From positions 124,001-188,000 of the forward strand of contig NZ_QYYD01000009.1 in NCBI RefSeq assembly GCF_003591005.1: a stretch of 64,000 nt of DNA, given 5' to 3'. Shown here piece after piece: positions 1 to 64,000 of this stretch (position 1 is its first letter; the number at the start of each line of letters is the position of its first letter). A model generated the notes under the pieces. That model ran no database searches, was not told the DNA's origin, and saw only the letters and a program-made list of their open reading frames with translations. The stretch comes from Rhodopseudomonas palustris. Lineage in GTDB: Bacteria > Pseudomonadota > Alphaproteobacteria > Rhizobiales > Xanthobacteraceae. A program made the position numbers and the translations under genes.

Positions 1-135
1 GGCGGCGAACGCCGCCCGGTGGCGGCGGTGGAAAACCTGCTGACCGGGGAGCGCTTCCCGGTGGAATGGGGCGGGCTGAATCTGCGGATCGATCCTCACC
101 GCGATCCCGCCGTGCTCTTCCGCTGCCTCGCCTGA
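1..135 (+). CDS. glgE: GlgE C-terminal end (partial)
   Basis: The window opens inside a reading frame that runs 45 codons from base 1 to a TGA at 133-135. The translated tail (a Leu-Leu-Thr-Gly-Glu-Arg segment, then Trp-Gly-Gly-Leu-Asn and a final Ile-Asp-Pro-His stretch) resembles the C-terminal beta-sandwich of alpha-1,4-glucan:maltose-1-phosphate maltosyltransferase. That enzyme extends alpha-glucans with maltose-1-phosphate. The call rests mostly on the neighbour: the next gene, 11 bases on, encodes the trehalose synthase/maltokinase fusion that makes maltose-1-phosphate. The catalytic domain lies outside the window. Confidence 0.72.
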   Translation, partial: GGERRPVAAVENLLTGERFPVEWGGLNLRIDPHRDPAVLFRCLA

Positions 136-146
136 CAGGTCCAACG

Positions 147-3100
147 ATGAATTTGATGTCTCCGATCGACGAAACCGCCACCGACACCGCGGCCACCGAC
201 GAGGTTTGGTACAAAGACGCGATCATCTACCAACTGCATGTCAAAGCCTTTGCCGACAGCAACAACGACGGCATCGGCGATTTCGCGGGCCTGACCGAGA
301 AGCTGGATTATTTGCAGGAGCTCGGCGTCAACACGCTGTGGCTGCTGCCGTTCTACCCCTCGCCGCAGCGCGACGACGGCTACGACATCGCCGACTACGG
401 TTCGATCAATCCCGATTTCGGCACGATGAAAGACTTCCGCCGCTTCATCTCGGAGGCGAAACGGCGCGGCCTGCGCGTGATCACCGAACTGGTCATCAAC
501 CACACCTCGGACCAGCACGCCTGGTTCAAGCGAGCCCGCCGCAGCCCGAAGGATTCCAGTGCGCGGGACTGGTACGTCTGGAGCGACACCGACCAGAAAT
601 ATCAAGGCACCCGGATCATCTTCACCGACACCGAGAAGTCGAACTGGACATGGGATCCGGAGGCCGGGCAGTATTACTGGCACCGCTTCTTCTCGCATCA
701 GCCCGACCTCAACTTCGACAATCCGCGCGTGGTCAGCGCGGTCGTCAAGGTGATGAAGCGATGGCTCGACACCGGCGTCGACGGCTTCCGGCTCGACGCA
801 ATTCCCTATCTGTGCGAGCGCGACGGTACGAATAACGAGAATCTTCCCGAAACCCACACGGTGATCAAGCAGCTCCGCGCCGAGCTCGATGCCTATGCCA
901 AGGGCAAGGTGCTGCTGGCCGAGGCCAACCAGTGGCCCGAGGACGTTCAGGAATATTTCGGCCAGGGCGACGAGTGCCACATGGCCTATCACTTCCCGCT
1001 GATGCCGCGTATCTACATGGCGATCGCGCAGGAAGACCGTTTCCCGATCACCGACATCATGCGGCAAACGCCGGAAATCCCGGCCAACTGCCAATGGGCG
1101 ATGTTCCTTCGTAACCACGACGAGCTGACGCTCGAAATGGTCACGGACGTCGAGCGCGACTATTTGTGGAAGACCTACGCGGCCGATCCGCGGGCGCGCA
1201 TCAATCTCGGCATCCGCCGCCGCCTCGCGCCGCTGATGGACAACGACCGGCGCAAGATCGAGCTGATGAACTCGCTGCTGCTGTCCTTCCCGGGCACGCC
1301 GATCATCTACTACGGCGATGAAATCGGCATGGGCGACAACATCTATCTTGGCGATCGCAACGGCGTACGCACGCCGATGCAGTGGTCGCCGGACCGCAAC
1401 GGCGGCTTCTCCCGCGCCGACCCCGCGCGCCTGTATGCGCCGCCGATCATGGATCCGGTCTACGGCTACGCGTCGGTCAACGTCGAGGCGCAGGCGCGCA
1501 GCCTGTCGTCGCTGCTCAGCGCCACCAAGCGGCTGATCTCCGTCCGTAAATCCACCCTCGCCTTCGGGCGCGGCACGATGACTTTCATCCGTCCGACCAA
1601 TCGCTCGGTGCTGGCTTATGTCCGGCAATACGAAGACGAAGTGATCCTGTGCGTCGCCAATCTGTCGCGCTCGGCGCAGCCGACCGAACTCGATTTGTCG
1701 CCGTGGAAGGAACGCGTGCCCCAGGAAATGCTTGGTCGCACGAAATTTCCGCCGATCGGCGAGCTGCCCTATATGATCACGCTCGCGCCCTACGGCTTCT
1801 ACTGGTTCAAGCTGGAGGAACGTGACGTGTCGGACCACGTCGCGCCTGCGGCGACAGCGTTGGAGTTTGAAACGCTGGTCGTACCAGTCGGCGCCACCTG
1901 GATGTCGCTCGGTCGCACGCGCGGCGTGTTCGAGCGTGATGTCCTGCCCGCATTCCTGTCGCGAACGCGGTGGTTTCCGGAACGCTCGATGCGGGCAATT
2001 CAGCCTCGCCTCACCTCGGCGATTCCGTTCTCCAGCACCCACGACAACCGGCCCTGGTTGGCATTCTTCGAGGCGAGCGTGCGCGGCGTGACCAGCCGCT
2101 ACGTGCTGCCGATGCAGATCAATTGGGTGCGGTTCGACCGTGAGCGCTACAACCCGCGGGCCTTCGCGGCGGTGCGTCAGGGATCGCGTGAGGGCACGTT
2201 GCTCGACGTCGCGGGCGACGCCGAATTCACCTCGATGCTGCTCGACAATCTACGCGAATCCGCGGTGATCGAAAACGAGGGTGACCGCCTCGAATTCCGT
2301 CCAGGCTCGCGAATTGGCGAGAAGAAGGCCGGCCCTTACGAACATATCCGGGCGGTATCCACGGAGCAGTCCAATTCGACCGCATTGGTGGATGAGACTT
2401 ATGTGGTCAAGCTGTACAGGCGGATCGAGGCCGGCACCAACCCCGAAATCGAGATGGGCCGCTTCCTGACCGAAACGGCCGGCTATGCCAACACGCCGTC
2501 TCTGCTCGGCAGCGTCGAGTTGGTCGAAGGCGACAAGGTCAGCGCGATTGCCGTCGTGCACGAGTTCGTCGCCAATCAGGGCGATGGTTGGGTAGTGACC
2601 TCGGGCTACCTCGACCGCTATGTCGACGATCAGCGCGTCCTGATGAATCCGAACGAAGAGACGGTCAGCGAAGAGCTGTCGCCCTATCTGCGCTACATGC
2701 AGCAGACCGGCAGGCGTCTTGCCGAGATGCACATCGCCCTCGCCAGCCACCCCGAGGTGGCAGACTTCACGCCGGCGCGGATCGCGGATGACGATGTGCA
2801 GCGCTGGACCGAAACGGTTTCGTCCGACGCCGCCCGCGTGCTCGACGAGCTCGGCCGCAAGCGCGACGGCATGAAGGACAGCGATCAGGCGCTAGTCGAC
2901 GAGTTTCTCGCGTTGCGGGGCAGCCTGGCGCAGCGGCTGCCCAAAGTGCTGGCGGAGCATGGCGGCCTGAACATTCGACATCACGGCGACTTCCATCTCG
3001 GCCAGATGCTGATCGTCAAGGAAGACGTGTTCATCATCGACTTCGAGGGAGAGCCGCGGCGCTCGCAGGTCGAACGTCGCGCCAAGGCGCCGGCGGCGCG

Positions 3101-3439
3101 CGACGTTGCCGGGCTGGTTCGTTCCATCGACTATTCGACCACCGCCGCGCTGGAGCGCGCGCTGAAGACGCATCCGGAGGAGGCCGGCAAGATCATCGCC
3201 GCGCTGGACGCCTGGCGCGCGCAGGCGACGGACGCTTTCCTCTCCGCTTACCGCGACACCATGGCGGACAGTCCCGTTTGGCCTTCTGATCCAGCGGCGG
3301 CCGAGCGGCTGCTGGACTTCTACCTGATCGAAAAGGCATTGTACGAGATCGAATATGAACTCGCCCACCGCCCTGACTGGCTCCGCGTGCCGCTGGCTGG
3401 CATCCTTCGCATCCTGACTCGGCATCCCGAGGAGAATAC

Positions 3440-3443
<4 letters not shown>
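147..3443 (+). CDS. treS: Trehalose synthase-maltokinase fusion (TreS-Mak)
   Basis: A 1098-residue two-domain protein. Residues 1 to about 570 form a GH13 trehalose synthase that interconverts trehalose and maltose. The nucleophile is Asp217 (GFRLDAIPY), the acid/base Glu259 (LAEANQWPE) and the third acid Asp325 (RNHDE). Residues from about 600 onward are a maltokinase with the kinase-like motifs HGDFHLGQ (Asp948) and IDFEGEP (Asp965), which phosphorylate maltose at C1. The fusion delivers maltose-1-phosphate directly to GlgE, encoded just upstream. I chose the ATG at 147, right after the glgE stop; an in-frame upstream start at 66 would overlap glgE and adds a low-complexity Arg-rich leader. 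The stop overlaps the glgB start as ATGA, implying translational coupling. Confidence 0.95.
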
Positions 3444-5590
<2,147 letters not shown>

Positions 5591-5592
5591 CA

Positions 5593-7671
5593 ATGCGCCT
5601 CTCTGCTGGAAGCTGCTCTCGTCTCGGGGCGACCTGGGACGGGCGCGGCACCAATTTCGCGTTGTTCTCAGCCAATGCCCACAAGGTCGAGCTTTGTCTG
5701 TTCGACAGTCAGGGCCGACGCGAGCTGGAGCGCATCGAACTCCCGGAGCGCACCGAGGACGTCTGGCACGGCTACCTCAATGACGTGTCGCCCGGTCAGC
5801 TCTACGGCTATCGGGTCCACGGGCCTTACGATCCTGAACGGGGCCACCGGTTCAACGCGCACAAGCTGCTGCTCGACCCCTACGCCAAGCGGCTGTTCGG
5901 CCGGCTGGTGTGGAGCGACGCGCATTTCGCCTATCGCACCGGCAGCCCGCGCGAGGACCTGTCGTTCGACCGCCGCGACAACGCGCGCGGCATGCCCAAG
6001 GCGATGGTGATCGACGAGACCGGCGGCTTCTCACGCCACGAGAACCGTCCGAACATCCCGTGGGAAGACACCATTATCTACGAAGCCCACGTCAAAGGCC
6101 TCACGCAGCAACGCGACGACGTACCGCCCGGATTGCGCGGCACGTTCGGCGGCCTCGCCGCGCCGGCGATGATCGATCATCTCAAGCGGCTCGGCGTCAC
6201 CGCAATTGAACTTCTCCCCATTCACGCGCTTATCGATGACCGCATGCTGGTCGAGAAAAAGCTGGTGAACTACTGGGGATATAACACGATCTCGTTCTTC
6301 GCCCCGGAGCCGCGCTATGCGGCGGACAATCCGCTCGACGCGTTTCGCACCACCGTGGCGCGGCTGCACGACGCGGGCATCGAGGTTCTGCTCGACGTCG
6401 TCTACAATCACACCGCCGAGGGAAATCACCTCGGTCCGACGCTGTCGTTCCGCGGCATCGACAACGCCTCGTATTATTGGCTGTCGCGCGACAACCCGCG
6501 CTACTACGACGACTTCACCGGCTGCGGCAGCTCGGTGAATCTGCAGCATCCGCGCGTGCTGCAGATGGTGATGGACAGCCTGCGCTACTGGGTCGAAGTC
6601 TTCCACGTCGACGGCTTCCGTTTCGACCTCGCAACCACGCTGGCACGCGGGCCGAATGGCTTCGATCGCAACTCCGGCTTCTTCACCGCGATCCGCCAGG
6701 ACCCGGTGCTCGCCTCGGTCAAGCTCGTCGCCGAGCCTTGGGATCTCGGCATGGGCGGCTATCAGGTGGGCGCGTTTCCCTCACAATGGTCGGAGTGGAA
6801 CGACCGCTATCGCAGCGCGATGCGGCGCTATTGGAGCGGCGAAGGCAGCCTGATCGGCGAAGTCTCGCGGCGGATGACCGGCTCCTCCGATATCTTCAAC
6901 CACGACAGCCGGATGCCGCGCGCCAGCATCAACCACGTCACGGTGCACGACGGCTTCACCCTCGCCGACCTGTTCAGTTACAACGAGAAGCACAATCTCG
7001 CCAACGGCGAAGATAATCGCGACGGCTCGAACGACAATCACAGCAATAATTGCGGGCATGAAGGCCCGACCGATGATCCGCAGATCTTGGCGCTGCGCCG
7101 GCAGCTCCGCAGGAATCAGCTCGCCTGCCTGTTCCTCGCCCATGGCGTGCCGCTGCTGCTTGCCGGCGACGAAGTCGGCAACTCGCAGAACGGCAACAAC
7201 AACGCGTACTGCCAGGACAACGAGATCGGCTGGGTCGACTGGAGCGGACAGAACAGCGACGGCGACGACATGGTCGACTTCATCGGCCTGATGACTCAGC
7301 TGCGCGCCAACTTCCCACAGCTGCGTTCGCGGCGCTGGCTCGACGGCCGCCGCCCCGATGGCAGCTACGGCGTGCTGTGGCTGACGCCATCCGCTGCGGA
7401 GATGACCGAACAGGATTGGGCGTTTCCGGACGGCCGCTTCCTTGCTTACGTACTCAGCCCGACGCAACCCGGCACCAGCGCGATGTTCATCGTGCTGAAT
7501 TCCGGCGTTGAGACCATCCCGTTCCTGCTGCCCAACCTGCCCGAATATCAGAGCTGGCATCAGCTGTTCGACACTACCAAGGACACTGTGCAGGTCGCGC
7601 CGCTGGCGTCCGGCAGCGCGTCTTCCGCCCCACCCCGATCTGTCATGGCGTTTTCTGGAGCCCCTGTATGA
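5593..7671 (+). CDS. glgX: Glycogen debranching enzyme GlgX/TreX
   Basis: A 692-residue GH13 isoamylase-type debranching enzyme that hydrolyses alpha-1,6 branches. It has an N-terminal CBM48-like domain (TWDGRGTNFALFSANA). The barrel carries Asp345 (DGFRFDLATTL), Glu381 (VAEPWDLG) and Asp453 (VHDGFTLAD). When adjacent to treZ and treY this enzyme is often called TreX, because it feeds linear malto-oligosaccharides into trehalose production; the context fits either name. The ATG at 5593 is two bases after the glgB stop. The end overlaps treZ as ATGA. Length is typical for the family. Confidence 0.95.
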   Translation: MRLSAGSCSRLGATWDGRGTNFALFSANAHKVELCLFDSQGRRELERIELPERTEDVWHGYLNDVSPGQLYGYRVHGPYDPERGHRFNAHKLLLDPYAKRLFGRLVWSDAHFAYRTGSPREDLSFDRRDNARGMPKAMVIDETGGFSRHENRPNIPWEDTIIYEAHVKGLTQQRDDVPPGLRGTFGGLAAPAMIDHLKRLGVTAIELLPIHALIDDRMLVEKKLVNYWGYNTISFFAPEPRYAADNPLDAFRTTVARLHDAGIEVLLDVVYNHTAEGNHLGPTLSFRGIDNASYYWLSRDNPRYYDDFTGCGSSVNLQHPRVLQMVMDSLRYWVEVFHVDGFRFDLATTLARGPNGFDRNSGFFTAIRQDPVLASVKLVAEPWDLGMGGYQVGAFPSQWSEWNDRYRSAMRRYWSGEGSLIGEVSRRMTGSSDIFNHDSRMPRASINHVTVHDGFTLADLFSYNEKHNLANGEDNRDGSNDNHSNNCGHEGPTDDPQILALRRQLRRNQLACLFLAHGVPLLLAGDEVGNSQNGNNNAYCQDNEIGWVDWSGQNSDGDDMVDFIGLMTQLRANFPQLRSRRWLDGRRPDGSYGVLWLTPSAAEMTEQDWAFPDGRFLAYVLSPTQPGTSAMFIVLNSGVETIPFLLPNLPEYQSWHQLFDTTKDTVQVAPLASGSASSAPPRSVMAFSGAPV

Positions 7672-9431
7672 ACAGCCGAGCCCACGGCCCGCGTTTCACT
7701 GCGAATGGCGTCGAATTCCGGCTGTGGGCGCCGAACGCCGAGACGGTCGACGTCCTGCTCGATGGCCACACGCATCCGATGCAGCAGGACAAGAACGGCT
7801 GGTTTACGGCCGAGATCGCAGGCGTCCGCGGCGGCGCGCGCTATCGCTTTCGCATCGACGGCAGCAACGACGTGCCCGACCCCGCCTCGGCGTTTCAGCC
7901 CGAGGACATTCCGGGGCCGAGCGAAGTGATTGATCACTCCGCCTATGCCTGGCGTGCCACCGAATGGCGCGGTCGGCCGTGGGAAGAGGCGGTCGTGCTC
8001 GAAGCGCACGTCGGCACCTTCACGCCGCAGGGCAGCTACCGCGCCATCATCGACAAGCTCGACGATCTGGTCGCCACCGGTATCACCGCGCTGGAGCTGA
8101 TGCCGCTCGCCGATTTTCCCGGCAAGCGCAACTGGGGTTACGACGGCGTGTTGTGGTACGCGCCCGACAGCGTCTATGGCCGCCCCGAAGATCTCAAGGC
8201 GCTGATCGACGCCGCGCACGAGCGCGGCCTGATGGTGTTTCTCGACGTCGTCTACAATCACTTCGGACCCGAGGGCAATCATATCGGCCAGTATGCGCCG
8301 ACATTCTTCTCGGATTCGCACACGCCGTGGGGCAACGCGATCAACTACTACGTCGAACAGGTCCGCTCGTTCACGATCGACAACGCGGTGTACTGGCTGC
8401 GTGAATATCGCTTCGACGGGCTGCGGCTCGACGCCGTCCATGCCATCCCCGACCAGGGCGAAATCCCGATGCTGTACGAGCTCAGCCGCGAAGTCGGCAA
8501 GCTCGCGGCGGAGACGGGTCGGCATCTGCATTTGATGCTGGAAAATGACGACAACATCGCCGCTCAGCTCGACCCGACGATCGACCCGCATCGCGGCCAG
8601 TATCGGGCGCAGTGGAACGACGATTATCACCACGCCTGGCACGTCGCGCTGACCGGCGAGACGCAGGGCTACTACTCCGACTATGCCAAGGGGCCGCTGC
8701 AGCACGTCGCCCGCTCGCTCGGCTCGGGCTTCGTCTATCAGGGCGAGCCGTCGGAGCACCGCGGCGGCGAACCGCGTGGTGAACCCAGCGGTGAGCTGCC
8801 GCCGCTCGCCTTCATCAACTTCCTGCAGAACCACGACCAGATCGGCAACCGCGCGCTCGGCGACCGGCTCGAGAGCCTGGCGCGGCCCGAAGCCGTCGAA
8901 GCCGCGCTGGCGATCACGCTGCTGGCGCCGACCGTGCCGATGCTGTTCATGGGCGAGGAATGGGGCTCGCAGGCGCCGTTCCCGTTCTTCTGCGACTTCC
9001 ATGGCGATCTCGCCGAGGCTGTCCGCCAGGGTCGCCGCAAGGAATTCGCCGGCGCCTATGAGAAGTACGGCGACGACGTCCCCGATCCGCTCGACGAATC
9101 GACTTTCAAAAGCGCCGTGCTTGACTGGAGCGAACGCAACAAGAGCCCCGGAGCGAAACGGCTGGCGCTGGTCAAGCAATTGCTCGCCATCCGCCACCAG
9201 ATGCTGGTGCCGCGCCTGCGCGGCGCCAAGTTCGGCGACGCTGCGGCGACCGACCAAGGCTTGCTGACGGCCGACTGGCGGCTCGGCGACGGCGCGACGC
9301 TGCGGCTTGCGGCGAACCTCTCCGACCAGCCGCGCGACGCCAAGCCCCCGGTTGGAACCAAAGTCTGGGGCGATGATTGGGACGGGATCATTCCGCCGTG
9401 GGCGGTTTCCTGGCGCCTTGAAGAGTCCTGA
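7668..9431 (+). CDS. treZ: Maltooligosyltrehalose trehalohydrolase
   Basis: A 587-residue GH13 enzyme that cleaves the alpha-1,4 bond next to the trehalosyl end of maltooligosyltrehalose and releases free trehalose. An N-terminal sandwich (FRLWAPNAETVDVLL) precedes the barrel. Catalytic residues read as Asp255 (LRLDAVHAI), Glu292 (MLENDD) and Asp390 (QNHDQIGN). It works with TreY, encoded immediately downstream. The start overlaps glgX by four bases, and the stop shares one base with the treY ATG (TGATG), so the three genes should be co-translated in fixed order. No truncation is visible. Confidence 0.96.
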   Translation: MNSRAHGPRFTANGVEFRLWAPNAETVDVLLDGHTHPMQQDKNGWFTAEIAGVRGGARYRFRIDGSNDVPDPASAFQPEDIPGPSEVIDHSAYAWRATEWRGRPWEEAVVLEAHVGTFTPQGSYRAIIDKLDDLVATGITALELMPLADFPGKRNWGYDGVLWYAPDSVYGRPEDLKALIDAAHERGLMVFLDVVYNHFGPEGNHIGQYAPTFFSDSHTPWGNAINYYVEQVRSFTIDNAVYWLREYRFDGLRLDAVHAIPDQGEIPMLYELSREVGKLAAETGRHLHLMLENDDNIAAQLDPTIDPHRGQYRAQWNDDYHHAWHVALTGETQGYYSDYAKGPLQHVARSLGSGFVYQGEPSEHRGGEPRGEPSGELPPLAFINFLQNHDQIGNRALGDRLESLARPEAVEAALAITLLAPTVPMLFMGEEWGSQAPFPFFCDFHGDLAEAVRQGRRKEFAGAYEKYGDDVPDPLDESTFKSAVLDWSERNKSPGAKRLALVKQLLAIRHQMLVPRLRGAKFGDAAATDQGLLTADWRLGDGATLRLAANLSDQPRDAKPPVGTKVWGDDWDGIIPPWAVSWRLEES

Positions 9432-12205
9432 TGTCCCCCCCAATCCCGACTGCCACCTATCGCATCCAGCTCACCGCCGATTTCGGCTTCGACGACGCGG
9501 CGGCGATCGTCCCTTATCTCAAAGCACTCGGCATCTCGCATCTTTACGCGTCGCCTTTTACCAAGGCGCGCAAGGGGTCGAGCCACGGCTACGACATCGT
9601 CGATCACACCAAGCTCAACCCGGAGCTCGGCGGTGAGGAAGGCTTCGCGCGGCTGTCCTCGGCGCTGAAGCAGAACGATGTCGGGTTGATCCTCGACTTC
9701 GTCCCCAACCATGTCGGCGTGCATTTCGCCGACAACCCATGGTGGCTCGACGTGCTGGAATGGGGCCCCGCCTCGCCGCATGCCGCGTCGTTCGATATCG
9801 ACTGGGAGATGCTGCCGTATCGCGGCCGCGGCGGCGTGCTGCTGCCGATCATCGGCTCGTCCTACGGCAAGGCGCTTGAAGCGGGCGAGATCGAGCTGCG
9901 TTACGATCCCGGCGAAGGCAGCTTCTCGGCGTGGTACTTCGAGCACCGCCTGCCGATCGCGCCGCAGCGCTATGGCGAGATCCTGCGCGTCATTGTCCGC
10001 GAAGCCGACGCGGCCGAAAGCGACGCCGGCAAAGCGTTGCTCGAACTCGCCGGCAAGTACCGCGGCCTCAGCCATCCCGACCGCAAGGAGGCCCCGGCCT
10101 TCAAGGCGGCGCTGAAGGCGGTCGACGGCGGCGCGGCGCTGATCGAGAAGGGGCTCGATGCCTATCGGGCCGGCGAAGGCCGCACCGCGCAGATCCAGGC
10201 GCTGCACAATCTGCTGGAGCGCCAGCACTATCGGCTTGGTCACTGGCAGCTCGCCACCAGCGAGATCAACTATCGCCGCTTCTTCGATGTGAACACTTTG
10301 GCCGGCCTGCGCGTCGAGGACGCCGGCACGTTCGAGGCGATCCACCAGCTGGTGAAGCGCCTGGTGGCCGATGGCCAGCTGCAGGGGTTGCGGCTCGATC
10401 ATATCGACGGCCTGCGCGATCCGGCGCAGTACTTCCAGCGGCTGCGCAAGCTCACGCGCGATGCGCGCGGCCCGGCGGCCGAGCCGCTCTACATGGTGAT
10501 CGAGAAGATTCTCGGCGAAGGCGAGAAGCTGCCCCGCTTCGCCGGCGTCCACGGCACCACCGGCTACGAGTGGCTGAACGTCATTACCCAGGCGCTGGTC
10601 GACGGCGCGGGGCTGGCGCCGCTCGACGAGATCTGGCGGCAGATCAGCAACAGCTCGCCGGATTTCGAACCCGTGCTGCTGCGCGCCAAGCGCCGCGTGC
10701 TGGAGACACTGCTGCTCAGCGAATTCACCGTGCTGACCCGGCTATTGGCGCGGATCGCCAACGGCCACTACTCGACCCGCGATTTCTCGGCCGACAATCT
10801 GCGTCAGGTGTTCGAGCTCTATGTGCTGCACTTCCCGGTGTATCGGACCTACATCACCGGCAACGGCCCGACCGAGCTCGATCGTGCGCTGATCGACCAG
10901 ACCATCGAGAAAGCCCGTGCCGATTGGTACGGCGCCGACGACGGCATCTTCGACTTCCTGCGCGACGCGTTGACGATGGACCTGCTGCAGCCGGGCCATG
11001 GCGCGCACAGCAAGCCGCGGGTTCGGCGTTTCGCCCTCAAGGTCCAGCAGTTCACCGGGCCGACGATGGCGAAGTCGCTGGAGGACACCGCGTTCTATCG
11101 CTATCACCGCCTGCTCGCGCTGAACGAAGTCGGCGGCGAACCGGCCGCATACGCGCTATCCCCGGACGCCTTCCATGCCCTGATGATCGAGCGGGCCAGG
11201 GACTGGCCGCACGGCATGACCGCGACCATGACCCACGACGCCAAGCGCGGCGAAGACGCCCGCACGCGGCTGTTGGGCCTTGCCGAAATGCCCGGCGAAT
11301 GGGCCGCCACCGTCTCGAAGTGGAAGGTGATGAACGCGCCGCACGTAGTCACCGAAGGCGGCCTGCGGGCGCCGTCGGCGACGTTCGAATACATGCTGTA
11401 CCAGGCGCTGCTGGGCGCCTGGCCGCTCGAAGACGATCCCGACTTCCCTGCCCGGATGCAGGCTTTCGCCCTGAAAGCGGCGCGGGAAGGCAAAGAAGGC
11501 ACCAACTGGATCAATCCCAATCCGGCGTATGAGGAAGGCATCAAAACCTTCATCGAGCGGATCCTCGATCCCGCGCAGTCCGGCGAATTCCTGGAGTCGT
11601 TAAAGGCGCTGTCGCAGCGGCTGTCGGTGATCGGCGCGCTGAACTCGCTGAGCCAGGTGACGCTGAAGACGACGATGCCCGGCGTGCCGGACTTCTATCA
11701 GGGCACCGAGTTCTGGGATTTCTCGCTGGTCGATCCTGATAATCGCCGTCCCGTCGACTTCGCGGCGCGCAACAAAGCGGTGGAAGCTCTCACTGAGCCG
11801 GATTGGTCGGCGCTGACGCAGCACTGGCACGACGGCCGCGTGAAGCTGGCGTGGACGCGTCAGCTGCTGAAGCTGCGGTCCAAATTGCCCAACGTGTTCA
11901 CCGATGGCGACTACCGGCCGCTCAAGGTCACCGGCCCGCACGCCGACCATGTGCTGGCTTTCGCCCGCAGCCATGGCCCGGACGCCGTGATCATCGCGGT
12001 CGGCAAAGACTTCGCGCCGCTGTCGGATCAAGGCCGGCAATGGCCGCGCGGCGACGCGTGGGATGCAACCATCGATACTGGGGAGCTCGGCCTCGAAGGC
12101 GACGCTGCCGCCGGGTTGGCCGTCCGCGAGCTGTTTCAGGACCTGCCGGTGGCCGCGCGGCACCTGCGCGTTGCAGACGCCCGTCCTGCTCGCCGCAAGA
12201 CCTGA
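9431..12205 (+). CDS. treY: Maltooligosyltrehalose synthase
   Basis: A 924-residue GH13 intramolecular transglucosylase that turns the reducing end of a malto-oligosaccharide into a trehalosyl unit. The N-terminus (TATYRIQLTADFGFDDA) and the SRGSSHGYDI-like segment, here KGSSHGYDIVDH, are typical. The probable nucleophile is Asp323 (LRLDHIDGL) and the probable acid/base Glu358 (VIEKILGEGE). Its size is at the upper end for the family because of the long inserted helical domain. It is the last gene of the operon and is followed by a strong hairpin with a T-run. TreY plus TreZ give a route from stored glucan to trehalose, opposite in direction to TreS/Mak/GlgE. Confidence 0.95.
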   Translation: MSPPIPTATYRIQLTADFGFDDAAAIVPYLKALGISHLYASPFTKARKGSSHGYDIVDHTKLNPELGGEEGFARLSSALKQNDVGLILDFVPNHVGVHFADNPWWLDVLEWGPASPHAASFDIDWEMLPYRGRGGVLLPIIGSSYGKALEAGEIELRYDPGEGSFSAWYFEHRLPIAPQRYGEILRVIVREADAAESDAGKALLELAGKYRGLSHPDRKEAPAFKAALKAVDGGAALIEKGLDAYRAGEGRTAQIQALHNLLERQHYRLGHWQLATSEINYRRFFDVNTLAGLRVEDAGTFEAIHQLVKRLVADGQLQGLRLDHIDGLRDPAQYFQRLRKLTRDARGPAAEPLYMVIEKILGEGEKLPRFAGVHGTTGYEWLNVITQALVDGAGLAPLDEIWRQISNSSPDFEPVLLRAKRRVLETLLLSEFTVLTRLLARIANGHYSTRDFSADNLRQVFELYVLHFPVYRTYITGNGPTELDRALIDQTIEKARADWYGADDGIFDFLRDALTMDLLQPGHGAHSKPRVRRFALKVQQFTGPTMAKSLEDTAFYRYHRLLALNEVGGEPAAYALSPDAFHALMIERARDWPHGMTATMTHDAKRGEDARTRLLGLAEMPGEWAATVSKWKVMNAPHVVTEGGLRAPSATFEYMLYQALLGAWPLEDDPDFPARMQAFALKAAREGKEGTNWINPNPAYEEGIKTFIERILDPAQSGEFLESLKALSQRLSVIGALNSLSQVTLKTTMPGVPDFYQGTEFWDFSLVDPDNRRPVDFAARNKAVEALTEPDWSALTQHWHDGRVKLAWTRQLLKLRSKLPNVFTDGDYRPLKVTGPHADHVLAFARSHGPDAVIIAVGKDFAPLSDQGRQWPRGDAWDATIDTGELGLEGDAAAGLAVRELFQDLPVAARHLRVADARPARRKT

Positions 12206-12211
12206 TCGATT

Positions 12212-12246
12212 GGGGCTGCATCCCGAAAGGTGCAGCCCCTTTTTCT
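12212..12246 (+). terminator. Rho-independent terminator after treY
   Basis: A nine-base-pair perfect stem (GGGGCTGCA pairing with TGCAGCCCC) encloses a ten-base loop and is followed by TTTTTCTC. It lies seven bases after the treY stop and closes the glucan/trehalose operon. The T-run is on the plus-strand side only, so it is directional. Confidence 0.88.
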
Positions 12247-12248
12247 CG

Positions 12249-12560
12249 TTACTTCTTCTTTTCCAACAGCAAATGGCCGCGGTCCTTGATGGCTCGTTGC
12301 GCCACGTCGGCGAACTTCTGCAGCAGCCACGGCAGCCGCACTTCGACGACGACGTGATCTTCGGCGACATCGACCTGGCCGGCGGCCACCTGGCCGAGCG
12401 CCCGCACCCGAAATTCCATGCGGTCGCCGTCCCAATGTTCGTGATCAACCTTGAGCACCGGGACCTTGATCGCCGCCTGGCTGAGCCCGACACGCAACCG
12501 GCGAATCGCCTCCTCGCGACCGAGGCGATGGGGAATCGATACGACAAGCGGGGCTGACAT
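12249..12560 (-). CDS. PHA-granule-region family small protein
   Basis: A 103-residue protein. The N-terminus VSIPHRLGREEAIRRLRVGL fits the polyhydroxyalkanoic acid system family, small proteins found near PHA synthesis genes. The rest alternates hydrophobic and charged residues, with a DHEHWDGDRMEFRVRALG segment that looks like paired beta strands. It has no signal peptide or membrane span. I start at the ATG at 12560, because a longer in-frame start at 12650 adds an unconvincing Arg-rich leader. It converges on the treY terminator. There are no PHA genes in the window, so the granule role is only a family association. Confidence 0.62.
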   Translation of the reverse strand: MSAPLVVSIPHRLGREEAIRRLRVGLSQAAIKVPVLKVDHEHWDGDRMEFRVRALGQVAAGQVDVAEDHVVVEVRLPWLLQKFADVAQRAIKDRGHLLLEKKK

Positions 12561-12733
12561 CGCGGCTTCCTTCCGTCCGGCAACTAATCGTTGGTCATGT
12601 AAGCGTGCTCGGCGGAAATAACAGGGTGCAACCGAGCCCGCGAAGTTCAATCAGCGGAACCTTCCCCGGCTCCGCGTGTTTTTGTCGCGACAGGCGGAGC
12701 ATTCGGGCGGTCCGTCGCGACAAGGAGAGCGAG

Positions 12734-12898
12734 ATGTCTATCGGCACAATCATCCTGATCATTCTGATCATTGCCTTGCTGGGCGGCTTCAGCGGCATCG
12801 GCGGCGGCCCGTTCTATGGTACCGGTTACTACGGCGGTGGCGGTCTTGGCCTCGTGATCATCATCCTGGTGATCCTGCTGCTGCTCGGCAAGATCTAA
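12734..12898 (+). CDS. DUF3309-type small membrane protein
   Basis: A 54-residue hydrophobic protein. One Ile/Leu-rich span at the N-terminus (TIILIILIIALLGG) and another at the C-terminus (LVIIILVILLLLG) flank a Gly/Tyr-rich loop with GGGPFYGTGYYGGGGLG. This matches the DUF3309 pattern of tiny inner-membrane proteins, whose function is unknown. The ATG at 12734 has AAGGAGAG seven to fourteen bases upstream, a convincing ribosome-binding site, so I reject the longer in-frame start at 12605. It converges on ligD with only 15 bases between the stop codons. Confidence 0.75.
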   Translation: MSIGTIILIILIIALLGGFSGIGGGPFYGTGYYGGGGLGLVIIILVILLLLGKI

Positions 12899-12913
12899 CC
12901 GGCTTCTGCGATC

Positions 12914-15649
12914 TCAAGCCCCGCTGGAGGCGAGCGACTTGATCGCCGGCCTCAGCGGGGTTTCGGCTTTGTTGTAATCGGCCCAGGCCTTGGTCTTACG
13001 CAGCAATGCCGGGACGGTCTCCACCGTGTAGCGCTTCGGATCGAGCCCGGTCTTCACTTGCGCCCAGGTCAGCGGCATCGACACCGTCGCCCCCTCGCGG
13101 GCTCGCGGCGACAGCGGCGCAACCGCGGTCGACATCCGGTCGTTGCGCAAGTAATCCAGGAAGATTTTTCCCTCGCGCTGCTTCTTCGACATGTTGAGCA
13201 GATAGCGCTCCGGGCTGTCGTCCGCCATCTGCGCGCATACCGTCTGCGCGAACGTCTTGGCCTGCTTCCAGTCGACATCGTCCTTCGGCTTCAGCGGCAC
13301 GACCACGTGCAGCCCCTTACCGCCGGTGCTCTTGCAGAACGTCGTCATCCCCAGCGCTTCGAGCCGCTCCTTCATCTCGCGCGCGGCGCCGATCACCTTG
13401 TCGAAACCGACCTCCGGGGCCGGGTCGAGATCGAACACCAAACGGCCGGGCACCTCGTATCGGTCCGGCGCGCAATTCCACGGATGCAGTTCGAGGCCGC
13501 CGATCTGCGCCACTGCGATCAGCCCCTCGATCCGGTCGATCTGCACATAGGGCTTGCGATCGCCCGAGACTTTCGCGAGATCGATCAGATTGGACATGCC
13601 GGGCATCGCGTGGCGCTGAAAGAAGTGCTCGCCGTTGATACCGTCCGGGGCGCGCACGATCGAACACGGCCGGCCCTTGATATGATCGATCAGCCAATCG
13701 CCAACGGCTTCGTAATAACCGGCGAGATCGGCCTTGGTGATCGCCCCGCTGACCTCACTCGCCGGCCATAGCTCCTTCTCCGGCTTGGAGATCACCACGC
13801 CCATCACCTCCGCGCGCCCTTTCGGCGCCGCGGCGCGCTTGGCAGCGGCCCGAGCCGGCTTGCGCTTCGGCGATGCCTTGGCTGCCTTGGCGGACTTGCC
13901 TTTCGGCTTCGGCTCGGCGATCTCGACCTTGGCAGGCTCTTCGGCCTCGACCTCCGCGGCCGGCTTGTCGGCACGCAGGCCCTTGAACGCGGCCTGCCGT
14001 ACCATGCCGCCGCCGGTGAAGCCGGCGAACTCGATTTCGGCGACGAGCTCCGGCGTCACCCAATGCACATCGCGCGTCTTGCGCGGCGCGTTGTTGCCGC
14101 TGAACGGGTTGTCCTTGCTCTCCCGCGCCTTCAGCTCCGGCAGGATGCGCTTGACCACATCCTGGCCATAGCCGGTGCCGACGAGGCCGACATAAGCAAG
14201 CTCGCCCTCACGATGGACGCCGACCATCAGTGAGCGGAATTTTCCCGCGGTGGTCTTCCAGCCGCCGATCACCACCTCATGGCCGGCGCGGCACTTGGCC
14301 TTGGTCCAGCCCTCGCTGCGGCCGGAGCGATACGGCGCGTCGAGCTTCTTGGAGACGATGCCTTCGAGCGACAGCTTGCAGGCCGACTGCAGAATTGCAT
14401 CGCCGCCGGTTTCGAAATGATCGACGTAGCGAATCAAGCCTTCCTTGCGCCGGCCGCGCGCCGCCTTGAGCAGCGCAGCCAGCCGCGCTTTGCGCTCGCT
14501 GAGTGGCAGGCCACGCAAATCCTCGCCCTCGGCATAGAGCAGATCGAACGCGAAGCAGATCAGATTGCTGGTGTCGCCGTCGGACAGCGCCGCCTGCAAC
14601 GCGGCGAAGTCGGGATGGCCGTGGTGATCGAGCGCGACGATCTCGGTGTCGATCAGCGCGTCCGGTAGCTCAGCCGCCTCCTCCGCGATCGCCCTGAACT
14701 TTGCAGTCCAGTCCAATCCCTTGCGGGTCATCAGCTTGGCTTCGCCGCCCGAGACGCGAAGCTGCATCCGATAGCCGTCGAACTTGATCTCGTGGCCCCA
14801 GCCTTCGCTGGCCGGGGGTCGATCGACCGAAACGCAGAGTTGCGGTGGCACGAAGTCGGGCATCGCGGCGCGCTTGGCGCTGGCCCGCTTGACCGCTTTC
14901 TTCGCGGCTTTCTTGGCAGTCTTCTTCTCTGCGGCCGGCTTCGCCTTCGACTTGCCAGCGCCGTTCGCAGCGCGTTCGTCGGCCGCGAGCCCCTTGTTCG
15001 AGTCCCACACCGCGTCGGCCTTCACCCGCGCAACCTTGCCGGTCATGAACGGCTTCGGCGCGCGGCCCTTGCCCTCCGCGATCTGCGCCATGGCACGGCC
15101 CGACGCGACCGAGTGGTCTTCATCGAGCACGGCTTCACCGTCGCCGTCACGCGCATATTCGTCGCGATGCTTGATCAGCAGCCAGTTGGTGCGCTTGCCG
15201 CCATTGCGATCATGGCGCATCCGCACCAGCACCCAACTGCCGTGCAGCTTCTCGCCTTCCAGCGTAAACTTCAGATCGCCCTTCTTGAACCCGCGTTCGG
15301 GATCGTCACTCTCCCAATAGCCGCGGTCCCACAGCAGCACGGTACCGCCGCCATATTGCCCCTCGGGAATCGTCCCCTCGAAGTCGCCATAGTCGAGCGG
15401 ATGATCCTCGACCTCGACCGCGAGCCGTTTGTCGTGCGGATCGAGCGACGGCCCTTTGGTCACCGCCCACGACTTGAAGACGCCGTCATATTCCAAACGG
15501 AGATCGTAGTGCAGCCGCGTCGCGTCGTGCTTCTGGATGACGAAGCGGCGCCGCTTCGACGGGGCGACCGCAACGTCGCCGGACGGCTCCGCCGTCTGCT
15601 CGAAGTCGCGCTTCTTGCGATACAGCGCGAGGTTCTTGTGGGGAGCCAT
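12914..15649 (-). CDS. ligD: ATP-dependent DNA ligase D (phosphoesterase-ligase-polymerase)
   Basis: A 911-residue multifunctional repair ligase for non-homologous end joining. The domain order is as follows. The 3'-phosphoesterase lies at about residues 30-165 ([13 protein letters not shown] at 41-53, HGSWVLVRM). A Lys/Ala-rich linker covers 230-262. The ATP-dependent ligase follows with nucleophile Lys289 in HEIKFDGYR, and then a second Lys/Ala-rich linker at about 565-612. The primase-like polymerase begins near 615, with FDLD (Asp740, Asp742) and STGGKGLH. The ATG at 15649 removes a 14-residue leader and leaves 120 bases to the divergent ku. The protein acts on Ku-bound double-strand ends. 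All three activities look intact. Confidence 0.96.
12919..12966 (+). terminator. Candidate terminator overlapping the ligD 3' end
   Basis: CCCCGCTGGAGGC at 12919-12931 can pair with GCCTCAGCGGGG at 12949-12960 with one bulged base, and is followed by TTTCGGCTTT. It would stop transcripts of the DUF3309 gene, but it lies inside the last codons of the convergent ligD gene. The T-run is short, so the call is moderate. Confidence 0.45.
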
Positions 15650-15769
15650 GATGATCTCCGAATTGGACGCAACTTGCAGATGCGGAACCAAAACCCTAGC
15701 GTTCGGTTGAAGTTCCCGACCGCATCCAACCGGTCACCATCCGCATCGCAATACGCCTCGGAGAGCATC

Positions 15770-16651
15770 ATGGCCCCGCGTCGCGCCTACTGGAAGGGCT
15801 CGCTCAAGCTGTCCCTCGTCACCTGCCCCGTCGCGCTCTATCCGGCCTCGACCAGCGTCGAGAAGACCCGCTTTCACATGATCAACACAGAGACCGGCAA
15901 CCGTCTCAAACAGCAGATGATCGACGAGGACACCGGCGAGGTCGTCGACAAGGATCAAAAGGGCCGCGGCTACGAGGTCCGCAAGGGCAAGTACGTCGAG
16001 ATCGAAAAGGAGGAGCTCGAGGCGGTGCAGATCGAGAGCACCCACACCATCGACATCGACAGCTTCGTGCCGGCCGACGAGATCGACAAGCGCTACCTGA
16101 ACAATCCGTACTACATCGTGCCGGAAGGCAAGGCCGCGATCGACGCCTTCGCGGTGATCCGCGACGCGATGAAGGACAAGGGCCGCGTCGCGCTGGCGCG
16201 GATCGTGCTCACCAATCGCGAGCACGTGCTGGCAATCGAGCCGCTCGGCAAAGGCCTGCTCGCCACCACGCTGCGCTACCCCTACGAATTGCGGGATGCC
16301 GACGAGTATTTCGACGACATCAAGAGCCCGAAGATCTCGAAGGACATGGTCGAACTCGCCGGCCACATCCTCGATACCAAGGCGGCGCATTTCGATCCGT
16401 CGAAATTCAAGGACGACTACGAAACGGCCCTGAAGGCGCTGGTCAAGCGCAAGGCCGCCGGCAAATCGATCAAACTGCCCGAGCCCGAAGAAAAGTCGGA
16501 CAATGTCGTCGATCTGATGGACGCCCTGCGCCAGAGCCTCGGCAACAAGAAGGGCAGCAAACCGGCGCCGCGTCGCGCCTCATCACGCGGCGGCGGCCGC
16601 TCCGCCAAGAAAGCCCACCGTTCCGCCGCCCGCGCCCGCAAGGCGGGCTGA
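15770..16651 (+). CDS. ku: Ku DNA end-binding protein
   Basis: A 293-residue prokaryotic Ku. The core (RAYWKGSLKLSLVTCPVALY at residues 5-24, then the central beta-barrel) forms the ring that binds double-strand ends. The last roughly 45 residues are a Lys/Arg/Ala/Ser-rich tail (SSRGGGRSAKKAHRSAARAR), as seen in other extended bacterial Ku proteins, where it aids DNA binding. The true start is the ATG at 15770. The frame is open far upstream through the antisense of ligD, but no Ku similarity exists there. Divergent from ligD, it likely shares the 120-base promoter region with it. Confidence 0.95.
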   Translation: MAPRRAYWKGSLKLSLVTCPVALYPASTSVEKTRFHMINTETGNRLKQQMIDEDTGEVVDKDQKGRGYEVRKGKYVEIEKEELEAVQIESTHTIDIDSFVPADEIDKRYLNNPYYIVPEGKAAIDAFAVIRDAMKDKGRVALARIVLTNREHVLAIEPLGKGLLATTLRYPYELRDADEYFDDIKSPKISKDMVELAGHILDTKAAHFDPSKFKDDYETALKALVKRKAAGKSIKLPEPEEKSDNVVDLMDALRQSLGNKKGSKPAPRRASSRGGGRSAKKAHRSAARARKAG

Positions 16652-16770
16652 TGGCGACGGGCTGAGAGCTGCGGTCAGGATCCCAGAATGAGGACTCACT
16701 GCTGTCGGAAAGGCGCGCTCGTTGCAACGATTGAAGCGCACGAGCGGCGTCGCGCCTCCCTCTCCACGAG

Positions 16771-16917
16771 TCATTCCGGGGTGCGAGCGCAGCTCGCGAA
16801 CCCGGAATCTCAGCACGGATGCTATCGTGTCGTGAAGTGAGCCCTGACAAAGCCACTGCGTGGCCGCATCCCTGCACCAAGATTCCGGGTTCGCCGCTGC
16901 GCGGCGCCCCGGAATGA
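16771..16917. repeat. Dispersed palindrome family B (ATTCCGGG type), copy 1
   Basis: Between ku and the H1-like gene, ATTCCGGGGTGCGAGCGCAG is followed by CGAACCCGGAATC, then a second arm GATTCCGGGTTCGC ending in CCCCGGAATGA. The same arrangement occurs at 22709-22840. Each half is itself a hairpin. No reading frame is supported here. Confidence 0.75.
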
Positions 16918-16930
16918 GGTGAGGAGCGCC

Positions 16931-17335
16931 TTAGGACGTCTTCTTCGACGTCTTCTTTCCGGACTTCTTCGCAGACTTCCGCCCGGACTTCTTGGCGGTG
17001 GACGAGCTCTTGCTCGACGACTTGGCGGACGACTTCGTGCCTCGCTTCGCCGAGCTCTTGGCGGCCTTCTTGGTTGTCTTGGTCGCCTTCTTGGTAGTCT
17101 TCTTCGTCGACCTCTTAGCGGCTTTCTTCGTCGCCTTCTTGCCGGACTTCTTAGCCGACTTCTTGCCCGGCACCTTCTTGCCCTCGGCGCGGGCCTCCGA
17201 CAGGCCGATCGCGATCGCCTGCTTGCGGCTCTTCACTGTCTTGCCAGAGCCACCGCTCTTCAGCGTGCCGGCCTTTTTCTTTTTCATGGCGCGCTCGACA
17301 TCATCCGACGCGGCCTTCGAGTATTTCCGGGCCAT
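16931..17335 (-). CDS. Histone H1-like Lys/Ala-rich DNA-binding protein
   Basis: A 134-residue very basic protein. The first 50 residues hold a compact conserved-looking segment (MARKYSKAASDDVERAMKKK, then KSRKQAIAIGLSEARAEGKK), known from small DUF6496-type proteins. The remaining 80 residues are low-complexity Lys/Ala/Ser/Thr repeats of the KKSAKK/KKATKK kind, similar to the C-terminal tail of histone H1 and to AlgP/Hc1-type proteins. It probably binds DNA non-specifically. The ATG at 17335 has GGGAGG a few bases upstream, so longer in-frame starts are rejected. Its closeness to ku and ligD, which carry similar tails, is suggestive only. Confidence 0.72.
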   Translation of the reverse strand: MARKYSKAASDDVERAMKKKKAGTLKSGGSGKTVKSRKQAIAIGLSEARAEGKKVPGKKSAKKSGKKATKKAAKRSTKKTTKKATKTTKKAAKSSAKRGTKSSAKSSSKSSSTAKKSGRKSAKKSGKKTSKKTS

Positions 17336-17444
17336 ACAAGCCTCCCTTGCTAATAAGGGGCCTAATTGTTCCCGCTGATAATAAGTTCCAGAATGCCGAG
17401 TGCGCGGGCGTCGGTGACCCATGCGCGCGTCGAAAGCCGCCTGA

Positions 17445-17699
17445 TCACGCCTCGCCGATGCGATCATCCTTCACCGGCATCTTCTCGATCACGAAAATGA
17501 TCTCAGCGTCGCGGCGCGCAGTGCTCTCGAGGCGGTCGCCGGTCTGCTGGATCAGCACAGGAATATCAATGATCGCCATTGGATCGGTGCAACGCAGTTC
17601 GAGCCGCGTACCGACATCGAGCCGGGCCAATGCCTTGCGGGCTTTCAGGGCCGGCAGTGGGCATTTCAATCCGGTGAGGTCGAGCACGATCGCAGTCAT
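17445..17699 (-). CDS. TusA/SirA-family sulfur-carrier protein
   Basis: An 84-residue protein with the family motif LDLTGLKCPLPALKARKAL near the N-terminus. The Cys of the CPxP motif is the persulfide-carrying residue in this family. The remainder (LELRCTDPMAIIDIPVLIQQ, then the TARRDAEIIFVIEK strand) completes the two-layer alpha/beta fold. Members pass sulfur to tRNA modification or to molybdoenzyme maturation. It is divergent from mobA, with 117 bases between, which favours a molybdenum-cofactor connection, but that is inference. The ATG at 17699 is chosen because the motif begins six residues later. Confidence 0.85.
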   Translation of the reverse strand: MTAIVLDLTGLKCPLPALKARKALARLDVGTRLELRCTDPMAIIDIPVLIQQTGDRLESTARRDAEIIFVIEKMPVKDDRIGEA

Positions 17700-17816
17700 G
17701 TCCGAGACGATGGCGAAGCGCGGCAGCTGCGTCAATTGTCCGGGTCTTCGCCTTATTGCGCAGATGCGGCGCAACGGGCTATGACGCCCTGCGCCGAATT
17801 TGCTGAAAGCCGACCG

Positions 17817-18440
17817 ATGACCGATCCGCTCTCCACCTCTGCTGTGATTCTCGCAGGCGGCCTGGCACGGCGTATGGGCGGCGGCGACAAGGCGCTGCGC
17901 GAGATCGCCGGACGCAGCCTGCTGGCGCACGTGATCGATCGTTTAGCCCCGCAATGCGAGCGGCTGATTCTGAATGCCAATGGCGATGCGGCGCGGTTCG
18001 CCGCGTACCGGCTGCCAATTGTCGCCGATCCTGTCCCCGACTTTCCCGGCCCGCTCGCCGGCGTGCTCGCCGGGCTCGAATGGCTCGACACCCATGATCC
18101 CCAAACGCAGTGGATGCTCAGCGCGCCGGCGGATTGTCCGTTCTTGCCGCAAGATCTGGTCGTACGACTGCATCAGGCGCGGATCGATCAGCAGGCGCAG
18201 ATCGCGGTCGCCGCTTCAACCCGCCGGACGCATCCGGTCATCGCCTTGTGGCCGCTCAATCTACGTAGCGATCTGCGCCGCGCGTTGCTTGCCGACGACA
18301 TCCGCAAAGTCGATCGCTTCACCGCGTACTACGCGCGGGCGGTCGTCGAATGGCCGACCGAGCCTTTCGATCCCTTCCTCAATGTCAACACCCCGGACGA
18401 CCTCGCAGCGGCCGAACGGATCGTCGCTGATCACGATTAG
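17817..18440 (+). CDS. mobA: Molybdenum cofactor guanylyltransferase
   Basis: A 207-residue nucleotidyltransferase that joins GMP from GTP to molybdopterin, giving the dinucleotide cofactor for DMSO-reductase-type enzymes. The GTP-binding signature VILAGGLARRMGGGDKAL sits at the N-terminus, followed by the NANGDAARFAAY and PADCPFLP segments and a C-terminal NVNTPDDL typical of MobA. I use the ATG at 17817; an in-frame ATG at 17781 would add 12 residues before the fold. It is a stand-alone MobA without a fused MobB. Confidence 0.92.
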   Translation: MTDPLSTSAVILAGGLARRMGGGDKALREIAGRSLLAHVIDRLAPQCERLILNANGDAARFAAYRLPIVADPVPDFPGPLAGVLAGLEWLDTHDPQTQWMLSAPADCPFLPQDLVVRLHQARIDQQAQIAVAASTRRTHPVIALWPLNLRSDLRRALLADDIRKVDRFTAYYARAVVEWPTEPFDPFLNVNTPDDLAAAERIVADHD

Positions 18441-18517
18441 CAGCGGGCCCGGAAAAGCCGGAACGCTGGATGAGCTGCTGCGTTGGAATGTCGCAGGTTC
18501 AGTCCGGGAGATATCAG

Positions 18518-18730
18518 ATGAAGCGCATTGCTCTGTGTGCCGCGACCCTCGCGGTTGCGTTCACATCCGCGGCGGAAGCCAAGGGTTGTATCAAGGGTGC
18601 GATCGTCGGCGGCGTCGCCGGTCATTTCGCGGGTCATGGCAAGCTCGGGGCAGTCGCAGGCTGCGTGATCGGCCATCACGAAGCCAACAAGGCTGACAAG
18701 AAGGCTCAGCAGCAGAACGGCCAGAACTAA
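18518..18730 (+). CDS. Small exported glycine-zipper protein
   Basis: A 70-residue protein. Residues 1-22 form a clear signal peptide (MKRIALCAATLAVAFTSAAEA). The mature part is Gly/His-rich with GAIVGGVAGHFAGHGKLGAV, a glycine-zipper pattern seen in small outer-membrane or periplasmic proteins, plus two Cys residues that could form a disulfide. The C-terminus is Lys/Gln/Asn-rich. The function is unknown. The ATG at 18518 starts the signal peptide; the longer in-frame start at 18470 does not look like a protein N-terminus. Confidence 0.68.
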   Translation: MKRIALCAATLAVAFTSAAEAKGCIKGAIVGGVAGHFAGHGKLGAVAGCVIGHHEANKADKKAQQQNGQN

Positions 18731-18790
18731 CGATTTGCGCTCTTCACTGCTCTTGCACCCGGTTCGGGACTTTGCGCCATCCCGGGCACA

Positions 18791-18919
18791 GGCTCCGCGA
18801 AGCAATCCAGCGTCGTGCACTGGGCTGGATTGCTTCGTCGGCTACGCCTCCTCGCAATGACGCCTTGCTCTTGCAAGAACGCCTTCCTCTCGCAATGACG
18901 CCATCCGCTCGCAATGACG
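18791..18919. repeat. Dispersed palindrome family A (AAGCAATCCAG type), copy 1
   Basis: GCGAAGCAATCCAG and CTGGATTGCTTCG form an inverted pair at about 18797-18848. They are followed by three copies of CTCGCAATGACG (near 18851, 18889 and 18908). The family recurs at 24306, 27933, 34189 and, degenerate, at 38590. It fills the 3' region between the small exported gene and the alcohol dehydrogenase stop. Confidence 0.8.
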
Positions 18920-18926
18920 TCTTTTA

Positions 18927-19979
18927 TTACGGCGTCAGCACCGCGCGGCCGATCAGCTTGCCCTGCTGCAGATCGCGCAATGCGTCGTTGGCCTTCGGAA
19001 GTGGAAGCGGCGTCACCGGGATCGGCGCGATCTTCTTGGCGCGGACAAGATCGAGCAGCTCCTGCGTTTCCGCAAGATTGCCGACATAGCTGCCCTGGAT
19101 AGTGATCGCCTTCATAGGAATGAACGGCAGCGCCCACGGCGCGCCGCCGCCGAACAGGCCGACGATCACCAGCTTGCCGCCCTTGGTGAGACAATCGAAG
19201 CCGAGCTGCGCAGTCTGCGCGTTGCCGACCAGATCGAGCGCGCCGCGGATCGGCATGCCGGCCTTGGCCATGATCTGCTCCAGCGCGTCCGGCGCGGCGC
19301 CGTCGACCGACGCCAATGCGCCGGCCTTCTCGGCCGCCTCGCGCTTGGATGCGTCGATATCCACCATGATGGCGCCCTTGCCGCCCATCGCCTTGAGCAG
19401 CGAAAGCGCCATCAGCCCGAGCCCGCCGGCGCCGAAGATCACGATCGGCTCGTCCAGACAGAACTCGAGCTTCTTCAGCGCACTGAAAGTGGTGATGCCG
19501 GAGCAGGCGTAAGGCGCCGCCGTCACCGGATCGAGGCCGTCGAGACTGAGCAGATAGCGCGGATGCGGCACGATCAGTTCGTCGGAGTAACCGCCGTCGC
19601 AATACACGCCGAGGAAGCGCGGCTTGAGGCACATGTTCTCGTCGCCGGCCTTGCACACCGCGCACTGACCGCAGCCGATCCACGGATAGACCAGCGCGAC
19701 CTCGCCGATCTTCGCATCCTTGGCATCGGGCCCGGCGGCGACGATCTCGCCGACGGTCTCGTGTCCCATCGTCAGTGGCAACGCGACGCCCCGGTCCTGC
19801 AGTGACAGCCGTTTGCGGCCATGGCCGAGTTCGTAGCCGCCTTCCCAGATGTGCAGGTCGCTATGGCAGACACCCGCAGCCTTGACGCGGACCAGCACCT
19901 GCGTGCCGGTCAACTCCGGCGTCGGCCGGTTTTCTTCGCTGAGCGGCTGGCCGAAGCCGGTGACACGAAAGCTCTTCAT
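18927..19979 (-). CDS. Zinc-dependent alcohol dehydrogenase
   Basis: A 350-residue medium-chain dehydrogenase. Catalytic-zinc residues are seen in AGVCHSDLHIWEGG and the following GHETVGEI. The structural zinc lobe has four Cys in GCGQCAVCKAGDENMC. The Rossmann motif is IFGAGGLGLMAL, and an acidic VDID after the next strand favours NAD over NADP. The ATG at 19979 starts right at the fold; longer in-frame starts run through the neighbouring oxygenase gene. The substrate cannot be told from sequence. The preceding gene on the same strand encodes a flavin oxygenase, 76 bases away, so an operon is possible. Confidence 0.9.
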   Translation of the reverse strand: MKSFRVTGFGQPLSEENRPTPELTGTQVLVRVKAAGVCHSDLHIWEGGYELGHGRKRLSLQDRGVALPLTMGHETVGEIVAAGPDAKDAKIGEVALVYPWIGCGQCAVCKAGDENMCLKPRFLGVYCDGGYSDELIVPHPRYLLSLDGLDPVTAAPYACSGITTFSALKKLEFCLDEPIVIFGAGGLGLMALSLLKAMGGKGAIMVDIDASKREAAEKAGALASVDGAAPDALEQIMAKAGMPIRGALDLVGNAQTAQLGFDCLTKGGKLVIVGLFGGGAPWALPFIPMKAITIQGSYVGNLAETQELLDLVRAKKIAPIPVTPLPLPKANDALRDLQQGKLIGRAVLTP

Positions 19980-20055
19980 TGCGCGTTCTCCCCGATGTTT
20001 GTTGCGGCAAAATATGGCACGCCACCGCAGGGGCGTCGACCATGCAACGCGGCAC

Positions 20056-21018
20056 TTATGCTGCCGAGCGAAATTCGCCGGCGGTTTGCTGCACCAGCTC
20101 AGCGACCGTGACCACGTTGCCAACGCCGGAGGTCGAATGGCCGGCGCTCCAGACATCGCGCCACCGCTTCGGCCGCTGCTCGCGCGCGCCGACGTCGATG
20201 TCCTTGCCGATATCGATTGCGCCGCGCTCCGGCAGATCGCCAGGATCGAGTCCTGCGGCGATGATCGAGGGCCGCAGCATGTTGGTCTGCAGCCCGGTGA
20301 ATGCTTTGGTGAGCAGGATGTCGTCGGCGGAGGACGAGACCAGCATTTCCTTGTAGCGCGGATCGGCGAGGCTTTCCTGCGTGGCGATGAACTTGGTGCC
20401 CATATAGCCGAGATCGCAGCCGAGCGCCGTTGCGGCGCGCAGCGCGACGCCGTCACTGATGCCACCGGCCAGCACGATGACGCCATCGTAGAATTTGCGC
20501 ACCGCGCGAACGAAAGCGAACGGATTGAGCCACCCCGTCTGACCGCCCGCTCCTGCCGTCAGCAGCACCAGGCCATCGGCGCCCGCTTCCGCCGCGCGCT
20601 CGGCGTGGCGAATGCTCGCGACGTCCGCCAGCACCATCGCGCCGGCGTCGTGCAGCGGCTTGATCACGGGCTCGGGCGAGCCGACGCTGGTAATCACGAT
20701 TTCCGGTTTGTGCGCCAGCAGCACGGCGAGATCGTCAGCCAGGCGAGCGTTGGAGCGGTGCACGATCAAGTTGGCGCACCACGGCGCGGCGCTGCGCCCG
20801 GTGTCATCGGCGTGCGCCCGCGCGCGCTGTTCGATCGTGCTGATCCAGCTATCCAGTTGTTCCGTGCTGCGGCAATTGACGGTCGGAAACGAACCGATGA
20901 CGCCCTGCGCACACGCTGCCGCGACCAGATCGACGCCTGATACCAGGAACATCGGCGCCGCGATCAGCGGCAGCTCGAGCCGTTCGCGGAATATGCTGAG
21001 ACGATCGGCAGCGGCCAA
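20056..21018 (-). CDS. Nitronate monooxygenase family flavoprotein
   Basis: A 320-residue TIM-barrel FMN enzyme of the nitronate monooxygenase / 2-nitropropane dioxygenase family. Supporting segments are the N-terminal PLIAAPMFLVSG, the VDLVAAACAQGVIGSFPTVN strand-loop, GADGLVLLTAGAGGQTGW and the phosphate-binding VLAGGISDGVALRAATALG. The second half carries GTKFIATQES, a family hallmark, followed by a C-terminal AGHSTSGV. It may oxidise nitronates such as propionate-3-nitronate, but many members have other unsaturated-acid substrates. It is divergent from the acyl-CoA synthetase, with 111 bases between. Confidence 0.88.
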   Translation of the reverse strand: MAAADRLSIFRERLELPLIAAPMFLVSGVDLVAAACAQGVIGSFPTVNCRSTEQLDSWISTIEQRARAHADDTGRSAAPWCANLIVHRSNARLADDLAVLLAHKPEIVITSVGSPEPVIKPLHDAGAMVLADVASIRHAERAAEAGADGLVLLTAGAGGQTGWLNPFAFVRAVRKFYDGVIVLAGGISDGVALRAATALGCDLGYMGTKFIATQESLADPRYKEMLVSSSADDILLTKAFTGLQTNMLRPSIIAAGLDPGDLPERGAIDIGKDIDVGAREQRPKRWRDVWSAGHSTSGVGNVVTVAELVQQTAGEFRSAA

Positions 21019-21129
21019 GGCGTTCCTCCATCATGATCTTTGCTGTTCCGCCGCGGCTGCGGCGTGCTACGCTTTGACCGAACATTGGCACGCGCAAAAG
21101 CCGATGACAAACACACGGGAGCAAGCCCC

Positions 21130-22692
21130 ATGACCGACGCCCTCAATGCTTTTCCGACCGCCGGCACGCAGACACTGCGCGCGCTGTCGCGCTACCCGAC
21201 GCGCACCGCATTCAGCTGGCCGGGCGGCACGCTGAGCTATCGCGGCGCGATCGACATGATCGGCGGCATCCAGAAGGTGTTCATGGGACTTGGCGCGCAA
21301 CCCGGCACACGCGTCGCGATGCTCACGGCCAACCGCGCCGAAACCTGGTGCGCCGGCGTCGCCGCGCAGCTCAGCCGCTTCGCCATCACCTGGCTGCACC
21401 CGCTCGGCTCGCGCGAAGACCAGATCGACCAGATCGAAGATTCGGGAGCCGAAATCCTGGTGATCGATGCGGCCGCGTTTCACCAGCGCGGCGGCGAACT
21501 CGCCATGCAGGCGCGCGGGCTGCGCCACGTCTTCACCATCGGCCGCGCCGACTACGGCCTCGACCTGCTGGTCGCGCTCGACAAGGCAGGCAGCGCCACG
21601 CCGAGAGATTTCGCGCAGATCGACGACGTCGCCGTGCTGAACTACACCGGCGGCACCACCGGCAAGTCCAAAGGTGCGCTGCGCCGGCATCGCGAAAACG
21701 CCGGCTTCGCTGCGGCCATCCTGGCCGACTTCGAAATCCCGATGGACCCGCGCTATCTCACGGTGGCGCCGATCAGCCATGTCGCCGGCACCAAGGTGCT
21801 GCCGGCGCTGATGCGCGGCGGCACCATCCATATGCTGAAGGGCTTCGATCCCGAAGCGGTGCTGCAGACCATCCAGCGCGAGAAGATCAACTTCACGCTG
21901 TTCGTGCCGACCATGATCTACGTGCTGCTCGATCACCCGGCGCTGGCGAGCACCGATCTGAGTTCGCTCGATCTCGTGCTGTACGGCGCCTCGCCGATGT
22001 CGCCGACGCGGCTGGTCGAAGGCATCGAGCGCATCGGTCCAGTGTTTTCACAGCTCTACGGCCAGACCGAGTGCTACCCGGTGTCGGTGCTGCGCAAGGC
22101 CGATCACGACCCGAAGCAGCCGGATCTGTTCCTGTCCTGCGGCTTCCCGATCGCGGCCTGCGATGCGCGCATCCTCGACGACGACGACCAGGAGGTTGCC
22201 GACGGCGAAGCCGGCGAGATCTGCGTGCGTGCGCCGCACGTCATGCAGGAATATTGGAAGCGTCCGGAGCAGACCGCCGAAACGCTGAAGAACGGCTGGC
22301 TGCACACCGGCGACATCGCCAAGCGCGATGACCGCGGCTACATGTACATCCTCGACCGCAAGAAGGACATGATCGTGTCCGGCGGCTTCAACATCTTCCC
22401 GCGCGAAGTCGAAGACGTGCTGTCGACGCACAGCGGCGTCGCGATGGTCGCCGTCGTCGGCGTGCCCGACGACAAATGGGGCGAAGCCGTCACCGCGGTC
22501 GTCGTCAGCAAGCCCGGCACGCAGCCGGACGAGCGCGAGCTGATCGAGCTGGTGAAGACCCGCAAGGGCTCGGCGCACGCGCCGAAGCAGATCAAGTTCG
22601 TCGACGAGATGCCGATGACCGGCGTCGGCAAGATCGACAAGAAAGTGCTGCGCGCGCAGTTCTGGCAGGGGCGTGATCGGATGGTGGGGTAG
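21130..22692 (+). CDS. AMP-dependent acyl-CoA synthetase/ligase
   Basis: A 520-residue ANL-superfamily enzyme that activates a carboxylic acid as the acyl-adenylate and then the CoA thioester. Motifs in order: NYTGGTTGKSKGALRRHREN (phosphate loop), LYGQTECYPVS, then TGDIAKRDDRGYMYILDRKKD with the hinge Asp, GGFNIFPREVEDVL, and the C-terminal GVGKIDKKVLR holding the catalytic Lys. The ATG at 21130 begins 90 bases into the longest frame. The chain length or aromatic nature of the substrate is not evident. It converges on ureF with repeat copy B2 between them. Confidence 0.9.
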   Translation: MTDALNAFPTAGTQTLRALSRYPTRTAFSWPGGTLSYRGAIDMIGGIQKVFMGLGAQPGTRVAMLTANRAETWCAGVAAQLSRFAITWLHPLGSREDQIDQIEDSGAEILVIDAAAFHQRGGELAMQARGLRHVFTIGRADYGLDLLVALDKAGSATPRDFAQIDDVAVLNYTGGTTGKSKGALRRHRENAGFAAAILADFEIPMDPRYLTVAPISHVAGTKVLPALMRGGTIHMLKGFDPEAVLQTIQREKINFTLFVPTMIYVLLDHPALASTDLSSLDLVLYGASPMSPTRLVEGIERIGPVFSQLYGQTECYPVSVLRKADHDPKQPDLFLSCGFPIAACDARILDDDDQEVADGEAGEICVRAPHVMQEYWKRPEQTAETLKNGWLHTGDIAKRDDRGYMYILDRKKDMIVSGGFNIFPREVEDVLSTHSGVAMVAVVGVPDDKWGEAVTAVVVSKPGTQPDERELIELVKTRKGSAHAPKQIKFVDEMPMTGVGKIDKKVLRAQFWQGRDRMVG

Positions 22693-22708
22693 TTCGCTTC
22701 CTCCTCCA

Positions 22709-22840
22709 TCATTCCGGGGTGCGCCACCGGGTCCGGCCTGCGGCCGGCCCGACGACAGGCTGCGCGCGAACCCGGAATCTGACCCGCAAATAATTTAGGG
22801 ATTCCGGGTTCGCGCAGCTTTGCTGCGCGCCCCAGAATGA
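22709..22840. repeat. Dispersed palindrome family B, copy 2
   Basis: Two hairpin arms, ATTCCGGGGTGCGCC...GCGAACCCGGAATC and ATTCCGGGTTCGCGCAGC...GCGCCCCAGAATGA, fill the convergent gap between the acyl-CoA synthetase and ureF. It shares both end motifs with the copy at 16771-16917. It might also work as a bidirectional transcript end, though no T-run is visible. Confidence 0.75.
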
Positions 22841-22853
22841 CAACCGGAGGCAG

Positions 22854-23579
22854 TTACGACCTGAACAACCGCGTATACTGCGTCTCGTGGCGCAGGCTGG
22901 CGAGGTCGGCGCGGAAGGTGGCGCCGCCGAGGTCGTCAAGCGACGCTGCCAACGCACGCTCGCCGGTGCTGATCACCACCGGCTCGAGCGCAGCAAGAAC
23001 ACGCTGACTATCCGTCTGGCCGAGCGGCACGAGGCGGGCGCCGGCGGAGATCCAGTTCGACACCACCGCGTGCAGGAACGCATGCAGCGTGGCGGCGAGC
23101 GGAACGCCGTGCAGTGCGCTGACCAGGCCGACCGCGACCGGATAGGCCAGCGCGCCGTCGCAAGCGGCCACCGCACGCTCCAATCCCTCGCTGGCCCAGG
23201 CGTTGCGGACGATCTCGATGAAGGCGCGGCCCTGCATGGTGGTTTCGAGATGGCGCTCGGCCGAGGGCACGAAGGCGACGGCGAGTTCGGCGACCTCGCG
23301 CAGCCCCTGCTCATTGCCGCCCGCGGCGGCCCGATGGGCGTGGGCGAGGAACACGCCGTCGCAGAAGCCGGCGCCGTGCTCGAGCATCGCGGCGAGCCAG
23401 TCGCGCAGGGTTGCGGCGTCGTCGACGTCGCCGGTTTCCACCGCCCATTCGAGGCCGCTGGAATACGAGAATGCTCCGACCGGAAACGCCGGCGACAGCC
23501 AGGTCATCAGCCGATACAGCGCAGCGCCCTGCTGCGCCGACAGCGGTTCGCTCGCCGTCCCTGACGGCTCAGTGGTCAT
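22854..23579 (-). CDS. ureF: Urease accessory protein UreF
   Basis: A 241-residue helical chaperone that, with UreD and UreG, delivers nickel to the urease active site. The start of the fold is [20 protein letters not shown] with GLEWAVETG, characteristic of UreF; a later [20 protein letters not shown] helix is also typical. I choose the ATG at 23579, which overlaps the last 11 bases of ureE. The upstream extension in this frame is only the His-rich ureE tail read out of frame. It is the last gene of the cluster on this strand, and ureG, which normally follows, is not present. Confidence 0.94.
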
Positions 23580-24159
23580 GCTTGTGTGCGTGGCCGTGCG
23601 CGTGACCATGATCGTGGCCGCAGTGCTCATCATGCACGTGGTGATCGTGATCATGGCCATGCTTGTGATCATGGTGCTGATGACCATGGTGGTCGTGATC
23701 GGCATGGTCATGCGCGCCGCCGTCGTGCGCCGGCGCATAGGCGCCGCCTTCCGGATCGAACGGCGCCTCGATCTCGACGACCTTGCCGCCGAGCCCCTTC
23801 ACCATGTCGGCGATGACATGATCGCGACGGATCCGCAGCGCCTTGGCCATCACTTGCGTCGGCAGATGCCGGTTGCCGAGATGCCAGGCCAGCCGCACCA
23901 GATGCAGCGGATCGCGGCCGCGGATCTCCAGAAGCGGCTCCGGCGCGGCAACCACTTCGACCAATCGGCCGTCGTCGAGCACCAATGCATCGCCGCCGCG
24001 CAGCGCCACCGCGTGTTCGAGATCGAGCAAAAACTCGAGTCCTCGCGTCCCCGTCATCGCCATCCGTCGGCGATGGCGGTCGTCGAACGCGAGCACCACG
24101 GTGTCGGCCGCCGGCTGCTTGAACTGATAATGTCCGTGGACTTTGCTGGCTCGGATCAT
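23569..24159 (-). CDS. ureE: Urease accessory protein UreE with long His-rich tail
   Basis: A 196-residue nickel metallochaperone. The N-terminal half has the peptide-binding-like domain ([17 protein letters not shown]), followed by the metal-binding domain ([11 protein letters not shown]). From about residue 144 the chain is nearly all His, Asp, Gly and Ala: about 25 His in the last 52 residues, with one Cys. Such tails bind and store several nickel ions. The tail ends at the TGA overlapping the ureF start. An upstream gap of 274 bases holding repeat A2 separates it from the ABM pair. Confidence 0.95.
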
Positions 24160-24305
24160 GGTGGGCTCATCGCATATCAGGACGAGCCAGAAGCTTTAGA
24201 GCATTTCCCGGGCGAGGGAAATCCGGATCGCGCGGCACGGCGAGGATTGACGAGGCCACTTAACGGCTGTGCGCAGCTCCGCGCAAGTGACCACTTCTCC
24301 CCGTC

Positions 24306-24421
24306 GTCGTTGCGAGGAGCGAAGCGACGAAGCAATCCAGAGCCTCAGCACACCGCTGGATTGCTTCGCGGAGCCTGTCATCGGGCGGCGCTTTGCGCCG
24401 ACCCGTTGGCTCGCAATGACG
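24306..24421. repeat. Dispersed palindrome family A, copy 2
   Basis: TTGCGAGGAGCGAAGCGACG and AAGCAATCCAG on the left are mirrored by CTGGATTGCTTCGC and GGCTCGCAATGACG on the right. It occupies most of the gap between ureE and the first ABM gene (24160-24433), in which I see no reading frame or clear promoter. Confidence 0.82.
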
Positions 24422-24433
24422 GGGAGAGCTCCC

Positions 24434-24733
24434 TCAGAACGTCTCGACCTTGGCGTCGCTGATGATCTCGATCACCGTCGGCGAGGCTTTCAGCGGCGCC
24501 GACAGTTCGCGCCACACCTTCATGTGCGGCGCCCGGGCGTGGGCGTTGAGGTCCTCGCGGCTCTCCCAGCGCTCGACCACCACGAAGGTGTTCGGATCGT
24601 TGATCGAGATGTGGTTCTCGTAAGCGATGCAGCCCTTCTCCTTGCGGGTCTCGGCGATGCAGGCCTTGGCGCCGGCGATGAAGGCGTCACGCGCCTCTGG
24701 CTTCACCTGCGTGGTGGCGACGACGTAGATCAT
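24434..24733 (-). CDS. ABM-domain monooxygenase (second of tandem pair)
   Basis: A 99-residue single-domain protein of the antibiotic biosynthesis monooxygenase (ABM, dimeric alpha/beta barrel) family. The N-terminal strand IYVVATTQVKPEARDAFIAG, the central GCIAYENHISINDPNTFVVV and the ERWESREDLNAHARAPHMK segment are all typical. Members include the quinol monooxygenase YgiN and the LsrG isomerase; they need no cofactor. It is 35 bases downstream of a paralogue of exactly the same length. Nothing in the protein suggests a direct role in urea breakdown. The ATG at 24733 is clear, with the strand beginning at residue 2. Confidence 0.85.
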   Translation of the reverse strand: MIYVVATTQVKPEARDAFIAGAKACIAETRKEKGCIAYENHISINDPNTFVVVERWESREDLNAHARAPHMKVWRELSAPLKASPTVIEIISDAKVETF

Positions 24734-24768
24734 CGGGGATTGTCCCTTCTTGTTGGCAGCGCTGACGC

Positions 24769-25068
24769 CTACTTCACATCCACCTTGGCGGGGGTGATGA
24801 TCTCGATCTTCGGCGGCGCCGCCAGGCACTTCGCCGCGGCGCGGCCGAACGCCTTGAAATGTTCGGTCTTGCCGTGCGGACCGAGCGCCTCGACGTTTTC
24901 CCATTGCTCGACGAACACCATCTGGGTCGGATCGGTGACGCTCTCGTGCAGGTCGTAGGCGACGTTGCCGGGCTCCTGGCGCGTGCCGGCGATGCACTCC
25001 TTGGCGGCGGCGATCAGCTCGGCCCGCATCTCGGGCTTCACGGTGAGTGTGGCGACGACATAGATCAC
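24769..25068 (-). CDS. ABM-domain monooxygenase (first of tandem pair)
   Basis: A 99-residue ABM-family protein, a paralogue of the next gene. The aligned segments are IYVVATLTVKPEMRAELIAA, GNVAYDLHESVTDPTQMVFV and EQWENVEALGPHGKTEHFKA. I assign a GTG start at 25068 because the strand begins at residue 2 there, the length then equals that of its twin, and GGGAGGAA lies just upstream. ATG candidates further up add a Pro/Arg-rich leader with no likeness to the family. Function is unknown; it probably acts on a small aromatic, quinone or aldehyde. Confidence 0.84.
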   Translation of the reverse strand: MIYVVATLTVKPEMRAELIAAAKECIAGTRQEPGNVAYDLHESVTDPTQMVFVEQWENVEALGPHGKTEHFKAFGRAAAKCLAAPPKIEIITPAKVDVK

Positions 25069-25200
25069 GAAAATTCCTCCCGGCGGGTTATCATTGGGGC
25101 GCAGGCGCCGGATGCGACCATAGGCGGATGACAGCGATGATGCAAAGGGCGCAGGGTGACACCCTCTCGTTGGCGGCCCCTGCATAAGCGACGAGAGTGG

Positions 25201-25310
25201 TCGTAGCCGGGATGCAGCGAAGCGAAATCCGGGACAGCGCCGGTGTATCGCACGACGTCGAGGCTGCGGATCCGCTGCCCTCGATTACGCTTCGCTTCAT
25301 CGAGGCTACG
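25201..25310. repeat. Dispersed palindrome family F (CGTAGCCGGGATGCAGCGAA type)
   Basis: TCGTAGCCGGGATGCAGCGA at 25201 and CGCTTCATCGAGGCTACG at 25293-25310 form an imperfect inverted pair with AGCGAAGCGAAATCCGGG inside. It lies in the 266-base gap between ureC and the ABM pair. It is the only copy of this type in the window, so the dispersed nature is inferred from its form. Confidence 0.55.
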
Positions 25311-25334
25311 GTGAGCCGCGACGGCCCCCTCGCC

Positions 25335-27047
25335 TCAGAACATGAAATAGCGCTGCGCCATCGGCAACACTTCGGCCGGCGCGCAGGTCAGCAGTTCGCC
25401 GTCGGCGCGGACTTCATAGGTCTCGGGGTCGACCTCGAGTTTCGGCGTGGCGTCGTTGTGGATCATGCTCTTCTTGGAAATGCCGCCGCGGACGTTGCTG
25501 ATCGGAACCAGCGTCTTGGCGATGCCGAGGTCGCGGGCGAGATTGCCGGCAGCGGCGGCCTGCGAGGTAAACACCACGGACGACGCCGTCAGCGCCTTGC
25601 CGAAGGCGCCGAACATCGGCTGGTAGTGAACCGGCTGCGGCGTCGGGATCGACGCGTTGGGATCGCCCATCGGCGCCGCGACGATGCTGCCGCCCTTGAT
25701 GATGCAGTCCGGCTTGACGCCGAAGAACGCCGGCGACCACAGCACCAGATCGGCCATCTTGCCCTTTTCGACCGAACCGATCAGCTTCGACACGCCGTGC
25801 GCGATCGCCGGGTTGATGGTGTACTTGGCGATGTAGCGTTTGACGCGGAAATTGTCGTTGCGCGAGCTATCCTGCGAGAGCGCGCCGCGCTGCTTCTTCA
25901 TTTTGTCGGCGGTCTGCCAGGTGCGAATGATCACTTCGCCGAGCCGCCCCATCGCCTGCGAATCTGACGACATCATCGACAGCGCGCCGAGGTCGTGCAG
26001 GATATCCTCGGCCGCGATGGTCTCCTTGCGGATCCGGCTCTCGGCGAAGGCGAGATCCTCGGCGATCGACGGATCGAGATGGTGGCAAACCATCAGCATG
26101 TCGAGATGCTCGTCGATGGTGTTGCGGGTGAACGGCCGGGTCGGATTGGTCGACGACGGCAGCACGTTGGGCAGCGAAGCGACTTTGATGATGTCCGGCG
26201 CGTGGCCGCCGCCGGCGCCTTCGGTGTGGAAGGCGTGGATGGTGCGGCCCTTGAATGCCTTCACTGTGTCTTCGACGAAGCCCGACTCGTTGAGCGTGTC
26301 GGTGTGGATCATCACCTGGATGTCGTATTCGTCGGCGACGGTGAGGCAGTTGTCGATCGCCGCCGGCGTCGTGCCCCAATCCTCGTGCAGCTTGAGCGCG
26401 CAGGCCCCGCCCTCGATCATCTCCTTCAGCGGACCGGGCAACGCGGCGTTGCCCTTGCCGGAGATGCCGAGATTGACCGGGAAGGCATCGAACGACTGAA
26501 TCATCCGGCCGATGTGCCACGGGCCCGGCGTACACGTCGTCGCGAAGGTGCCGTGCGACGGGCCGGTGCCGCCGCCGAGCATCGTCGTGACGCCGCTCAT
26601 CAGCGCGTGCTCGATCTGCTGCGGGCAGATGAAATGGATGTGGCTGTCGAAGCCGCCGGCCGTGAGGATCTTGCCCTCGCCTGCGATCACGTCGGTGCCG
26701 GGCCCGATGATGATATTGACGTTCGGCTGGATGTCCGGATTGCCGGCCTTGCCAATCGCGGTGATCACGCCGGCGGTGATGGCGACGTCGGCCTTGACGA
26801 TACCCCAATGGTCGACGATCAGCGCATTGGTAATCACCGTGTCGGCGGCGCCGTTGGCGTTGGTTACTTGCGACTGGCCCATGCCGTCGCGGATCACTTT
26901 GCCGCCGCCGAACTTCACTTCCTCGCCATAGGTGGTGAGGTCTTTCTCCACCTCGATGATCAGATCGGTGTCGGCGAGCCGGACGCGGTCGCCGGTGGTC
27001 GGGCCGAACATGTCGGCATAGACGGAACGTGCAATCCTGGTGCTCAC
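25335..27047 (-). CDS. ureC: Urease alpha subunit
   Basis: The 570-residue catalytic subunit that hydrolyses urea to ammonia and carbamate at a dinickel site. The ligands are all visible: His136 and His138 (DSHIHF), Lys219 for carbamylation (ALKLHEDWG), His248 (MIHTDTLNE), His274 ([10 protein letters not shown]), His322 or 323 on the active-site flap (VCHHLDPS) and Asp362 (SSDSQAMGR). The start is GTG at 27047, overlapping the stop of the upstream HD gene as GTGA, so translation is coupled. The N-terminus [19 protein letters not shown] matches the family and confirms the start. Length is normal. Confidence 0.97.
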
Positions 27048-27580
27048 AACACAGCCCTCGCGCGCGCGGCGGTTTCGTTGAAGAGATGATCGAGACGCTC
27101 ATTGACGCCGCGGCAGCCGGCGGCGACGTCCTCGGCCCATTCGAGATAATCGATCAGCCGCTGGCGCTCCCATTGGTCAGGCGGCGAAAAGATCAGCGAA
27201 CGGACATTGCTGATCTTGTCGGCGAGCTTGATCATTCGGGCGCGCGGCGTCAGGTGCGGTGCGTGCTCCACCTGGTTGCGCTTGCGCTGCGCGCGCGGCA
27301 GCGACATGTCGTCTGTGCACTCCACCACCAGCGAGGCGACGTCTTCGCCGAACCGATCGACCAGATTATCGCGACTGGTGTCGGAATCTTCGATGGCGTC
27401 GTGCAGCCAGCCGGCCGCGACCAGCGCGGCGTCGCTACCGTCAGTCGCGAAGGCCAGCATCTCGGCAACTTCGGCGAGGTGATTGAGATAGGGCTCGCGC
27501 GACGATCCCTTGCGCCGCTGCCCGGCGTGACAGCGCGCGGCAAAGTCCGCGGCGCGAGACAGCAGCATAAGATCGTTCAT
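27044..27580 (-). CDS. MESH1-type small alarmone hydrolase (HD domain)
   Basis: A 178-residue single-domain HD phosphohydrolase. Metal and catalytic residues are His34 (PYLNH), His60-Asp61 with Glu64-Asp65 (WLHDAIED) and Asp121 ([12 protein letters not shown]). The order and numbering closely follow the hydrolase domain of SpoT and, more specifically, metazoan MESH1: [11 protein letters not shown] and [16 protein letters not shown] are the MESH1-like segments. That family removes the 3'-pyrophosphate from (p)ppGpp and in some members dephosphorylates NADPH. There is no synthetase domain. It sits between ureB (27 bases) and ureC (four-base overlap), so it must be expressed with urease. Substrate is inferred from family. 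Confidence 0.86.
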
Positions 27581-27607
27581 GGGGCGATTCCGATTGACCC
27601 GCGCATC

Positions 27608-27913
27608 CTAGAGCTTGCCCATCACGTCGCCCCGGAAGCCGTAGACGACGCGATCGCCGGCGAGCGCGACGAGCTGGACGTCACGGCTCTGGCCGGGCTC
27701 GAACCGAACGGCGGTGCCCGCCGCGATGTCGAGCCGCATGCCGCGCGCCTTGTCGCGGTCGAAGCGCAGCGCCGGGTTGGTTTCGAAGAAATGATAGTGT
27801 GAGCCGACCTGGATCGGCCGATCACCGCTGTTGGCCACCGTCAGCGTCACCGTGGCACGGCCGGCATTGAGTTCGATCTCGCCGTCTTCGATGAACAGTT
27901 CACCGGGGATCAT
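27608..27913 (-). CDS. ureB: Urease beta subunit
   Basis: The 101-residue non-catalytic subunit. The sequence [19 protein letters not shown] and the later [17 protein letters not shown] with [17 protein letters not shown] are diagnostic of UreB. It assembles with UreA and UreC as (alpha-beta-gamma)3. It is separate from UreA, as in most bacteria outside Helicobacter. The 135-base gap from ureA holds repeat A3. Downstream, 27 bases lead into the HD gene and not into ureC as usual. Confidence 0.96.
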
Positions 27914-27932
27914 TTAGTGTCTCCAGGTCAGC

Positions 27933-28012
27933 GTCATTGCGAGGAGCGAAGCGACGAAGCAATCCAGCTCCGTGCACTGCGCTGGATTGCTTCGCTTCGC
28001 TCGCAATGACGA
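27933..28012. repeat. Dispersed palindrome family A, copy 3
   Basis: This is the cleanest copy. GTCATTGCGAGGAGCGAAGC with GAAGCAATCCAG is mirrored by CTGGATTGCTTCGC and GCTCGCAATGACG, giving a near-perfect 80-base hairpin in the ureA-ureB gap. A transcript of the operon would fold here. Confidence 0.88.
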
Positions 28013-28048
28013 ACGAGAGGGCATTGCCAAAGGGCCTCCTCCACGGCC

Positions 28049-28351
28049 TCACCGGATCGGCTGATGCACGGTGACGAGCTTGGTGCCGTCGGGGAATGTG
28101 GCTTCGACCTGGATGTCGTGGATCATCTCGGCGATGCCGTCCATGCACTGGGCGCGGGTGATGACTTCGGCGCCGGCTTTCATCAGCTCGGCGACAGAGC
28201 GGCCGTCGCGGGCGCCTTCGACGATGAAGTCGGTGATCAGCGCGATCGCCTCGGGGTGGTTGAGCTTGACGCCGCGCTCGAGCCGTCGGCGCGCCACCAT
28301 CGCGGCCATCGAGACCAGCAGCTTGTCCTTTTCGCGGGGGGAGAGATTCAT
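28049..28351 (-). CDS. ureA: Urease gamma subunit
   Basis: The 100-residue smallest urease subunit. [20 protein letters not shown] and [19 protein letters not shown], then [19 protein letters not shown] at the end, are the expected UreA landmarks. The ATG at 28351 is preceded by GAGAG-type purines; upstream frame extension is not UreA-like. It follows ureD by 55 bases. Confidence 0.96.
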
Positions 28352-28406
28352 GAAGGCACTCGATCGATTGCAGAGTTCGTGGGGCGGAACGGGGCAGCCC
28401 GATGAT

Positions 28407-29246
28407 CTAACTAAACCACAACCGCGGCAACGCGCGGCCCGCGGCGCGGCGTAGCACCGCGACCATATCGGCGCGCAGCTTCGCCGCATCTTGAGCGCAG
28501 AACCGCGCCATTGCAATTCCATTCCAGGCGCTGATGCCGACCTCCGCACCGAAGCAAGCCGCGTCTTCGCGCAACCGCTCGACCAGCGCGGTGTCACCCG
28601 GCACGATCAGCGCGGTGCCGATCGCGACGCCGGCTTTGGCGATGGCCGGCCGCGCCAGCAGCGCGCCGATATCGCCGTCAAGCCGCACGGTTTCGGCGAA
28701 CACCAGCTTGCCGCCGACCCGCAGTCGCCAGCGGTCGACAAAGCGGCCGGTTCGCATCGTCTCGCCCATCGCCGCGCGACCGAAAATCACGGATTCGCAG
28801 AGCAGCAGCGAGGCGCCGGCAGCAAGGTCGATATCAATGCGTCGCTCCGCGCACGCCTGATCGAACAGGATGGTCTCCTGCGGCAGCCAAGCCAAGTGAC
28901 CGCCGGTCTCGACCTTGAGACGGATGTCGAGCTCGGCCGCAGGGCCGTGCGAGCGATAGATCTTCTCGGCAGCCGCTGTGGTCAGCGTCAGCCGCGCGCC
29001 TTCGCGAATATCGAGGGCGACGCTGAAGCGGTCGCCGCCGGCGACGCCGCCCGCGGTGTTGACCAGCACGGCCGACAGCCCCTGCTGCTCGGGCGACGGA
29101 AAGCGCACGCGGAGCGAGCCAGCTTCGTGCACGGCACCGCGCCGCGTGGCGCCGTCGACGCTGCGCACCTCGACCGCAACCTCACCGACCGCCCGATTGG
29201 CGGCGAAGGTTGGCGAAGCGGCGAGGCTCGAATTCTTCAACGTCAT
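28407..29246 (-). CDS. ureD: Urease accessory protein UreD (UreH)
   Basis: A 279-residue beta-helical scaffold that binds apo-urease and recruits UreF and UreG for nickel insertion. Visible family segments are [31 protein letters not shown] and [12 protein letters not shown], with [12 protein letters not shown] further on. The overall length is normal. It is the first gene of the urease part, 237 bases downstream of urtE, with repeat E in the gap, so it may have its own promoter. Confidence 0.95.
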
Positions 29247-29279
29247 GCGGTGTCGCCGGAGCGCAACGCCGACGGCAGC

Positions 29280-29433
29280 GCGCTCCCTCGCCCCGCTCTT
29301 GCGGGGAGAGGGGTGGGGTGAGGGGCGACACGAGTCGCAGCAGCTCGGCTGCGTGGAGGCGCCCCCTCACCCTTGCTGCGCAATCCGACCTCTCCGCGCG
29401 CGCGCGGAGAGGTGCGGCTGCGCGCGGGGAGAG
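29280..29433. repeat. G/C-rich palindromic repeat E between urtE and ureD
   Basis: CTCGCCCCGCTCTTGCGGGG is followed by GAGAGGGGTGGGGTGAGGGG. A second arm, CCCCTCACCCTTGCTGCGCA, leads into CTCTCCGCGCGCGCGCGGAGAGG and a further GCGCGGGGAGAGG. The strings pair into several hairpins. The form matches common intergenic elements of this bacterial group, but only one copy is in the window. Confidence 0.6.
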
Positions 29434-29483
29434 GTCCGCAGAACGCGCGTGCTTGCATGAGTCGTCCGCCGCCCCGCTTGTAA

Positions 29484-30179
29484 CTACAGCGCCATCTGCC
29501 GGCTGATCTCGGCGGGGTCGAGAGTGGCGCGGTCGCAGGTGTATTTCACCGCGCCACGATCCATCACCGCAAAGCTGTCGCCGAGTTCGCAGGCGAAATC
29601 GAGATATTGTTCGACCAGCACAATGGCGATGTTGCCGAGGCTGCGCAAATAGGAAATCGCGCGGCCGATGTCCTTGATGATCGACGGCTGGATGCCTTCG
29701 GTCGGCTCGTCGAGCAGCAGCAGCTTCGGCCGCATCACCAGCGCGCGGCCGATCGCGAGCTGTTGCTGCTGGCCGCCGGAAAGGTCGCCGCCGCGCCGGC
29801 CGAGCATCGAATTCAGCACCGGAAACAGCGAGAACACGTCGTCCGGGATCGACTTCTGCGCCCGCTTCAGCGGCGCGTAGCCGGTCTTGAGATTCTCCTC
29901 GACGGTGAGCAACGGAAAGATCTCGCGGCCCTGCGGCACCAGCGAGATGCCGCGCCGCGCGCGCTCGTAAGGCTTGAGATGCGAGATGTCGGCGCCGTCG
30001 AAGGTGATCGAGCCCGACGCGATCGGCTGCTGGCCGACCATGGCGCGCAGCAGACTGGTCTTGCCGACCCCGTTTCGGCCGAGCACGCAGGTGACCTTGC
30101 CGGGCTCCGCCGCGATCGACACCCCGCGCAGCGCCTGCGCCGCGCCGTAATACAGATTGATGTTGTCGACGGTCAGCAT
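29484..30179 (-). CDS. urtE: Urea ABC transporter ATP-binding protein UrtE
   Basis: A 231-residue LivF-type ATPase. Walker A is GRNGVGKTSLLRA, the signature is LSGGQQQQLAIGRAL and Walker B is LLLLDEPTEGIQPSI. The N-terminus LTVDNINLYYGAAQALRGVS is characteristic of UrtE. It energises urea import with UrtD across the UrtBC permease. The gap to urtD is 145 bases and contains repeat C1. The assignment as UrtE and not LivF comes from its place between urtD and ureD. Confidence 0.93.
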   Translation of the reverse strand: MLTVDNINLYYGAAQALRGVSIAAEPGKVTCVLGRNGVGKTSLLRAMVGQQPIASGSITFDGADISHLKPYERARRGISLVPQGREIFPLLTVEENLKTGYAPLKRAQKSIPDDVFSLFPVLNSMLGRRGGDLSGGQQQQLAIGRALVMRPKLLLLDEPTEGIQPSIIKDIGRAISYLRSLGNIAIVLVEQYLDFACELGDSFAVMDRGAVKYTCDRATLDPAEISRQMAL

Positions 30180-30211
30180 CGGCCTATTCCAAACAATCCA
30201 GTTTGTGTTTC

Positions 30212-30293
30212 GTCATGGCCGGGCTTGTCCCGACCATCCACGCCTTGCCGCGCGTCCAAGGCGTGGATGCCCAGTACAAGGCTGGGCATGACG
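30212..30293. repeat. Dispersed palindrome family C (GTCATGGCCGGGCTTGTCCC type), copy 1
   Basis: GTCATGGCCGGGCTTGTCCC...CATCCACGCC is mirrored by GGCGTGGATGCCC...CAAGGCTGGGCATGACGG. It fills the urtD-urtE gap. Longer copies of the same family lie at 49919-50125 and 62715-62925. Confidence 0.82.
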
Positions 30294-30324
30294 GCGGAGA
30301 GGTCAAACCGCTCACCAATCGTCA

Positions 30325-31089
30325 TCACCGCCCCAGATACACTTCGACGACCCGTTCGTTCGCCGAGACGTCGTCGATGGTGCCCTCTGCCAGCACGGTG
30401 CCTTCGTGCAGGCACGTCACTTTCACGCCGAGTTCGCGGACGAACGTCATGTCGTGCTCGACCACCACAACGGTCTTGTCGTGGCTGTTGATCTCCTTGA
30501 GCAGCTCGGCGGTCTGATGCGTCTCGACGTCGGTCATGCCGGCGACCGGCTCGTCGACCAGCAGCAGCTTGGGATCCTGCGCCAGCAGCATGCCGATCTC
30601 CAGCCACTGTTTCTGGCCGTGCGACAGGTTGCCGGCGAGACGGTCGCGGGCGTCGCCGAGCTTGATGATCTCGAGCACGCGATCGATGCGCTTGCTCTCC
30701 GGCTCGCTGCGTCGCCAGAACAGCGTGCCGCGGACGCGGTGGTCGACGTTCAGCGCCAGCAGTAGATTGTCCTCGATGGTCTGGCTTTCGAATACCGTCG
30801 GCTTCTGGAATTTGCGGCCGATGCCGAGGGTGGCGATCTGCGTCTCGTCGAGCTTGGTGAGATCGGTGGTGCCGTCGAACACCACCTCGCCTTTGTCCGG
30901 CTTGGTCTTGCCGGTGATGATGTCCATCATCGTGGTCTTGCCGGCGCCGTTCGGGCCGATGATGGCGCGCATCTCGCCGGGCTCCAGCGTCAGCGACAGA
31001 TTGTTGATGGCGTGGAAGCCGTCGAACGAGACGTGGACGCCGTCGAGATACAGCATCGCCGAGGTGGTGCGGGTTTCCAAGAGGCTCAT
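30325..31089 (-). CDS. urtD: Urea ABC transporter ATP-binding protein UrtD
   Basis: A 254-residue LivG-type ATPase. Walker A is GPNGAGKTTMMDIITG, the signature LSHGQKQWLEIGM and Walker B LLLVDEPVAGMTD. The LSHGQKQWLEI form of the signature, with His and Lys-Gln-Trp, is characteristic of UrtD. Its start overlaps the urtC stop by four bases, so the permease and ATPase are translationally coupled. Confidence 0.94.
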   Translation of the reverse strand: MSLLETRTTSAMLYLDGVHVSFDGFHAINNLSLTLEPGEMRAIIGPNGAGKTTMMDIITGKTKPDKGEVVFDGTTDLTKLDETQIATLGIGRKFQKPTVFESQTIEDNLLLALNVDHRVRGTLFWRRSEPESKRIDRVLEIIKLGDARDRLAGNLSHGQKQWLEIGMLLAQDPKLLLVDEPVAGMTDVETHQTAELLKEINSHDKTVVVVEHDMTFVRELGVKVTCLHEGTVLAEGTIDDVSANERVVEVYLGR

Positions 31090-32279
31090 CGCTTCACCAT
31101 CGTCGGTTCGATCACGCCGTCTTCGCGCGCGGCGCTTTCGGCCGCAGCAGCTGCCGCATCGTCACGCTTCGCCTGCGCTTTCTCCCTGCCCTTGTCCCAC
31201 CAGGCGTTGAAGGTGCCGATGATGCCCTTGGGCAGCAGCAGCGTCACCAGCACGAAGAGCGCCCCAAGCATGAACAGCCAGTACGGTGCCAGCGGCCCGG
31301 AGGTGAACACGGTCTTGGCGTAGTTGACCACGATGGCCCCGAGCGCGGCACCGACCAGCGTGCCGCGGCCACCGACCGCGACCCAGATCACCGCCTCGAT
31401 CGAATTGCCCGGCGCGAACTCGCCCGGGTTGATGATGCCGACCTGCGGCACGTAGAGCGCACCGGCGACGCCGGCCATGCAGGCCGACAGCGTGAACACG
31501 AACAGCTTGTAGGATTCGACCCGGTAGCCGAGGAACCGCGTGCGGCTTTCGGCATCGCGGATCGCGATCAGCACCTTGCCGAGCTTCGATGTCACCACCG
31601 CGCGGCAGATCAGGAAGCCGATGCCGAGCGCCAGGCAGCTCAGGAAGAACAGAGCGGCGCGGGTGCCTTCGGCCTGGACGTTGAAGCCGAGGATGTCCTT
31701 GAAGTCAGTCAGGCCGTTATTGCCGCCGAAGCCGAAATCGTTGCGGAAGAAGGCGAGCAGCAGCGCATAGGTCATCGCCTGGGTGATGATCGACAGATAC
31801 ACGCCGGTGACCCGCGAGCGGAACGCCAGCCAGCCGAAGCAGAACGCCAGCAGGCCCGGCACCACCAGCACCATCAGCGCCGCGAACCAGAACATGTCGA
31901 AGCCGTACCAGTACCAGGGCAGTTCCTTGTAGTTGAGGAACACCATGAAGTCCGGCAGCACCGGATTGGCGTAGACGCCGCGGCTGCCGATCTGGCGCAT
32001 CAGATACATCCCCATCGCGTAGCCGCCGAGCGCAAAGAACGCGCCGTGGCCGAGCGAGAGAATGCCGCAATACCCCCAGATCAGATCGATCGACAGAGCC
32101 AGCAGCGCGTAGCAGACATATTTGCCAAACAGCGAGATCAGATAGGTCGGCACGTGCAGCGCCGAGCCTTCCGGCAGCAGCAGATTGGACAGCGGCAGCA
32201 GGATTCCGACCGCGGCAAGGATCAGCAGGAAGATCGTGGCGCTGCGGTTGAGCGAGCGGGTGAGGATGTGCGGGGTCAT
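31086..32279 (-). CDS. urtC: Urea ABC transporter permease UrtC
   Basis: A 397-residue inner-membrane permease of the LivM type with about ten hydrophobic spans. Diagnostic stretches are IWGYCGILSLGHGAFFALGG, GYRVESYKLFVFTLSA and AVIWVAVGGRGTLVGAALGA. The C-terminal tail is Lys/Ala-rich and cytoplasmic. It pairs with UrtB to form the urea channel. The ATG is 205 bases after urtB, the gap being filled by repeat D. Confidence 0.94.
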   Translation of the reverse strand: MTPHILTRSLNRSATIFLLILAAVGILLPLSNLLLPEGSALHVPTYLISLFGKYVCYALLALSIDLIWGYCGILSLGHGAFFALGGYAMGMYLMRQIGSRGVYANPVLPDFMVFLNYKELPWYWYGFDMFWFAALMVLVVPGLLAFCFGWLAFRSRVTGVYLSIITQAMTYALLLAFFRNDFGFGGNNGLTDFKDILGFNVQAEGTRAALFFLSCLALGIGFLICRAVVTSKLGKVLIAIRDAESRTRFLGYRVESYKLFVFTLSACMAGVAGALYVPQVGIINPGEFAPGNSIEAVIWVAVGGRGTLVGAALGAIVVNYAKTVFTSGPLAPYWLFMLGALFVLVTLLLPKGIIGTFNAWWDKGREKAQAKRDDAAAAAAESAAREDGVIEPTMVKR

Positions 32280-32320
32280 GCGCGGCCTCCGCTCAGGACA
32301 GGCAACGCCCTATCGACCTG

Positions 32321-32438
32321 TCGTCCCCGCGAAGGCGGGGACCCATACGCCGTGTCGTCTCGTTTGGGCAGTGCGGTCAGGTTCACCTCAACTAACTGAC
32401 GCAAGGGGTTATGGGTCCCCGCCTTCGCGGGGATGACA
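32321..32438. repeat. Palindromic repeat D (GTCCCCGCGAAGGCGGGGAC type)
   Basis: CGTCCCCGCGAAGGCGGGGA with CCCATACG on the left is mirrored by ATGGGTCCCCGCCTTCGCGG and GGATGACAG on the right. The outer ends can pair over more than 20 bases and each arm is a hairpin on its own. It lies in the urtB-urtC gap. Confidence 0.78.
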
Positions 32439-32484
32439 GATGGAGAGGATCGCAGGGCTCCAACGCCGTCGAGCACTTGCATCC

Positions 32485-34098
32485 TCATGCCTCCACCGCC
32501 CTGCCCTTCAGCGCGAACAGGCCGCGGGGGCGTTTTTGGATGAAGAGGATGATCAGCACCAGGATGGCGATCTTGGCCAGCACAGCGCCGGCGACCGGTT
32601 CGAGGAACTTGTTGGCGATGCCGAGCGAGAACGCGCCGACCAGCGTGCCCCACAGATTTCCCACGCCGCCGAACACCACCACCATGAAGCTGTCGATGAT
32701 GTAGCTCTGGCCGAGATTGGGCGAGACGTTGTCGATCTGCGACAGCGCCACCCCGGCGATGCCGGCGATGCCGCTGCCGAGCCCGAAAGTCAGCGCGTCG
32801 ACCCGCGAGGTCGCGATGCCCATCGATGCCGCCATGCGGCGGTTCTGCGTCACCGCGCGCATTTCCAGGCCGAGCGCGGTGTAGCGCAGCATCGCCAGAA
32901 GGATCGCGAACACGGCCAGCGTGAAGCACAGGATCCACAGCCGATTATAAGTGATAGTGATCTGGCCGAGTTCGAACGCGCCGCTCATCCAGGAGGGATT
33001 GCCGACCTCGCGGTTGGTGGGGCCGAACAGCGTGCGCACCGCCTGCTGCAGGATCAGCGACAGCCCCCAGGTGGCGAGCAGCGTCTCCAGCGGGCGGCCG
33101 TAGAGGAAGCGGATGACGCTGCGCTCGATCAGCACGCCGATTGCGCCCGCGACCAGGAAGGCGAGCGGCACCGCGATCAGCAGCGAATAGTCGAACAGCG
33201 CCGGATAGCGGGTTCGGATGGCCTCCTGCACCACGAAGGTGGTGTAGGCGCCGAGCATTACCATCTCGCCATGCGCCATGTTGATGACGCCCATCACACC
33301 GAAGGTGATGGCGAGACCGATCGCGGCGAGCAGCAGCACCGAACCGAGCGACAGCCCATACCAGGCGTTCTGCACCATCGACCAGATTGCGAGATTGCGG
33401 TCGATCGCGGCCTTGGCTGATGCGATGCCGGCCGCGACGGCGGCGCTCTGCTCGGCCGGCACGCCGGTGAGCAGAGCCATCGCCTCGCGATCGCCGCGCG
33501 CCTTGATCGTGGCGATGGCATCAAGCTTGTCGACGTCACCGGCATCCTGTTTGAACAGCAGGATCGACGCCCGCGCTTCGGTGAAAGCCTGCTTGGCGGC
33601 AGCGTTTTTCTCCGCCTTCAGCGCCGCTTCGACGGTCGGCAGCATGGTCTCATCGTGCGATCTGAACACCGACTGCGCGGCCTGGATGCGCTTGTCGAGG
33701 TCCGGCGACAGCAGCGTCAGACCGGCCATCGCGCCGGCAACGACGCGGCGCAGCTTGTTGTTGAGGCGCACGGCGCTCGCCTTGGCGGACAGTGCGGCCA
33801 CCGCTTCGCCGGTCGCCGCATCGGTGATCTTGCCGTCATCGGCCTTGATGAAGGCGGCCTTGCTGTCTGGATCGGCGTAGAGCTTGCCATCCTGCAGCGC
33901 GATGATGATGACGGCGGCGCGCGGATTGCCGCTGGCGATCAGCTTGCCGATCGCGTCCTCGGTGTCGGAAAAAGAATCCTGCGAAAACTGCGCGATCGCG
34001 TCTTCATAAGGTCCGGCGAAAGCCGGCAGGACACCAAAGCTCGCGCAAGCGATCGCCAGGGCGGCGAGCACGAGACGCAGTGAACGGATCAAGGGCAC
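32485..34098 (-). CDS. urtB: Urea ABC transporter permease UrtB
   Basis: A 537-residue LivH-type permease. A signal-like N-terminus (SLRLVLAALAIACASFGVLP, then AFAGPYEDAI) precedes a roughly 200-residue Ala-rich periplasmic region, as is usual in UrtB and absent from LivH. The membrane part has LGSVLLLAAIGLAITFGVMG with VINMAHGEMVMLGAY, and YIIDSFMVVVFGGVGNLWGT. I assign GTG at 34098, which begins the signal sequence. In-frame ATG codons further up read through repeat A4 and give nonsense protein. The spacing to urtA is 225 bases. Confidence 0.92.
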   Translation of the reverse strand: MPLIRSLRLVLAALAIACASFGVLPAFAGPYEDAIAQFSQDSFSDTEDAIGKLIASGNPRAAVIIIALQDGKLYADPDSKAAFIKADDGKITDAATGEAVAALSAKASAVRLNNKLRRVVAGAMAGLTLLSPDLDKRIQAAQSVFRSHDETMLPTVEAALKAEKNAAAKQAFTEARASILLFKQDAGDVDKLDAIATIKARGDREAMALLTGVPAEQSAAVAAGIASAKAAIDRNLAIWSMVQNAWYGLSLGSVLLLAAIGLAITFGVMGVINMAHGEMVMLGAYTTFVVQEAIRTRYPALFDYSLLIAVPLAFLVAGAIGVLIERSVIRFLYGRPLETLLATWGLSLILQQAVRTLFGPTNREVGNPSWMSGAFELGQITITYNRLWILCFTLAVFAILLAMLRYTALGLEMRAVTQNRRMAASMGIATSRVDALTFGLGSGIAGIAGVALSQIDNVSPNLGQSYIIDSFMVVVFGGVGNLWGTLVGAFSLGIANKFLEPVAGAVLAKIAILVLIILFIQKRPRGLFALKGRAVEA

Positions 34099-34188
34099 TG
34101 AGATATCCCGGCAAGGATGAAGGTGCGTGGTCTGAATAGTGGGCGGCGCGCATCGGCATCGCCGCCCGTCTTTTTGGCAGAGGAGATC

Positions 34189-34304
34189 GTCATTGCGAGC
34201 CACCGGGTCCGGCCTTCGGCCGGCCCGATGACAGGCTCCGCGAAGCAATCCAGGCCGCGAGTCAGATCTGGATTGCTTCGTCGCAAGAGCTCCTCGCAAT
34301 GACG
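34189..34304. repeat. Dispersed palindrome family A, copy 4
   Basis: GTCATTGCGAGCCACCGGGT, then GGCTCCGCGAAGCAATCCAG, is mirrored by CTGGATTGCTTCGTCGC and CTCCTCGCAATGACG. It lies in the urtA-urtB gap. The insert GGTCCGGCCTTCGGCCGGCC is also seen in repeat B2, so the two families share a module. Confidence 0.82.
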
Positions 34305-34323
34305 ACGAAGGCTCATTGTGCGA

Positions 34324-35646
34324 TCAGGTGCCCTGCCCGCCGCACTTCTTGGTCACGGTGTTGTAGTTGCCGCATTTCAGCGTCACCCAATCGCCGATCA
34401 GGTCCTTGGAGCCATCAAGCTCCTTCGACCAGGCGTCGCCCGGCACCAGGCCCGGAGTCTTCCAGACCACGTCGAACTGGCCGTCGCCCTTGATCTCGCC
34501 GATGAACACCGGCTTGGTGATGTGATGGTTCGGAAGCATTTCGGAGACGCCGCCGGTCAGGTTCGGCGCCTTGGTGCCCGGCAGCGTGTCGATCACCTTG
34601 TCGGCGTCGACGGTGCCGGCCTTCTCGACCGCCTTCACCCACATGTTGAAGCCGATCACGGTGGCTTCCATCGGGTCGTTGGTGACACGCTTCGGATTCT
34701 TGGTGTACGCCTGCCAGGCCTTGATGAACTTCTCGTTCTCCGGGTCCTTGACCGACTGGAAGTAGTTCCAGGCGGCGAGATGGCCGAGCAGCGGCTTGGT
34801 GTCGATACCGGCGAGTTCTTCTTCGCCGACCGAGAACGCCACCACCGGAATGTCGGTGGCCTTGATGCCCTGGTTGCCGAGTTCCTTATAGAACGGCACG
34901 TTGGCGTCGCCGTTGATGGTCGAGACCACGGCGGTCTTCTTGCCGGCCGAGCCGAACTTCTTGATGTCGGCGACGATAGTCTGCCAGTCGGAGTGACCGA
35001 ACGGCGTGTAGTTGATCATGATGTCTTCCTGCTTGACGCCTTTCGACTTCAAGTAGGCTTCGAGGATCTTGTTGGTGGTGCGCGGATAGACGTAGTCGGT
35101 GCCGGCCAGCACCCAGCGCTGCACCTTCTCTTCCTTGGCGAGATAGTCAACCGCCGGGATCGCCTGCTGGTTCGGGGCGGCGCCGGTGTAGAACACGTTA
35201 CGCTCGCTCTCCTCGCCCTCGTACTGCACCGGATAGAACAGGATCGAATTCAGCTCCTTGAACACCGGCAGCACCGACTTGCGGGACACCGAAGTCCAGC
35301 AGCCGAAAACCACCGAGACCTTGTCCTTGGTGATCAGCTCGCGGGCCTTCTCGGCGAACAGCGGCCAGTTCGACGCCGGGTCGACCACCACCGCCTCGAG
35401 CTTCTTGCCGAGCACGCCGCCCTTCTTGTTCTGCTCGTCAATCAGGAACAGCACCGTATCTTTCAGCGTCGTCTCGCTGATCGCCATGGTGCCGGACAGA
35501 GAGTGCAAAACGCCGACCTTGATGGTGTCGTCGGCGGCCTTCGCGGGCGCAAAGCTCGACAGGCCGATAGCTAAGCCCGCGGCCGCGGCCAGCCAGGCGC
35601 GCCGGCTCAGCGGCGCCATGCTCGAAAATTTCGGTTCGATACGCAT
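34324..35646 (-). CDS. urtA: Urea ABC transporter substrate-binding protein UrtA
   Basis: A 440-residue periplasmic binding protein. The signal sequence has a twin-arginine look (LSRRAWLAAAAGLAIG), followed by ALA-like cleavage near PAKAADDTIK. The mature fold has VGVLHSLSGTMAISETTLKD and FGCWTSVSRKSVLPVF, both diagnostic of UrtA among Leu/Ile/Val-type binding proteins; YTPFGHSDWQTIV is also conserved. The ATG at 35646 has GGGAGAAG upstream. It is the first gene of the urea cluster, with a 505-base region upstream. Two Cys near the C-terminus (LKCGNYNTVTKKCGG) may form a disulfide. Confidence 0.95.
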   Translation of the reverse strand: MRIEPKFSSMAPLSRRAWLAAAAGLAIGLSSFAPAKAADDTIKVGVLHSLSGTMAISETTLKDTVLFLIDEQNKKGGVLGKKLEAVVVDPASNWPLFAEKARELITKDKVSVVFGCWTSVSRKSVLPVFKELNSILFYPVQYEGEESERNVFYTGAAPNQQAIPAVDYLAKEEKVQRWVLAGTDYVYPRTTNKILEAYLKSKGVKQEDIMINYTPFGHSDWQTIVADIKKFGSAGKKTAVVSTINGDANVPFYKELGNQGIKATDIPVVAFSVGEEELAGIDTKPLLGHLAAWNYFQSVKDPENEKFIKAWQAYTKNPKRVTNDPMEATVIGFNMWVKAVEKAGTVDADKVIDTLPGTKAPNLTGGVSEMLPNHHITKPVFIGEIKGDGQFDVVWKTPGLVPGDAWSKELDGSKDLIGDWVTLKCGNYNTVTKKCGGQGT

Positions 35647-36151
35647 GCGGTTGTCTTCTCCCTGGACGCAGAATGATGCTCGGCCCCACGGCCGTCTGCG
35701 GCGAAGGAATCGCAAGAAGCATGCCATGCAGGCAGCGCGACTTAACACCTTGATAACAGATCAAAATCTTGCGGTGCTCAAATCCCGCCTATTGCGCACT
35801 TGCACAAAATTTACGCCACAAAGATGCATAGAAAGCGACCACCTTGCATATCTTGCGTGCAAGAGACCGGGTGACTGATCAAATTCTGTCCCCGCGGTGC
35901 CATCGCCCGGGGCGCGCAATTCGTCCTTGAAAGCGCCGCTTTGATGTTCCATATATCTTGCATGACCTTGAGAATCGTTCAGGTCGCCGCGAGCCGCGTG
36001 TTCTGATCCCCCTGCTCCTGATCTCGGACAGCGGTTTCTGGCTCGTCTTTCAGCCGATTAGAGCCCACGCTCCAAACACGCGAGCGTCACGGTTTGTGCC
36101 AGCTCCCGACACGCGTCGGGCGCCTGGTTTCACAATGGAAAGAACCATCTT
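35647..36151. promoter_or_regulatory. Divergent control region of urtA and the helicase gene
   Basis: A 505-base gap without a convincing gene. It is less GC-rich than its flanks between about 35750 and 35960. The string ATATCTTGC(G/A)TG occurs twice on the plus strand (35848-35859 and 35953-35964), and the first copy sits in the partial palindrome TTGCATATCTTGCGTGCAAG. These could be operator sites for the urea genes. No exact sigma-54 box was found. Near the helicase start, ATGGAAAGAACCATCTTTTGA is a six-codon frame whose TGA overlaps the TTG start. Confidence 0.45.
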
Positions 36152-37621
36152 TTGACCTCGTTTCAGGATTTCGGCCTCGCCGATCCAATCTCCCGTGCGC
36201 TTCAGGAAGAAAATTACCACACCCCGACGCCGATTCAGGCGCAGACCATTCCCCTCGCGCTGACCGGCCGTGATGTCGTCGGCATCGCCCAGACCGGCAC
36301 CGGCAAGACCGCGTCGTTCGCGCTGCCGATCCTCCACCGCCTGCTCGAGAACCGCATCAAGCCGCAGCCCAAGAGCTGCCGCGTGCTGGTGCTGAGCCCG
36401 ACCCGTGAACTCTCCGGCCAGATTCTCGACAGCTTCAACGCCTATGGCCGTCACGTCCGCCTCAACGCCACGCTGGCGATCGGCGGCGTGCCGATGGGCC
36501 GGCAGGTCCGCGCGCTGATGCAGGGCGTCGATGTCCTGGTCGCGACCCCGGGCCGTCTGCTCGACCTCGTCCAGGGCAACGCCCTGAAGTTGTCGCATGT
36601 CGAATTCCTGGTGCTCGACGAAGCCGACCGCATGCTCGACATGGGCTTCATCAACGACATCCGGAAGATCGTCGCCAAGCTGCCGATCAAGCGGCAGACG
36701 CTGTTCTTCTCGGCCACCATGCCGAAGGACATCGCCGACCTCGCCGAGCAGATGCTGCGCGATCCGGCCCGCGTTGCCGTCACCCCGGTGTCGTCGACGG
36801 TGGAGCGCATCAATCAGCGCGTCATTCAGCTCGATCACTCCGCCAAGCCGGCGATGCTCGCGCAGATCCTGCAGGCGGACGGCGTCAATCAGGCGCTGGT
36901 CTTCACCCGCACCAAGCACGGCGCCGACAAGGTGGTGAAGGGCCTGCAGCGCGCCGGCATTTCGGCCGACGCCATCCACGGCAACAAGTCGCAGAACTAT
37001 CGCGAACGCGTGCTCGCATCCTTCCGCACCGGTGAGCTGCGCACGCTGGTCGCGACCGACATCGCCGCCCGCGGCATCGATGTCGATGGCGTCTCGCACG
37101 TCGTCAATTTCGATCTTCCGAACATCCCCGAGACCTACGTCCACCGCATCGGCCGCACTGCGCGCGCCGGCGCCGACGGCACCGCGATCTCGCTATGCGC
37201 CGGCAGCGACGAGGCGGGCTACCTCCGCGACATCGAAAAGCTGATCAAGGTGTCGCTGCCGAAGGAAGACCATCGCACCCCCGGCGCAAAGCCGCCGCCG
37301 CCTGCCCAGCAGCGCGGTGGACATCGCAATGGCGGCCAGCCGCACCGTGGTCAGCGCAATGGCACCGCACCGCATGCGGCGCGCGGGGAAGCCGGAGCCA
37401 ATGACCCGCGCCGTCCGCGCCGCGGCGGCAATCCGAACGCCGGACGCCACCCGGACGCACGCCATGCCGACGCCCGGCATGCCGACGCTGGGCGCCACGA
37501 GCCGGCGGCTCGGCCGCAGCACAGCGGCCATGGCGGCAGTGGCGAGGGACTTCAGGGCGTCGCCTTTTTGCAGCGCAAGAATCGGCCTGCTAAGACGACG
37601 ACTCAACGACCGCAACGCTGA
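36152..37621 (+). CDS. rhlE: DEAD-box ATP-dependent RNA helicase (RhlE type)
   Basis: A 489-residue RNA helicase. Motifs in order: Q motif TPTPIQAQ, Walker A AQTGTGKT (Lys52), [18 protein letters not shown] at 156-159, [32 protein letters not shown] and [10 protein letters not shown]. Residues after about 375 are a His/Arg/Gly/Asn-rich basic tail with repeated [10 protein letters not shown]-like units, likely for RNA binding. The start is TTG at 36152: the next residues [16 protein letters not shown] match the family N-terminus, and GGAAAG lies nine bases upstream. No ATG nearby fits. It is followed after 23 bases by the IF-1 paralogue. Confidence 0.93.
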
Positions 37622-37644
37622 TCAAGACCGATCTGGAGATCACG

Positions 37645-37929
37645 ATGGCCAAAGAAGAGCTGATCCAGTTCGAAGGACTGGTGACCGAAATCCTTCCCGA
37701 CGCGCGGTATCGTGTCCAGCTGGACGCCGGACACGAGATCGTTGCCTATACCGCGGGCAAAATGAAGAAGAACCGGATCAAGACGCTGGCCGGCGACCGG
37801 GTGACGATCGAAATGTCACCCTATGATCTGGAGAAGGGCCGCCTGATCTTCCGCCATAAGGACGAACGTCCGGGCGGCACAGGGGCTCCGCGCGGCGGCC
37901 CGCCGCGTGGTCAATTCCGGCGCAGGTAA
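37645..37929 (+). CDS. infA: Translation initiation factor IF-1 paralogue with RG-rich tail
   Basis: A 94-residue protein. Residues 1-73 form the IF-1 OB fold ([20 protein letters not shown], then [20 protein letters not shown] and [18 protein letters not shown]). Standard IF-1 ends there at about 72 residues; this one continues for about 20 residues with a Gly/Arg/Pro-rich tail ([19 protein letters not shown]). The tail suggests extra RNA binding. Its position between an RNA helicase and a cold-shock protein indicates a specialised copy for stress or low temperature. Whether it is the only IF-1 gene in the genome cannot be seen here. Confidence 0.9.
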
Positions 37930-38209
37930 GCCGCTGGAGCGAACCGTCGACGTGCGCTTTGCCCTTTCGCACAGCGCGTTTTCATAATGGATGCGAAACC
38001 CGCGCCTCCAAAAAATCCCGCATGTCAGGATTGTTTTGAGCGCAGGCTTCGCATAATATCCGTTAATCGATTTTCGGCCGGACGACATTAGCTACTACCG
38101 GTACAGCCGGTTCAGACGCTGACGACCCTTCCAAAAATTCGATGCCACCAGCCCGCCTGGTCACCCCAGAGGGCTCCGACCGTATCTATATTTAGAAGGG
38201 ACTACCCCC
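37930..38209 (+). promoter_or_regulatory. Long leader region of the cold-shock gene
   Basis: A 280-base stretch between the IF-1 paralogue and cspA. It holds an AT-richer segment around 37979-38080, unlike the flanks, and a palindrome ACCGGTACAGCCGGT near 38097. Cold-shock genes usually carry long structured 5' leaders, so a promoter plus leader is likely. No reading frame is supported. The exact transcription start cannot be read from sequence. Confidence 0.45.
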
Positions 38210-38422
38210 GTGAGCATGGGAACCGTGAAGTGGTTCAACGCGACCAAGGGCTACGGCTTCATCCAGCCGGATGATGGCGGGAACGACGTTTTCGTTCATA
38301 TCAGCGCTGTCGAGCGCGCGGGCCTCGGCACGCTGCGTGAAGGCCAGAAGATCAGCTACGAAATCGTTGCCGATCGTCGCTCTGGCAAGTCGTCGGCCGA
38401 TAACCTGCGTTCTGCCGGCTAA
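38210..38422 (+). CDS. cspA: Cold-shock domain protein
   Basis: A 70-residue single OB-fold RNA chaperone. RNP1 is KGYGFIQP and RNP2 is [20 protein letters not shown] precedes them. It melts RNA secondary structure. Two starts are possible: GTG at 38210 (giving M-S-M-G) and ATG at 38216. AGAAGGG ends nine bases before the GTG, a better spacing, so GTG is preferred. A strong terminator follows. Related cold-shock proteins of this group share the C-terminal GKSSADNLR. Confidence 0.93.
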
Positions 38423-38450
38423 GCAGACCGTCCGGACACAAGCTACCGAG

Positions 38451-38476
38451 GGCCGCGCTCCAGCGCGGCCTTTTTA
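38451..38476 (+). terminator. Rho-independent terminator after cspA
   Basis: An eight-base-pair stem GGCCGCGC/GCGCGGCC with a four-base TCCA loop is followed directly by TTTTT. It begins 28 bases after the cspA stop. Confidence 0.93.
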
Positions 38477-38589
38477 ATTTGCGAACGGATCCGGGTGACG
38501 CCGAAGCGGCCACCCGCTTCACAGCGCAATGCTACCATCGCGACTGCAGCGATCGGCCGCTTGCGAGTGCATTGCGGCGTCGTCGCCTC

Positions 38590-38692
38590 GTCATTGCAAG
38601 GAGCGCAGCGACGAAGCAGTCCCTCTCCGTGCACTTAGCTTCCTGGATCGCTTCGCACAGCCGGTCATCGAGCCGGCCGAAATCGCAATGTC
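38590..38692. repeat. Dispersed palindrome family A, degenerate copy
   Basis: GTCATTGCAAGGAGCGCAGC with GACGAAGCAGTCC matches the left arm of family A; CTGGATCGCTTCGC and AATCGCAATG are a weakened right arm. It lies in the 336-base gap between cspA and the pseudopilin gene (38423-38758). Apart from the terminator, I see nothing else there. Confidence 0.6.
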
Positions 38693-38758
38693 CGCCAGCG
38701 CTGCTGATCGTCGAGCAACTGCCGATTGGCAACGCGGCGGCAGTCGAGCGACCAACGC

Positions 38759-39388
38759 TCAGTAGGTCGGGCAGCTGGCGTTACTGCCGGGATTCAACAA
38801 TACGCACATCGACTGCCGCGGCCGCGTGTAGGACAGATCGCTCAAAGTGATTCCGGCCTTGGAGACGACGTAGCCGATCGCAGGCTGATAAAGATAGTTC
38901 ACCTCGCTGAGGATGAGATAGGTCTTGGTCACTTTCAGCCCTGCCGGAATGGTGATCGCATCGCCCTGCTTCCTGCTCGAAACGCCGAGGGTCGTCGAAA
39001 CGGTGCTGCCGCTTTGCGCCACCGTCCCCTTCTTGCTCCATTGCACTTTCGCCACCCCGGCATCGTTCACGTAGATCATCGAGATGGTGGCATCCGCAGT
39101 GTTAGTCGGATACGGCGACAGGATGCCGTAGCTCGCAGCGAATACGTTCTTCAGATCGGTGTCGGTGACCGAGGTTGCCTGCGACACGAGATCCGACAGC
39201 GTGCGCGCCACCAGCGTCACCTTACGATCGACCGCGATGCCCGCGGATAGTTCGACCGTGGCGAAGAACGTCACCAGCATCAGCGGCACGATGAAGGCGA
39301 ATTCGGTTGCGGCGATACCGCTGCGATCTCGCAGCAGTCTGATACTCGATCGCCGTGTCCCGCGCCAAAGCCTCGACAGCATCGTCAT
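38759..39388 (-). CDS. TadE/TadG-type pilus pseudopilin (second)
   Basis: A 209-residue protein. A short basic N-terminus ends in DRSGIAATEFAFIVPLMLVT, the TadE-type prepilin signature with the Glu in the hydrophobic helix. The rest is a periplasmic domain with two C-terminal Cys residues (SMCVLLNPGSNASC) able to form a disulfide. It is far shorter than classical TadG, which has a von Willebrand domain. ATG codons at 39388 and 39382 are both possible. It follows the other TadE gene by eight bases and should work in the adjacent Flp pilus. Confidence 0.84.
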   Translation of the reverse strand: MTMLSRLWRGTRRSSIRLLRDRSGIAATEFAFIVPLMLVTFFATVELSAGIAVDRKVTLVARTLSDLVSQATSVTDTDLKNVFAASYGILSPYPTNTADATISMIYVNDAGVAKVQWSKKGTVAQSGSTVSTTLGVSSRKQGDAITIPAGLKVTKTYLILSEVNYLYQPAIGYVVSKAGITLSDLSYTRPRQSMCVLLNPGSNASCPTY

Positions 39389-39396
39389 CGCCGGTC

Positions 39397-39936
39397 CTAA
39401 TAGGGCTCGTTGCGGAACGCCGCTGTGGCGGACAGCAGCCGCTTGTTGCCGGCGAGATTCGAGATGTTGTAACCGAGCCCGGTGATGAATAACGGCCATT
39501 GGTAAAACGCCCTGACCACGACGATCTGGCCGGAGCCGCCGGGGTTGTACTGCATGTTGTTGACAAAGTTCTTGTTGGCGTCGATCGGGGCGGCCAAATC
39601 GACGGACGAGAAGTCGTTGCCATAGCTACGCACGTCGACGTAAACCCCATTGCAGTCGAATAAGGCGCTCAACCGACCGCACAGATTGGTCTTGAACTGA
39701 GTCTGCGAGTATGACGCGCTCTGCGCCTGGCCGGTGAGGATGAGCCGCGCCGAATCCTGCACGGCGGTCTCGAGAACCTGCCCGGCGAAGAACATGAACG
39801 CCGTCTCGATGATCGCGAACAGCAGACCGAAGAAGATCGGCGCGACCATCGCAAATTCGATCGCCGCCGAGCCTCGACGATTGCGGCCGAACCGCCGCAA
39901 CAGCGCTGCGGCGCGCGAACGAATTAGCGGACTCAT
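39397..39936 (-). CDS. TadE-family pilus pseudopilin (first)
   Basis: A 179-residue protein with a basic N-terminus and the TadE motif RRGSAAIEFAMVAPIFFGLL, processed like a prepilin in this family. The periplasmic part has one Cys pair (LCGRLSALFDC) and a Tyr/Asn-rich segment. Minor pseudopilins of this kind prime or stabilise the Flp pilus. It is transcribed away from the main cpa operon, in the same direction as the pilus N-domain gene 174 bases upstream. Confidence 0.88.
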   Translation of the reverse strand: MSPLIRSRAAALLRRFGRNRRGSAAIEFAMVAPIFFGLLFAIIETAFMFFAGQVLETAVQDSARLILTGQAQSASYSQTQFKTNLCGRLSALFDCNGVYVDVRSYGNDFSSVDLAAPIDANKNFVNNMQYNPGGSGQIVVVRAFYQWPLFITGLGYNISNLAGNKRLLSATAAFRNEPY

Positions 39937-40110
39937 CGGCGAACTCTCGGCTCTGGCGGGTATCCTTATGCAGCAACCTAGCCAAAACAGATTGTGGAAG
40001 TGTTTCGCCCGATCGAGACAAACTCACCCGCGATCTTGAGAATTGATTAACCATGCGAGCACCGCGTCGCGAGCGGCGACGGGGTGCTCCCGATTGGATC
40101 TGGCTTGCGA

Positions 40111-40602
40111 TCAGTTGTTCTTCGGCCCCGCCGCGGCGCCGCTGGCCTGGCTGCTGAGCGTGCCGGCCTGATCCATGTTGGATTTGAAGAAGCCTTCCGA
40201 ATCCCCGAGCGTGATGCGGCGCTGGCAAATCGGCATGCAGCTGTAAGACTCGCGCTCGACGCCGCGATACACCGTCACCACCTTGTCCATTGGTCCTTCG
40301 ACCTGGATCAAGCGATCGGCGACCACCGCGCCCTTGCGGTCCATTGCAATCACGTTGGTGGCGCCGTAGCCTTTTCCAGTGACGACGACCATGCCGCCGG
40401 GCTGCAGCGTGACGTCGGCGATCAGGGGATTGCCGACCACCAGGGTCGAGATGTTCTGCGGAAGCCGGATCAGTTTGGCCTGATCGACATTCACCGCAAT
40501 GGTCTCTTCGGTGCCCGCCGACACGGCGGAAACAGACATGATGCCTGCCAGAAGCGAAGCCATAAACGTTGCGCGCGAACCGCGCCGGGAGCTGATCGAC
40601 AT
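40111..40602 (-). CDS. Stand-alone pilus/secretin N-domain protein
   Basis: A 163-residue exported protein. A signal sequence (ATFMASLLAGIMSVSAVSAG) leads into a domain, VDQAKLIRLPQNISTLVVGN through GGMVVVTGKGYGATNVIAMD, that corresponds to the N-terminal domain of CpaC/RcpA-type secretins. The matching region of CpaC in this window reads VVIDLPRDIKDVLVADPKIA. The secretin channel part is absent. A Cys pair SCMPIC follows, and the C-terminus is Ser/Ala/Gly-rich. It is divergent from flp across 377 bases. A periplasmic partner of the CpaC channel is a reasonable guess. Confidence 0.82.
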   Translation of the reverse strand: MSISSRRGSRATFMASLLAGIMSVSAVSAGTEETIAVNVDQAKLIRLPQNISTLVVGNPLIADVTLQPGGMVVVTGKGYGATNVIAMDRKGAVVADRLIQVEGPMDKVVTVYRGVERESYSCMPICQRRITLGDSEGFFKSNMDQAGTLSSQASGAAAGPKNN

Positions 40603-40979
40603 ATTTTACTCCGGGACATCAACAAGCCGACTAAGGCAGATACGCAGCGGTGTCGGCGCCCGACATGGCGAAGATGCCGTTAATTGATGAACGAAGCGCA
40701 AACGCGATCCCGACATTTTGCCGTAACCTGTCCGAGCCTGGATCAAGCGCTACTCATTCGGCAGCAGCGTTGGTAACTCCCTGACGGAATCGTTCGAATT
40801 TTCGATTAGTTTAATCGGCGATTCACTCTACTTAAGAAGTCGCCTTTGAGGCGATGTTTCATCAATCGAATTAACTGCGCTGCAATTTCCCGGCTCTACG
40901 TTGCCCCCATGGTCGCGGTGCTGAGAACGCCGGAAAGACCAAGATTAGTTCGACAGCCACGGGCACATGGAGCTACCCA
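40603..40979. promoter_or_regulatory. Divergent control region of flp and the N-domain gene
   Basis: A 377-base gap, AT-richer than the surroundings, particularly 40780-40890. Several TTAA strings occur (about 40680, 40810, 40834 and 40871), but I could not find two spaced as a full CtrA box. AGCTACCCA stands just before the flp ATG and is a poor ribosome site, with GGAG at 40970 the best candidate. No gene is supported. Confidence 0.4.
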
Positions 40980-41153
40980 ATGAAGAACCTTCTCGCGCGT
41001 TTCGTTAAGGACGAGTCCGGCGCCACCGCCATCGAATACGGTCTGATCGCTGCGGGCATCGCCCTTGCCGTCATCGCCGTCGTCAACGGCATCGGCACCA
41101 AGCTCAACACCGCCTTCACCAGCATCAACACCCAGCTGAAGACCACTCCGTAA
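40980..41153 (+). CDS. flp: Flp/PilA major pilin
   Basis: A 57-residue class IVb pilin. A short leader (MKNLLARFVKDESG) ends at the Gly processing site. The mature N-terminus ATAIEYGLIAAGIALAVIAV carries the conserved Glu and Tyr (IEYGLI) of Flp pilins in its single hydrophobic helix. The C-terminus is short and polar. CpaA, encoded downstream, is the expected prepilin peptidase. A terminator follows at 41174, which would make flp mRNA a separate abundant transcript. The gene is below usual ORF length limits and easily missed. Confidence 0.95.
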   Translation: MKNLLARFVKDESGATAIEYGLIAAGIALAVIAVVNGIGTKLNTAFTSINTQLKTTP

Positions 41154-41173
41154 TCTCCGGAGCGGTCACAACA

Positions 41174-41201
41174 AGGCCTCGGTTCACCCGGGGCCTTTTT
41201 G
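41174..41201 (+). terminator. Rho-independent terminator after flp
   Basis: AGGCCTCGG and CCGGGGCC pair with one G-T wobble across a five-base loop and are followed by TTTTTG. It begins 20 bases after the flp stop. Confidence 0.85.
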
Positions 41202-41244
41202 TTCTTCGGCCGACGCCAGATCGTCCGCCATCAGGTTACGTGCT

Positions 41245-41382
41245 ATGAACCGAAGCGATCGGGCGATATCGAGCGAGCCGAATGGGCCCGCCTGGCGTGA
41301 GGCCGCCGCCCGTCAGATGGTTTGCGCCGCGCTTGCGCTCGCCATTTTCGCAGTCGCGACCCGGATCGCGCTGGTCTGGTGA
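41245..41382 (+). CDS. Possible 45-residue single-span membrane protein
   Basis: An ATG at 41245 opens a frame of 45 codons to TGA at 41382, between flp and cpaA. The first 24 residues are polar (MNRSDRAISSEPNGPAWREA), then MVCAALALAIFAVATRIALV forms a plausible transmembrane helix to the end. AGGT-type purines are a few bases upstream but weak. Small membrane proteins occur at this spot in some tad loci, yet I do not recognise this one. The rest of the 41154-41475 gap holds only the flp terminator. Treat as a hypothesis. Confidence 0.4.
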   Translation: MNRSDRAISSEPNGPAWREAAARQMVCAALALAIFAVATRIALVW

Positions 41383-41475
41383 CCAGACCGATATTGTTCG
41401 ATCGTTCACCTCTGTACGATAGGTTGCGCCGCGGGTCGCGGCGGTCGCGGCCTTCATCATCGGCGGGATAGAATT

Positions 41476-42000
41476 ATGATCGCTGACCTGCTGCGCCTGT
41501 CGCTTTTTCCGGCTTTGATGGCGTTCGCCGCGTCAAGTGACCTGTTCACGATGACGATTTCCAACCGCGTGTCGCTGCTGCTGGTCGCCGGCTTCGTCGT
41601 GCTCGCGCTGCTCTCCGGCATGGGTCTTGAGCAGATCGGGCTGCATTTCGCGGCGGGCCTCACCGTCCTTGCGGTTGCGTTCGCTTGCTTCGCGATGGGC
41701 TGGATCGGCGGCGGTGACGCCAAGGTCGCGGCCGCGGCCGCACTGTGGTTCGGCTTCACCAATCTGCTGGAATACCTGATCTATGCGTCCCTGTTCGGCG
41801 GCGCGCTCACCCTCCTGCTGCTGAGCTTCCGGCAACTTCCGTTGCCCTATCCGCTGACAAGCCAGCCCTGGCTGCTGCGACTGCATGCCCAGGAAACCGG
41901 CATTCCCTACGGCATCGCGCTCGCCCTGGGCGCGCTGGTGATCTATCCGCAAACGGATTGGATCAAAGCGGTCGACCTCGCTCGCTTCGCGCTGAACTGA
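41476..42000 (+). CDS. cpaA: Prepilin peptidase CpaA/TadV
   Basis: A 174-residue inner-membrane aspartyl protease that removes the leader of Flp and TadE-type prepilins. The two catalytic Asp are seen in AASSDLFTMTISN (near residue 21) and GGGDAKVAAA, the GxGD-type motif. Hydrophobic spans cover most of the chain. The N-methylation domain of larger PilD enzymes is absent, as usual in CpaA. It is the first gene of the contiguous cpa operon. Confidence 0.94.
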   Translation: MIADLLRLSLFPALMAFAASSDLFTMTISNRVSLLLVAGFVVLALLSGMGLEQIGLHFAAGLTVLAVAFACFAMGWIGGGDAKVAAAAALWFGFTNLLEYLIYASLFGGALTLLLLSFRQLPLPYPLTSQPWLLRLHAQETGIPYGIALALGALVIYPQTDWIKAVDLARFALN

Positions 42001-42123
42001 CGGCCACAAAATGAATCGTTAACTCGATTTAGATACGCGTCATTAACCATGCTTTGACGAATAGCTGGTCAAATCCAGCTATCACGGTGGGGTCCGCCGT
42101 CGAGTCATCGGGAAGTGAGCGTT

Positions 42124-42927
42124 ATGAATTCCGCGCGTATCGTCGTTCTGGCTATCGCGATCGGCGCCGGCGCCGTGGCCGCTTATCTCGCCAGTGGCGG
42201 CGGCGGACAGGAGACGGCCGGTCCGCCCGCTCCGGTCGCCCAATTGCCGACCGTCGACGTATTGGTCGCCAAATCCGACATCCCGCTCGGCCAGCCGGTC
42301 GGCCCCGATGACGTGCAGTGGCAGAGCTGGCCCGCGGCGACCGCCAGCTCGCAGTTCATCCGGCGCAACGAACAGCCCGACGCGAGCCGACAGATTGCCG
42401 GCTCGATCGCCCGCTCCCCGTTCATCGCCGGCGAACCGATCCGCGAGCAGAAACTCGTCAAGGCCGCCGGCTCCGGCTTCATGGCGGCAATCCTGCCGAC
42501 GGGCATGCGGGCGATCTCGACCGAGATCTCGCCCGAGACCGGCGCCGGCGGCTTCATCCTGCCGAATGACCGCGTCGACGTAATCCTGTCCAAGCGCGAC
42601 CGCAACCCGGATCGCACCGGGAGCGCCACGGAGACAGTCAATTCCGAGATCATCCTCAGCAATGTTCGCGTCCTCGCGATCGATCAGACGATCGAGGAGA
42701 AGAACGGCCAGAAGGTAGTGGTCGGCAAGACCGCCACGCTCGAACTCAAGCCTGAGCAGGCGGAGTTTCTCGCCCGCGCGCGGCAGAGCGGCACGCTGTC
42801 GCTGGCGCTGCGCAGCCTCGCCGATGCCAACGCCCCGGCGGCCACCGAGGAAACCGGGGGCGGCAAGCGCGACAGCGTCAACGTCGTTCGTTACGGCGTG
42901 CCTTCGCAAACCTCGATCCCGAAGTGA
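42124..42927 (+). CDS. cpaB: Flp pilus assembly protein CpaB/RcpC
   Basis: A 267-residue periplasmic, membrane-anchored protein. An N-terminal span (IVVLAIAIGAGAVAAYLASG) is followed by a SAF domain (TVDVLVAKSDIPLGQPVGPD) and the RcpC-type segment GMRAISTEISPETGAGGFIL with NDRVDVIL. Both are diagnostic of CpaB, which supports the CpaC secretin. A GTG at 42115 is an alternative start; the ATG at 42124 begins the span directly. A 123-base AT-rich gap after cpaA may hold a promoter. Confidence 0.93.
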   Translation: MNSARIVVLAIAIGAGAVAAYLASGGGGQETAGPPAPVAQLPTVDVLVAKSDIPLGQPVGPDDVQWQSWPAATASSQFIRRNEQPDASRQIAGSIARSPFIAGEPIREQKLVKAAGSGFMAAILPTGMRAISTEISPETGAGGFILPNDRVDVILSKRDRNPDRTGSATETVNSEIILSNVRVLAIDQTIEEKNGQKVVVGKTATLELKPEQAEFLARARQSGTLSLALRSLADANAPAATEETGGGKRDSVNVVRYGVPSQTSIPK

Positions 42928-42941
42928 CCAGAGGAACGGAT

Positions 42942-44372
42942 ATGAACCGCGGGACCAATCACCGATTCATCCGGATCCTGAAGGGCACGGCGATGGCGCT
43001 CTCCGCTCTCGCGGTGCTGACGTTGCTGCCGACATCGCCGATCCAGGCAAGTGACTATCGCCAGACGCAGGGCGCCGGCTTGAACGCACGTCCGCTTGCG
43101 CTCGGCATCGGCAAATCCGTGGTGATCGACCTGCCGCGCGATATCAAAGACGTGCTGGTCGCCGATCCGAAGATCGCCAACGCGGTGGTGCGCTCGGCAC
43201 AGCGCGCCTACATCATCGGCGCTGCCGTCGGCCAGACCAATATCGTGTTCTTCGATGCCAGCGGCCAGCAGATCGGCGCCTACGACATTGCCGTGACCCG
43301 CGACCTCAATGGCATTCGTACCGCTCTGCGCCAGTCGATCCCGAATGCCGACATTCACGTCGAGGGCCTGGGCGACGGCGTCATGTTGCTCGGCTCGGCG
43401 GCGACTGCGATCGAAGCGCAGCAGGCCGCGGATCTGGCTGCCCGCCTGACCGGCGATGCCAACCGCGTCGTCAACAACATCGCGATCCGCGGCCGTGATC
43501 AGGTGATGCTGAAGATCACCGTGGCCGAGGTCCAGCGTAATATCATCAAGCAGCTCGGCGTCGACCTCACCGCCAACATGAGCTACGGCACGTCGGTGGT
43601 GAAGTTCAGCAACTCCAATCCGTTCACCCAAACGGGTCAGCCGCTGGTGTCCGGCAACGCGCTGACGACCTCGTTCGGCAACGGACCGTCGGTGCAGGCA
43701 ACGTTGCGGGCGATGGAAAGCGCCGGCGTGGTGCGCACGCTCGCGGAGCCGAACCTCACCGCGATTTCCGGCGAACCGGCAAGCTTTCTGGCCGGCGGCG
43801 AATTTCCGGTCCCGAGCGGCGTGACCTGCACCAACAGCCTGTGTACGCCGTCGGTGACCTTCAAGAAGTTCGGTGTCCTGCTCAATTTCACCCCGGTGGT
43901 GCTGAGCGAGGGCAAGATCAGCCTGAAAGTGTCGACCGAGGTCTCGGAAGTCTCGAGCGACAACGCCATCACCATCAGCGGCCTGTCGGTGCCGTCGATC
44001 AAGACCCGCCGGGTCGACAGCACGGTCGAGATTCCGTCGGGCGGCTCGCTGGCTATGGCGGGACTGATCCAGGACCAGACCAAGCAGGCCATCAATGGCT
44101 TGCCGGGCATGACCCAGCTGCCGGTGCTCGGCACGCTGTTCCGCAGCCGCGACTACATCAACCGGCAGACCGAACTGATGGTGCTGGTGACGCCCTATGT
44201 GGTTCGCGCGGTGGCGCAAAAAGACCTGTCGCGACCCGACGACGGCTTCGCCGACGCATCGGATCCGCAATCGGATCTGCTCGGCAACATCAACCGCATC
44301 TATGGCGTGCCCGGCCGAGCCGTTGCGCAGGGCCAGAATTATCGAGGCCGGTTCGGCTTCATCACCGATTGA
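42942..44372 (+). CDS. cpaC: Outer-membrane secretin CpaC/RcpA
   Basis: A 476-residue secretin that forms the outer-membrane pore for the Flp pilus. After a signal sequence (AMALSALAVLTLLPTSPIQA) come the pilus N-domain (VVIDLPRDIKDVLVADPKIA) and a BON-like segment. The C-terminal secretin domain has ESAGVVRTLAEPNLTAISGE, PASFLAGGEFPVP and VDSTVEIPSGGSLAMAGLIQ, the secretin signature. ATG at 42942 is preceded by GAGGAA. An unusual feature is a Cys pair in the pore domain (TCTNSLC). Confidence 0.95.
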   Translation: MNRGTNHRFIRILKGTAMALSALAVLTLLPTSPIQASDYRQTQGAGLNARPLALGIGKSVVIDLPRDIKDVLVADPKIANAVVRSAQRAYIIGAAVGQTNIVFFDASGQQIGAYDIAVTRDLNGIRTALRQSIPNADIHVEGLGDGVMLLGSAATAIEAQQAADLAARLTGDANRVVNNIAIRGRDQVMLKITVAEVQRNIIKQLGVDLTANMSYGTSVVKFSNSNPFTQTGQPLVSGNALTTSFGNGPSVQATLRAMESAGVVRTLAEPNLTAISGEPASFLAGGEFPVPSGVTCTNSLCTPSVTFKKFGVLLNFTPVVLSEGKISLKVSTEVSEVSSDNAITISGLSVPSIKTRRVDSTVEIPSGGSLAMAGLIQDQTKQAINGLPGMTQLPVLGTLFRSRDYINRQTELMVLVTPYVVRAVAQKDLSRPDDGFADASDPQSDLLGNINRIYGVPGRAVAQGQNYRGRFGFITD

Positions 44373-44391
44373 GCGGGACGAGGACAGGACG

Positions 44392-45120
44392 ATGATCTCC
44401 ATGCTATCCGCTCGTGGACGCCGCAGCCTCGGTGTCGCGGCCGCTATCGCCGCCGTTTCCGTGTCGCTGGGCGCCTGTACCCATACCTCGCGCACCGAAG
44501 ACGTCACCGCCAGCATCCCTCTGGATTATCGGCAGCGCCATCCGATCGCGATCCAGGAAGCCGATCGCAGCCTCGTGGTGTTCGTCGGCAACGGCCGCGG
44601 CGGGCTGACGTCACCGCAGCGAAGCGACGTGCTGGCGTTCGGCCGCGATTGGTTGCGCGAAGGCACCGGATCGATCATCGCGGAGGTGCCGTCCGGAACG
44701 CTGAATGCGCGCGCGGCCGGCGAGACCGTCCGGGAGATCCAGTCGCTGCTTGCCGGCACCGGCGTGCCGCCGCGCGGCGTGATCGTCAAGCCGTATCACC
44801 CCGCAGACCCGCGCACCTTCGCGGCGATCCGCTTGCTGTACCCGAAGGTCGCGGCAGTGGCCGGCCCGTGCGGGCTCTGGCCCGAGGACATCGGCCCGTC
44901 GATCAAGAACAAAGGTTATCTGGACAATCGCCAGTACTGGAATTTCGGCTGCGCCAATCAGCGCAACCTGGCTGCGATGGTCGACAACCCGTCGGATCTG
45001 GTGCAGCCGCGGGCCGAGACGCCGCCCTACACCGCCCGCCGCGCCGTGACCTTCGACACCTACCGCACCACCAAGCCGCCCCTCACCGACAAGGCCCAAC
45101 TGAGTAACGTGGGACCATGA
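44392..45120 (+). CDS. cpaD: Pilus assembly lipoprotein CpaD
   Basis: A 242-residue lipoprotein with lipobox VSLGAC (cleavage before Cys near residue 26). The mature protein begins THTSRTEDVTASIPLDYRQR and contains GPCGLWPEDIGPS and NFGCANQRNLAAMVDNPSDL, which are CpaD family signatures. It assists secretin localisation in the outer membrane. It overlaps cpaE by four bases (ATGA). Confidence 0.92.
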   Translation: MISMLSARGRRSLGVAAAIAAVSVSLGACTHTSRTEDVTASIPLDYRQRHPIAIQEADRSLVVFVGNGRGGLTSPQRSDVLAFGRDWLREGTGSIIAEVPSGTLNARAAGETVREIQSLLAGTGVPPRGVIVKPYHPADPRTFAAIRLLYPKVAAVAGPCGLWPEDIGPSIKNKGYLDNRQYWNFGCANQRNLAAMVDNPSDLVQPRAETPPYTARRAVTFDTYRTTKPPLTDKAQLSNVGP

Positions 45121-46391
45121 TCAGCTACGCACGACACAATCAGGACGACCCCGAGGCCGGCACGACCGCGTCGGCAGCGTCGGACGAGCATATCGCGCCG
45201 GCTCCTCGCGTGTCGGTGCAGGCCTTCTGCGAGTCGGTCGAGACCGCTGCGGCCGTGCAAGCCGCAGGCGAAGACCGTCGTCTCGCCAAGGCCCATCTCA
45301 AGATCCAGATGGGCGGCATGGCGGCAGCGATCGAAGCCTATCGTTCGGCCCCGACGCCGAACGTCATCGTCCTGGAAACCGACCCGCGCAGCGACATTCT
45401 CGCCGGTCTCGATCAGCTCGCCACGGTTTGCGACCCGGGCACCCGCGTTATCGTCATCGGCAAGGTCAACGACGTGACGCTGTATCGCGAACTGGTTCGT
45501 CGCGGCGTCAGCGACTACTCGATCGCGCCGGTGGAGCCGATCGACGTGGTGCGCTCGATCTGCAATCTGTTCTCTGCGCCGGAGGCCAAGGCAGTCGGCA
45601 GGATCATCGCGGTGGTCGGCGCCAAGGGCGGCGTCGGCGCCTCGACCATTGCGCACAACGTCGCCTGGGCGATTGCCCGGGATCTGGCGCTGGACTCGGT
45701 CGTTGCCGATCTCGACTTGGCTTTTGGCACCGCCGGCCTCGACTACAACCAGGATCCGCCGCAAGGTATCGCCGAGGCGGTGTTCTCGCCGGACCGCGTC
45801 GACACCGCTTTCGTCGATCGCCTGCTGTCGAAATGCACCGATCATCTCAGCCTCTTGGCCGCACCGGCGACGCTGGAGCGGGTGTACGATTTCGGCAGCG
45901 AGGCGTTCGACTCGATCTTCGATACGCTGCGTGCCACGATGCCCTGCATCGTGCTCGACGTGCCGCATCAATGGACCGGCTGGACCAAGCGAGCGCTGAT
46001 CAACGCCGACGACATCCTGATCGTCGCCGCGCCGGACCTCGCCAATTTGCGGAATACCAAGAACCTGTACGATCTGCTGCGGGCAGCGCGTCCGAACGAC
46101 CGGCCGCCGCTGTACTGTCTGAATCAGGTCGGTGTGCCGAAGCGGCCCGAGATCAATGCCGGTGAATTTGCCAAGGCGATCGAAAGTCAGCCGATCGTCA
46201 GCATCCCGTTCGATCCGCAGATGTTCGGCCTGGCGGCCAACAACGGCCAGATGATCGCCGAGATCGCGGCCAGCCACAAGGTCACCGACATGTTCCTGCA
46301 GATCGCGCAGCGGCTGACCGGGCGCGGCGAAGCCAAGAAGCCGAAAGGCGGGTTCCTGGGACCGATCCTGGAGAAGCTGCGGGCCAAGTAA
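45117..46391 (+). CDS. cpaE: Pilus localisation ATPase CpaE/TadZ
   Basis: A 424-residue two-part protein. The N-terminal 130 residues have a receiver-like fold (NVIVLETDPRSDILAGLDQL). The rest is a MinD/ParA-type ATPase with a deviant Walker A, VVGAKGGVGASTIAHNVAWA, then VVADLDLAFGTAGLDYNQDP. CpaE positions the pilus machine at the cell pole in relatives. The phosphoacceptor region of the receiver half appears degenerate, as usual. It starts inside the cpaD stop. Confidence 0.93.
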   Translation: MISYARHNQDDPEAGTTASAASDEHIAPAPRVSVQAFCESVETAAAVQAAGEDRRLAKAHLKIQMGGMAAAIEAYRSAPTPNVIVLETDPRSDILAGLDQLATVCDPGTRVIVIGKVNDVTLYRELVRRGVSDYSIAPVEPIDVVRSICNLFSAPEAKAVGRIIAVVGAKGGVGASTIAHNVAWAIARDLALDSVVADLDLAFGTAGLDYNQDPPQGIAEAVFSPDRVDTAFVDRLLSKCTDHLSLLAAPATLERVYDFGSEAFDSIFDTLRATMPCIVLDVPHQWTGWTKRALINADDILIVAAPDLANLRNTKNLYDLLRAARPNDRPPLYCLNQVGVPKRPEINAGEFAKAIESQPIVSIPFDPQMFGLAANNGQMIAEIAASHKVTDMFLQIAQRLTGRGEAKKPKGGFLGPILEKLRAK

Positions 46392-46412
46392 CGCGCCCAC
46401 TGGAGTGTTTTC

Positions 46413-47858
46413 GTGTTTGGTAAGCGCAGCAGTTCAGATCAAGAGGAACGCGGTCCGAAGCCGGTCAATCTGGTTTCGGAGCCGATCGGACGCGGCGTCG
46501 AGACATCGGTTGCGGTGTCGTCGCCGCCGCTCGCGCCGGCGCGCAGCGCCCCCCCGGTCGAGGCGCGGCGCTCCGACACGTATTACCAGGTCAAGGCGAC
46601 GATCTTCGGCGCGCTGATCGAGGCGATCGACCTTGCGCAGCTCGCCAAGCTCGACGGCGAGTCGGCGCGGGAAGAAATCCGCGACATCGTCAATGAAATC
46701 ATCGCGATCAAGAACATCGTGATGTCGATCGCCGAGCAGGAAGAACTGCTCGACGACATCTGCAACGACGTTCTCGGTTACGGCCCGCTCGAACCGCTGC
46801 TGTCGCGCGACGACATCTCCGACATCATGGTGAACGGCGCCGGCACGGTGTACATCGAAGTCGCCGGCCGCATCCAGCGCACCGGAATTCGGTTTCGAGA
46901 CAATCAGCAGCTGCTCAACATCTGCCAGCGCATCGTCAGCCAGGTCGGCCGGCGCGTCGACGAATCCTCGCCGATCTGCGACGCCCGCCTCGCCGACGGC
47001 AGCCGCGTCAACGCCATCGTCCCACCGTTGGCGATCGACGGCCCGGCCCTCACCATCCGCAAGTTCAAGAAGGACAAGCTGACGCTCGATCAGCTCGTCA
47101 AATTCGGGGCGATCACGCCCGACGGCGCCGCGATCCTGCAGATCATCGGCCGAAGTCGCTGCAACGTGCTGATCTCCGGCGGCACCGGCTCGGGCAAGAC
47201 GACGCTGCTGAACTGCCTCACCAACTACATCGACGACGACGAGCGCATCATCACCTGCGAGGACGCTGCCGAACTGCAGCTGCAGCAGCCGCACGTGGTC
47301 CGGCTCGAAACCCGGCCGCCCAACATCGAGGGCGAAGGCCAGGTGACGATGCGCGAGCTGGTGCGCAACTGCCTACGCATGCGTCCCGAGCGGATCATCG
47401 TCGGCGAAGTCCGCGGACCCGAAGCGTTCGACCTGCTGCAGGCGATGAACACCGGCCACGACGGGTCGATGGGCACGCTGCACGCCAACAACCCGCGCGA
47501 GGCGCTCTCGCGGTGCGAATCGATGATCACGATGGGCGGGTTCTCGCTGCCGTCGCGGACCATCCGCGAGATGATCTGCGCCTCGATCGACGTCATCATC
47601 CAGGCCGCGCGCCTGCGCGACGGCTCGCGCCGCATCACCCACGTCACCGAGGTGATGGGGATGGAAGGCGACACCATCATCACCCAGGACATCTTCGTCT
47701 ACGACATGATCGGCGAGGACGCCAACGGCCATATCATCGGGCGGCATCGCTCGACCGGCATCGGACGGCCGAAATTCTGGGAACGGGCTCGTTACTACGG
47801 CGAGGAAAAGCGACTCGCGGCGGCGCTGGATGCCGCCGAACTCGCCAATAGCGCCTGA
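46413..47858 (+). CDS. cpaF: Pilus assembly/retraction ATPase CpaF/TadA
   Basis: A 481-residue secretion-type hexameric ATPase. Walker A is [16 protein letters not shown] with Lys262; an acid-rich Asp box ([17 protein letters not shown]), Walker B ([20 protein letters not shown]) and the His box ([13 protein letters not shown]) follow. The N-terminal domain has [20 protein letters not shown]. The start is GTG at 46413 with TGGAG seven bases upstream. It powers Flp pilus assembly, and in some bacteria retraction as well. Confidence 0.95.
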
Positions 47859-47871
47859 GGAGAGCGGCTCG

Positions 47872-48846
47872 ATGCAGATTCAAACGGTCGCTCTCGCCTT
47901 CTTCGCTGCGATCGCCGTGGGCGGTCTGGCATGGGTCTTTGTCTATCCTCTGTTGTCCGGCGAGAAGCAGGCGGAGAAACGACGTTCCACCGTCGCACGG
48001 ACCACCCCGGCGGTGCGGCAGGTCGAACGATCGCAACGCTCGCGCCGCGAACAGGTCGAGGTCTCGCTGCGTGAAATCGAGGCACGCAGCGCGAAGCAGA
48101 AGAAAGTCCCGCTGAACAACAGGCTGACTCAAGCTGGGCTGGACTGGACGCCGAAGAAGTTCATCACGATTTCCGTCGGCCTCGGCGGCGTTGTGTTCGC
48201 CCTGATGATGCTGTTCAACAGCGGCCTGCTGGCGGCCGCCGCAATGGCGTTTGCTGCGGGCTTCGGCCTGCCGCGCTGGACCCTCAGCTTCCTGAAGAAG
48301 CGGCGCGAGAGCAAATTTCTCAAGGCCCTGCCCGATGCAGTCGACGTGATCGTGCGCGGCATCAAGGCCGGTCTGCCGTTGTTCGAGTCGATCAAGGTGG
48401 TGGCGGCCGATGCGCCGGAACCGCTGAAGAGCGAGTTCAAGGCCATCATCGAGACGCAGGCGATCGGCATGCCGCTCGGCGACGCGTGTGTGCGTCTCTA
48501 CGAACGCATGCCGCTGCCCGAGGCGAACTTCTTCGGCATCGTGATCTCGATCCAGCAGAAGTCCGGCGGCAATCTGTCGGAGGCGCTCGGCAACCTTTCC
48601 AAGGTGCTGCGTGATCGCAAGCGGATGGCCGAAAAGATCCAGGCGATGTCGATGGAAGCGAAAGCTTCGGCGGCGATCATCGGCTCGCTGCCGCCGATCG
48701 TGATGCTGCTCGTGTATCTGTCGACCCCGGACTACATCTCGCTGCTATGGACCCACCCAACCGGCCGGCTGATGCTCGCCGGCTGCGTGGTGTGGATGTC
48801 GGCCGGCGTGCTGGTGATGAAGAAGATGATCAATTTCGACTTCTGA
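47872..48846 (+). CDS. tadB: Inner-membrane pilus platform protein TadB
   Basis: A 324-residue GspF-type protein. One hydrophobic span at the N-terminus is followed by a basic linker, two spans, the GspF domain (ALPDAVDVIVRGIKAGLPLF and FFGIVISIQQKSGGNLSEAL) and two C-terminal spans. I use the ATG at 47872; GAGGAGAG lies upstream. An in-frame start at 47830 would overlap cpaF. It forms the inner-membrane base with TadC. Confidence 0.93.
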   Translation: MQIQTVALAFFAAIAVGGLAWVFVYPLLSGEKQAEKRRSTVARTTPAVRQVERSQRSRREQVEVSLREIEARSAKQKKVPLNNRLTQAGLDWTPKKFITISVGLGGVVFALMMLFNSGLLAAAAMAFAAGFGLPRWTLSFLKKRRESKFLKALPDAVDVIVRGIKAGLPLFESIKVVAADAPEPLKSEFKAIIETQAIGMPLGDACVRLYERMPLPEANFFGIVISIQQKSGGNLSEALGNLSKVLRDRKRMAEKIQAMSMEAKASAAIIGSLPPIVMLLVYLSTPDYISLLWTHPTGRLMLAGCVVWMSAGVLVMKKMINFDF

Positions 48847-48857
48847 CGAGGGCTGAC

Positions 48858-49832
48858 GTGATCGATCTTCTCATTGAAAAACTCCACGACACGCGCTTCC
48901 TCACAATGATGCTGGCCGCGATCGCCGCCAGCGCCACGGTGTACACGCTGGTCATGCCGATGCTCGCCGGCGAAACGCTGGCCAAGCGGATGAAGGCGGT
49001 GGGCAGCGAACGCGAGCGCATCCGACAGCGCGAGCGCGACCGGCTGGCGAAGGCCGAGCGGGTGTCGCTCCGTCAGGCGCCGAAGCAGTTCGTCGCCAAG
49101 GTCGTCGAAGACCTCAACCTCGCCAAATGGGTCGCGCAAGAGAGCGCGCGCGACAAGCTGGTGATGGCCGGTTATCGTGGCCAAGCTCCCTACATCACCT
49201 TTCTGTTCTTTCGCATGGTGATGCCGATCGCCTTCGGCATTGCGTCAGCCGTCTATGTGTTTCTGCTGTCGAACCTGCAGCAAACGACGCCGGTCAAGGT
49301 CGGCATCTGCCTCGCCGCGGTGTTCCTCGGCATGCAGGCGCCGATGCTGTTCCTGAAGAACGCGATTACCAAGCGCCAGCTGTCGATCCGCCGCGCCTTT
49401 CCCGATGCGCTCGATCTGCTGCTGATCTGCATCGAGTCTGGCATGTCGATCGAAGCCGCTTTCCGCCGGGTCTCGATCGAGATCGGCTCGCAGTCGATCC
49501 CGCTCGCCGAGGAACTGACGCTGACCACCGCGGAACTGTCGTATCTGCCCGACCGCAAGCAGGCCTACGAAAATCTCTCGGCCCGCACCGGGCTTGAGGG
49601 CGTCAAGTCGGTATGCCTGGCGCTGCAGCAGGCCGAACGCTACGGCACGCCGCTCGGCCACAGCCTGCGGGTGATGGCGCAGGAAAACCGCGACATGCGC
49701 ATGAACGAAGCCGAGAAGAAAGCCGCCGCGCTGCCGCCGAAGCTGACGGTGCCGATGATCCTGTTCTTCCTGCCGGTGCTGTTCGTGGTGATCCTCGGCC
49801 CGACCGGCATCAAAGTGGCGGCGATGCAGTAA
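48858..49832 (+). CDS. tadC: Inner-membrane pilus platform protein TadC
   Basis: A 324-residue GspF-type paralogue of TadB. FPDALDLLLICIESGMSIEA and CLALQQAERYGTPLGHSLRV are characteristic. GTG at 48858 is the likely start, with GACGAGG upstream, because the signal-like IDLLIEKLHDTRFLTMMLAA follows. Upstream ATG codons lie inside tadB in another frame. It is the last plus-strand tad gene, and no tadD follows on this strand. Confidence 0.92.
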   Translation: MIDLLIEKLHDTRFLTMMLAAIAASATVYTLVMPMLAGETLAKRMKAVGSERERIRQRERDRLAKAERVSLRQAPKQFVAKVVEDLNLAKWVAQESARDKLVMAGYRGQAPYITFLFFRMVMPIAFGIASAVYVFLLSNLQQTTPVKVGICLAAVFLGMQAPMLFLKNAITKRQLSIRRAFPDALDLLLICIESGMSIEAAFRRVSIEIGSQSIPLAEELTLTTAELSYLPDRKQAYENLSARTGLEGVKSVCLALQQAERYGTPLGHSLRVMAQENRDMRMNEAEKKAAALPPKLTVPMILFFLPVLFVVILGPTGIKVAAMQ

Positions 49833-49918
49833 GGGCCGTTAGCGGGCTCGATTGCCGAGCCGAAACTTCGCGCGATCACCCTCTCCGCCAGCACTGGGTC
49901 CTCATCCTGAGGAGCCCG

Positions 49919-50125
49919 GCCGAAAACTAAGGCAGAATTCCCGGCCACATTTCGCAGTCGGTTAGCTTGTTCACAGACTCCGTCATGGCCGGGCTTGTCC
50001 CGGCCATCCACGCTTTTTCTGCATTTCCTTCAGCAAGGCGTGGATGCCCGGCACAAGGCCGGGCATGACGCGTGGAGAGCGAAGTGCCGAATTTTAAAGG
50101 CCGCATTTTCGGCGAGGCTCTGAAG
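49919..50125. repeat. Dispersed palindrome family C, long copy 2
   Basis: The core (49981-50070) is GTCATGGCCGGGCTTGTCCC...GGCGTGGATGCCCGGCACAA...GGGCATGACG. Flanks resemble, in reverse complement, the flanks of the copy at 62715-62925: GGCCGCATTTTCGGC on the right here and TGCGGCCTTCGG there. The whole 49833-50290 gap between tadC and tadD contains no supported gene. Confidence 0.75.
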
Positions 50126-50290
50126 CCCGGCGAAGCCGGGCGTCGCGAGGGACGGGGCCACGCTGCACCTGGGGCCCATGGTTCGAGATGGCGCTTTGCG
50201 CCTCCTCTCCATGAGGATGTGCTCGTGGCAACGTCACCATTGCCAACTCTCGTCGATTAGAAGGAGACCCGTTCTAAGCGTCGACGGCGG

Positions 50291-51067
50291 TCACTCGCCG
50301 GCTGCGAGGACGCCGCCGCGGCGGGTATCGCCCTTGCCGTCCAGCATTTGCTTCAGATACGCGACATTGGCGGCGGCTTCGTCGGGCGGCAGGTCGGACC
50401 GCACAATGCCCTCGGCCTCGGCGAAGCGACCCTGCAGGCCGATCACCAGCGCCAGGTTCTGGCGCACGCGCGGGTCGGCGCGACCGCTGGAGTAGGCCTG
50501 CCGCAGCGTATCTTCGGCCTTCGGCAACTCTTTGGTGAGCACGTAGGACATGCCGAGATTGGACAGCACCGAGGGCTCGCCCGGCGCGAGCTTCAGCGCG
50601 CTCGCGTAGTAACGCCGTGCTTCCTCGTTGCGGCCCATCTGATCGAGCGACGCGCCCTGCACCGACAGAATGCGCCAATCGGGATTATCCGGGCTGTGCG
50701 CGTTCGACAGCGCGTCGAACGCCGCGCTGAAATTGCCGTTGTCTGCGAGCGCGCGGCCGTAAGCGGCCAGCACGGTCTTGTTGCCGGGATTCGCCAGCGT
50801 CGCCCGCTCGAGCATCGCCACGGCCTGGGAGCGCTGGCCGATGGCACGCAGGGCTTGGCCATAGGCCAATGCCGCGGCCGGATCCTTGGGGTTGGCGCGA
50901 TACTTGTCGCCGGCGATCTCGGCAGTGCGGGTGGGATCGGCGGGTGCCTCGGCGCGGGCGTTGAGCGCGCCGGTGATGCCGGACATCCCGGCGGTCTGGC
51001 AGCCGGCCAGCGCCGTGGTCACCACCGCGCATGCGAGAAACCGGGCAAGACAAGAGAGCTGGCGCAT
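50291..51067 (-). CDS. tadD: TPR lipoprotein, TadD-like pilotin
   Basis: A 258-residue protein. The lipobox VTTALAGC puts the lipidated Cys near residue 23. From about residue 55 come four or five tetratricopeptide repeats (AALAYGQALRAIGQRSQAVA, YGRALADNGNFSAAFDAL, YYASALKLAPGEPSVLSNLG). TadD helps secretin and pilus assembly. It is transcribed convergently to tadC and divergently from the aminopeptidase, so it is outside the main tad operon. The last 40 residues after the repeats are unremarkable. Confidence 0.87.
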   Translation of the reverse strand: MRQLSCLARFLACAVVTTALAGCQTAGMSGITGALNARAEAPADPTRTAEIAGDKYRANPKDPAAALAYGQALRAIGQRSQAVAMLERATLANPGNKTVLAAYGRALADNGNFSAAFDALSNAHSPDNPDWRILSVQGASLDQMGRNEEARRYYASALKLAPGEPSVLSNLGMSYVLTKELPKAEDTLRQAYSSGRADPRVRQNLALVIGLQGRFAEAEGIVRSDLPPDEAAANVAYLKQMLDGKGDTRRGGVLAAGE

Positions 51068-51177
51068 GGCAACTTACTCACGATCGACGTCAACCAACGA
51101 ATGCACTGCCAGCAATAGACCGTTAACCCTAATCTTGGGTTAATCCGCTCTCCCCCGCCCTGCTTGAAAGACCACGC

Positions 51178-52560
51178 ATGCCCTCGCTGTTCGCCACTGC
51201 AACGGAACCTCGCGCCATCCCGATCTCGTTTGTCACCAAATCCGGCTGGGAAGCGCTATGCGCGGGCTTACCGGCGGCGGCGCAACGCTTTGCACGGGCG
51301 CATGGCTATGGCGGCAAACCGGGGCAATTCCTCGCGCTGCCGAACGGCGAGGGCGACATCGACCACGTGTTGTTCGGCCTCGACGAAGCCGATGCACGCA
51401 GCGCCGATCCGTTGCGGGCCGGGCAGTTGCCCGGCCTGCTTCCAGCCGGGACCTACCGGTTCGCCAACGCGCCACACGATACCCGGCTGGCGGTCCTCGC
51501 CTTTGCACTCGGCACCTACAAATTCGGCCGCTATCGCAAAGCCGAGGCGCCGGCCGTCAAGCTAGTACCGCCGGACGGCGTCGACGTCGCGGCCATCGCG
51601 CGCGCGGTCGAGGCTGCCACGCTGGCGCGCGACCTGATCAACACGCCGTCGAACGATATGGGGCCAGCCGAGCTCGCCGAGGCTGCGCAGACGCTGGCGC
51701 AGCGCTTTGACGCGAGCTTCAATTGCATCGTGGGCGACGAATTGATCGCGCAAAATTTTCCGCTGATCCACGCCGTCGGCATGGCGGCGACGCGCGCGCC
51801 GCGGCTGATCGATATGACCTGGGGCGATCCGGCACATCCCAAGGTCACGCTGGTCGGCAAGGGCGTCTGCTTCGACACCGGCGGCCTCGACCTCAAACCG
51901 TCGAGCGCAATGCTGATCATGAAGAAGGACATGGGCGGCGCCGCCAACGTGCTGGCGCTGGCATCGATGATCATGGACGCCGAGCTCAAGGTCCGGCTGC
52001 GCGTGCTGATCCCGGCGGTCGAGAACGCGGTCGCCGGCAATGCGATGCGGCCGCTCGATGTGTACCCGTCGCGCAAGGGGCCCACCGTCGAAATCGGCAA
52101 CACCGACGCCGAGGGCCGGCTGGTGCTGGCCGATGCGCTGGCGCTCGCCGACGAGGAAGCGCCCGATCTGTTGATCGATCTCGGCACACTCACCGGCGCC
52201 GCCCGGGTCGCGCTCGGCCCTGATCTGCCGCCCTACTACACCAATGACGAAGCGCTTGCGCTGGATGTCGCGCGCTGCGCCGCCGCCGAAAACGATCCGC
52301 TGTGGCGATTGCCGCTGTGGGGCGCCTACGATTCCTGGCTCGACTCCAAAGTGGGGAACATCAACAACGCGCCATCGGGCGGCTTCGCCGGCTCGATCAC
52401 CTGCGCGCTGTTCCTGCAGCGCTTCGTCGAACACGCCAAGAGCTGGCTGCATGTCGACATTTACGGCTGGACCCCGAAGGCGAAGCCGGCACGGCCTGAA
52501 GGCGGTGAATGCCAGGCGGCGCGTGCGATCTTCGCGTTGCTGAGCCAGCGCTATGGCTGA
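51178..52560 (+). CDS. Leucyl aminopeptidase, M17 family
   Basis: A 460-residue cytosolic dizinc aminopeptidase that releases N-terminal residues from peptides. Signature NTDAEGRLVLADAL and the metal-binding stretch GKGVCFDTGGLDLKPSSAML with MKKDMGGAA are intact; the N-terminal regulatory half is of normal size. It may be PepA or PepB type; I do not distinguish them. Its end overlaps the NlpC/P60 gene by eight bases, suggesting a shared role in peptide or peptidoglycan-fragment turnover. Confidence 0.93.
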   Translation: MPSLFATATEPRAIPISFVTKSGWEALCAGLPAAAQRFARAHGYGGKPGQFLALPNGEGDIDHVLFGLDEADARSADPLRAGQLPGLLPAGTYRFANAPHDTRLAVLAFALGTYKFGRYRKAEAPAVKLVPPDGVDVAAIARAVEAATLARDLINTPSNDMGPAELAEAAQTLAQRFDASFNCIVGDELIAQNFPLIHAVGMAATRAPRLIDMTWGDPAHPKVTLVGKGVCFDTGGLDLKPSSAMLIMKKDMGGAANVLALASMIMDAELKVRLRVLIPAVENAVAGNAMRPLDVYPSRKGPTVEIGNTDAEGRLVLADALALADEEAPDLLIDLGTLTGAARVALGPDLPPYYTNDEALALDVARCAAAENDPLWRLPLWGAYDSWLDSKVGNINNAPSGGFAGSITCALFLQRFVEHAKSWLHVDIYGWTPKAKPARPEGGECQAARAIFALLSQRYG

Positions 52561-53437
52561 GTCAAAACTGGATGCGCGGCTGACGCCGGCGCGGCCGGAT
52601 CTTGCGGCCAAACACCTTGAGGGCCAGGTCAGCGCTACCCGATTTGTTGAAGGCGAAGTGTTCGAGGTCAGCAGTGGCGTCGCGCCGATGCGGCGCGAGC
52701 CGTTCTCCGGCGCGATGCAGGAAACGGAGGCGCTGAAGGGCGAACGCGTCACCATCTACGACCGCACCGAGGAGGGCTGGGCTTGGGGGCAGCTTCACGG
52801 CGATGGCTATGTCGGCTGGCTGCCGGACATCGCGCTGTACAGGCCGGCAGCCGAGCCGACCCACAAGGTCACCGCACTACGCACCTTCGCCTTCCCCGGC
52901 CCTTCGATCAAACTGCCGCCGACGGAAACGCTGTCGCTCGGCGCGCGGCTCGCGGTCGTGCGCGAGGACGCCACTTTCGCGGTGACGCAGGAGGGCTGGT
53001 ACGTGCCGCGCCGGCACGTCGCCGCACTCGGCGCGGTCGAGACCAATTTCGTCAGCGTGGCGGAGCGTTTCGTCGGGACCCCGTATCTGTGGGGCGGCCG
53101 CAGCAGCCTCGGCATCGATTGCTCCGGCCTGGTGCAAACCGCCCTCGCCGCCTGCGGTATTCAAGCGCCGCGAGACAGCGACATGCAGGAGGCCGCATTA
53201 GGACGACCGCTTCCGCTCACTGAGCAGACGCGGCTGCAGCGCGGCGATCTGCTGTTCTGGAAAGGCCACGTCGCGATCGCGCGTGATGCCGGCAGCATCG
53301 TGCACGCCAACGCCTACCACATGGCGACGGCCATCGAGCCGACGCAGGAGGCGATCGCGCGGATCGCAGCGGCCGGCAGCGCGCTGACGACGATCAAACG
53401 GCTCGGGCAAACAGCTCCGGCAGCCGCGCGCGGTTGA
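52553..53437 (+). CDS. NlpC/P60 cell-wall peptidase with SH3 domain
   Basis: A 294-residue protein. An N-terminal SH3-like region (VTIYDRTEEGWAWGQLHGDG, then YVGWLPD) is followed by a second SH3-like part and the NlpC/P60 domain. Its catalytic Cys190 is in GIDCSGLVQ, His239 in KGHVAIA and the third polar residue is probably His251. These enzymes cut D-gamma-glutamyl-diaminopimelate links in peptidoglycan peptides. There is no signal peptide, so it likely acts in muropeptide recycling in the cytosol. It is coupled to the aminopeptidase gene and overlaps the opposite-strand Nudix gene by 44 bases. Confidence 0.92.
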   Translation: MAESKLDARLTPARPDLAAKHLEGQVSATRFVEGEVFEVSSGVAPMRREPFSGAMQETEALKGERVTIYDRTEEGWAWGQLHGDGYVGWLPDIALYRPAAEPTHKVTALRTFAFPGPSIKLPPTETLSLGARLAVVREDATFAVTQEGWYVPRRHVAALGAVETNFVSVAERFVGTPYLWGGRSSLGIDCSGLVQTALAACGIQAPRDSDMQEAALGRPLPLTEQTRLQRGDLLFWKGHVAIARDAGSIVHANAYHMATAIEPTQEAIARIAAAGSALTTIKRLGQTAPAAARG

Positions 53438-54032
53438 GCGCCAACCATTGCAGCGCGCTGTAGAGCAGCGCGTTGGCGATGCGGCCGTCGCCGAGCGCTT
53501 GCAACGCTTCGTCGATCGACACGACAAAAGGCTGCGTATCCTCGTCCTCATCGGCAACGCCGCCGCGCTCCAGCACGGTGCTTGAATCGAGAAAGCCGGC
53601 AAAGAACGTGATCTGCTCGTCGGTGAATCCCGGCGTCGGCAGCACGCTGTACAGCTCGATCAATCGCTCCGGAGCGGCCCCGATCTCCTCGATGCATTCG
53701 CGCCGCGCGGCGACCGCCGCCTCCTCGCCGTCTTCGACGCGGCCGGCGACGATCTCGACCATGTCGCCCCGGCCGGTCGCCAGATGCGCCGGCAATCTGA
53801 ACTGTCGGATCAGCACGATCTTGTCGCGCGCCAGATCGATAGGCACCACCGCCGCGACGCGGCTGGCGCGCAGCACGTCGCGCTTCTGCAGCAGCGGCGG
53901 CTCGCCGTCGCGGCGCAGCGAGACCTCGTAGCGCTCATAGGTCATAAAGCCACGCCCGATTACTTCTGGCGCAGACACGCTGACATCGGCTTCGCGATCG
54001 GCGAGCTGATCAGCCTCGGCAATTTCGGTCAT
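53394..54032 (-). CDS. Nudix hydrolase, ADP-ribose pyrophosphatase-like
   Basis: A 212-residue Nudix enzyme. The Nudix box is perfect: GRVEDGEEAAVAARRECIEE followed by IGA (GX5EX7REUXEEXGU). The region before it (VAAVVPIDLARDKIVLIRQF with RLP) and the downstream PTPGFTDEQITFFAG are those of ADP-ribose/sugar-nucleotide pyrophosphatases. I start at the ATG at 54032, eight bases after the yejF stop on the same strand; an in-frame start at 54101 lies inside yejF. Substrate is inferred from family. Confidence 0.9.
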   Translation of the reverse strand: MTEIAEADQLADREADVSVSAPEVIGRGFMTYERYEVSLRRDGEPPLLQKRDVLRASRVAAVVPIDLARDKIVLIRQFRLPAHLATGRGDMVEIVAGRVEDGEEAAVAARRECIEEIGAAPERLIELYSVLPTPGFTDEQITFFAGFLDSSTVLERGGVADEDEDTQPFVVSIDEALQALGDGRIANALLYSALQWLALNRARLPELFARAV

Positions 54033-54039
54033 CGAACAC

Positions 54040-55677
54040 CTATTGGGCCGCGGCGCCACCCGGAGCGGTCTCGAGCCGGAATGCGGCGGCAAACAGCGCA
54101 CGCGTATAGTCGGTCTTCGGAGACTTGAACAGCTCCGCCGCGGGCCCCTCTTCGACGACCTTGCCCTGCTTCATGACAATCAGATGACTGGCGAGCGACG
54201 CCACGACCCGCAGATCGTGCGAGATGAACATGTAGGTCAGGTCGCGCTTGCGCTGCAGCTCGCGCAACAGGTCGACCATCTGCGCCTGAAACAGCATGTC
54301 GAGCGCGCTGGTCGGCTCATCCAGCACGACGAAATTCGGCTCCAGCACCACGGCGCGGGCGATGCTGATGCGCTGGCGCTGACCGCCGGAGAACTCGTGC
54401 GGATAGCGGAAGCGCGTCGCCGGATCGAGTCCGACATCGTTGAGCGCCTTGACGACGCGCGCCTCGCGCTCGTGTTCGGACAGCTGAGGCTGATGCACCT
54501 GCAGGCCCTCGGCGACGATGTCGCCGACCGACATGCGCGGGCTGAGCGCGCCGAACGGATCCTGAAACACGATCTGCATGTCGCGGCGGTGCGGCAGCAT
54601 CTCCTTGAATTTCAGGCCCTGAATGTTGGTACTGAGAAACACGATCGGCCCTTCGGACGAGATCAGCCGCAGCAGCGCGAGGCCGAGCGTCGTCTTGCCC
54701 GAGCCGGACTCGCCGACGACGCCGAGCGTCTCGCCCTTGCGTACGGCCAGCGTCACGCCGTCGACCGCCTTGATGTGACCGACCGTCCTGCGCAGCAGGC
54801 CGCGCTTGATCGGAAACCATACTTTTAAATCGTCCGCGGCGATCACCACCGGCGCATCGGGGCGCGGCGGCGCCGGGTCCGGCTTCGGCTCGGCGGCGAG
54901 CAGCGCCTTGGTGTAGGCGTGCTGCGGAGCCGTAAATACCTGCTCGACCGGGCCCTGCTCGACGATCTTCCCGTCGTGCATCACGCAGACGACGTCCGCG
55001 ATTCGGCGCACGATGCCGAGGTCGTGGGTGATGAACAGCATGCTCATGCCGAGCCGGGCGCGGATGTCGGCCAGCAGCGCCAGGATCTGCGCCTGCACGG
55101 TGACATCCAGCGCCGTGGTTGGTTCGTCGGCGATCAGCAAATCCGGCTCGTTGGCGAGCGCCATCGCGATCATCACGCGCTGGCGCTGGCCGCCGGAGAG
55201 CTGGTGCGGATAGCTGCCGAGCCGCGTCTCCGGCTCCGGAATTCCGACCTGCGTCAACAGCTCCAGGATCCGTGCCCGCCCTTTGGCGCCGCGTGGGCCG
55301 CCGTGCAGTTGCAGGATCTCGCCGAGCTGCGCCTCAATGGTGTGCAGCGGGTTGAGCGAGGTCATCGGCTCCTGGAAGATGATCGAGATCTCGTTACCGC
55401 GCAGCTCGCGGATGTCGTTCTCCGACATGCCGAGCAGCTCGCGCCCCTTGAAGCGGATCTTGCCGGTCGGATGCGACGCCGTCGGATACGGCAGCAGTTT
55501 CAGGATCGACAGCGCACTGACCGACTTGCCCGAGCCGGACTCGCCAACCAGCGCCACGCACTCGCCGCGCTTGATCTGATAGGAGATCTTGTCGACCGCG
55601 GTCGTCGTGCCGCTCTGCTGATGGAAGGCGACTGACAGCTCGTCGACGGAGAGCAGCGGTTGATTGATGGCGTCCAT
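54040..55677 (-). CDS. yejF: Peptide/microcin C-type ABC transporter ATPase YejF
   Basis: A 545-residue protein with two fused ATP-binding cassettes. The first has [27 protein letters not shown] and [13 protein letters not shown]. The second has [31 protein letters not shown] and [12 protein letters not shown]. The fusion is typical of YejF/OppDF-like importers for oligopeptides and microcin C-type compounds. The ATG at 55677 shares a base with the stop of the upstream PIN toxin gene (TGATG), so yejF translation depends on the toxin frame. Confidence 0.94.
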
Positions 55678-56129
55678 CAGGTGAGCTCGTGAATGAGTCG
55701 TGACACGTTCTCGCGCGTCGAGTCGATCAATCGCAACCCCTCCGGCGCTTTCAACCGCCGGTCCGCGGAAAGCATAGTATTGCATGAGGTGTGAACGGCC
55801 GTCATGACATGGATTGCATCTGCAAGTTTCACCATACCGAATGCCTGCCGATAGCTCGCAGTCGCGACCAGAATGCCACGTGTCACCGGACAGAGATCAA
55901 ACAAGTCGCTCTCGACGATGAGATCGATGTAGTCGCGTTGTTGAGTGGGCGTCGCCTTTGCGAGGACTTCCGCAATCGTCAGCTCGCTGGTCACGGCGAA
56001 TCCTCGTCGGCGCCGGAACAGGTCGAACAGAGCGCGAAGCGCTTCGGAGATCTCCGTCTGTCCCTCGACGGCGTAGATGAACACATTCGAGTCGAGGTAA
56101 ACGCGCGAAGGATCAAGAGCAGCGCTCAT
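55677..56129 (-). CDS. PIN-domain toxin (VapC-like)
   Basis: A 150-residue PIN nuclease. The acidic residues are in place: Asp13 (VYLDSNVFIYAVEG), Glu49 or Glu54 (TSELTIAEVLA), Asp104 (KLADAIHVMTA) and Asp123 (MLSADRRLKAP). Such toxins cut RNA. The ATG at 56129 lies inside the stop of the upstream antitoxin (ATGA), and its own stop overlaps the yejF start. So it forms a bicistronic toxin-antitoxin unit inside the yejABEF operon. Whether it is active is not known. Confidence 0.88.
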   Translation of the reverse strand: MSAALDPSRVYLDSNVFIYAVEGQTEISEALRALFDLFRRRRGFAVTSELTIAEVLAKATPTQQRDYIDLIVESDLFDLCPVTRGILVATASYRQAFGMVKLADAIHVMTAVHTSCNTMLSADRRLKAPEGLRLIDSTRENVSRLIHELT

Positions 56130-56347
56130 TCCCACTCGTCTCGTTGCCGCCGCCACTCTGCGTCGATTTCCTCTTTGCTCCGAAACGGCGGCTGGCGACG
56201 TGCGAAGATCTCGTCCAATGTCGGCCGCTGCTTCGGCGGCTGTTCGCCTTCTTCGATCGTCACAGTTACGACAGGCCCAGCCAAACCTTCGCGCAGATCG
56301 GCAGGCAATGCCGACACAGGATAATTTTCTCTAACGATCTTATTCAT
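56126..56347 (-). CDS. Antitoxin partner of the PIN toxin
   Basis: A 73-residue acidic and polar protein. The N-terminus (MNKIVRENYPVSALPADLRE) may form a short DNA-binding arm. The C-terminal half (RPTLDEIFARRQPPFRSKEE, then EWRRQRDEWE) resembles the toxin-wrapping tail of small antitoxins paired with PIN proteins. It overlaps the toxin by four bases and starts 31 bases after yejE. I do not assign a fold family with confidence. Confidence 0.78.
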   Translation of the reverse strand: MNKIVRENYPVSALPADLREGLAGPVVTVTIEEGEQPPKQRPTLDEIFARRQPPFRSKEEIDAEWRRQRDEWE

Positions 56348-56378
56348 CGCCTTGCTCCTGGCTCATCCTACCACACCC

Positions 56379-57557
56379 TCACCTGAACGTCTTGCGCGGG
56401 TCGAAGGCGTCGCGGACGGCTTCGCCGATGAAGATCAGCAGCGACAGCATGATGGCGACGGCGAAGAAGCCGGTGAAGCCGAGCCAGGGCGCCTGGACGT
56501 TGGCCTTGCCCTGCGCAAGCAATTCGCCGAGCGAAGGTGAGCCGGGCGGCAGGCCGAAGCCCAGGAAGTCCAGCGCCGTCAGCGTCATCACCGAGGACGA
56601 CACGATGAACGGCAGGAACGTCATGGTCGCCACCATGGCGTTGGGCAACAGATGCCGCACCATGATCTTGGCGTTGGACACGCCGAGCGCGCGCGCCGCG
56701 GTGATGTATTCGAAGTTGCGGCCACGGAGGAATTCAGCACGCACCAGCCCAACCAGCGACACCCAACTAAACAGCAGCAATATGCCGAGCAGCACGAAGA
56801 AGCCGGGCACCAGCACGGAGGACAGGATCAGCAGCAGATACAGCGACGGGATCGCGGTCCAGACTTCGATGAAGCGCTGGAAGCCGAGATCGACCCAGCC
56901 GCCGAAATAGCCCTGCACGCCGCCGGCGGCGATACCGATCACCGACGAGATGATCGTCAGGCTGAGGCCGAACAGCACCGAAATGCGGAAGCCGTAGATC
57001 AGCCGCGCGACGACGTCACGGCCCTGATCGTCGGTACCGAGCCAATTGTATTCGAGATCGCGGCAGCCCTTGAGGCCCTTCTTCTCGACCACCGCCTTGC
57101 ACTCGGCCTCGGTCAGCATCCAGGTCGGCTTCGACGGTGCCGGCGTCGGCAGATCGAGATTATGCGTGCCGTAGGAATAGCGGATCGGCGCCCAGATGAT
57201 GCTGCCGCCCTTGTCGGCAATCAGCTTCTGCAGATAGGGATCGCGATAGTCCGCGGCGGTCTCGAAATCGCCGCCGAACGTCGTCTCCGAATAGGTCACC
57301 ACCGCGGGGAAATAGAAGTGGCCGTCGAACCGGATCAGCAGCGGGCGATCGTTGGCGATGAATTCGGCGAACAGCGAGACGCCGAACAGCACCAGGAAGA
57401 TCCAGAACGACCAGTAGCCGCGCCGATTGGCCTTGAAGTTCTGCCAGCGGCGGCGGTTGAGCGGCGACACCGACAGCCGGTGCCGGGTCGGCGGCACGGC
57501 TTCGCCGAGCGGCGCCTGCGTGGTGCTTTCGACCGGTTCGCGTGCGATCAGCGTCAT
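56379..57557 (-). CDS. yejE: Peptide ABC transporter permease YejE
   Basis: A 392-residue inner-membrane permease. An N-terminal cytoplasmic region and one span (YWSFWIFLVLFGVSLFAEFI) are followed by a long periplasmic loop with FGGDFETAADYRDPYLQ, typical of YejE. The permease domain with GRDVVARLIYGFRISVLFGL and the EAA-like loop comes last. The ATG at 57557 overlaps the yejB stop (TGATG). The gene ends 31 bases before the antitoxin gene. Confidence 0.93.
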   Translation of the reverse strand: MTLIAREPVESTTQAPLGEAVPPTRHRLSVSPLNRRRWQNFKANRRGYWSFWIFLVLFGVSLFAEFIANDRPLLIRFDGHFYFPAVVTYSETTFGGDFETAADYRDPYLQKLIADKGGSIIWAPIRYSYGTHNLDLPTPAPSKPTWMLTEAECKAVVEKKGLKGCRDLEYNWLGTDDQGRDVVARLIYGFRISVLFGLSLTIISSVIGIAAGGVQGYFGGWVDLGFQRFIEVWTAIPSLYLLLILSSVLVPGFFVLLGILLLFSWVSLVGLVRAEFLRGRNFEYITAARALGVSNAKIMVRHLLPNAMVATMTFLPFIVSSSVMTLTALDFLGFGLPPGSPSLGELLAQGKANVQAPWLGFTGFFAVAIMLSLLIFIGEAVRDAFDPRKTFR

Positions 57558-58666
57558 CAGACTTCCCGCGCCTCGAAATCGATCCGCGGATCGATCCACA
57601 TATAGGTGAGATCAGAGGCCAGATTGACCACCAAACCGACCAGCGAGAAGATGAACAGCGTGCCGAACACCACCGGATAGTCGCGATTGAGCACGCTTTC
57701 AAAGCCGAGCAGGCCGAGACCGTCGAGTGAGAAGATGGTCTCGATCAGCAGCGAGCCGGAGAAGAAGGCGTGGATGAAGGCGCCGGGGAAGCCGGCGATC
57801 ACGATCAGCATCGCATTGCGGAAGATGTGGCCGTACAGCACCTGGGTTTCGCTGCAGCCCTTGGCCCGCGCCGTCATGACGTATTGCTTGCGGATCTCGT
57901 CAAGGAACGAGTTCTTGGTCAGCAGCGTCATGGTGGCGAAGGCGCCGAGCACCATCGAGGTCAGCGGCAGCGCCAGATGCCAGAAATAGTCGAGGATCTT
58001 CCAGTACCAGGGAAAGTGGCTCCAGCCGTCGGAGGTCAGTCCGCGCAGAGGGAACCAACTGAAGAACGAGCCGCCGGCGAACAGGATGATCAGCAGGATC
58101 GCGAACAGAAAGCCCGGAATCGCGAAACCGACGATGATCACCGCCGAGGTCCAGGTATCGAACTTCGAGCCGTCCTTCACCGCTTTGCGGATGCCGAGCG
58201 GGATCGAGATCAGATAGGTCAGCAGGGTCATCCAGATGCCGAGCGACATCGACACCGGCAGCTTCTCCTTGATCAGCTGCAGCACGCTGACGTCGCGGAA
58301 GTAGCTTTTGCCGAAATCGAACCGGGCGAAATTCCACAGCATGATGGCGAAGCGCTCGGGCGCCGGCTTGTCGAAGCCGAACTGCTTCTCCAGGCTCTTG
58401 ACGAATTCAGGATCGAGCCCCTGCGCGCCCCGATACTTCGAATTCACCGCGTCGGACGACGCGCCGGCCTGCGGCCGGCTGCCGAAGTCACCGCCGGACG
58501 AGCCGGACACCCGAGATGCCGCACCGGTGTCGGCGCCGGACAGTTGGGCGATCACCCGCTCGACCGGGCCGCCCGGCGCGAACTGCACCACCGTGAAGGA
58601 GACGAACAGGATGCCGAGCAGCGTCGGCACCATCAGCAGAATGCGGCGGAGGATATAGGACGCCAT
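57557..58666 (-). CDS. yejB: Peptide ABC transporter permease YejB
   Basis: A 369-residue permease of the DppB/OppB group. MASYILRRILLMVPTLLGIL opens the first span; a Gly/Ser/Asp-rich periplasmic insert follows, then LVKSLEKQFGFDKPAPERF-like sequence and several spans with an LTKNSFLDEIRKQYVMTARA EAA loop. The insert at residues 42-75 (GADTGAASRVSGSSGG) is longer than in E. coli. The ATG directly abuts the yejA stop with no gap. Confidence 0.93.
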   Translation of the reverse strand: MASYILRRILLMVPTLLGILFVSFTVVQFAPGGPVERVIAQLSGADTGAASRVSGSSGGDFGSRPQAGASSDAVNSKYRGAQGLDPEFVKSLEKQFGFDKPAPERFAIMLWNFARFDFGKSYFRDVSVLQLIKEKLPVSMSLGIWMTLLTYLISIPLGIRKAVKDGSKFDTWTSAVIIVGFAIPGFLFAILLIILFAGGSFFSWFPLRGLTSDGWSHFPWYWKILDYFWHLALPLTSMVLGAFATMTLLTKNSFLDEIRKQYVMTARAKGCSETQVLYGHIFRNAMLIVIAGFPGAFIHAFFSGSLLIETIFSLDGLGLLGFESVLNRDYPVVFGTLFIFSLVGLVVNLASDLTYMWIDPRIDFEAREV

Positions 58667-60544
58667 CTACTTCGCCTCGCCCTTCGGATCGCTGCGCTCG
58701 GCGACGGGGTTGCTCTTCGCCCACCATAGGTCGGGTGCGTTGACGCCGGTGTATTTCGGCAAGTTCGGCGGATGCTCGAATACGTCCCAATAGGCCAGCC
58801 GGTGGGTGGACGAGTACCATTGCGGCACCCAATAACGGCCGACGCGGATCAACCGGTCGAGCGCCCGCGCCGCGATCACCAGCTTGGCGCGGGTGTCGGC
58901 GGCGATCACCTGGTCCATCATCGCGTCGATCGCCGGGTCGGCGATGCCGGCGAGATTGTTGGAGCCCTTGGTGGCGGCCGACTGCGACGAGAAGAAGTTG
59001 CGCAGCGCATCGCCCGGCACGGTCGAGAAGCTGAAGCGCTCGATCGCCATGTCGAAATCGAAATCGTCGCGGCGCGCCCGCGCCTGCACGGGATCGACCA
59101 GCCGCACCGTCGCCTCGATGCCGAGCGTACCGAGGTTCTTGACGAACGGCATGTGGTGGGCCTGGAACGCCGGCTCGTCGAGCAGAAACTCGACATGGAA
59201 TGGCTCACCGCTCGGCATCAGCCGGCGACGATCCTTGATGACGAAGCCCGCTTCCGTCAGCAACTGAACGCCGCGGCGGAGCAGCGTACGGTCCTGACCC
59301 GAGCCATCGGAGGCCGGGGGCATGAACGCAGGGCCGAACACCTCGTCCGGCACCTTGCCGCGGAACGGCTCGAGCAGCGCCAGCTCTTCCGGCGACGGCG
59401 GGCCGACCGCCATCATGTCGGAGTTCTGGAACGGCGACACCGTGCGCGCATAGGTGCCGTACATGATGGTCTTGTTGGTCCATTCAAAATCGAACGCGCA
59501 GCCGATCGCCTCGCGCACGCGCGGATCCTTGAACTTGTCGCGCCGCGTGTTGATGAACCAGCCCTGCGCTCCAGATGGTGTCTCGTCGGGAAGCTGCTCG
59601 CGCTTGACGCGGCCGTCGCGGATCGCCGGGAAATCGTAGCGTGTGTGCCAGATCCGCGAGGTGAACTCCTCGCGATAGAGATACGAGCGGCCGGAGAAGC
59701 CCTCGAAGGCGACGTCGCGGTCGCGATAGAATTCGTAGCGCACCGTGTCGAAATTGTTGGCGCCGATGCTCACCGGCAGCTTCTCGCCCCACCACCCCTT
59801 GACGCGCTCGAACGAGATGTAGCGTCCGGACTCCAGCGGCCCGACCTTGTAGGGGCCGCTGCCGAGCGGCACGTCCATCGTCGATTCGTCGAACGGGTGC
59901 TTGGCGTAGTACGCCTCCGAGAAGATCGGCAGCCCGGCGACGAACAGCGGCACGTCGCGGCCGCGCTTCGGCGCAAACGTCACCACCAGTGTGGCCTCGT
60001 CGGTCGCCTCGGCCTTGATGAAGTCGCGCAGCTGCTGGGTGATGATCGGGTGGCCCTTGGCCTTCAGCGTGTTCAGCGAGAACGCCGCATCCTTCGCGGT
60101 CAGCTTGCTGCCGTCGTGAAACCTCGCCTCGGGCCGCATCGTGAACCGATAGGTCAGTCCATCGGCGGAGATCGCGACGCTGGACGCCGCCAGGCCGTAC
60201 ATCGCATCCGGCTCGTCGCCGGCCCGCGCCATCAGCGACACGAAGGTCAGCCCCATGCCCTGGGCACCGTCGCCCTTGAGGATGAAGGCGTTCAGCGAAT
60301 TGAAGGTCTGGAACGACTGGTTGAACGCGCGCACCGACGGGATGGTCGAGAACACCCCGCCCTTCGGCGCGCTCGGATTGACGTAGTCGAAATGCTTGAA
60401 GTCGGCCGGGTACTTCAGGTCGCCGAACGCCGACATGCCGTGCGCCACACTCTCGCCTTCGGCTGCAAAGGCGGGAGTGAACTGCGTCGCCGCCAAAGCG
60501 CCGACGCCGATGACGAGAACATCGCGGCGGCTCAGCTGCGCCAT
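58667..60544 (-). CDS. yejA: Extracellular solute-binding protein YejA (second copy)
   Basis: A 625-residue periplasmic peptide-binding protein. It has a twin-arginine signal (SRRDVLVIGVGALAATQF) with cleavage near AFA. The mature protein begins ESVAHGMSAFGDLKYPADFK and FDYVNPSAPKGG, hallmarks of the YejA-type oligopeptide/microcin C binding group. The ATG at 60544 is supported by the signal peptide; longer frames run into the paralogous gene upstream. It is immediately followed by yejB. Confidence 0.92.
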   Translation of the reverse strand: MAQLSRRDVLVIGVGALAATQFTPAFAAEGESVAHGMSAFGDLKYPADFKHFDYVNPSAPKGGVFSTIPSVRAFNQSFQTFNSLNAFILKGDGAQGMGLTFVSLMARAGDEPDAMYGLAASSVAISADGLTYRFTMRPEARFHDGSKLTAKDAAFSLNTLKAKGHPIITQQLRDFIKAEATDEATLVVTFAPKRGRDVPLFVAGLPIFSEAYYAKHPFDESTMDVPLGSGPYKVGPLESGRYISFERVKGWWGEKLPVSIGANNFDTVRYEFYRDRDVAFEGFSGRSYLYREEFTSRIWHTRYDFPAIRDGRVKREQLPDETPSGAQGWFINTRRDKFKDPRVREAIGCAFDFEWTNKTIMYGTYARTVSPFQNSDMMAVGPPSPEELALLEPFRGKVPDEVFGPAFMPPASDGSGQDRTLLRRGVQLLTEAGFVIKDRRRLMPSGEPFHVEFLLDEPAFQAHHMPFVKNLGTLGIEATVRLVDPVQARARRDDFDFDMAIERFSFSTVPGDALRNFFSSQSAATKGSNNLAGIADPAIDAMMDQVIAADTRAKLVIAARALDRLIRVGRYWVPQWYSSTHRLAYWDVFEHPPNLPKYTGVNAPDLWWAKSNPVAERSDPKGEAK

Positions 60545-60558
60545 GCGCGGGCGGCCCC

Positions 60559-62451
60559 TCAAGAGCGCCGGCCGATCTTGGCGGCCTTGTCGCCGTCGTA
60601 CCACCACAGCGAGGGCAGGCCCGAGCGCGCATATTTCGGCAGTTCGGCGCGGCCGAAGCGGTCCCAGCGCGCATAGCGCATGAAGCCGTAGGTGAACTGC
60701 GGCACGACGTAGAAATTCCACAGCAGCACGCGGTCCAGCGCCCGCGTCGCCGCCACCAGCGTGGGGCGATCCTTGGCGAAGATCACCTTCTCGATCAGCG
60801 CGTCGACCGCGGAATTCTTGATGCCGATGGTGTTGCGCGAGCCTTGCTGATCGGCCGCCTGCGAGCCCCAATATTCGCGCTGCTCGTTGCCGGGCGAGAG
60901 CGACTGGCCCCACAGATCGGTGATGATGTCGAAGTCGAAGGCGCGGATGCGGTTCTGATACTGCGCATCGTCGGCGACGCGGATCGACACGGTAACGCCG
61001 AGCCGCTCCAGCGACGGTTTGTAGAACAGCGAGATGCGCTCCGACGACGGATCCTGCACCAGCACCTCGACAACGACCTGCTTGCCGGACGGATCGACCA
61101 GCTTGCGGTCCTTGATGTCGAAGCCGGCTTCTTTCACCAACCGCATCGCTTCGCGCAGATTGCCGCGCACGGCTTCCGGATTGCCGCCGACCGGGTTGCT
61201 GTAGGCTTGCGTGAACAGCTCGGCCGGCACCTTGTCGCGCACGGTTTCGAGAATCGCCAGTTCGTCACCCTGTGGCAAGCCGCTGGACGCGAGCTCGGTG
61301 CCCTCGAAGTAGCTGTTGATCCGCTTGTACTGGCCGTAGAACAGCTGCTTGTTCATCTCCTCGAAATCGAACGCGTAGTTGAAGGCGCGTCGCACCCGGG
61401 CGTCCTTGAACATGTCGCGGCGGGTGTTGAGCACGAAGGCCTGCATCCGGCCGGAATCGTTGATCGGGAACTCCTCCTTCACCACGCGCTTGTCGGCGAC
61501 CGCGGGGAAATCGTAGGCCGTCGCCCACTGCTTGGCGGAGTTCTCCATGATCCAGTCGGCCTGATCGGCCTTGAAGGCTTCGAGCGCGACGGTGTTGTCG
61601 CGGAAGAATTCGAAGCGCAGCTCGTCGAAATTGTTCTGCCCGACGCGCACCGGCAGCTGCTCGCCCCAGTAATTCTTGACCCGCTCCAGCACGATCGAGC
61701 GGCCGGCGACGAACTCCTTGATGCGATACGGCGCCGAGCCGAGCGGCGGCTCCAGCATCGTCGCCGAGACATCGCGCTTGCGGCCCTGCGCGTCGGTGCC
61801 TTCCCACCAATGCTTCGGCAGCACCATCAGCTCGCCGACGATGGTCGGCAGTTCGCGATTGCCGGGACCGTCGAAGGTGAAACGGATATCGCGCTCGCCG
61901 GTCTTTTCGGCCTTGACGACGTGTCGATAATACGAGGCGTAGCGCGGGCTGAACTTCTTCAGCGTATCGAACGAATACACCACGTCATCGGCGGTCACAG
62001 GTCTGCCATCGTGCCAATGCGCATTGGGGCGCAGCCGATACACCACCCAGGAGAAATCGTCCGGATGCGCGGCCGATTCGGCCAGCAGGCCATATTCCGT
62101 GCCGACCTCGTCCTGCGACTGGGTCATCAGTGTTTCGTAGATGTAGCCCACCGCCGGCGCGATGTTGCCCTTCACGCCCGCGACCGTGAGGTTGAAGTTG
62201 TCGAAAGTGCCGATCGAGATCTGCCGCGCTACGCCCCCCTTCGGCGCGTCCGGGTTGACGTAGTCGAACCGCTTGAAATCGGCCGGGTACTTGACCTCGC
62301 CGAACAGCGACAGCCCGTGCCGCCAGGTCAGCTGGTCAGCCCCCTCAGCCGCCGCAGGCGCGCTCGTCAGCAGGCCGGAGCCGAGGCCGAGCACAGGGGT
62401 GGCGGCTGCCGCAGCGCCGGCCTGCAGAAGATGTCGTCGGGTCAAAGTCAC
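60559..62451 (-). CDS. Extracellular solute-binding protein YejA (first copy)
   Basis: A 630-residue paralogue of the next gene, 14 bases away. The shared segments are GLSLFGEVKYPADFKRFDYV and NPDAPKGG near the N-terminus, and the common LGSAPYRIKEFVAGR type motif further on. I choose GTG at 62451: it gives a clean twin-arginine signal (TLTRRHLLQAGAAAAATPV) and has AGGAA upstream. A GTG at 62505 is a possible start with no good ribosome site. Two binding proteins on one permease suggest two ligand ranges. Confidence 0.88.
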   Translation of the reverse strand: MTLTRRHLLQAGAAAAATPVLGLGSGLLTSAPAAAEGADQLTWRHGLSLFGEVKYPADFKRFDYVNPDAPKGGVARQISIGTFDNFNLTVAGVKGNIAPAVGYIYETLMTQSQDEVGTEYGLLAESAAHPDDFSWVVYRLRPNAHWHDGRPVTADDVVYSFDTLKKFSPRYASYYRHVVKAEKTGERDIRFTFDGPGNRELPTIVGELMVLPKHWWEGTDAQGRKRDVSATMLEPPLGSAPYRIKEFVAGRSIVLERVKNYWGEQLPVRVGQNNFDELRFEFFRDNTVALEAFKADQADWIMENSAKQWATAYDFPAVADKRVVKEEFPINDSGRMQAFVLNTRRDMFKDARVRRAFNYAFDFEEMNKQLFYGQYKRINSYFEGTELASSGLPQGDELAILETVRDKVPAELFTQAYSNPVGGNPEAVRGNLREAMRLVKEAGFDIKDRKLVDPSGKQVVVEVLVQDPSSERISLFYKPSLERLGVTVSIRVADDAQYQNRIRAFDFDIITDLWGQSLSPGNEQREYWGSQAADQQGSRNTIGIKNSAVDALIEKVIFAKDRPTLVAATRALDRVLLWNFYVVPQFTYGFMRYARWDRFGRAELPKYARSGLPSLWWYDGDKAAKIGRRS

Positions 62452-62668
62452 GGTTGGGAATTCCTGTCTGGCTCGAACTGGCACGATCGAATCTGATTTC
62501 AGCACATCGTCGCAGGACGTGGGTCTTAAGCTTTAGACATCAAGGACCCTACTCAAGCCGCAATATAAGGCGGGGATTCGGCCGATTATGCCGGATTTTC
62601 CAAAGGATAGCACCCCGCGCCCCAAGCCGTTGCGGCGAAACGTCCCGATCAGCCAGGCGTGACGCACG

Positions 62669-62694
62669 CAAAAACGGCCGGGGAAGCCCCGGCC
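62669..62694 (-). terminator. Minus-strand terminator downstream of cytochrome c
   Basis: Read on the minus strand, GGCCGGGG and CCCCGGCC form an eight-base-pair stem with a three-base loop, followed by GTTTTTGCG. It lies about 255 bases past the cytochrome stop, beyond repeat copy C3, and about 220 bases before the first yejA start, so it separates the two transcripts. Confidence 0.72.
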
Positions 62695-62714
62695 ATTCGA
62701 TCGATCGCGTCGGA

Positions 62715-62925
62715 TCCCGAAAACCTAGCCGGAAATGCGGCCTTCGGTTTGGTCACTTCCGTCTCCACGCGTCATGCCCGGCCTTGTGCCGGGCATCCAC
62801 GCCTTGCTGCCGGAAATGCCGTAAAGGCGTGGATGGCCGGGACGAGCCCGGCCATGACGGAGTTTGTTAGTCAATCAGGCGATCGAAATTTGGCTGTGAA
62901 CTCGGCCGGAGTTTCCGTCAGCCCC
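62715..62925. repeat. Dispersed palindrome family C, long copy 3 (inverted)
   Basis: The core (62771-62859) is GTCATGCCCGGCCTTGTGCC...ATCCACGCC...GGCGTGGATGGCCGGGAC...GCCATGACGGAG. It is inverted relative to the copy at 49919-50125, and the similarity continues about 50-60 bases on each side, including GAAAT and GTTTTCGG-type strings. With the terminator at 62669, this accounts for the 62452-62949 gap, where I see no gene. Confidence 0.75.
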
Positions 62926-62949
62926 TGAGGTCCGCCTGTGCCGACGCCG

Positions 62950-63501
62950 CTATTTGGCGGCGGTCGGGATGGCCTCGGGCTTGTCCGAATTCTTATTGAG
63001 GTAGGCGATCAGATCGGCACGTTCCTTGTCGTTGGAAATGCCGGCAAAGCTCATCGCGGTGCCGGGGATATAGCCCTTCGGGCTGGCAAGGAACTTGTTG
63101 AGCTCCTCGAACGTCCACTCGCCACCCTTGGCCTTCATCGCGGCCGAGAAATTGAAGCCACGGCCCTCGCCACGCTTCTCCCCGACGATGCCATAGAGGT
63201 TGGGGCCGACGCGGTTGGGGCCGTCTTTTTCGAAGGTATGGCAGGCGCCGCACTTCTTGGCGGAGGCCATGCCCTTTTCGACCGACGCCGTCTGCAGCAA
63301 ATTCTCGATCGGCTCGGCGGGCGCGGCAGGCGCAGCGTCCTTGCCTGGCGCCGGCTCAGCTTCCTTGACGGCGATCGCGTAACCCTGTTTCTCGACCTTG
63401 TCCGGGGTGAAGATCGCCTTGGCGGCGAAGTTGGTCAGCAGCAACACCAGACAGGTGGCAAGAACGGCGCCGAGAATCTTGTTGAGTTCGAAAGAATCCA
63501 T
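62950..63501 (-). CDS. cycM: Membrane-anchored cytochrome c (CycM-like)
   Basis: A 183-residue class I c-type cytochrome. An uncleaved N-terminal anchor (KILGAVLATCLVLLLTNFAA) is followed by an Ala/Pro-rich periplasmic linker. The heme site is CGACH (Cys84, Cys87, His88), and the sixth ligand is probably Met150 in GTAMSFAG. Size and layout match CycM, which carries electrons from the bc1 complex to the aa3 oxidase in Bradyrhizobium-type bacteria. The ATG at 63501 starts the anchor. It is divergent from kdsB across 225 bases. Confidence 0.9.
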   Translation of the reverse strand: MDSFELNKILGAVLATCLVLLLTNFAAKAIFTPDKVEKQGYAIAVKEAEPAPGKDAAPAAPAEPIENLLQTASVEKGMASAKKCGACHTFEKDGPNRVGPNLYGIVGEKRGEGRGFNFSAAMKAKGGEWTFEELNKFLASPKGYIPGTAMSFAGISNDKERADLIAYLNKNSDKPEAIPTAAK

Positions 63502-63726
63502 TTTCGCTCGCGCTCCCGTCAGACCGAGTCTGGTTGAGACTACGTCTGGATTGTTTTTCGTTGGCAATCGCAACTGTTCTTTGCTTGATGAGATATCGGT
63601 TTGCCCCTGCTCTTGCAACCCGTATAAGACCTGTCATTCGCGGCCTTCCACCAGCCTGATACCGTCCCGGTAGCCGCCTTGGCCGGCCGGTTTTGCCATG
63701 AGGCGGGACTCGCGCCCGCACCCCCA

Positions 63727-64000
63727 ATGACCTCTCCGCGCACGCTCGTTCTGATCCCTGCCCGCATGGCCGCGACCCGCCTGCCCGGCAAGCCGCTGCT
63801 CGACATCGCCGGCAAGCCGATGATCGTTCAGGTGCTGAAGCGCGCCCTGGCAGCAGGGATCGGGCGGGTCGCGGTGGCGACCGATACGCCAGCGATCGCC
63901 GACGCGGTCCGGGCGCATGGCGGCGAGGTGGTGATGACGCGGGCGGATCATCCCTCCGGATCGGACCGCATCCACGAGGCGCTGCAGACGCTCGACCCGG
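63727..64000 (+). CDS. kdsB: 3-deoxy-manno-octulosonate cytidylyltransferase (partial)
   Basis: The first 91 codons of a gene that runs off the window end. The N-terminus [20 protein letters not shown] with [13 protein letters not shown], then [20 protein letters not shown] and [15 protein letters not shown], is the CMP-KDO synthetase signature. It activates KDO with CTP for lipopolysaccharide core synthesis. The ATG at 63727 is the only reasonable start. Confidence 0.95.

Follow-up and report, generated by a model that had tools for sequence, protein, structure and literature searches.

A MESH1-type alarmone hydrolase gene in the urease operon of Rhodopseudomonas palustris and its relatives

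Bacterial MESH1-type hydrolases have mostly been described as orphans or as antitoxins, and the account given in PMC9765508 calls their physiological roles poorly characterised. The urease operon of Rhodopseudomonas palustris (assembly GCF_003591005.1, contig NZ_QYYD01000009.1) carries an open reading frame with the motifs of such an enzyme between ureB and ureC, which raises the question of what the protein acts on and whether its position reflects a tie to urease. The window analysed comprises 64,000 nucleotides of this genome (positions 124,001 to 188,000 of the contig); all coordinates of the operon given below are window coordinates, and its features are listed in Table 1.

Table 1. Features of the hydrolase-bearing urease operon in the window
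Feature	Position	Strand	Remarks
MESH1-type HD hydrolase gene	27044..27580	(-)	178 aa, ATG start, intact ORF
Stop/start overlap, hydrolase TGA with ureC GTG	27044..27047	(-)	string GTGA
ureC, urease alpha subunit	25335..27047	(-)	570 aa; NCBIfam PRK13207, 1042.8 bits
ureB, urease beta subunit	27608..27913	(-)	NCBIfam PRK13203; 27 bp 5' of the hydrolase gene
ureA, urease gamma subunit	28049..28351	(-)	NCBIfam PRK13241, residues 83-182 of ORF 28049-28597
ureD	28407..29246	(-)	Pfam UreD, E 8.9e-53
ABM-domain ORF, between ureC and ureE	24769..25185	(-)	Pfam ABM
Second ABM-like ORF, ureC-ureE interval	24434-24997	(-)	similarity to the first ABM ORF
ureE	23569..24159	(-)	NCBIfam UreE models; His-rich tail
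ureF	22854..23738	(-)	Pfam UreF, E 2.1e-42

The position of the gene between ureB and ureC, with a stop codon that overlaps the GTG start of ureC, had been noticed in the first-pass annotation and is confirmed: the 3' end of the hydrolase gene (hereafter also HD gene) reads GCT GTG TTG TGA and the 5' end of ureC reads GTG AGC ACC, the ureC GTG being located at 27047-27045 and the hydrolase TGA at 27046-27044. As a weak test for a promoter of its own found no promoter-like site in the interval 26900-28500, it is the gene order that argues for co-expression of the hydrolase with ureC. The G+C content of the gene (0.650, versus 0.643 for ureC) and its GC3 (0.793, inside the 0.751-0.891 range of five neighbouring ure genes) match those of its ure neighbours, and a recent foreign origin is thus unsupported by base composition.

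Several other elements of the operon were recorded. The ureA-ureB interval contains, at 27932-28011, inverted repeats with 20-nt arms that are 90% complementary and have no spacer, nested within a pair of perfect 12-nt arms. Among the best 80 of the 386 relatives described below, most loci of Bradyrhizobium and Rhodopseudomonas have ABM-type genes in the ureC-ureE interval, and none of the ten Methylobacterium or Methylorubrum loci does; a dN/dS above 1 obtained for the ABM gene (window versus L058 or L060, at very high divergence) most likely reflects a paralogue or a wrong frame and was discarded. The ureE product is presumably the nickel-binding chaperone of the operon. Elsewhere in the window genome a second ureC, 56% identical and with an adjoining ureG, is present (C55:176246-178601), and another ureG is located on a further contig (C22:314731-315306), apart from the hydrolase-bearing operon.

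Judged by its sequence, the window protein is a MESH1-type small alarmone hydrolase and hence a member of a known enzyme family. Pfam HD_4 matches residues 10-136 (E 8.2e-21), accompanied by a sub-threshold HD match and nothing further, and of the NCBIfam RelA/SpoT models only the N-terminal part aligns, with scores far under cut-off; the HD hydrolase domain stands alone, without synthetase, TGS or ACT domains. The top sequence match in the PDB is human MESH1 (3nr1; E 3.7e-41), which aligns without gaps over residues 7-167 and scores 144 bits in phmmer, versus 61 bits for the next SAH outside MESH1 and 58 bits for the best long RSH. An AlphaFold2 model built from 15 rows (pLDDT 94.5, pTM 0.90) returned MESH1 chains as all five top Foldseek matches, with TM 0.88-0.90 and 38-42% identity, and MESH1 thus resembles the protein more closely than long RSH and the other solved SAH do, in sequence as well as in predicted fold. 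With the motifs HDAIED and KLADK in place, both the earlier family assignment, made from HDxxED and KLADK-type motifs, and the remark that the residue spacing follows metazoan MESH1 are borne out.

All nine residues R23, K24, H34, H60, D61, E64, D65, D121 and N125, which we take to be the metal, catalytic and binding positions of MESH1-type hydrolases, are found in the window protein, and it appears to be catalytically intact. The nine are complete in 86 of the 88 aligned rows with the order ureB-HD-ureC (each column being kept in at least 87 of the 88), in all five rows with the order ureA-HD-ureB, and in both rows in which the gene adjoins ureE. The exceptions among the 88 are L162 (D65K, N125G) and L074 (E64V). 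Since D65K is also carried by L050 and L051, two relatives that lie outside urease operons and inside the urease-linked clade described below, this one side branch (L162, L050 and L051) looks possibly inactive. L051 additionally has D61G, and L162 (1519-2016) still resides in a urease operon. Human MESH1 has this change too in two PDB entries: the alignment shows it for the chain of 5vxa, and the title of 9chy names it as D66K.

Other affiliations of the gene were also considered. It is not the antitoxin SAH of a toxSAS pair: an adjacent synthetase toxin is absent, and the gene is flanked by ureB and ureC here and by other members of the ure set in its linked relatives. None of the PADLOC models matches the hydrolase, which rules out a defence gene by that measure. 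Three PHROG families match it, the best (E 8.5e-30) being named metal-dependent phosphohydrolase; with the relatives that were seen located in urease operons, the reading as a phage gene was set aside. The plasmid collection holds 325 matching records (40 of the 325 listed), all below 60% identity. The window genome itself contains one further match to the hydrolase, an RSH-like frame of 795 aa that is taken to be its long RSH.

The arrangement is shared by several genera. A scan of the genome contig collection yielded 386 relatives, and among the best 80 of these, in which gene order was read, 78 have ureC as the first urease gene downstream of the hydrolase; ureB was seen before the hydrolase in 76 of these 78 loci (not in L105 and L133). 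The gap between the HD gene and ureC is at most 100 bp in 72 of the 78, with overlapping genes in 10 of the 78, and measures 546-1060 bp in the other six. According to the record titles, the linked loci belong to Rhodopseudomonas, Bradyrhizobium and Methylobacterium/Methylorubrum, to a few MAGs without genus, and to one Frankia sp.

Several records call for comment. The locus titled Frankia sp. RB7 (L131) groups with Bradyrhizobium diazoefficiens and is probably mislabelled or contaminated. Bradyrhizobium jicamae (L106) possesses two copies in the order ureA-HD-ureB-HD-ureC (5140-6534). ORFs resembling the DUF559 protein of L240, an operon lacking the HD gene, recur between ureB and the HD gene in L067, L070, L072, L104 and others and identify this junction as a site of insertion; the DUF559 assignment comes from a scan of the L240 protein only, the other ORFs being assigned by likeness.

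Across the sampled genomes the linkage is conserved within a lineage and far from universal. The samples drawn from the window's family, order, class and phylum overlap, and the contexts of relatives in sampled genomes cover about 1.5 kb on each side. In the family sample the MESH1-type gene (counted at E ≤ 1e-20) is present in 21 of 119 genomes, versus 94 of 119 for ureC; it has the order ureB-HD-ureC in eight of the 21, the order ureA-HD-ureB in three (G010, G068, G111), a place beside ureE only in one (G067), and no urease gene in its flanks in nine. The order sample holds the HD gene in 34 and ureC in 203 of 297 genomes, and 30 matches with a locus divide into 8 urease-linked and 22 unlinked; the class sample has it in 17 of 385 genomes (3 linked) and the phylum sample in 26 of 398 (10 linked). 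All linked cases in these samples belong to the window's order and, inside it, to the families f1 and f42. In a sample of the genus of G232, which is of the Methylobacterium type, 10 of 59 genomes carry the gene, in 10/10 between ureB and ureC; ureC was seen for three of the 49 genomes without it. Urease is present (ureC) yet the MESH1-type gene absent in G108, of the window's genus, and in G307 and G329 (g25). The hydrolase is therefore not a regular part of urease operons, and on that ground it is not a urease structural or accessory protein. For the unlinked relatives, no common neighbour emerged from 20 ORFs of 13 loci (11 with a Pfam match), neighbour families in these 13 loci being shared only between near kin.

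The urease-linked proteins form one clade. A quick tree of 106 rows, built after manual thinning of near-identical linked rows, places all linked rows in a single set of 43 (SH-aLRT 96), and in a careful tree of 73 rows, from which 33 long or redundant rows including the Rel outgroup were left out, the linked set comprises 35 rows with support 99/97; both sets include the unlinked L050 and L051. The copies between ureA and ureB constitute a group of their own (5 rows, 96/84), and in the careful tree the two copies of L106 each group with their own operon position. Metazoan MESH1 lies outside the urease-linked clade, in trees that hold two metazoan Mesh1 fragments and, in the quick tree, one Rel as references, and no Mesh1-L, paSpo or other SAH. 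Protein distances of the hydrolase and of UreC are correlated over 29 hand-picked operons (Mantel 0.78, 0/2000 permutations), as expected for joint inheritance.

The hydrolase gene is under purifying selection. Its pairwise dN/dS ranges from 0.06 to 0.20 in ten pairs and exceeds that of ureC in 9/9 pairs with both measured; relative to ureB it is sometimes higher and sometimes lower. Low and yet above the values of ureC, it indicates that the gene is constrained, less so than ureC. A one-strain artefact or a decayed gene, which the first-pass annotation had named as a case that would undo its proposal, is ruled out by the spread of the gene order, the kept residues and the low dN/dS.

As to the substrate, the nearest assayed protein, and the only assayed one that seems to belong to the urease-linked clade, is SAHMex of Methylobacterium extorquens AM1 (MexAM1_META1p3226), for which the text of Potrykus et al. 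2020 gives 1.05e4 s-1M-1 with ppApp and 2.47e4 s-1M-1 with pppApp, and no activity on (p)ppGpp (PMC7644958). The earlier suggestion that (p)ppGpp or NADPH is removed is not supported, as it was put, by this protein. The same source lists four differences of SAHMex from (p)ppGpp-cleaving enzymes: I57A, V84L, D80Q and L150T (PMC7644958). These were mapped by letters between metazoan MESH1 and Methylobacterium proteins to A36, L63, Q67 and T123 in window numbering, a mapping which is not anchored to RelSeq numbering and which the number of 'D80' does not fit. All four SAHMex residues occur in 3 of the 160 aligned rows, namely two urease-linked Methylobacterium proteins (L071, L073) and one ureA-HD-ureB copy (L010), and also in the urease-linked L195, which lies outside that alignment; Methylorubrum thiocyanatum (L087) has three of the four. 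Two such genomes (L192, L193) also encode another HD protein, a weak match, and this one does not fit. Of the four residues the window protein shows A36 alone, so its base preference may differ, and it may also take (p)ppGpp. Because of the residue match in L071, L073 and L195, the description of the M. extorquens SAH as single and Mesh-like in Sobala et al. 2019 (PMC6491832), and the 10/10 occurrence of the gene in the urease operon in the Methylobacterium-type genus, SAHMex seems to be the urease-linked protein of M. extorquens.

Two Rhodopseudomonas strains, which supply the remaining two of the best 80 relatives, bear on the question of function. In R. palustris JSC-3b (L062; G067, G1118) and R. 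faecalis JCM 11668 (L063; G1119) the HD gene lies beside ureE, the pair occupying 6001 to about 7400 of either locus and being bordered by ORFs that are presumably helicase-like and ligase-like. Genome-wide, neither strain has a ureC at E ≤ 1e-10 or a ureG over cut-off; the other ure genes were sought in the flanks. Compared between the two strains, the HD gene and ureE show constraint, with dN/dS values of 0.09 and 0.08. Both strains possess hypB over cut-off. Three genomes that combine urease with the HD gene (the window genome, G028, G089) have ureG and no hypB over cut-off, and G108, with urease and without the HD gene, has both. If the usual order is ancestral, genes to either side of the HD gene disappeared, with ureE and the HD gene remaining, a pattern suggesting that there was a reason to keep the HD gene. 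The surroundings of the pair also changed, and a move of the pair is possible. The pair speaks against mere hitch-hiking with urease.

Does the hydrolase, then, simply travel with the operon? An orphan alarmone hydrolase lodged in a permissive ureB-ureC junction and serving general housekeeping unrelated to urease is a reading that we regard as rather unlikely, even though the junction is indeed permissive. According to the first-pass annotation, ureB is followed directly by ureC in canonical operons; in the window's order of bacteria this is mostly so, applying to 16 of 24 hand-picked urease operons without the HD gene (gap at most 100 bp), but the other eight have 377-1889 bp there, and five ORFs from such stretches encode DUF559, RNA-ligase, patatin, PIN and GFA proteins. 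More than 300 bp separate ureB from the HD gene in 24 of 76 linked operons, and the patchy presence of the gene among urease-bearing relatives and the lack of a common neighbour around its unlinked relatives are likewise what a passenger would produce. Such a passenger accords poorly, however, with the tight HD-ureC spacing across three genera, with the constant place inside the operon in all ten gene-bearing genomes of the genus sample, with the existence of another site for the gene within the operon (ureA-HD-ureB), and with the mere two unlinked rows within the linked clade. In Brucella suis the stringent response lowers ure-1 expression (PMC3710219), and alarmone level and urease are thus connected in another alphaproteobacterium. 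A functional tie of the hydrolase to urease is plausible, as is a link between purine alarmones and urease.

Such a tie could run through nickel: by freeing the GTPases of nickel insertion from alarmone, the hydrolase would protect the assembly of the metallocentre, the GTPase being UreG or, in genomes without urease, HypB. The HD-ureE pair, kept under constraint in two Rhodopseudomonas that lack ureC and ureG and have hypB, fits this mechanism, as does the binding of (p)ppGpp in the GTP pocket of E. coli HypB with a Kd near that of GTP (PMC5845004). We nevertheless consider it very improbable, since it draws on one evolutionary event, neither ureG of the window genome is in the hydrolase-bearing operon, alarmone binding by UreG was not found in the literature at the level of titles and openings, and the failure of SAHMex to hydrolyse (p)ppGpp (PMC7644958) counts against its simplest form. 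If true, it would be an alarmone filter acting locally for a single metalloenzyme pathway and would explain why the HD gene stays beside ureE without ureC and ureG. Equally hard to credit is a cofactor phosphatase, an enzyme working in reality on NADPH, on CoA or on some other 2'/3'-phosphorylated cofactor. At the positions that align with human W138 and R142, which we take, numbering included, to matter for NADPH, the window protein has the human residues; 69 of the 88 linked rows carry other residues at both. NADPH and CoA are both substrates of human MESH1 (PMC13221220), of which a PAPS complex is in the PDB (9chy), and XccSAH of Xanthomonas campestris is weakly active on NADPH (PMC9765508). 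SAHMex, on the other hand, freed no phosphate from NADPH at 18 nM or 0.2 µM, the human enzyme being positive at 0.2 µM (PMC7644958).

With moderate confidence we therefore favour an intact MESH1-type hydrolase that became part of the urease operon in a single bacterial lineage, is retained by selection, and trims purine alarmones in urease-making cells. The enzyme would be translated next to UreC, probably in a coupled manner in Rhodopseudomonas, and would most likely use Mn to take the 3'-pyrophosphate off purine alarmones, in the first place (p)ppApp and possibly also (p)ppGpp; alarmone made by the long RSH enzyme would be trimmed in this way, to the presumed benefit of cells making urease. 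The conserved home in Bradyrhizobium, Rhodopseudomonas and Methylobacterium points to urea, nitrogen limitation and nickel as the conditions under which to seek the role of the enzyme. A functional link would tie one named metabolic enzyme to purine alarmones, among them pppApp, which is poorly understood.

The enzyme thus belongs to a known family, and its urease-operon home was not found in print: no report linking MESH1, a small alarmone hydrolase or pppApp to urease was encountered in the open-licence literature, supplements lying outside the search. Atkinson et al. 2011 list the Mesh1 group for alpha-, beta- and delta-proteobacteria, and the main text of that paper (PMC3153485) contains none of the words urease, Bradyrhizobium, Rhodopseudomonas and Methylobacterium; 'urease' is likewise absent from the main text of PMC7644958 and PMC6491832, and 'urease' and 'operon' from the text of the XccSAH paper (PMC9765508). 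Human and Drosophila MESH1 (3nr1, 5vxa, 3nqw) share the catalytic residues and, at TM 0.88-0.90, the predicted fold of the window protein, the human enzyme aligning with it without a gap, but the animal proteins differ from it in identity (38-42%) and in their place outside the urease-linked clade. XccSAH is likewise a bacterial orphan, an SAH that has no toxic synthetase as partner; PMC9765508 has it cleave (pp)pGpp and pppApp and places it in Mesh1-L, not Mesh1. The closest counterpart is SAHMex, like the window protein a small MESH1-like hydrolase: the latter is 61% identical to L071, which carries the four SAHMex residues, and the urease operon is probably the genomic context of this assayed (p)ppApp hydrolase as well.
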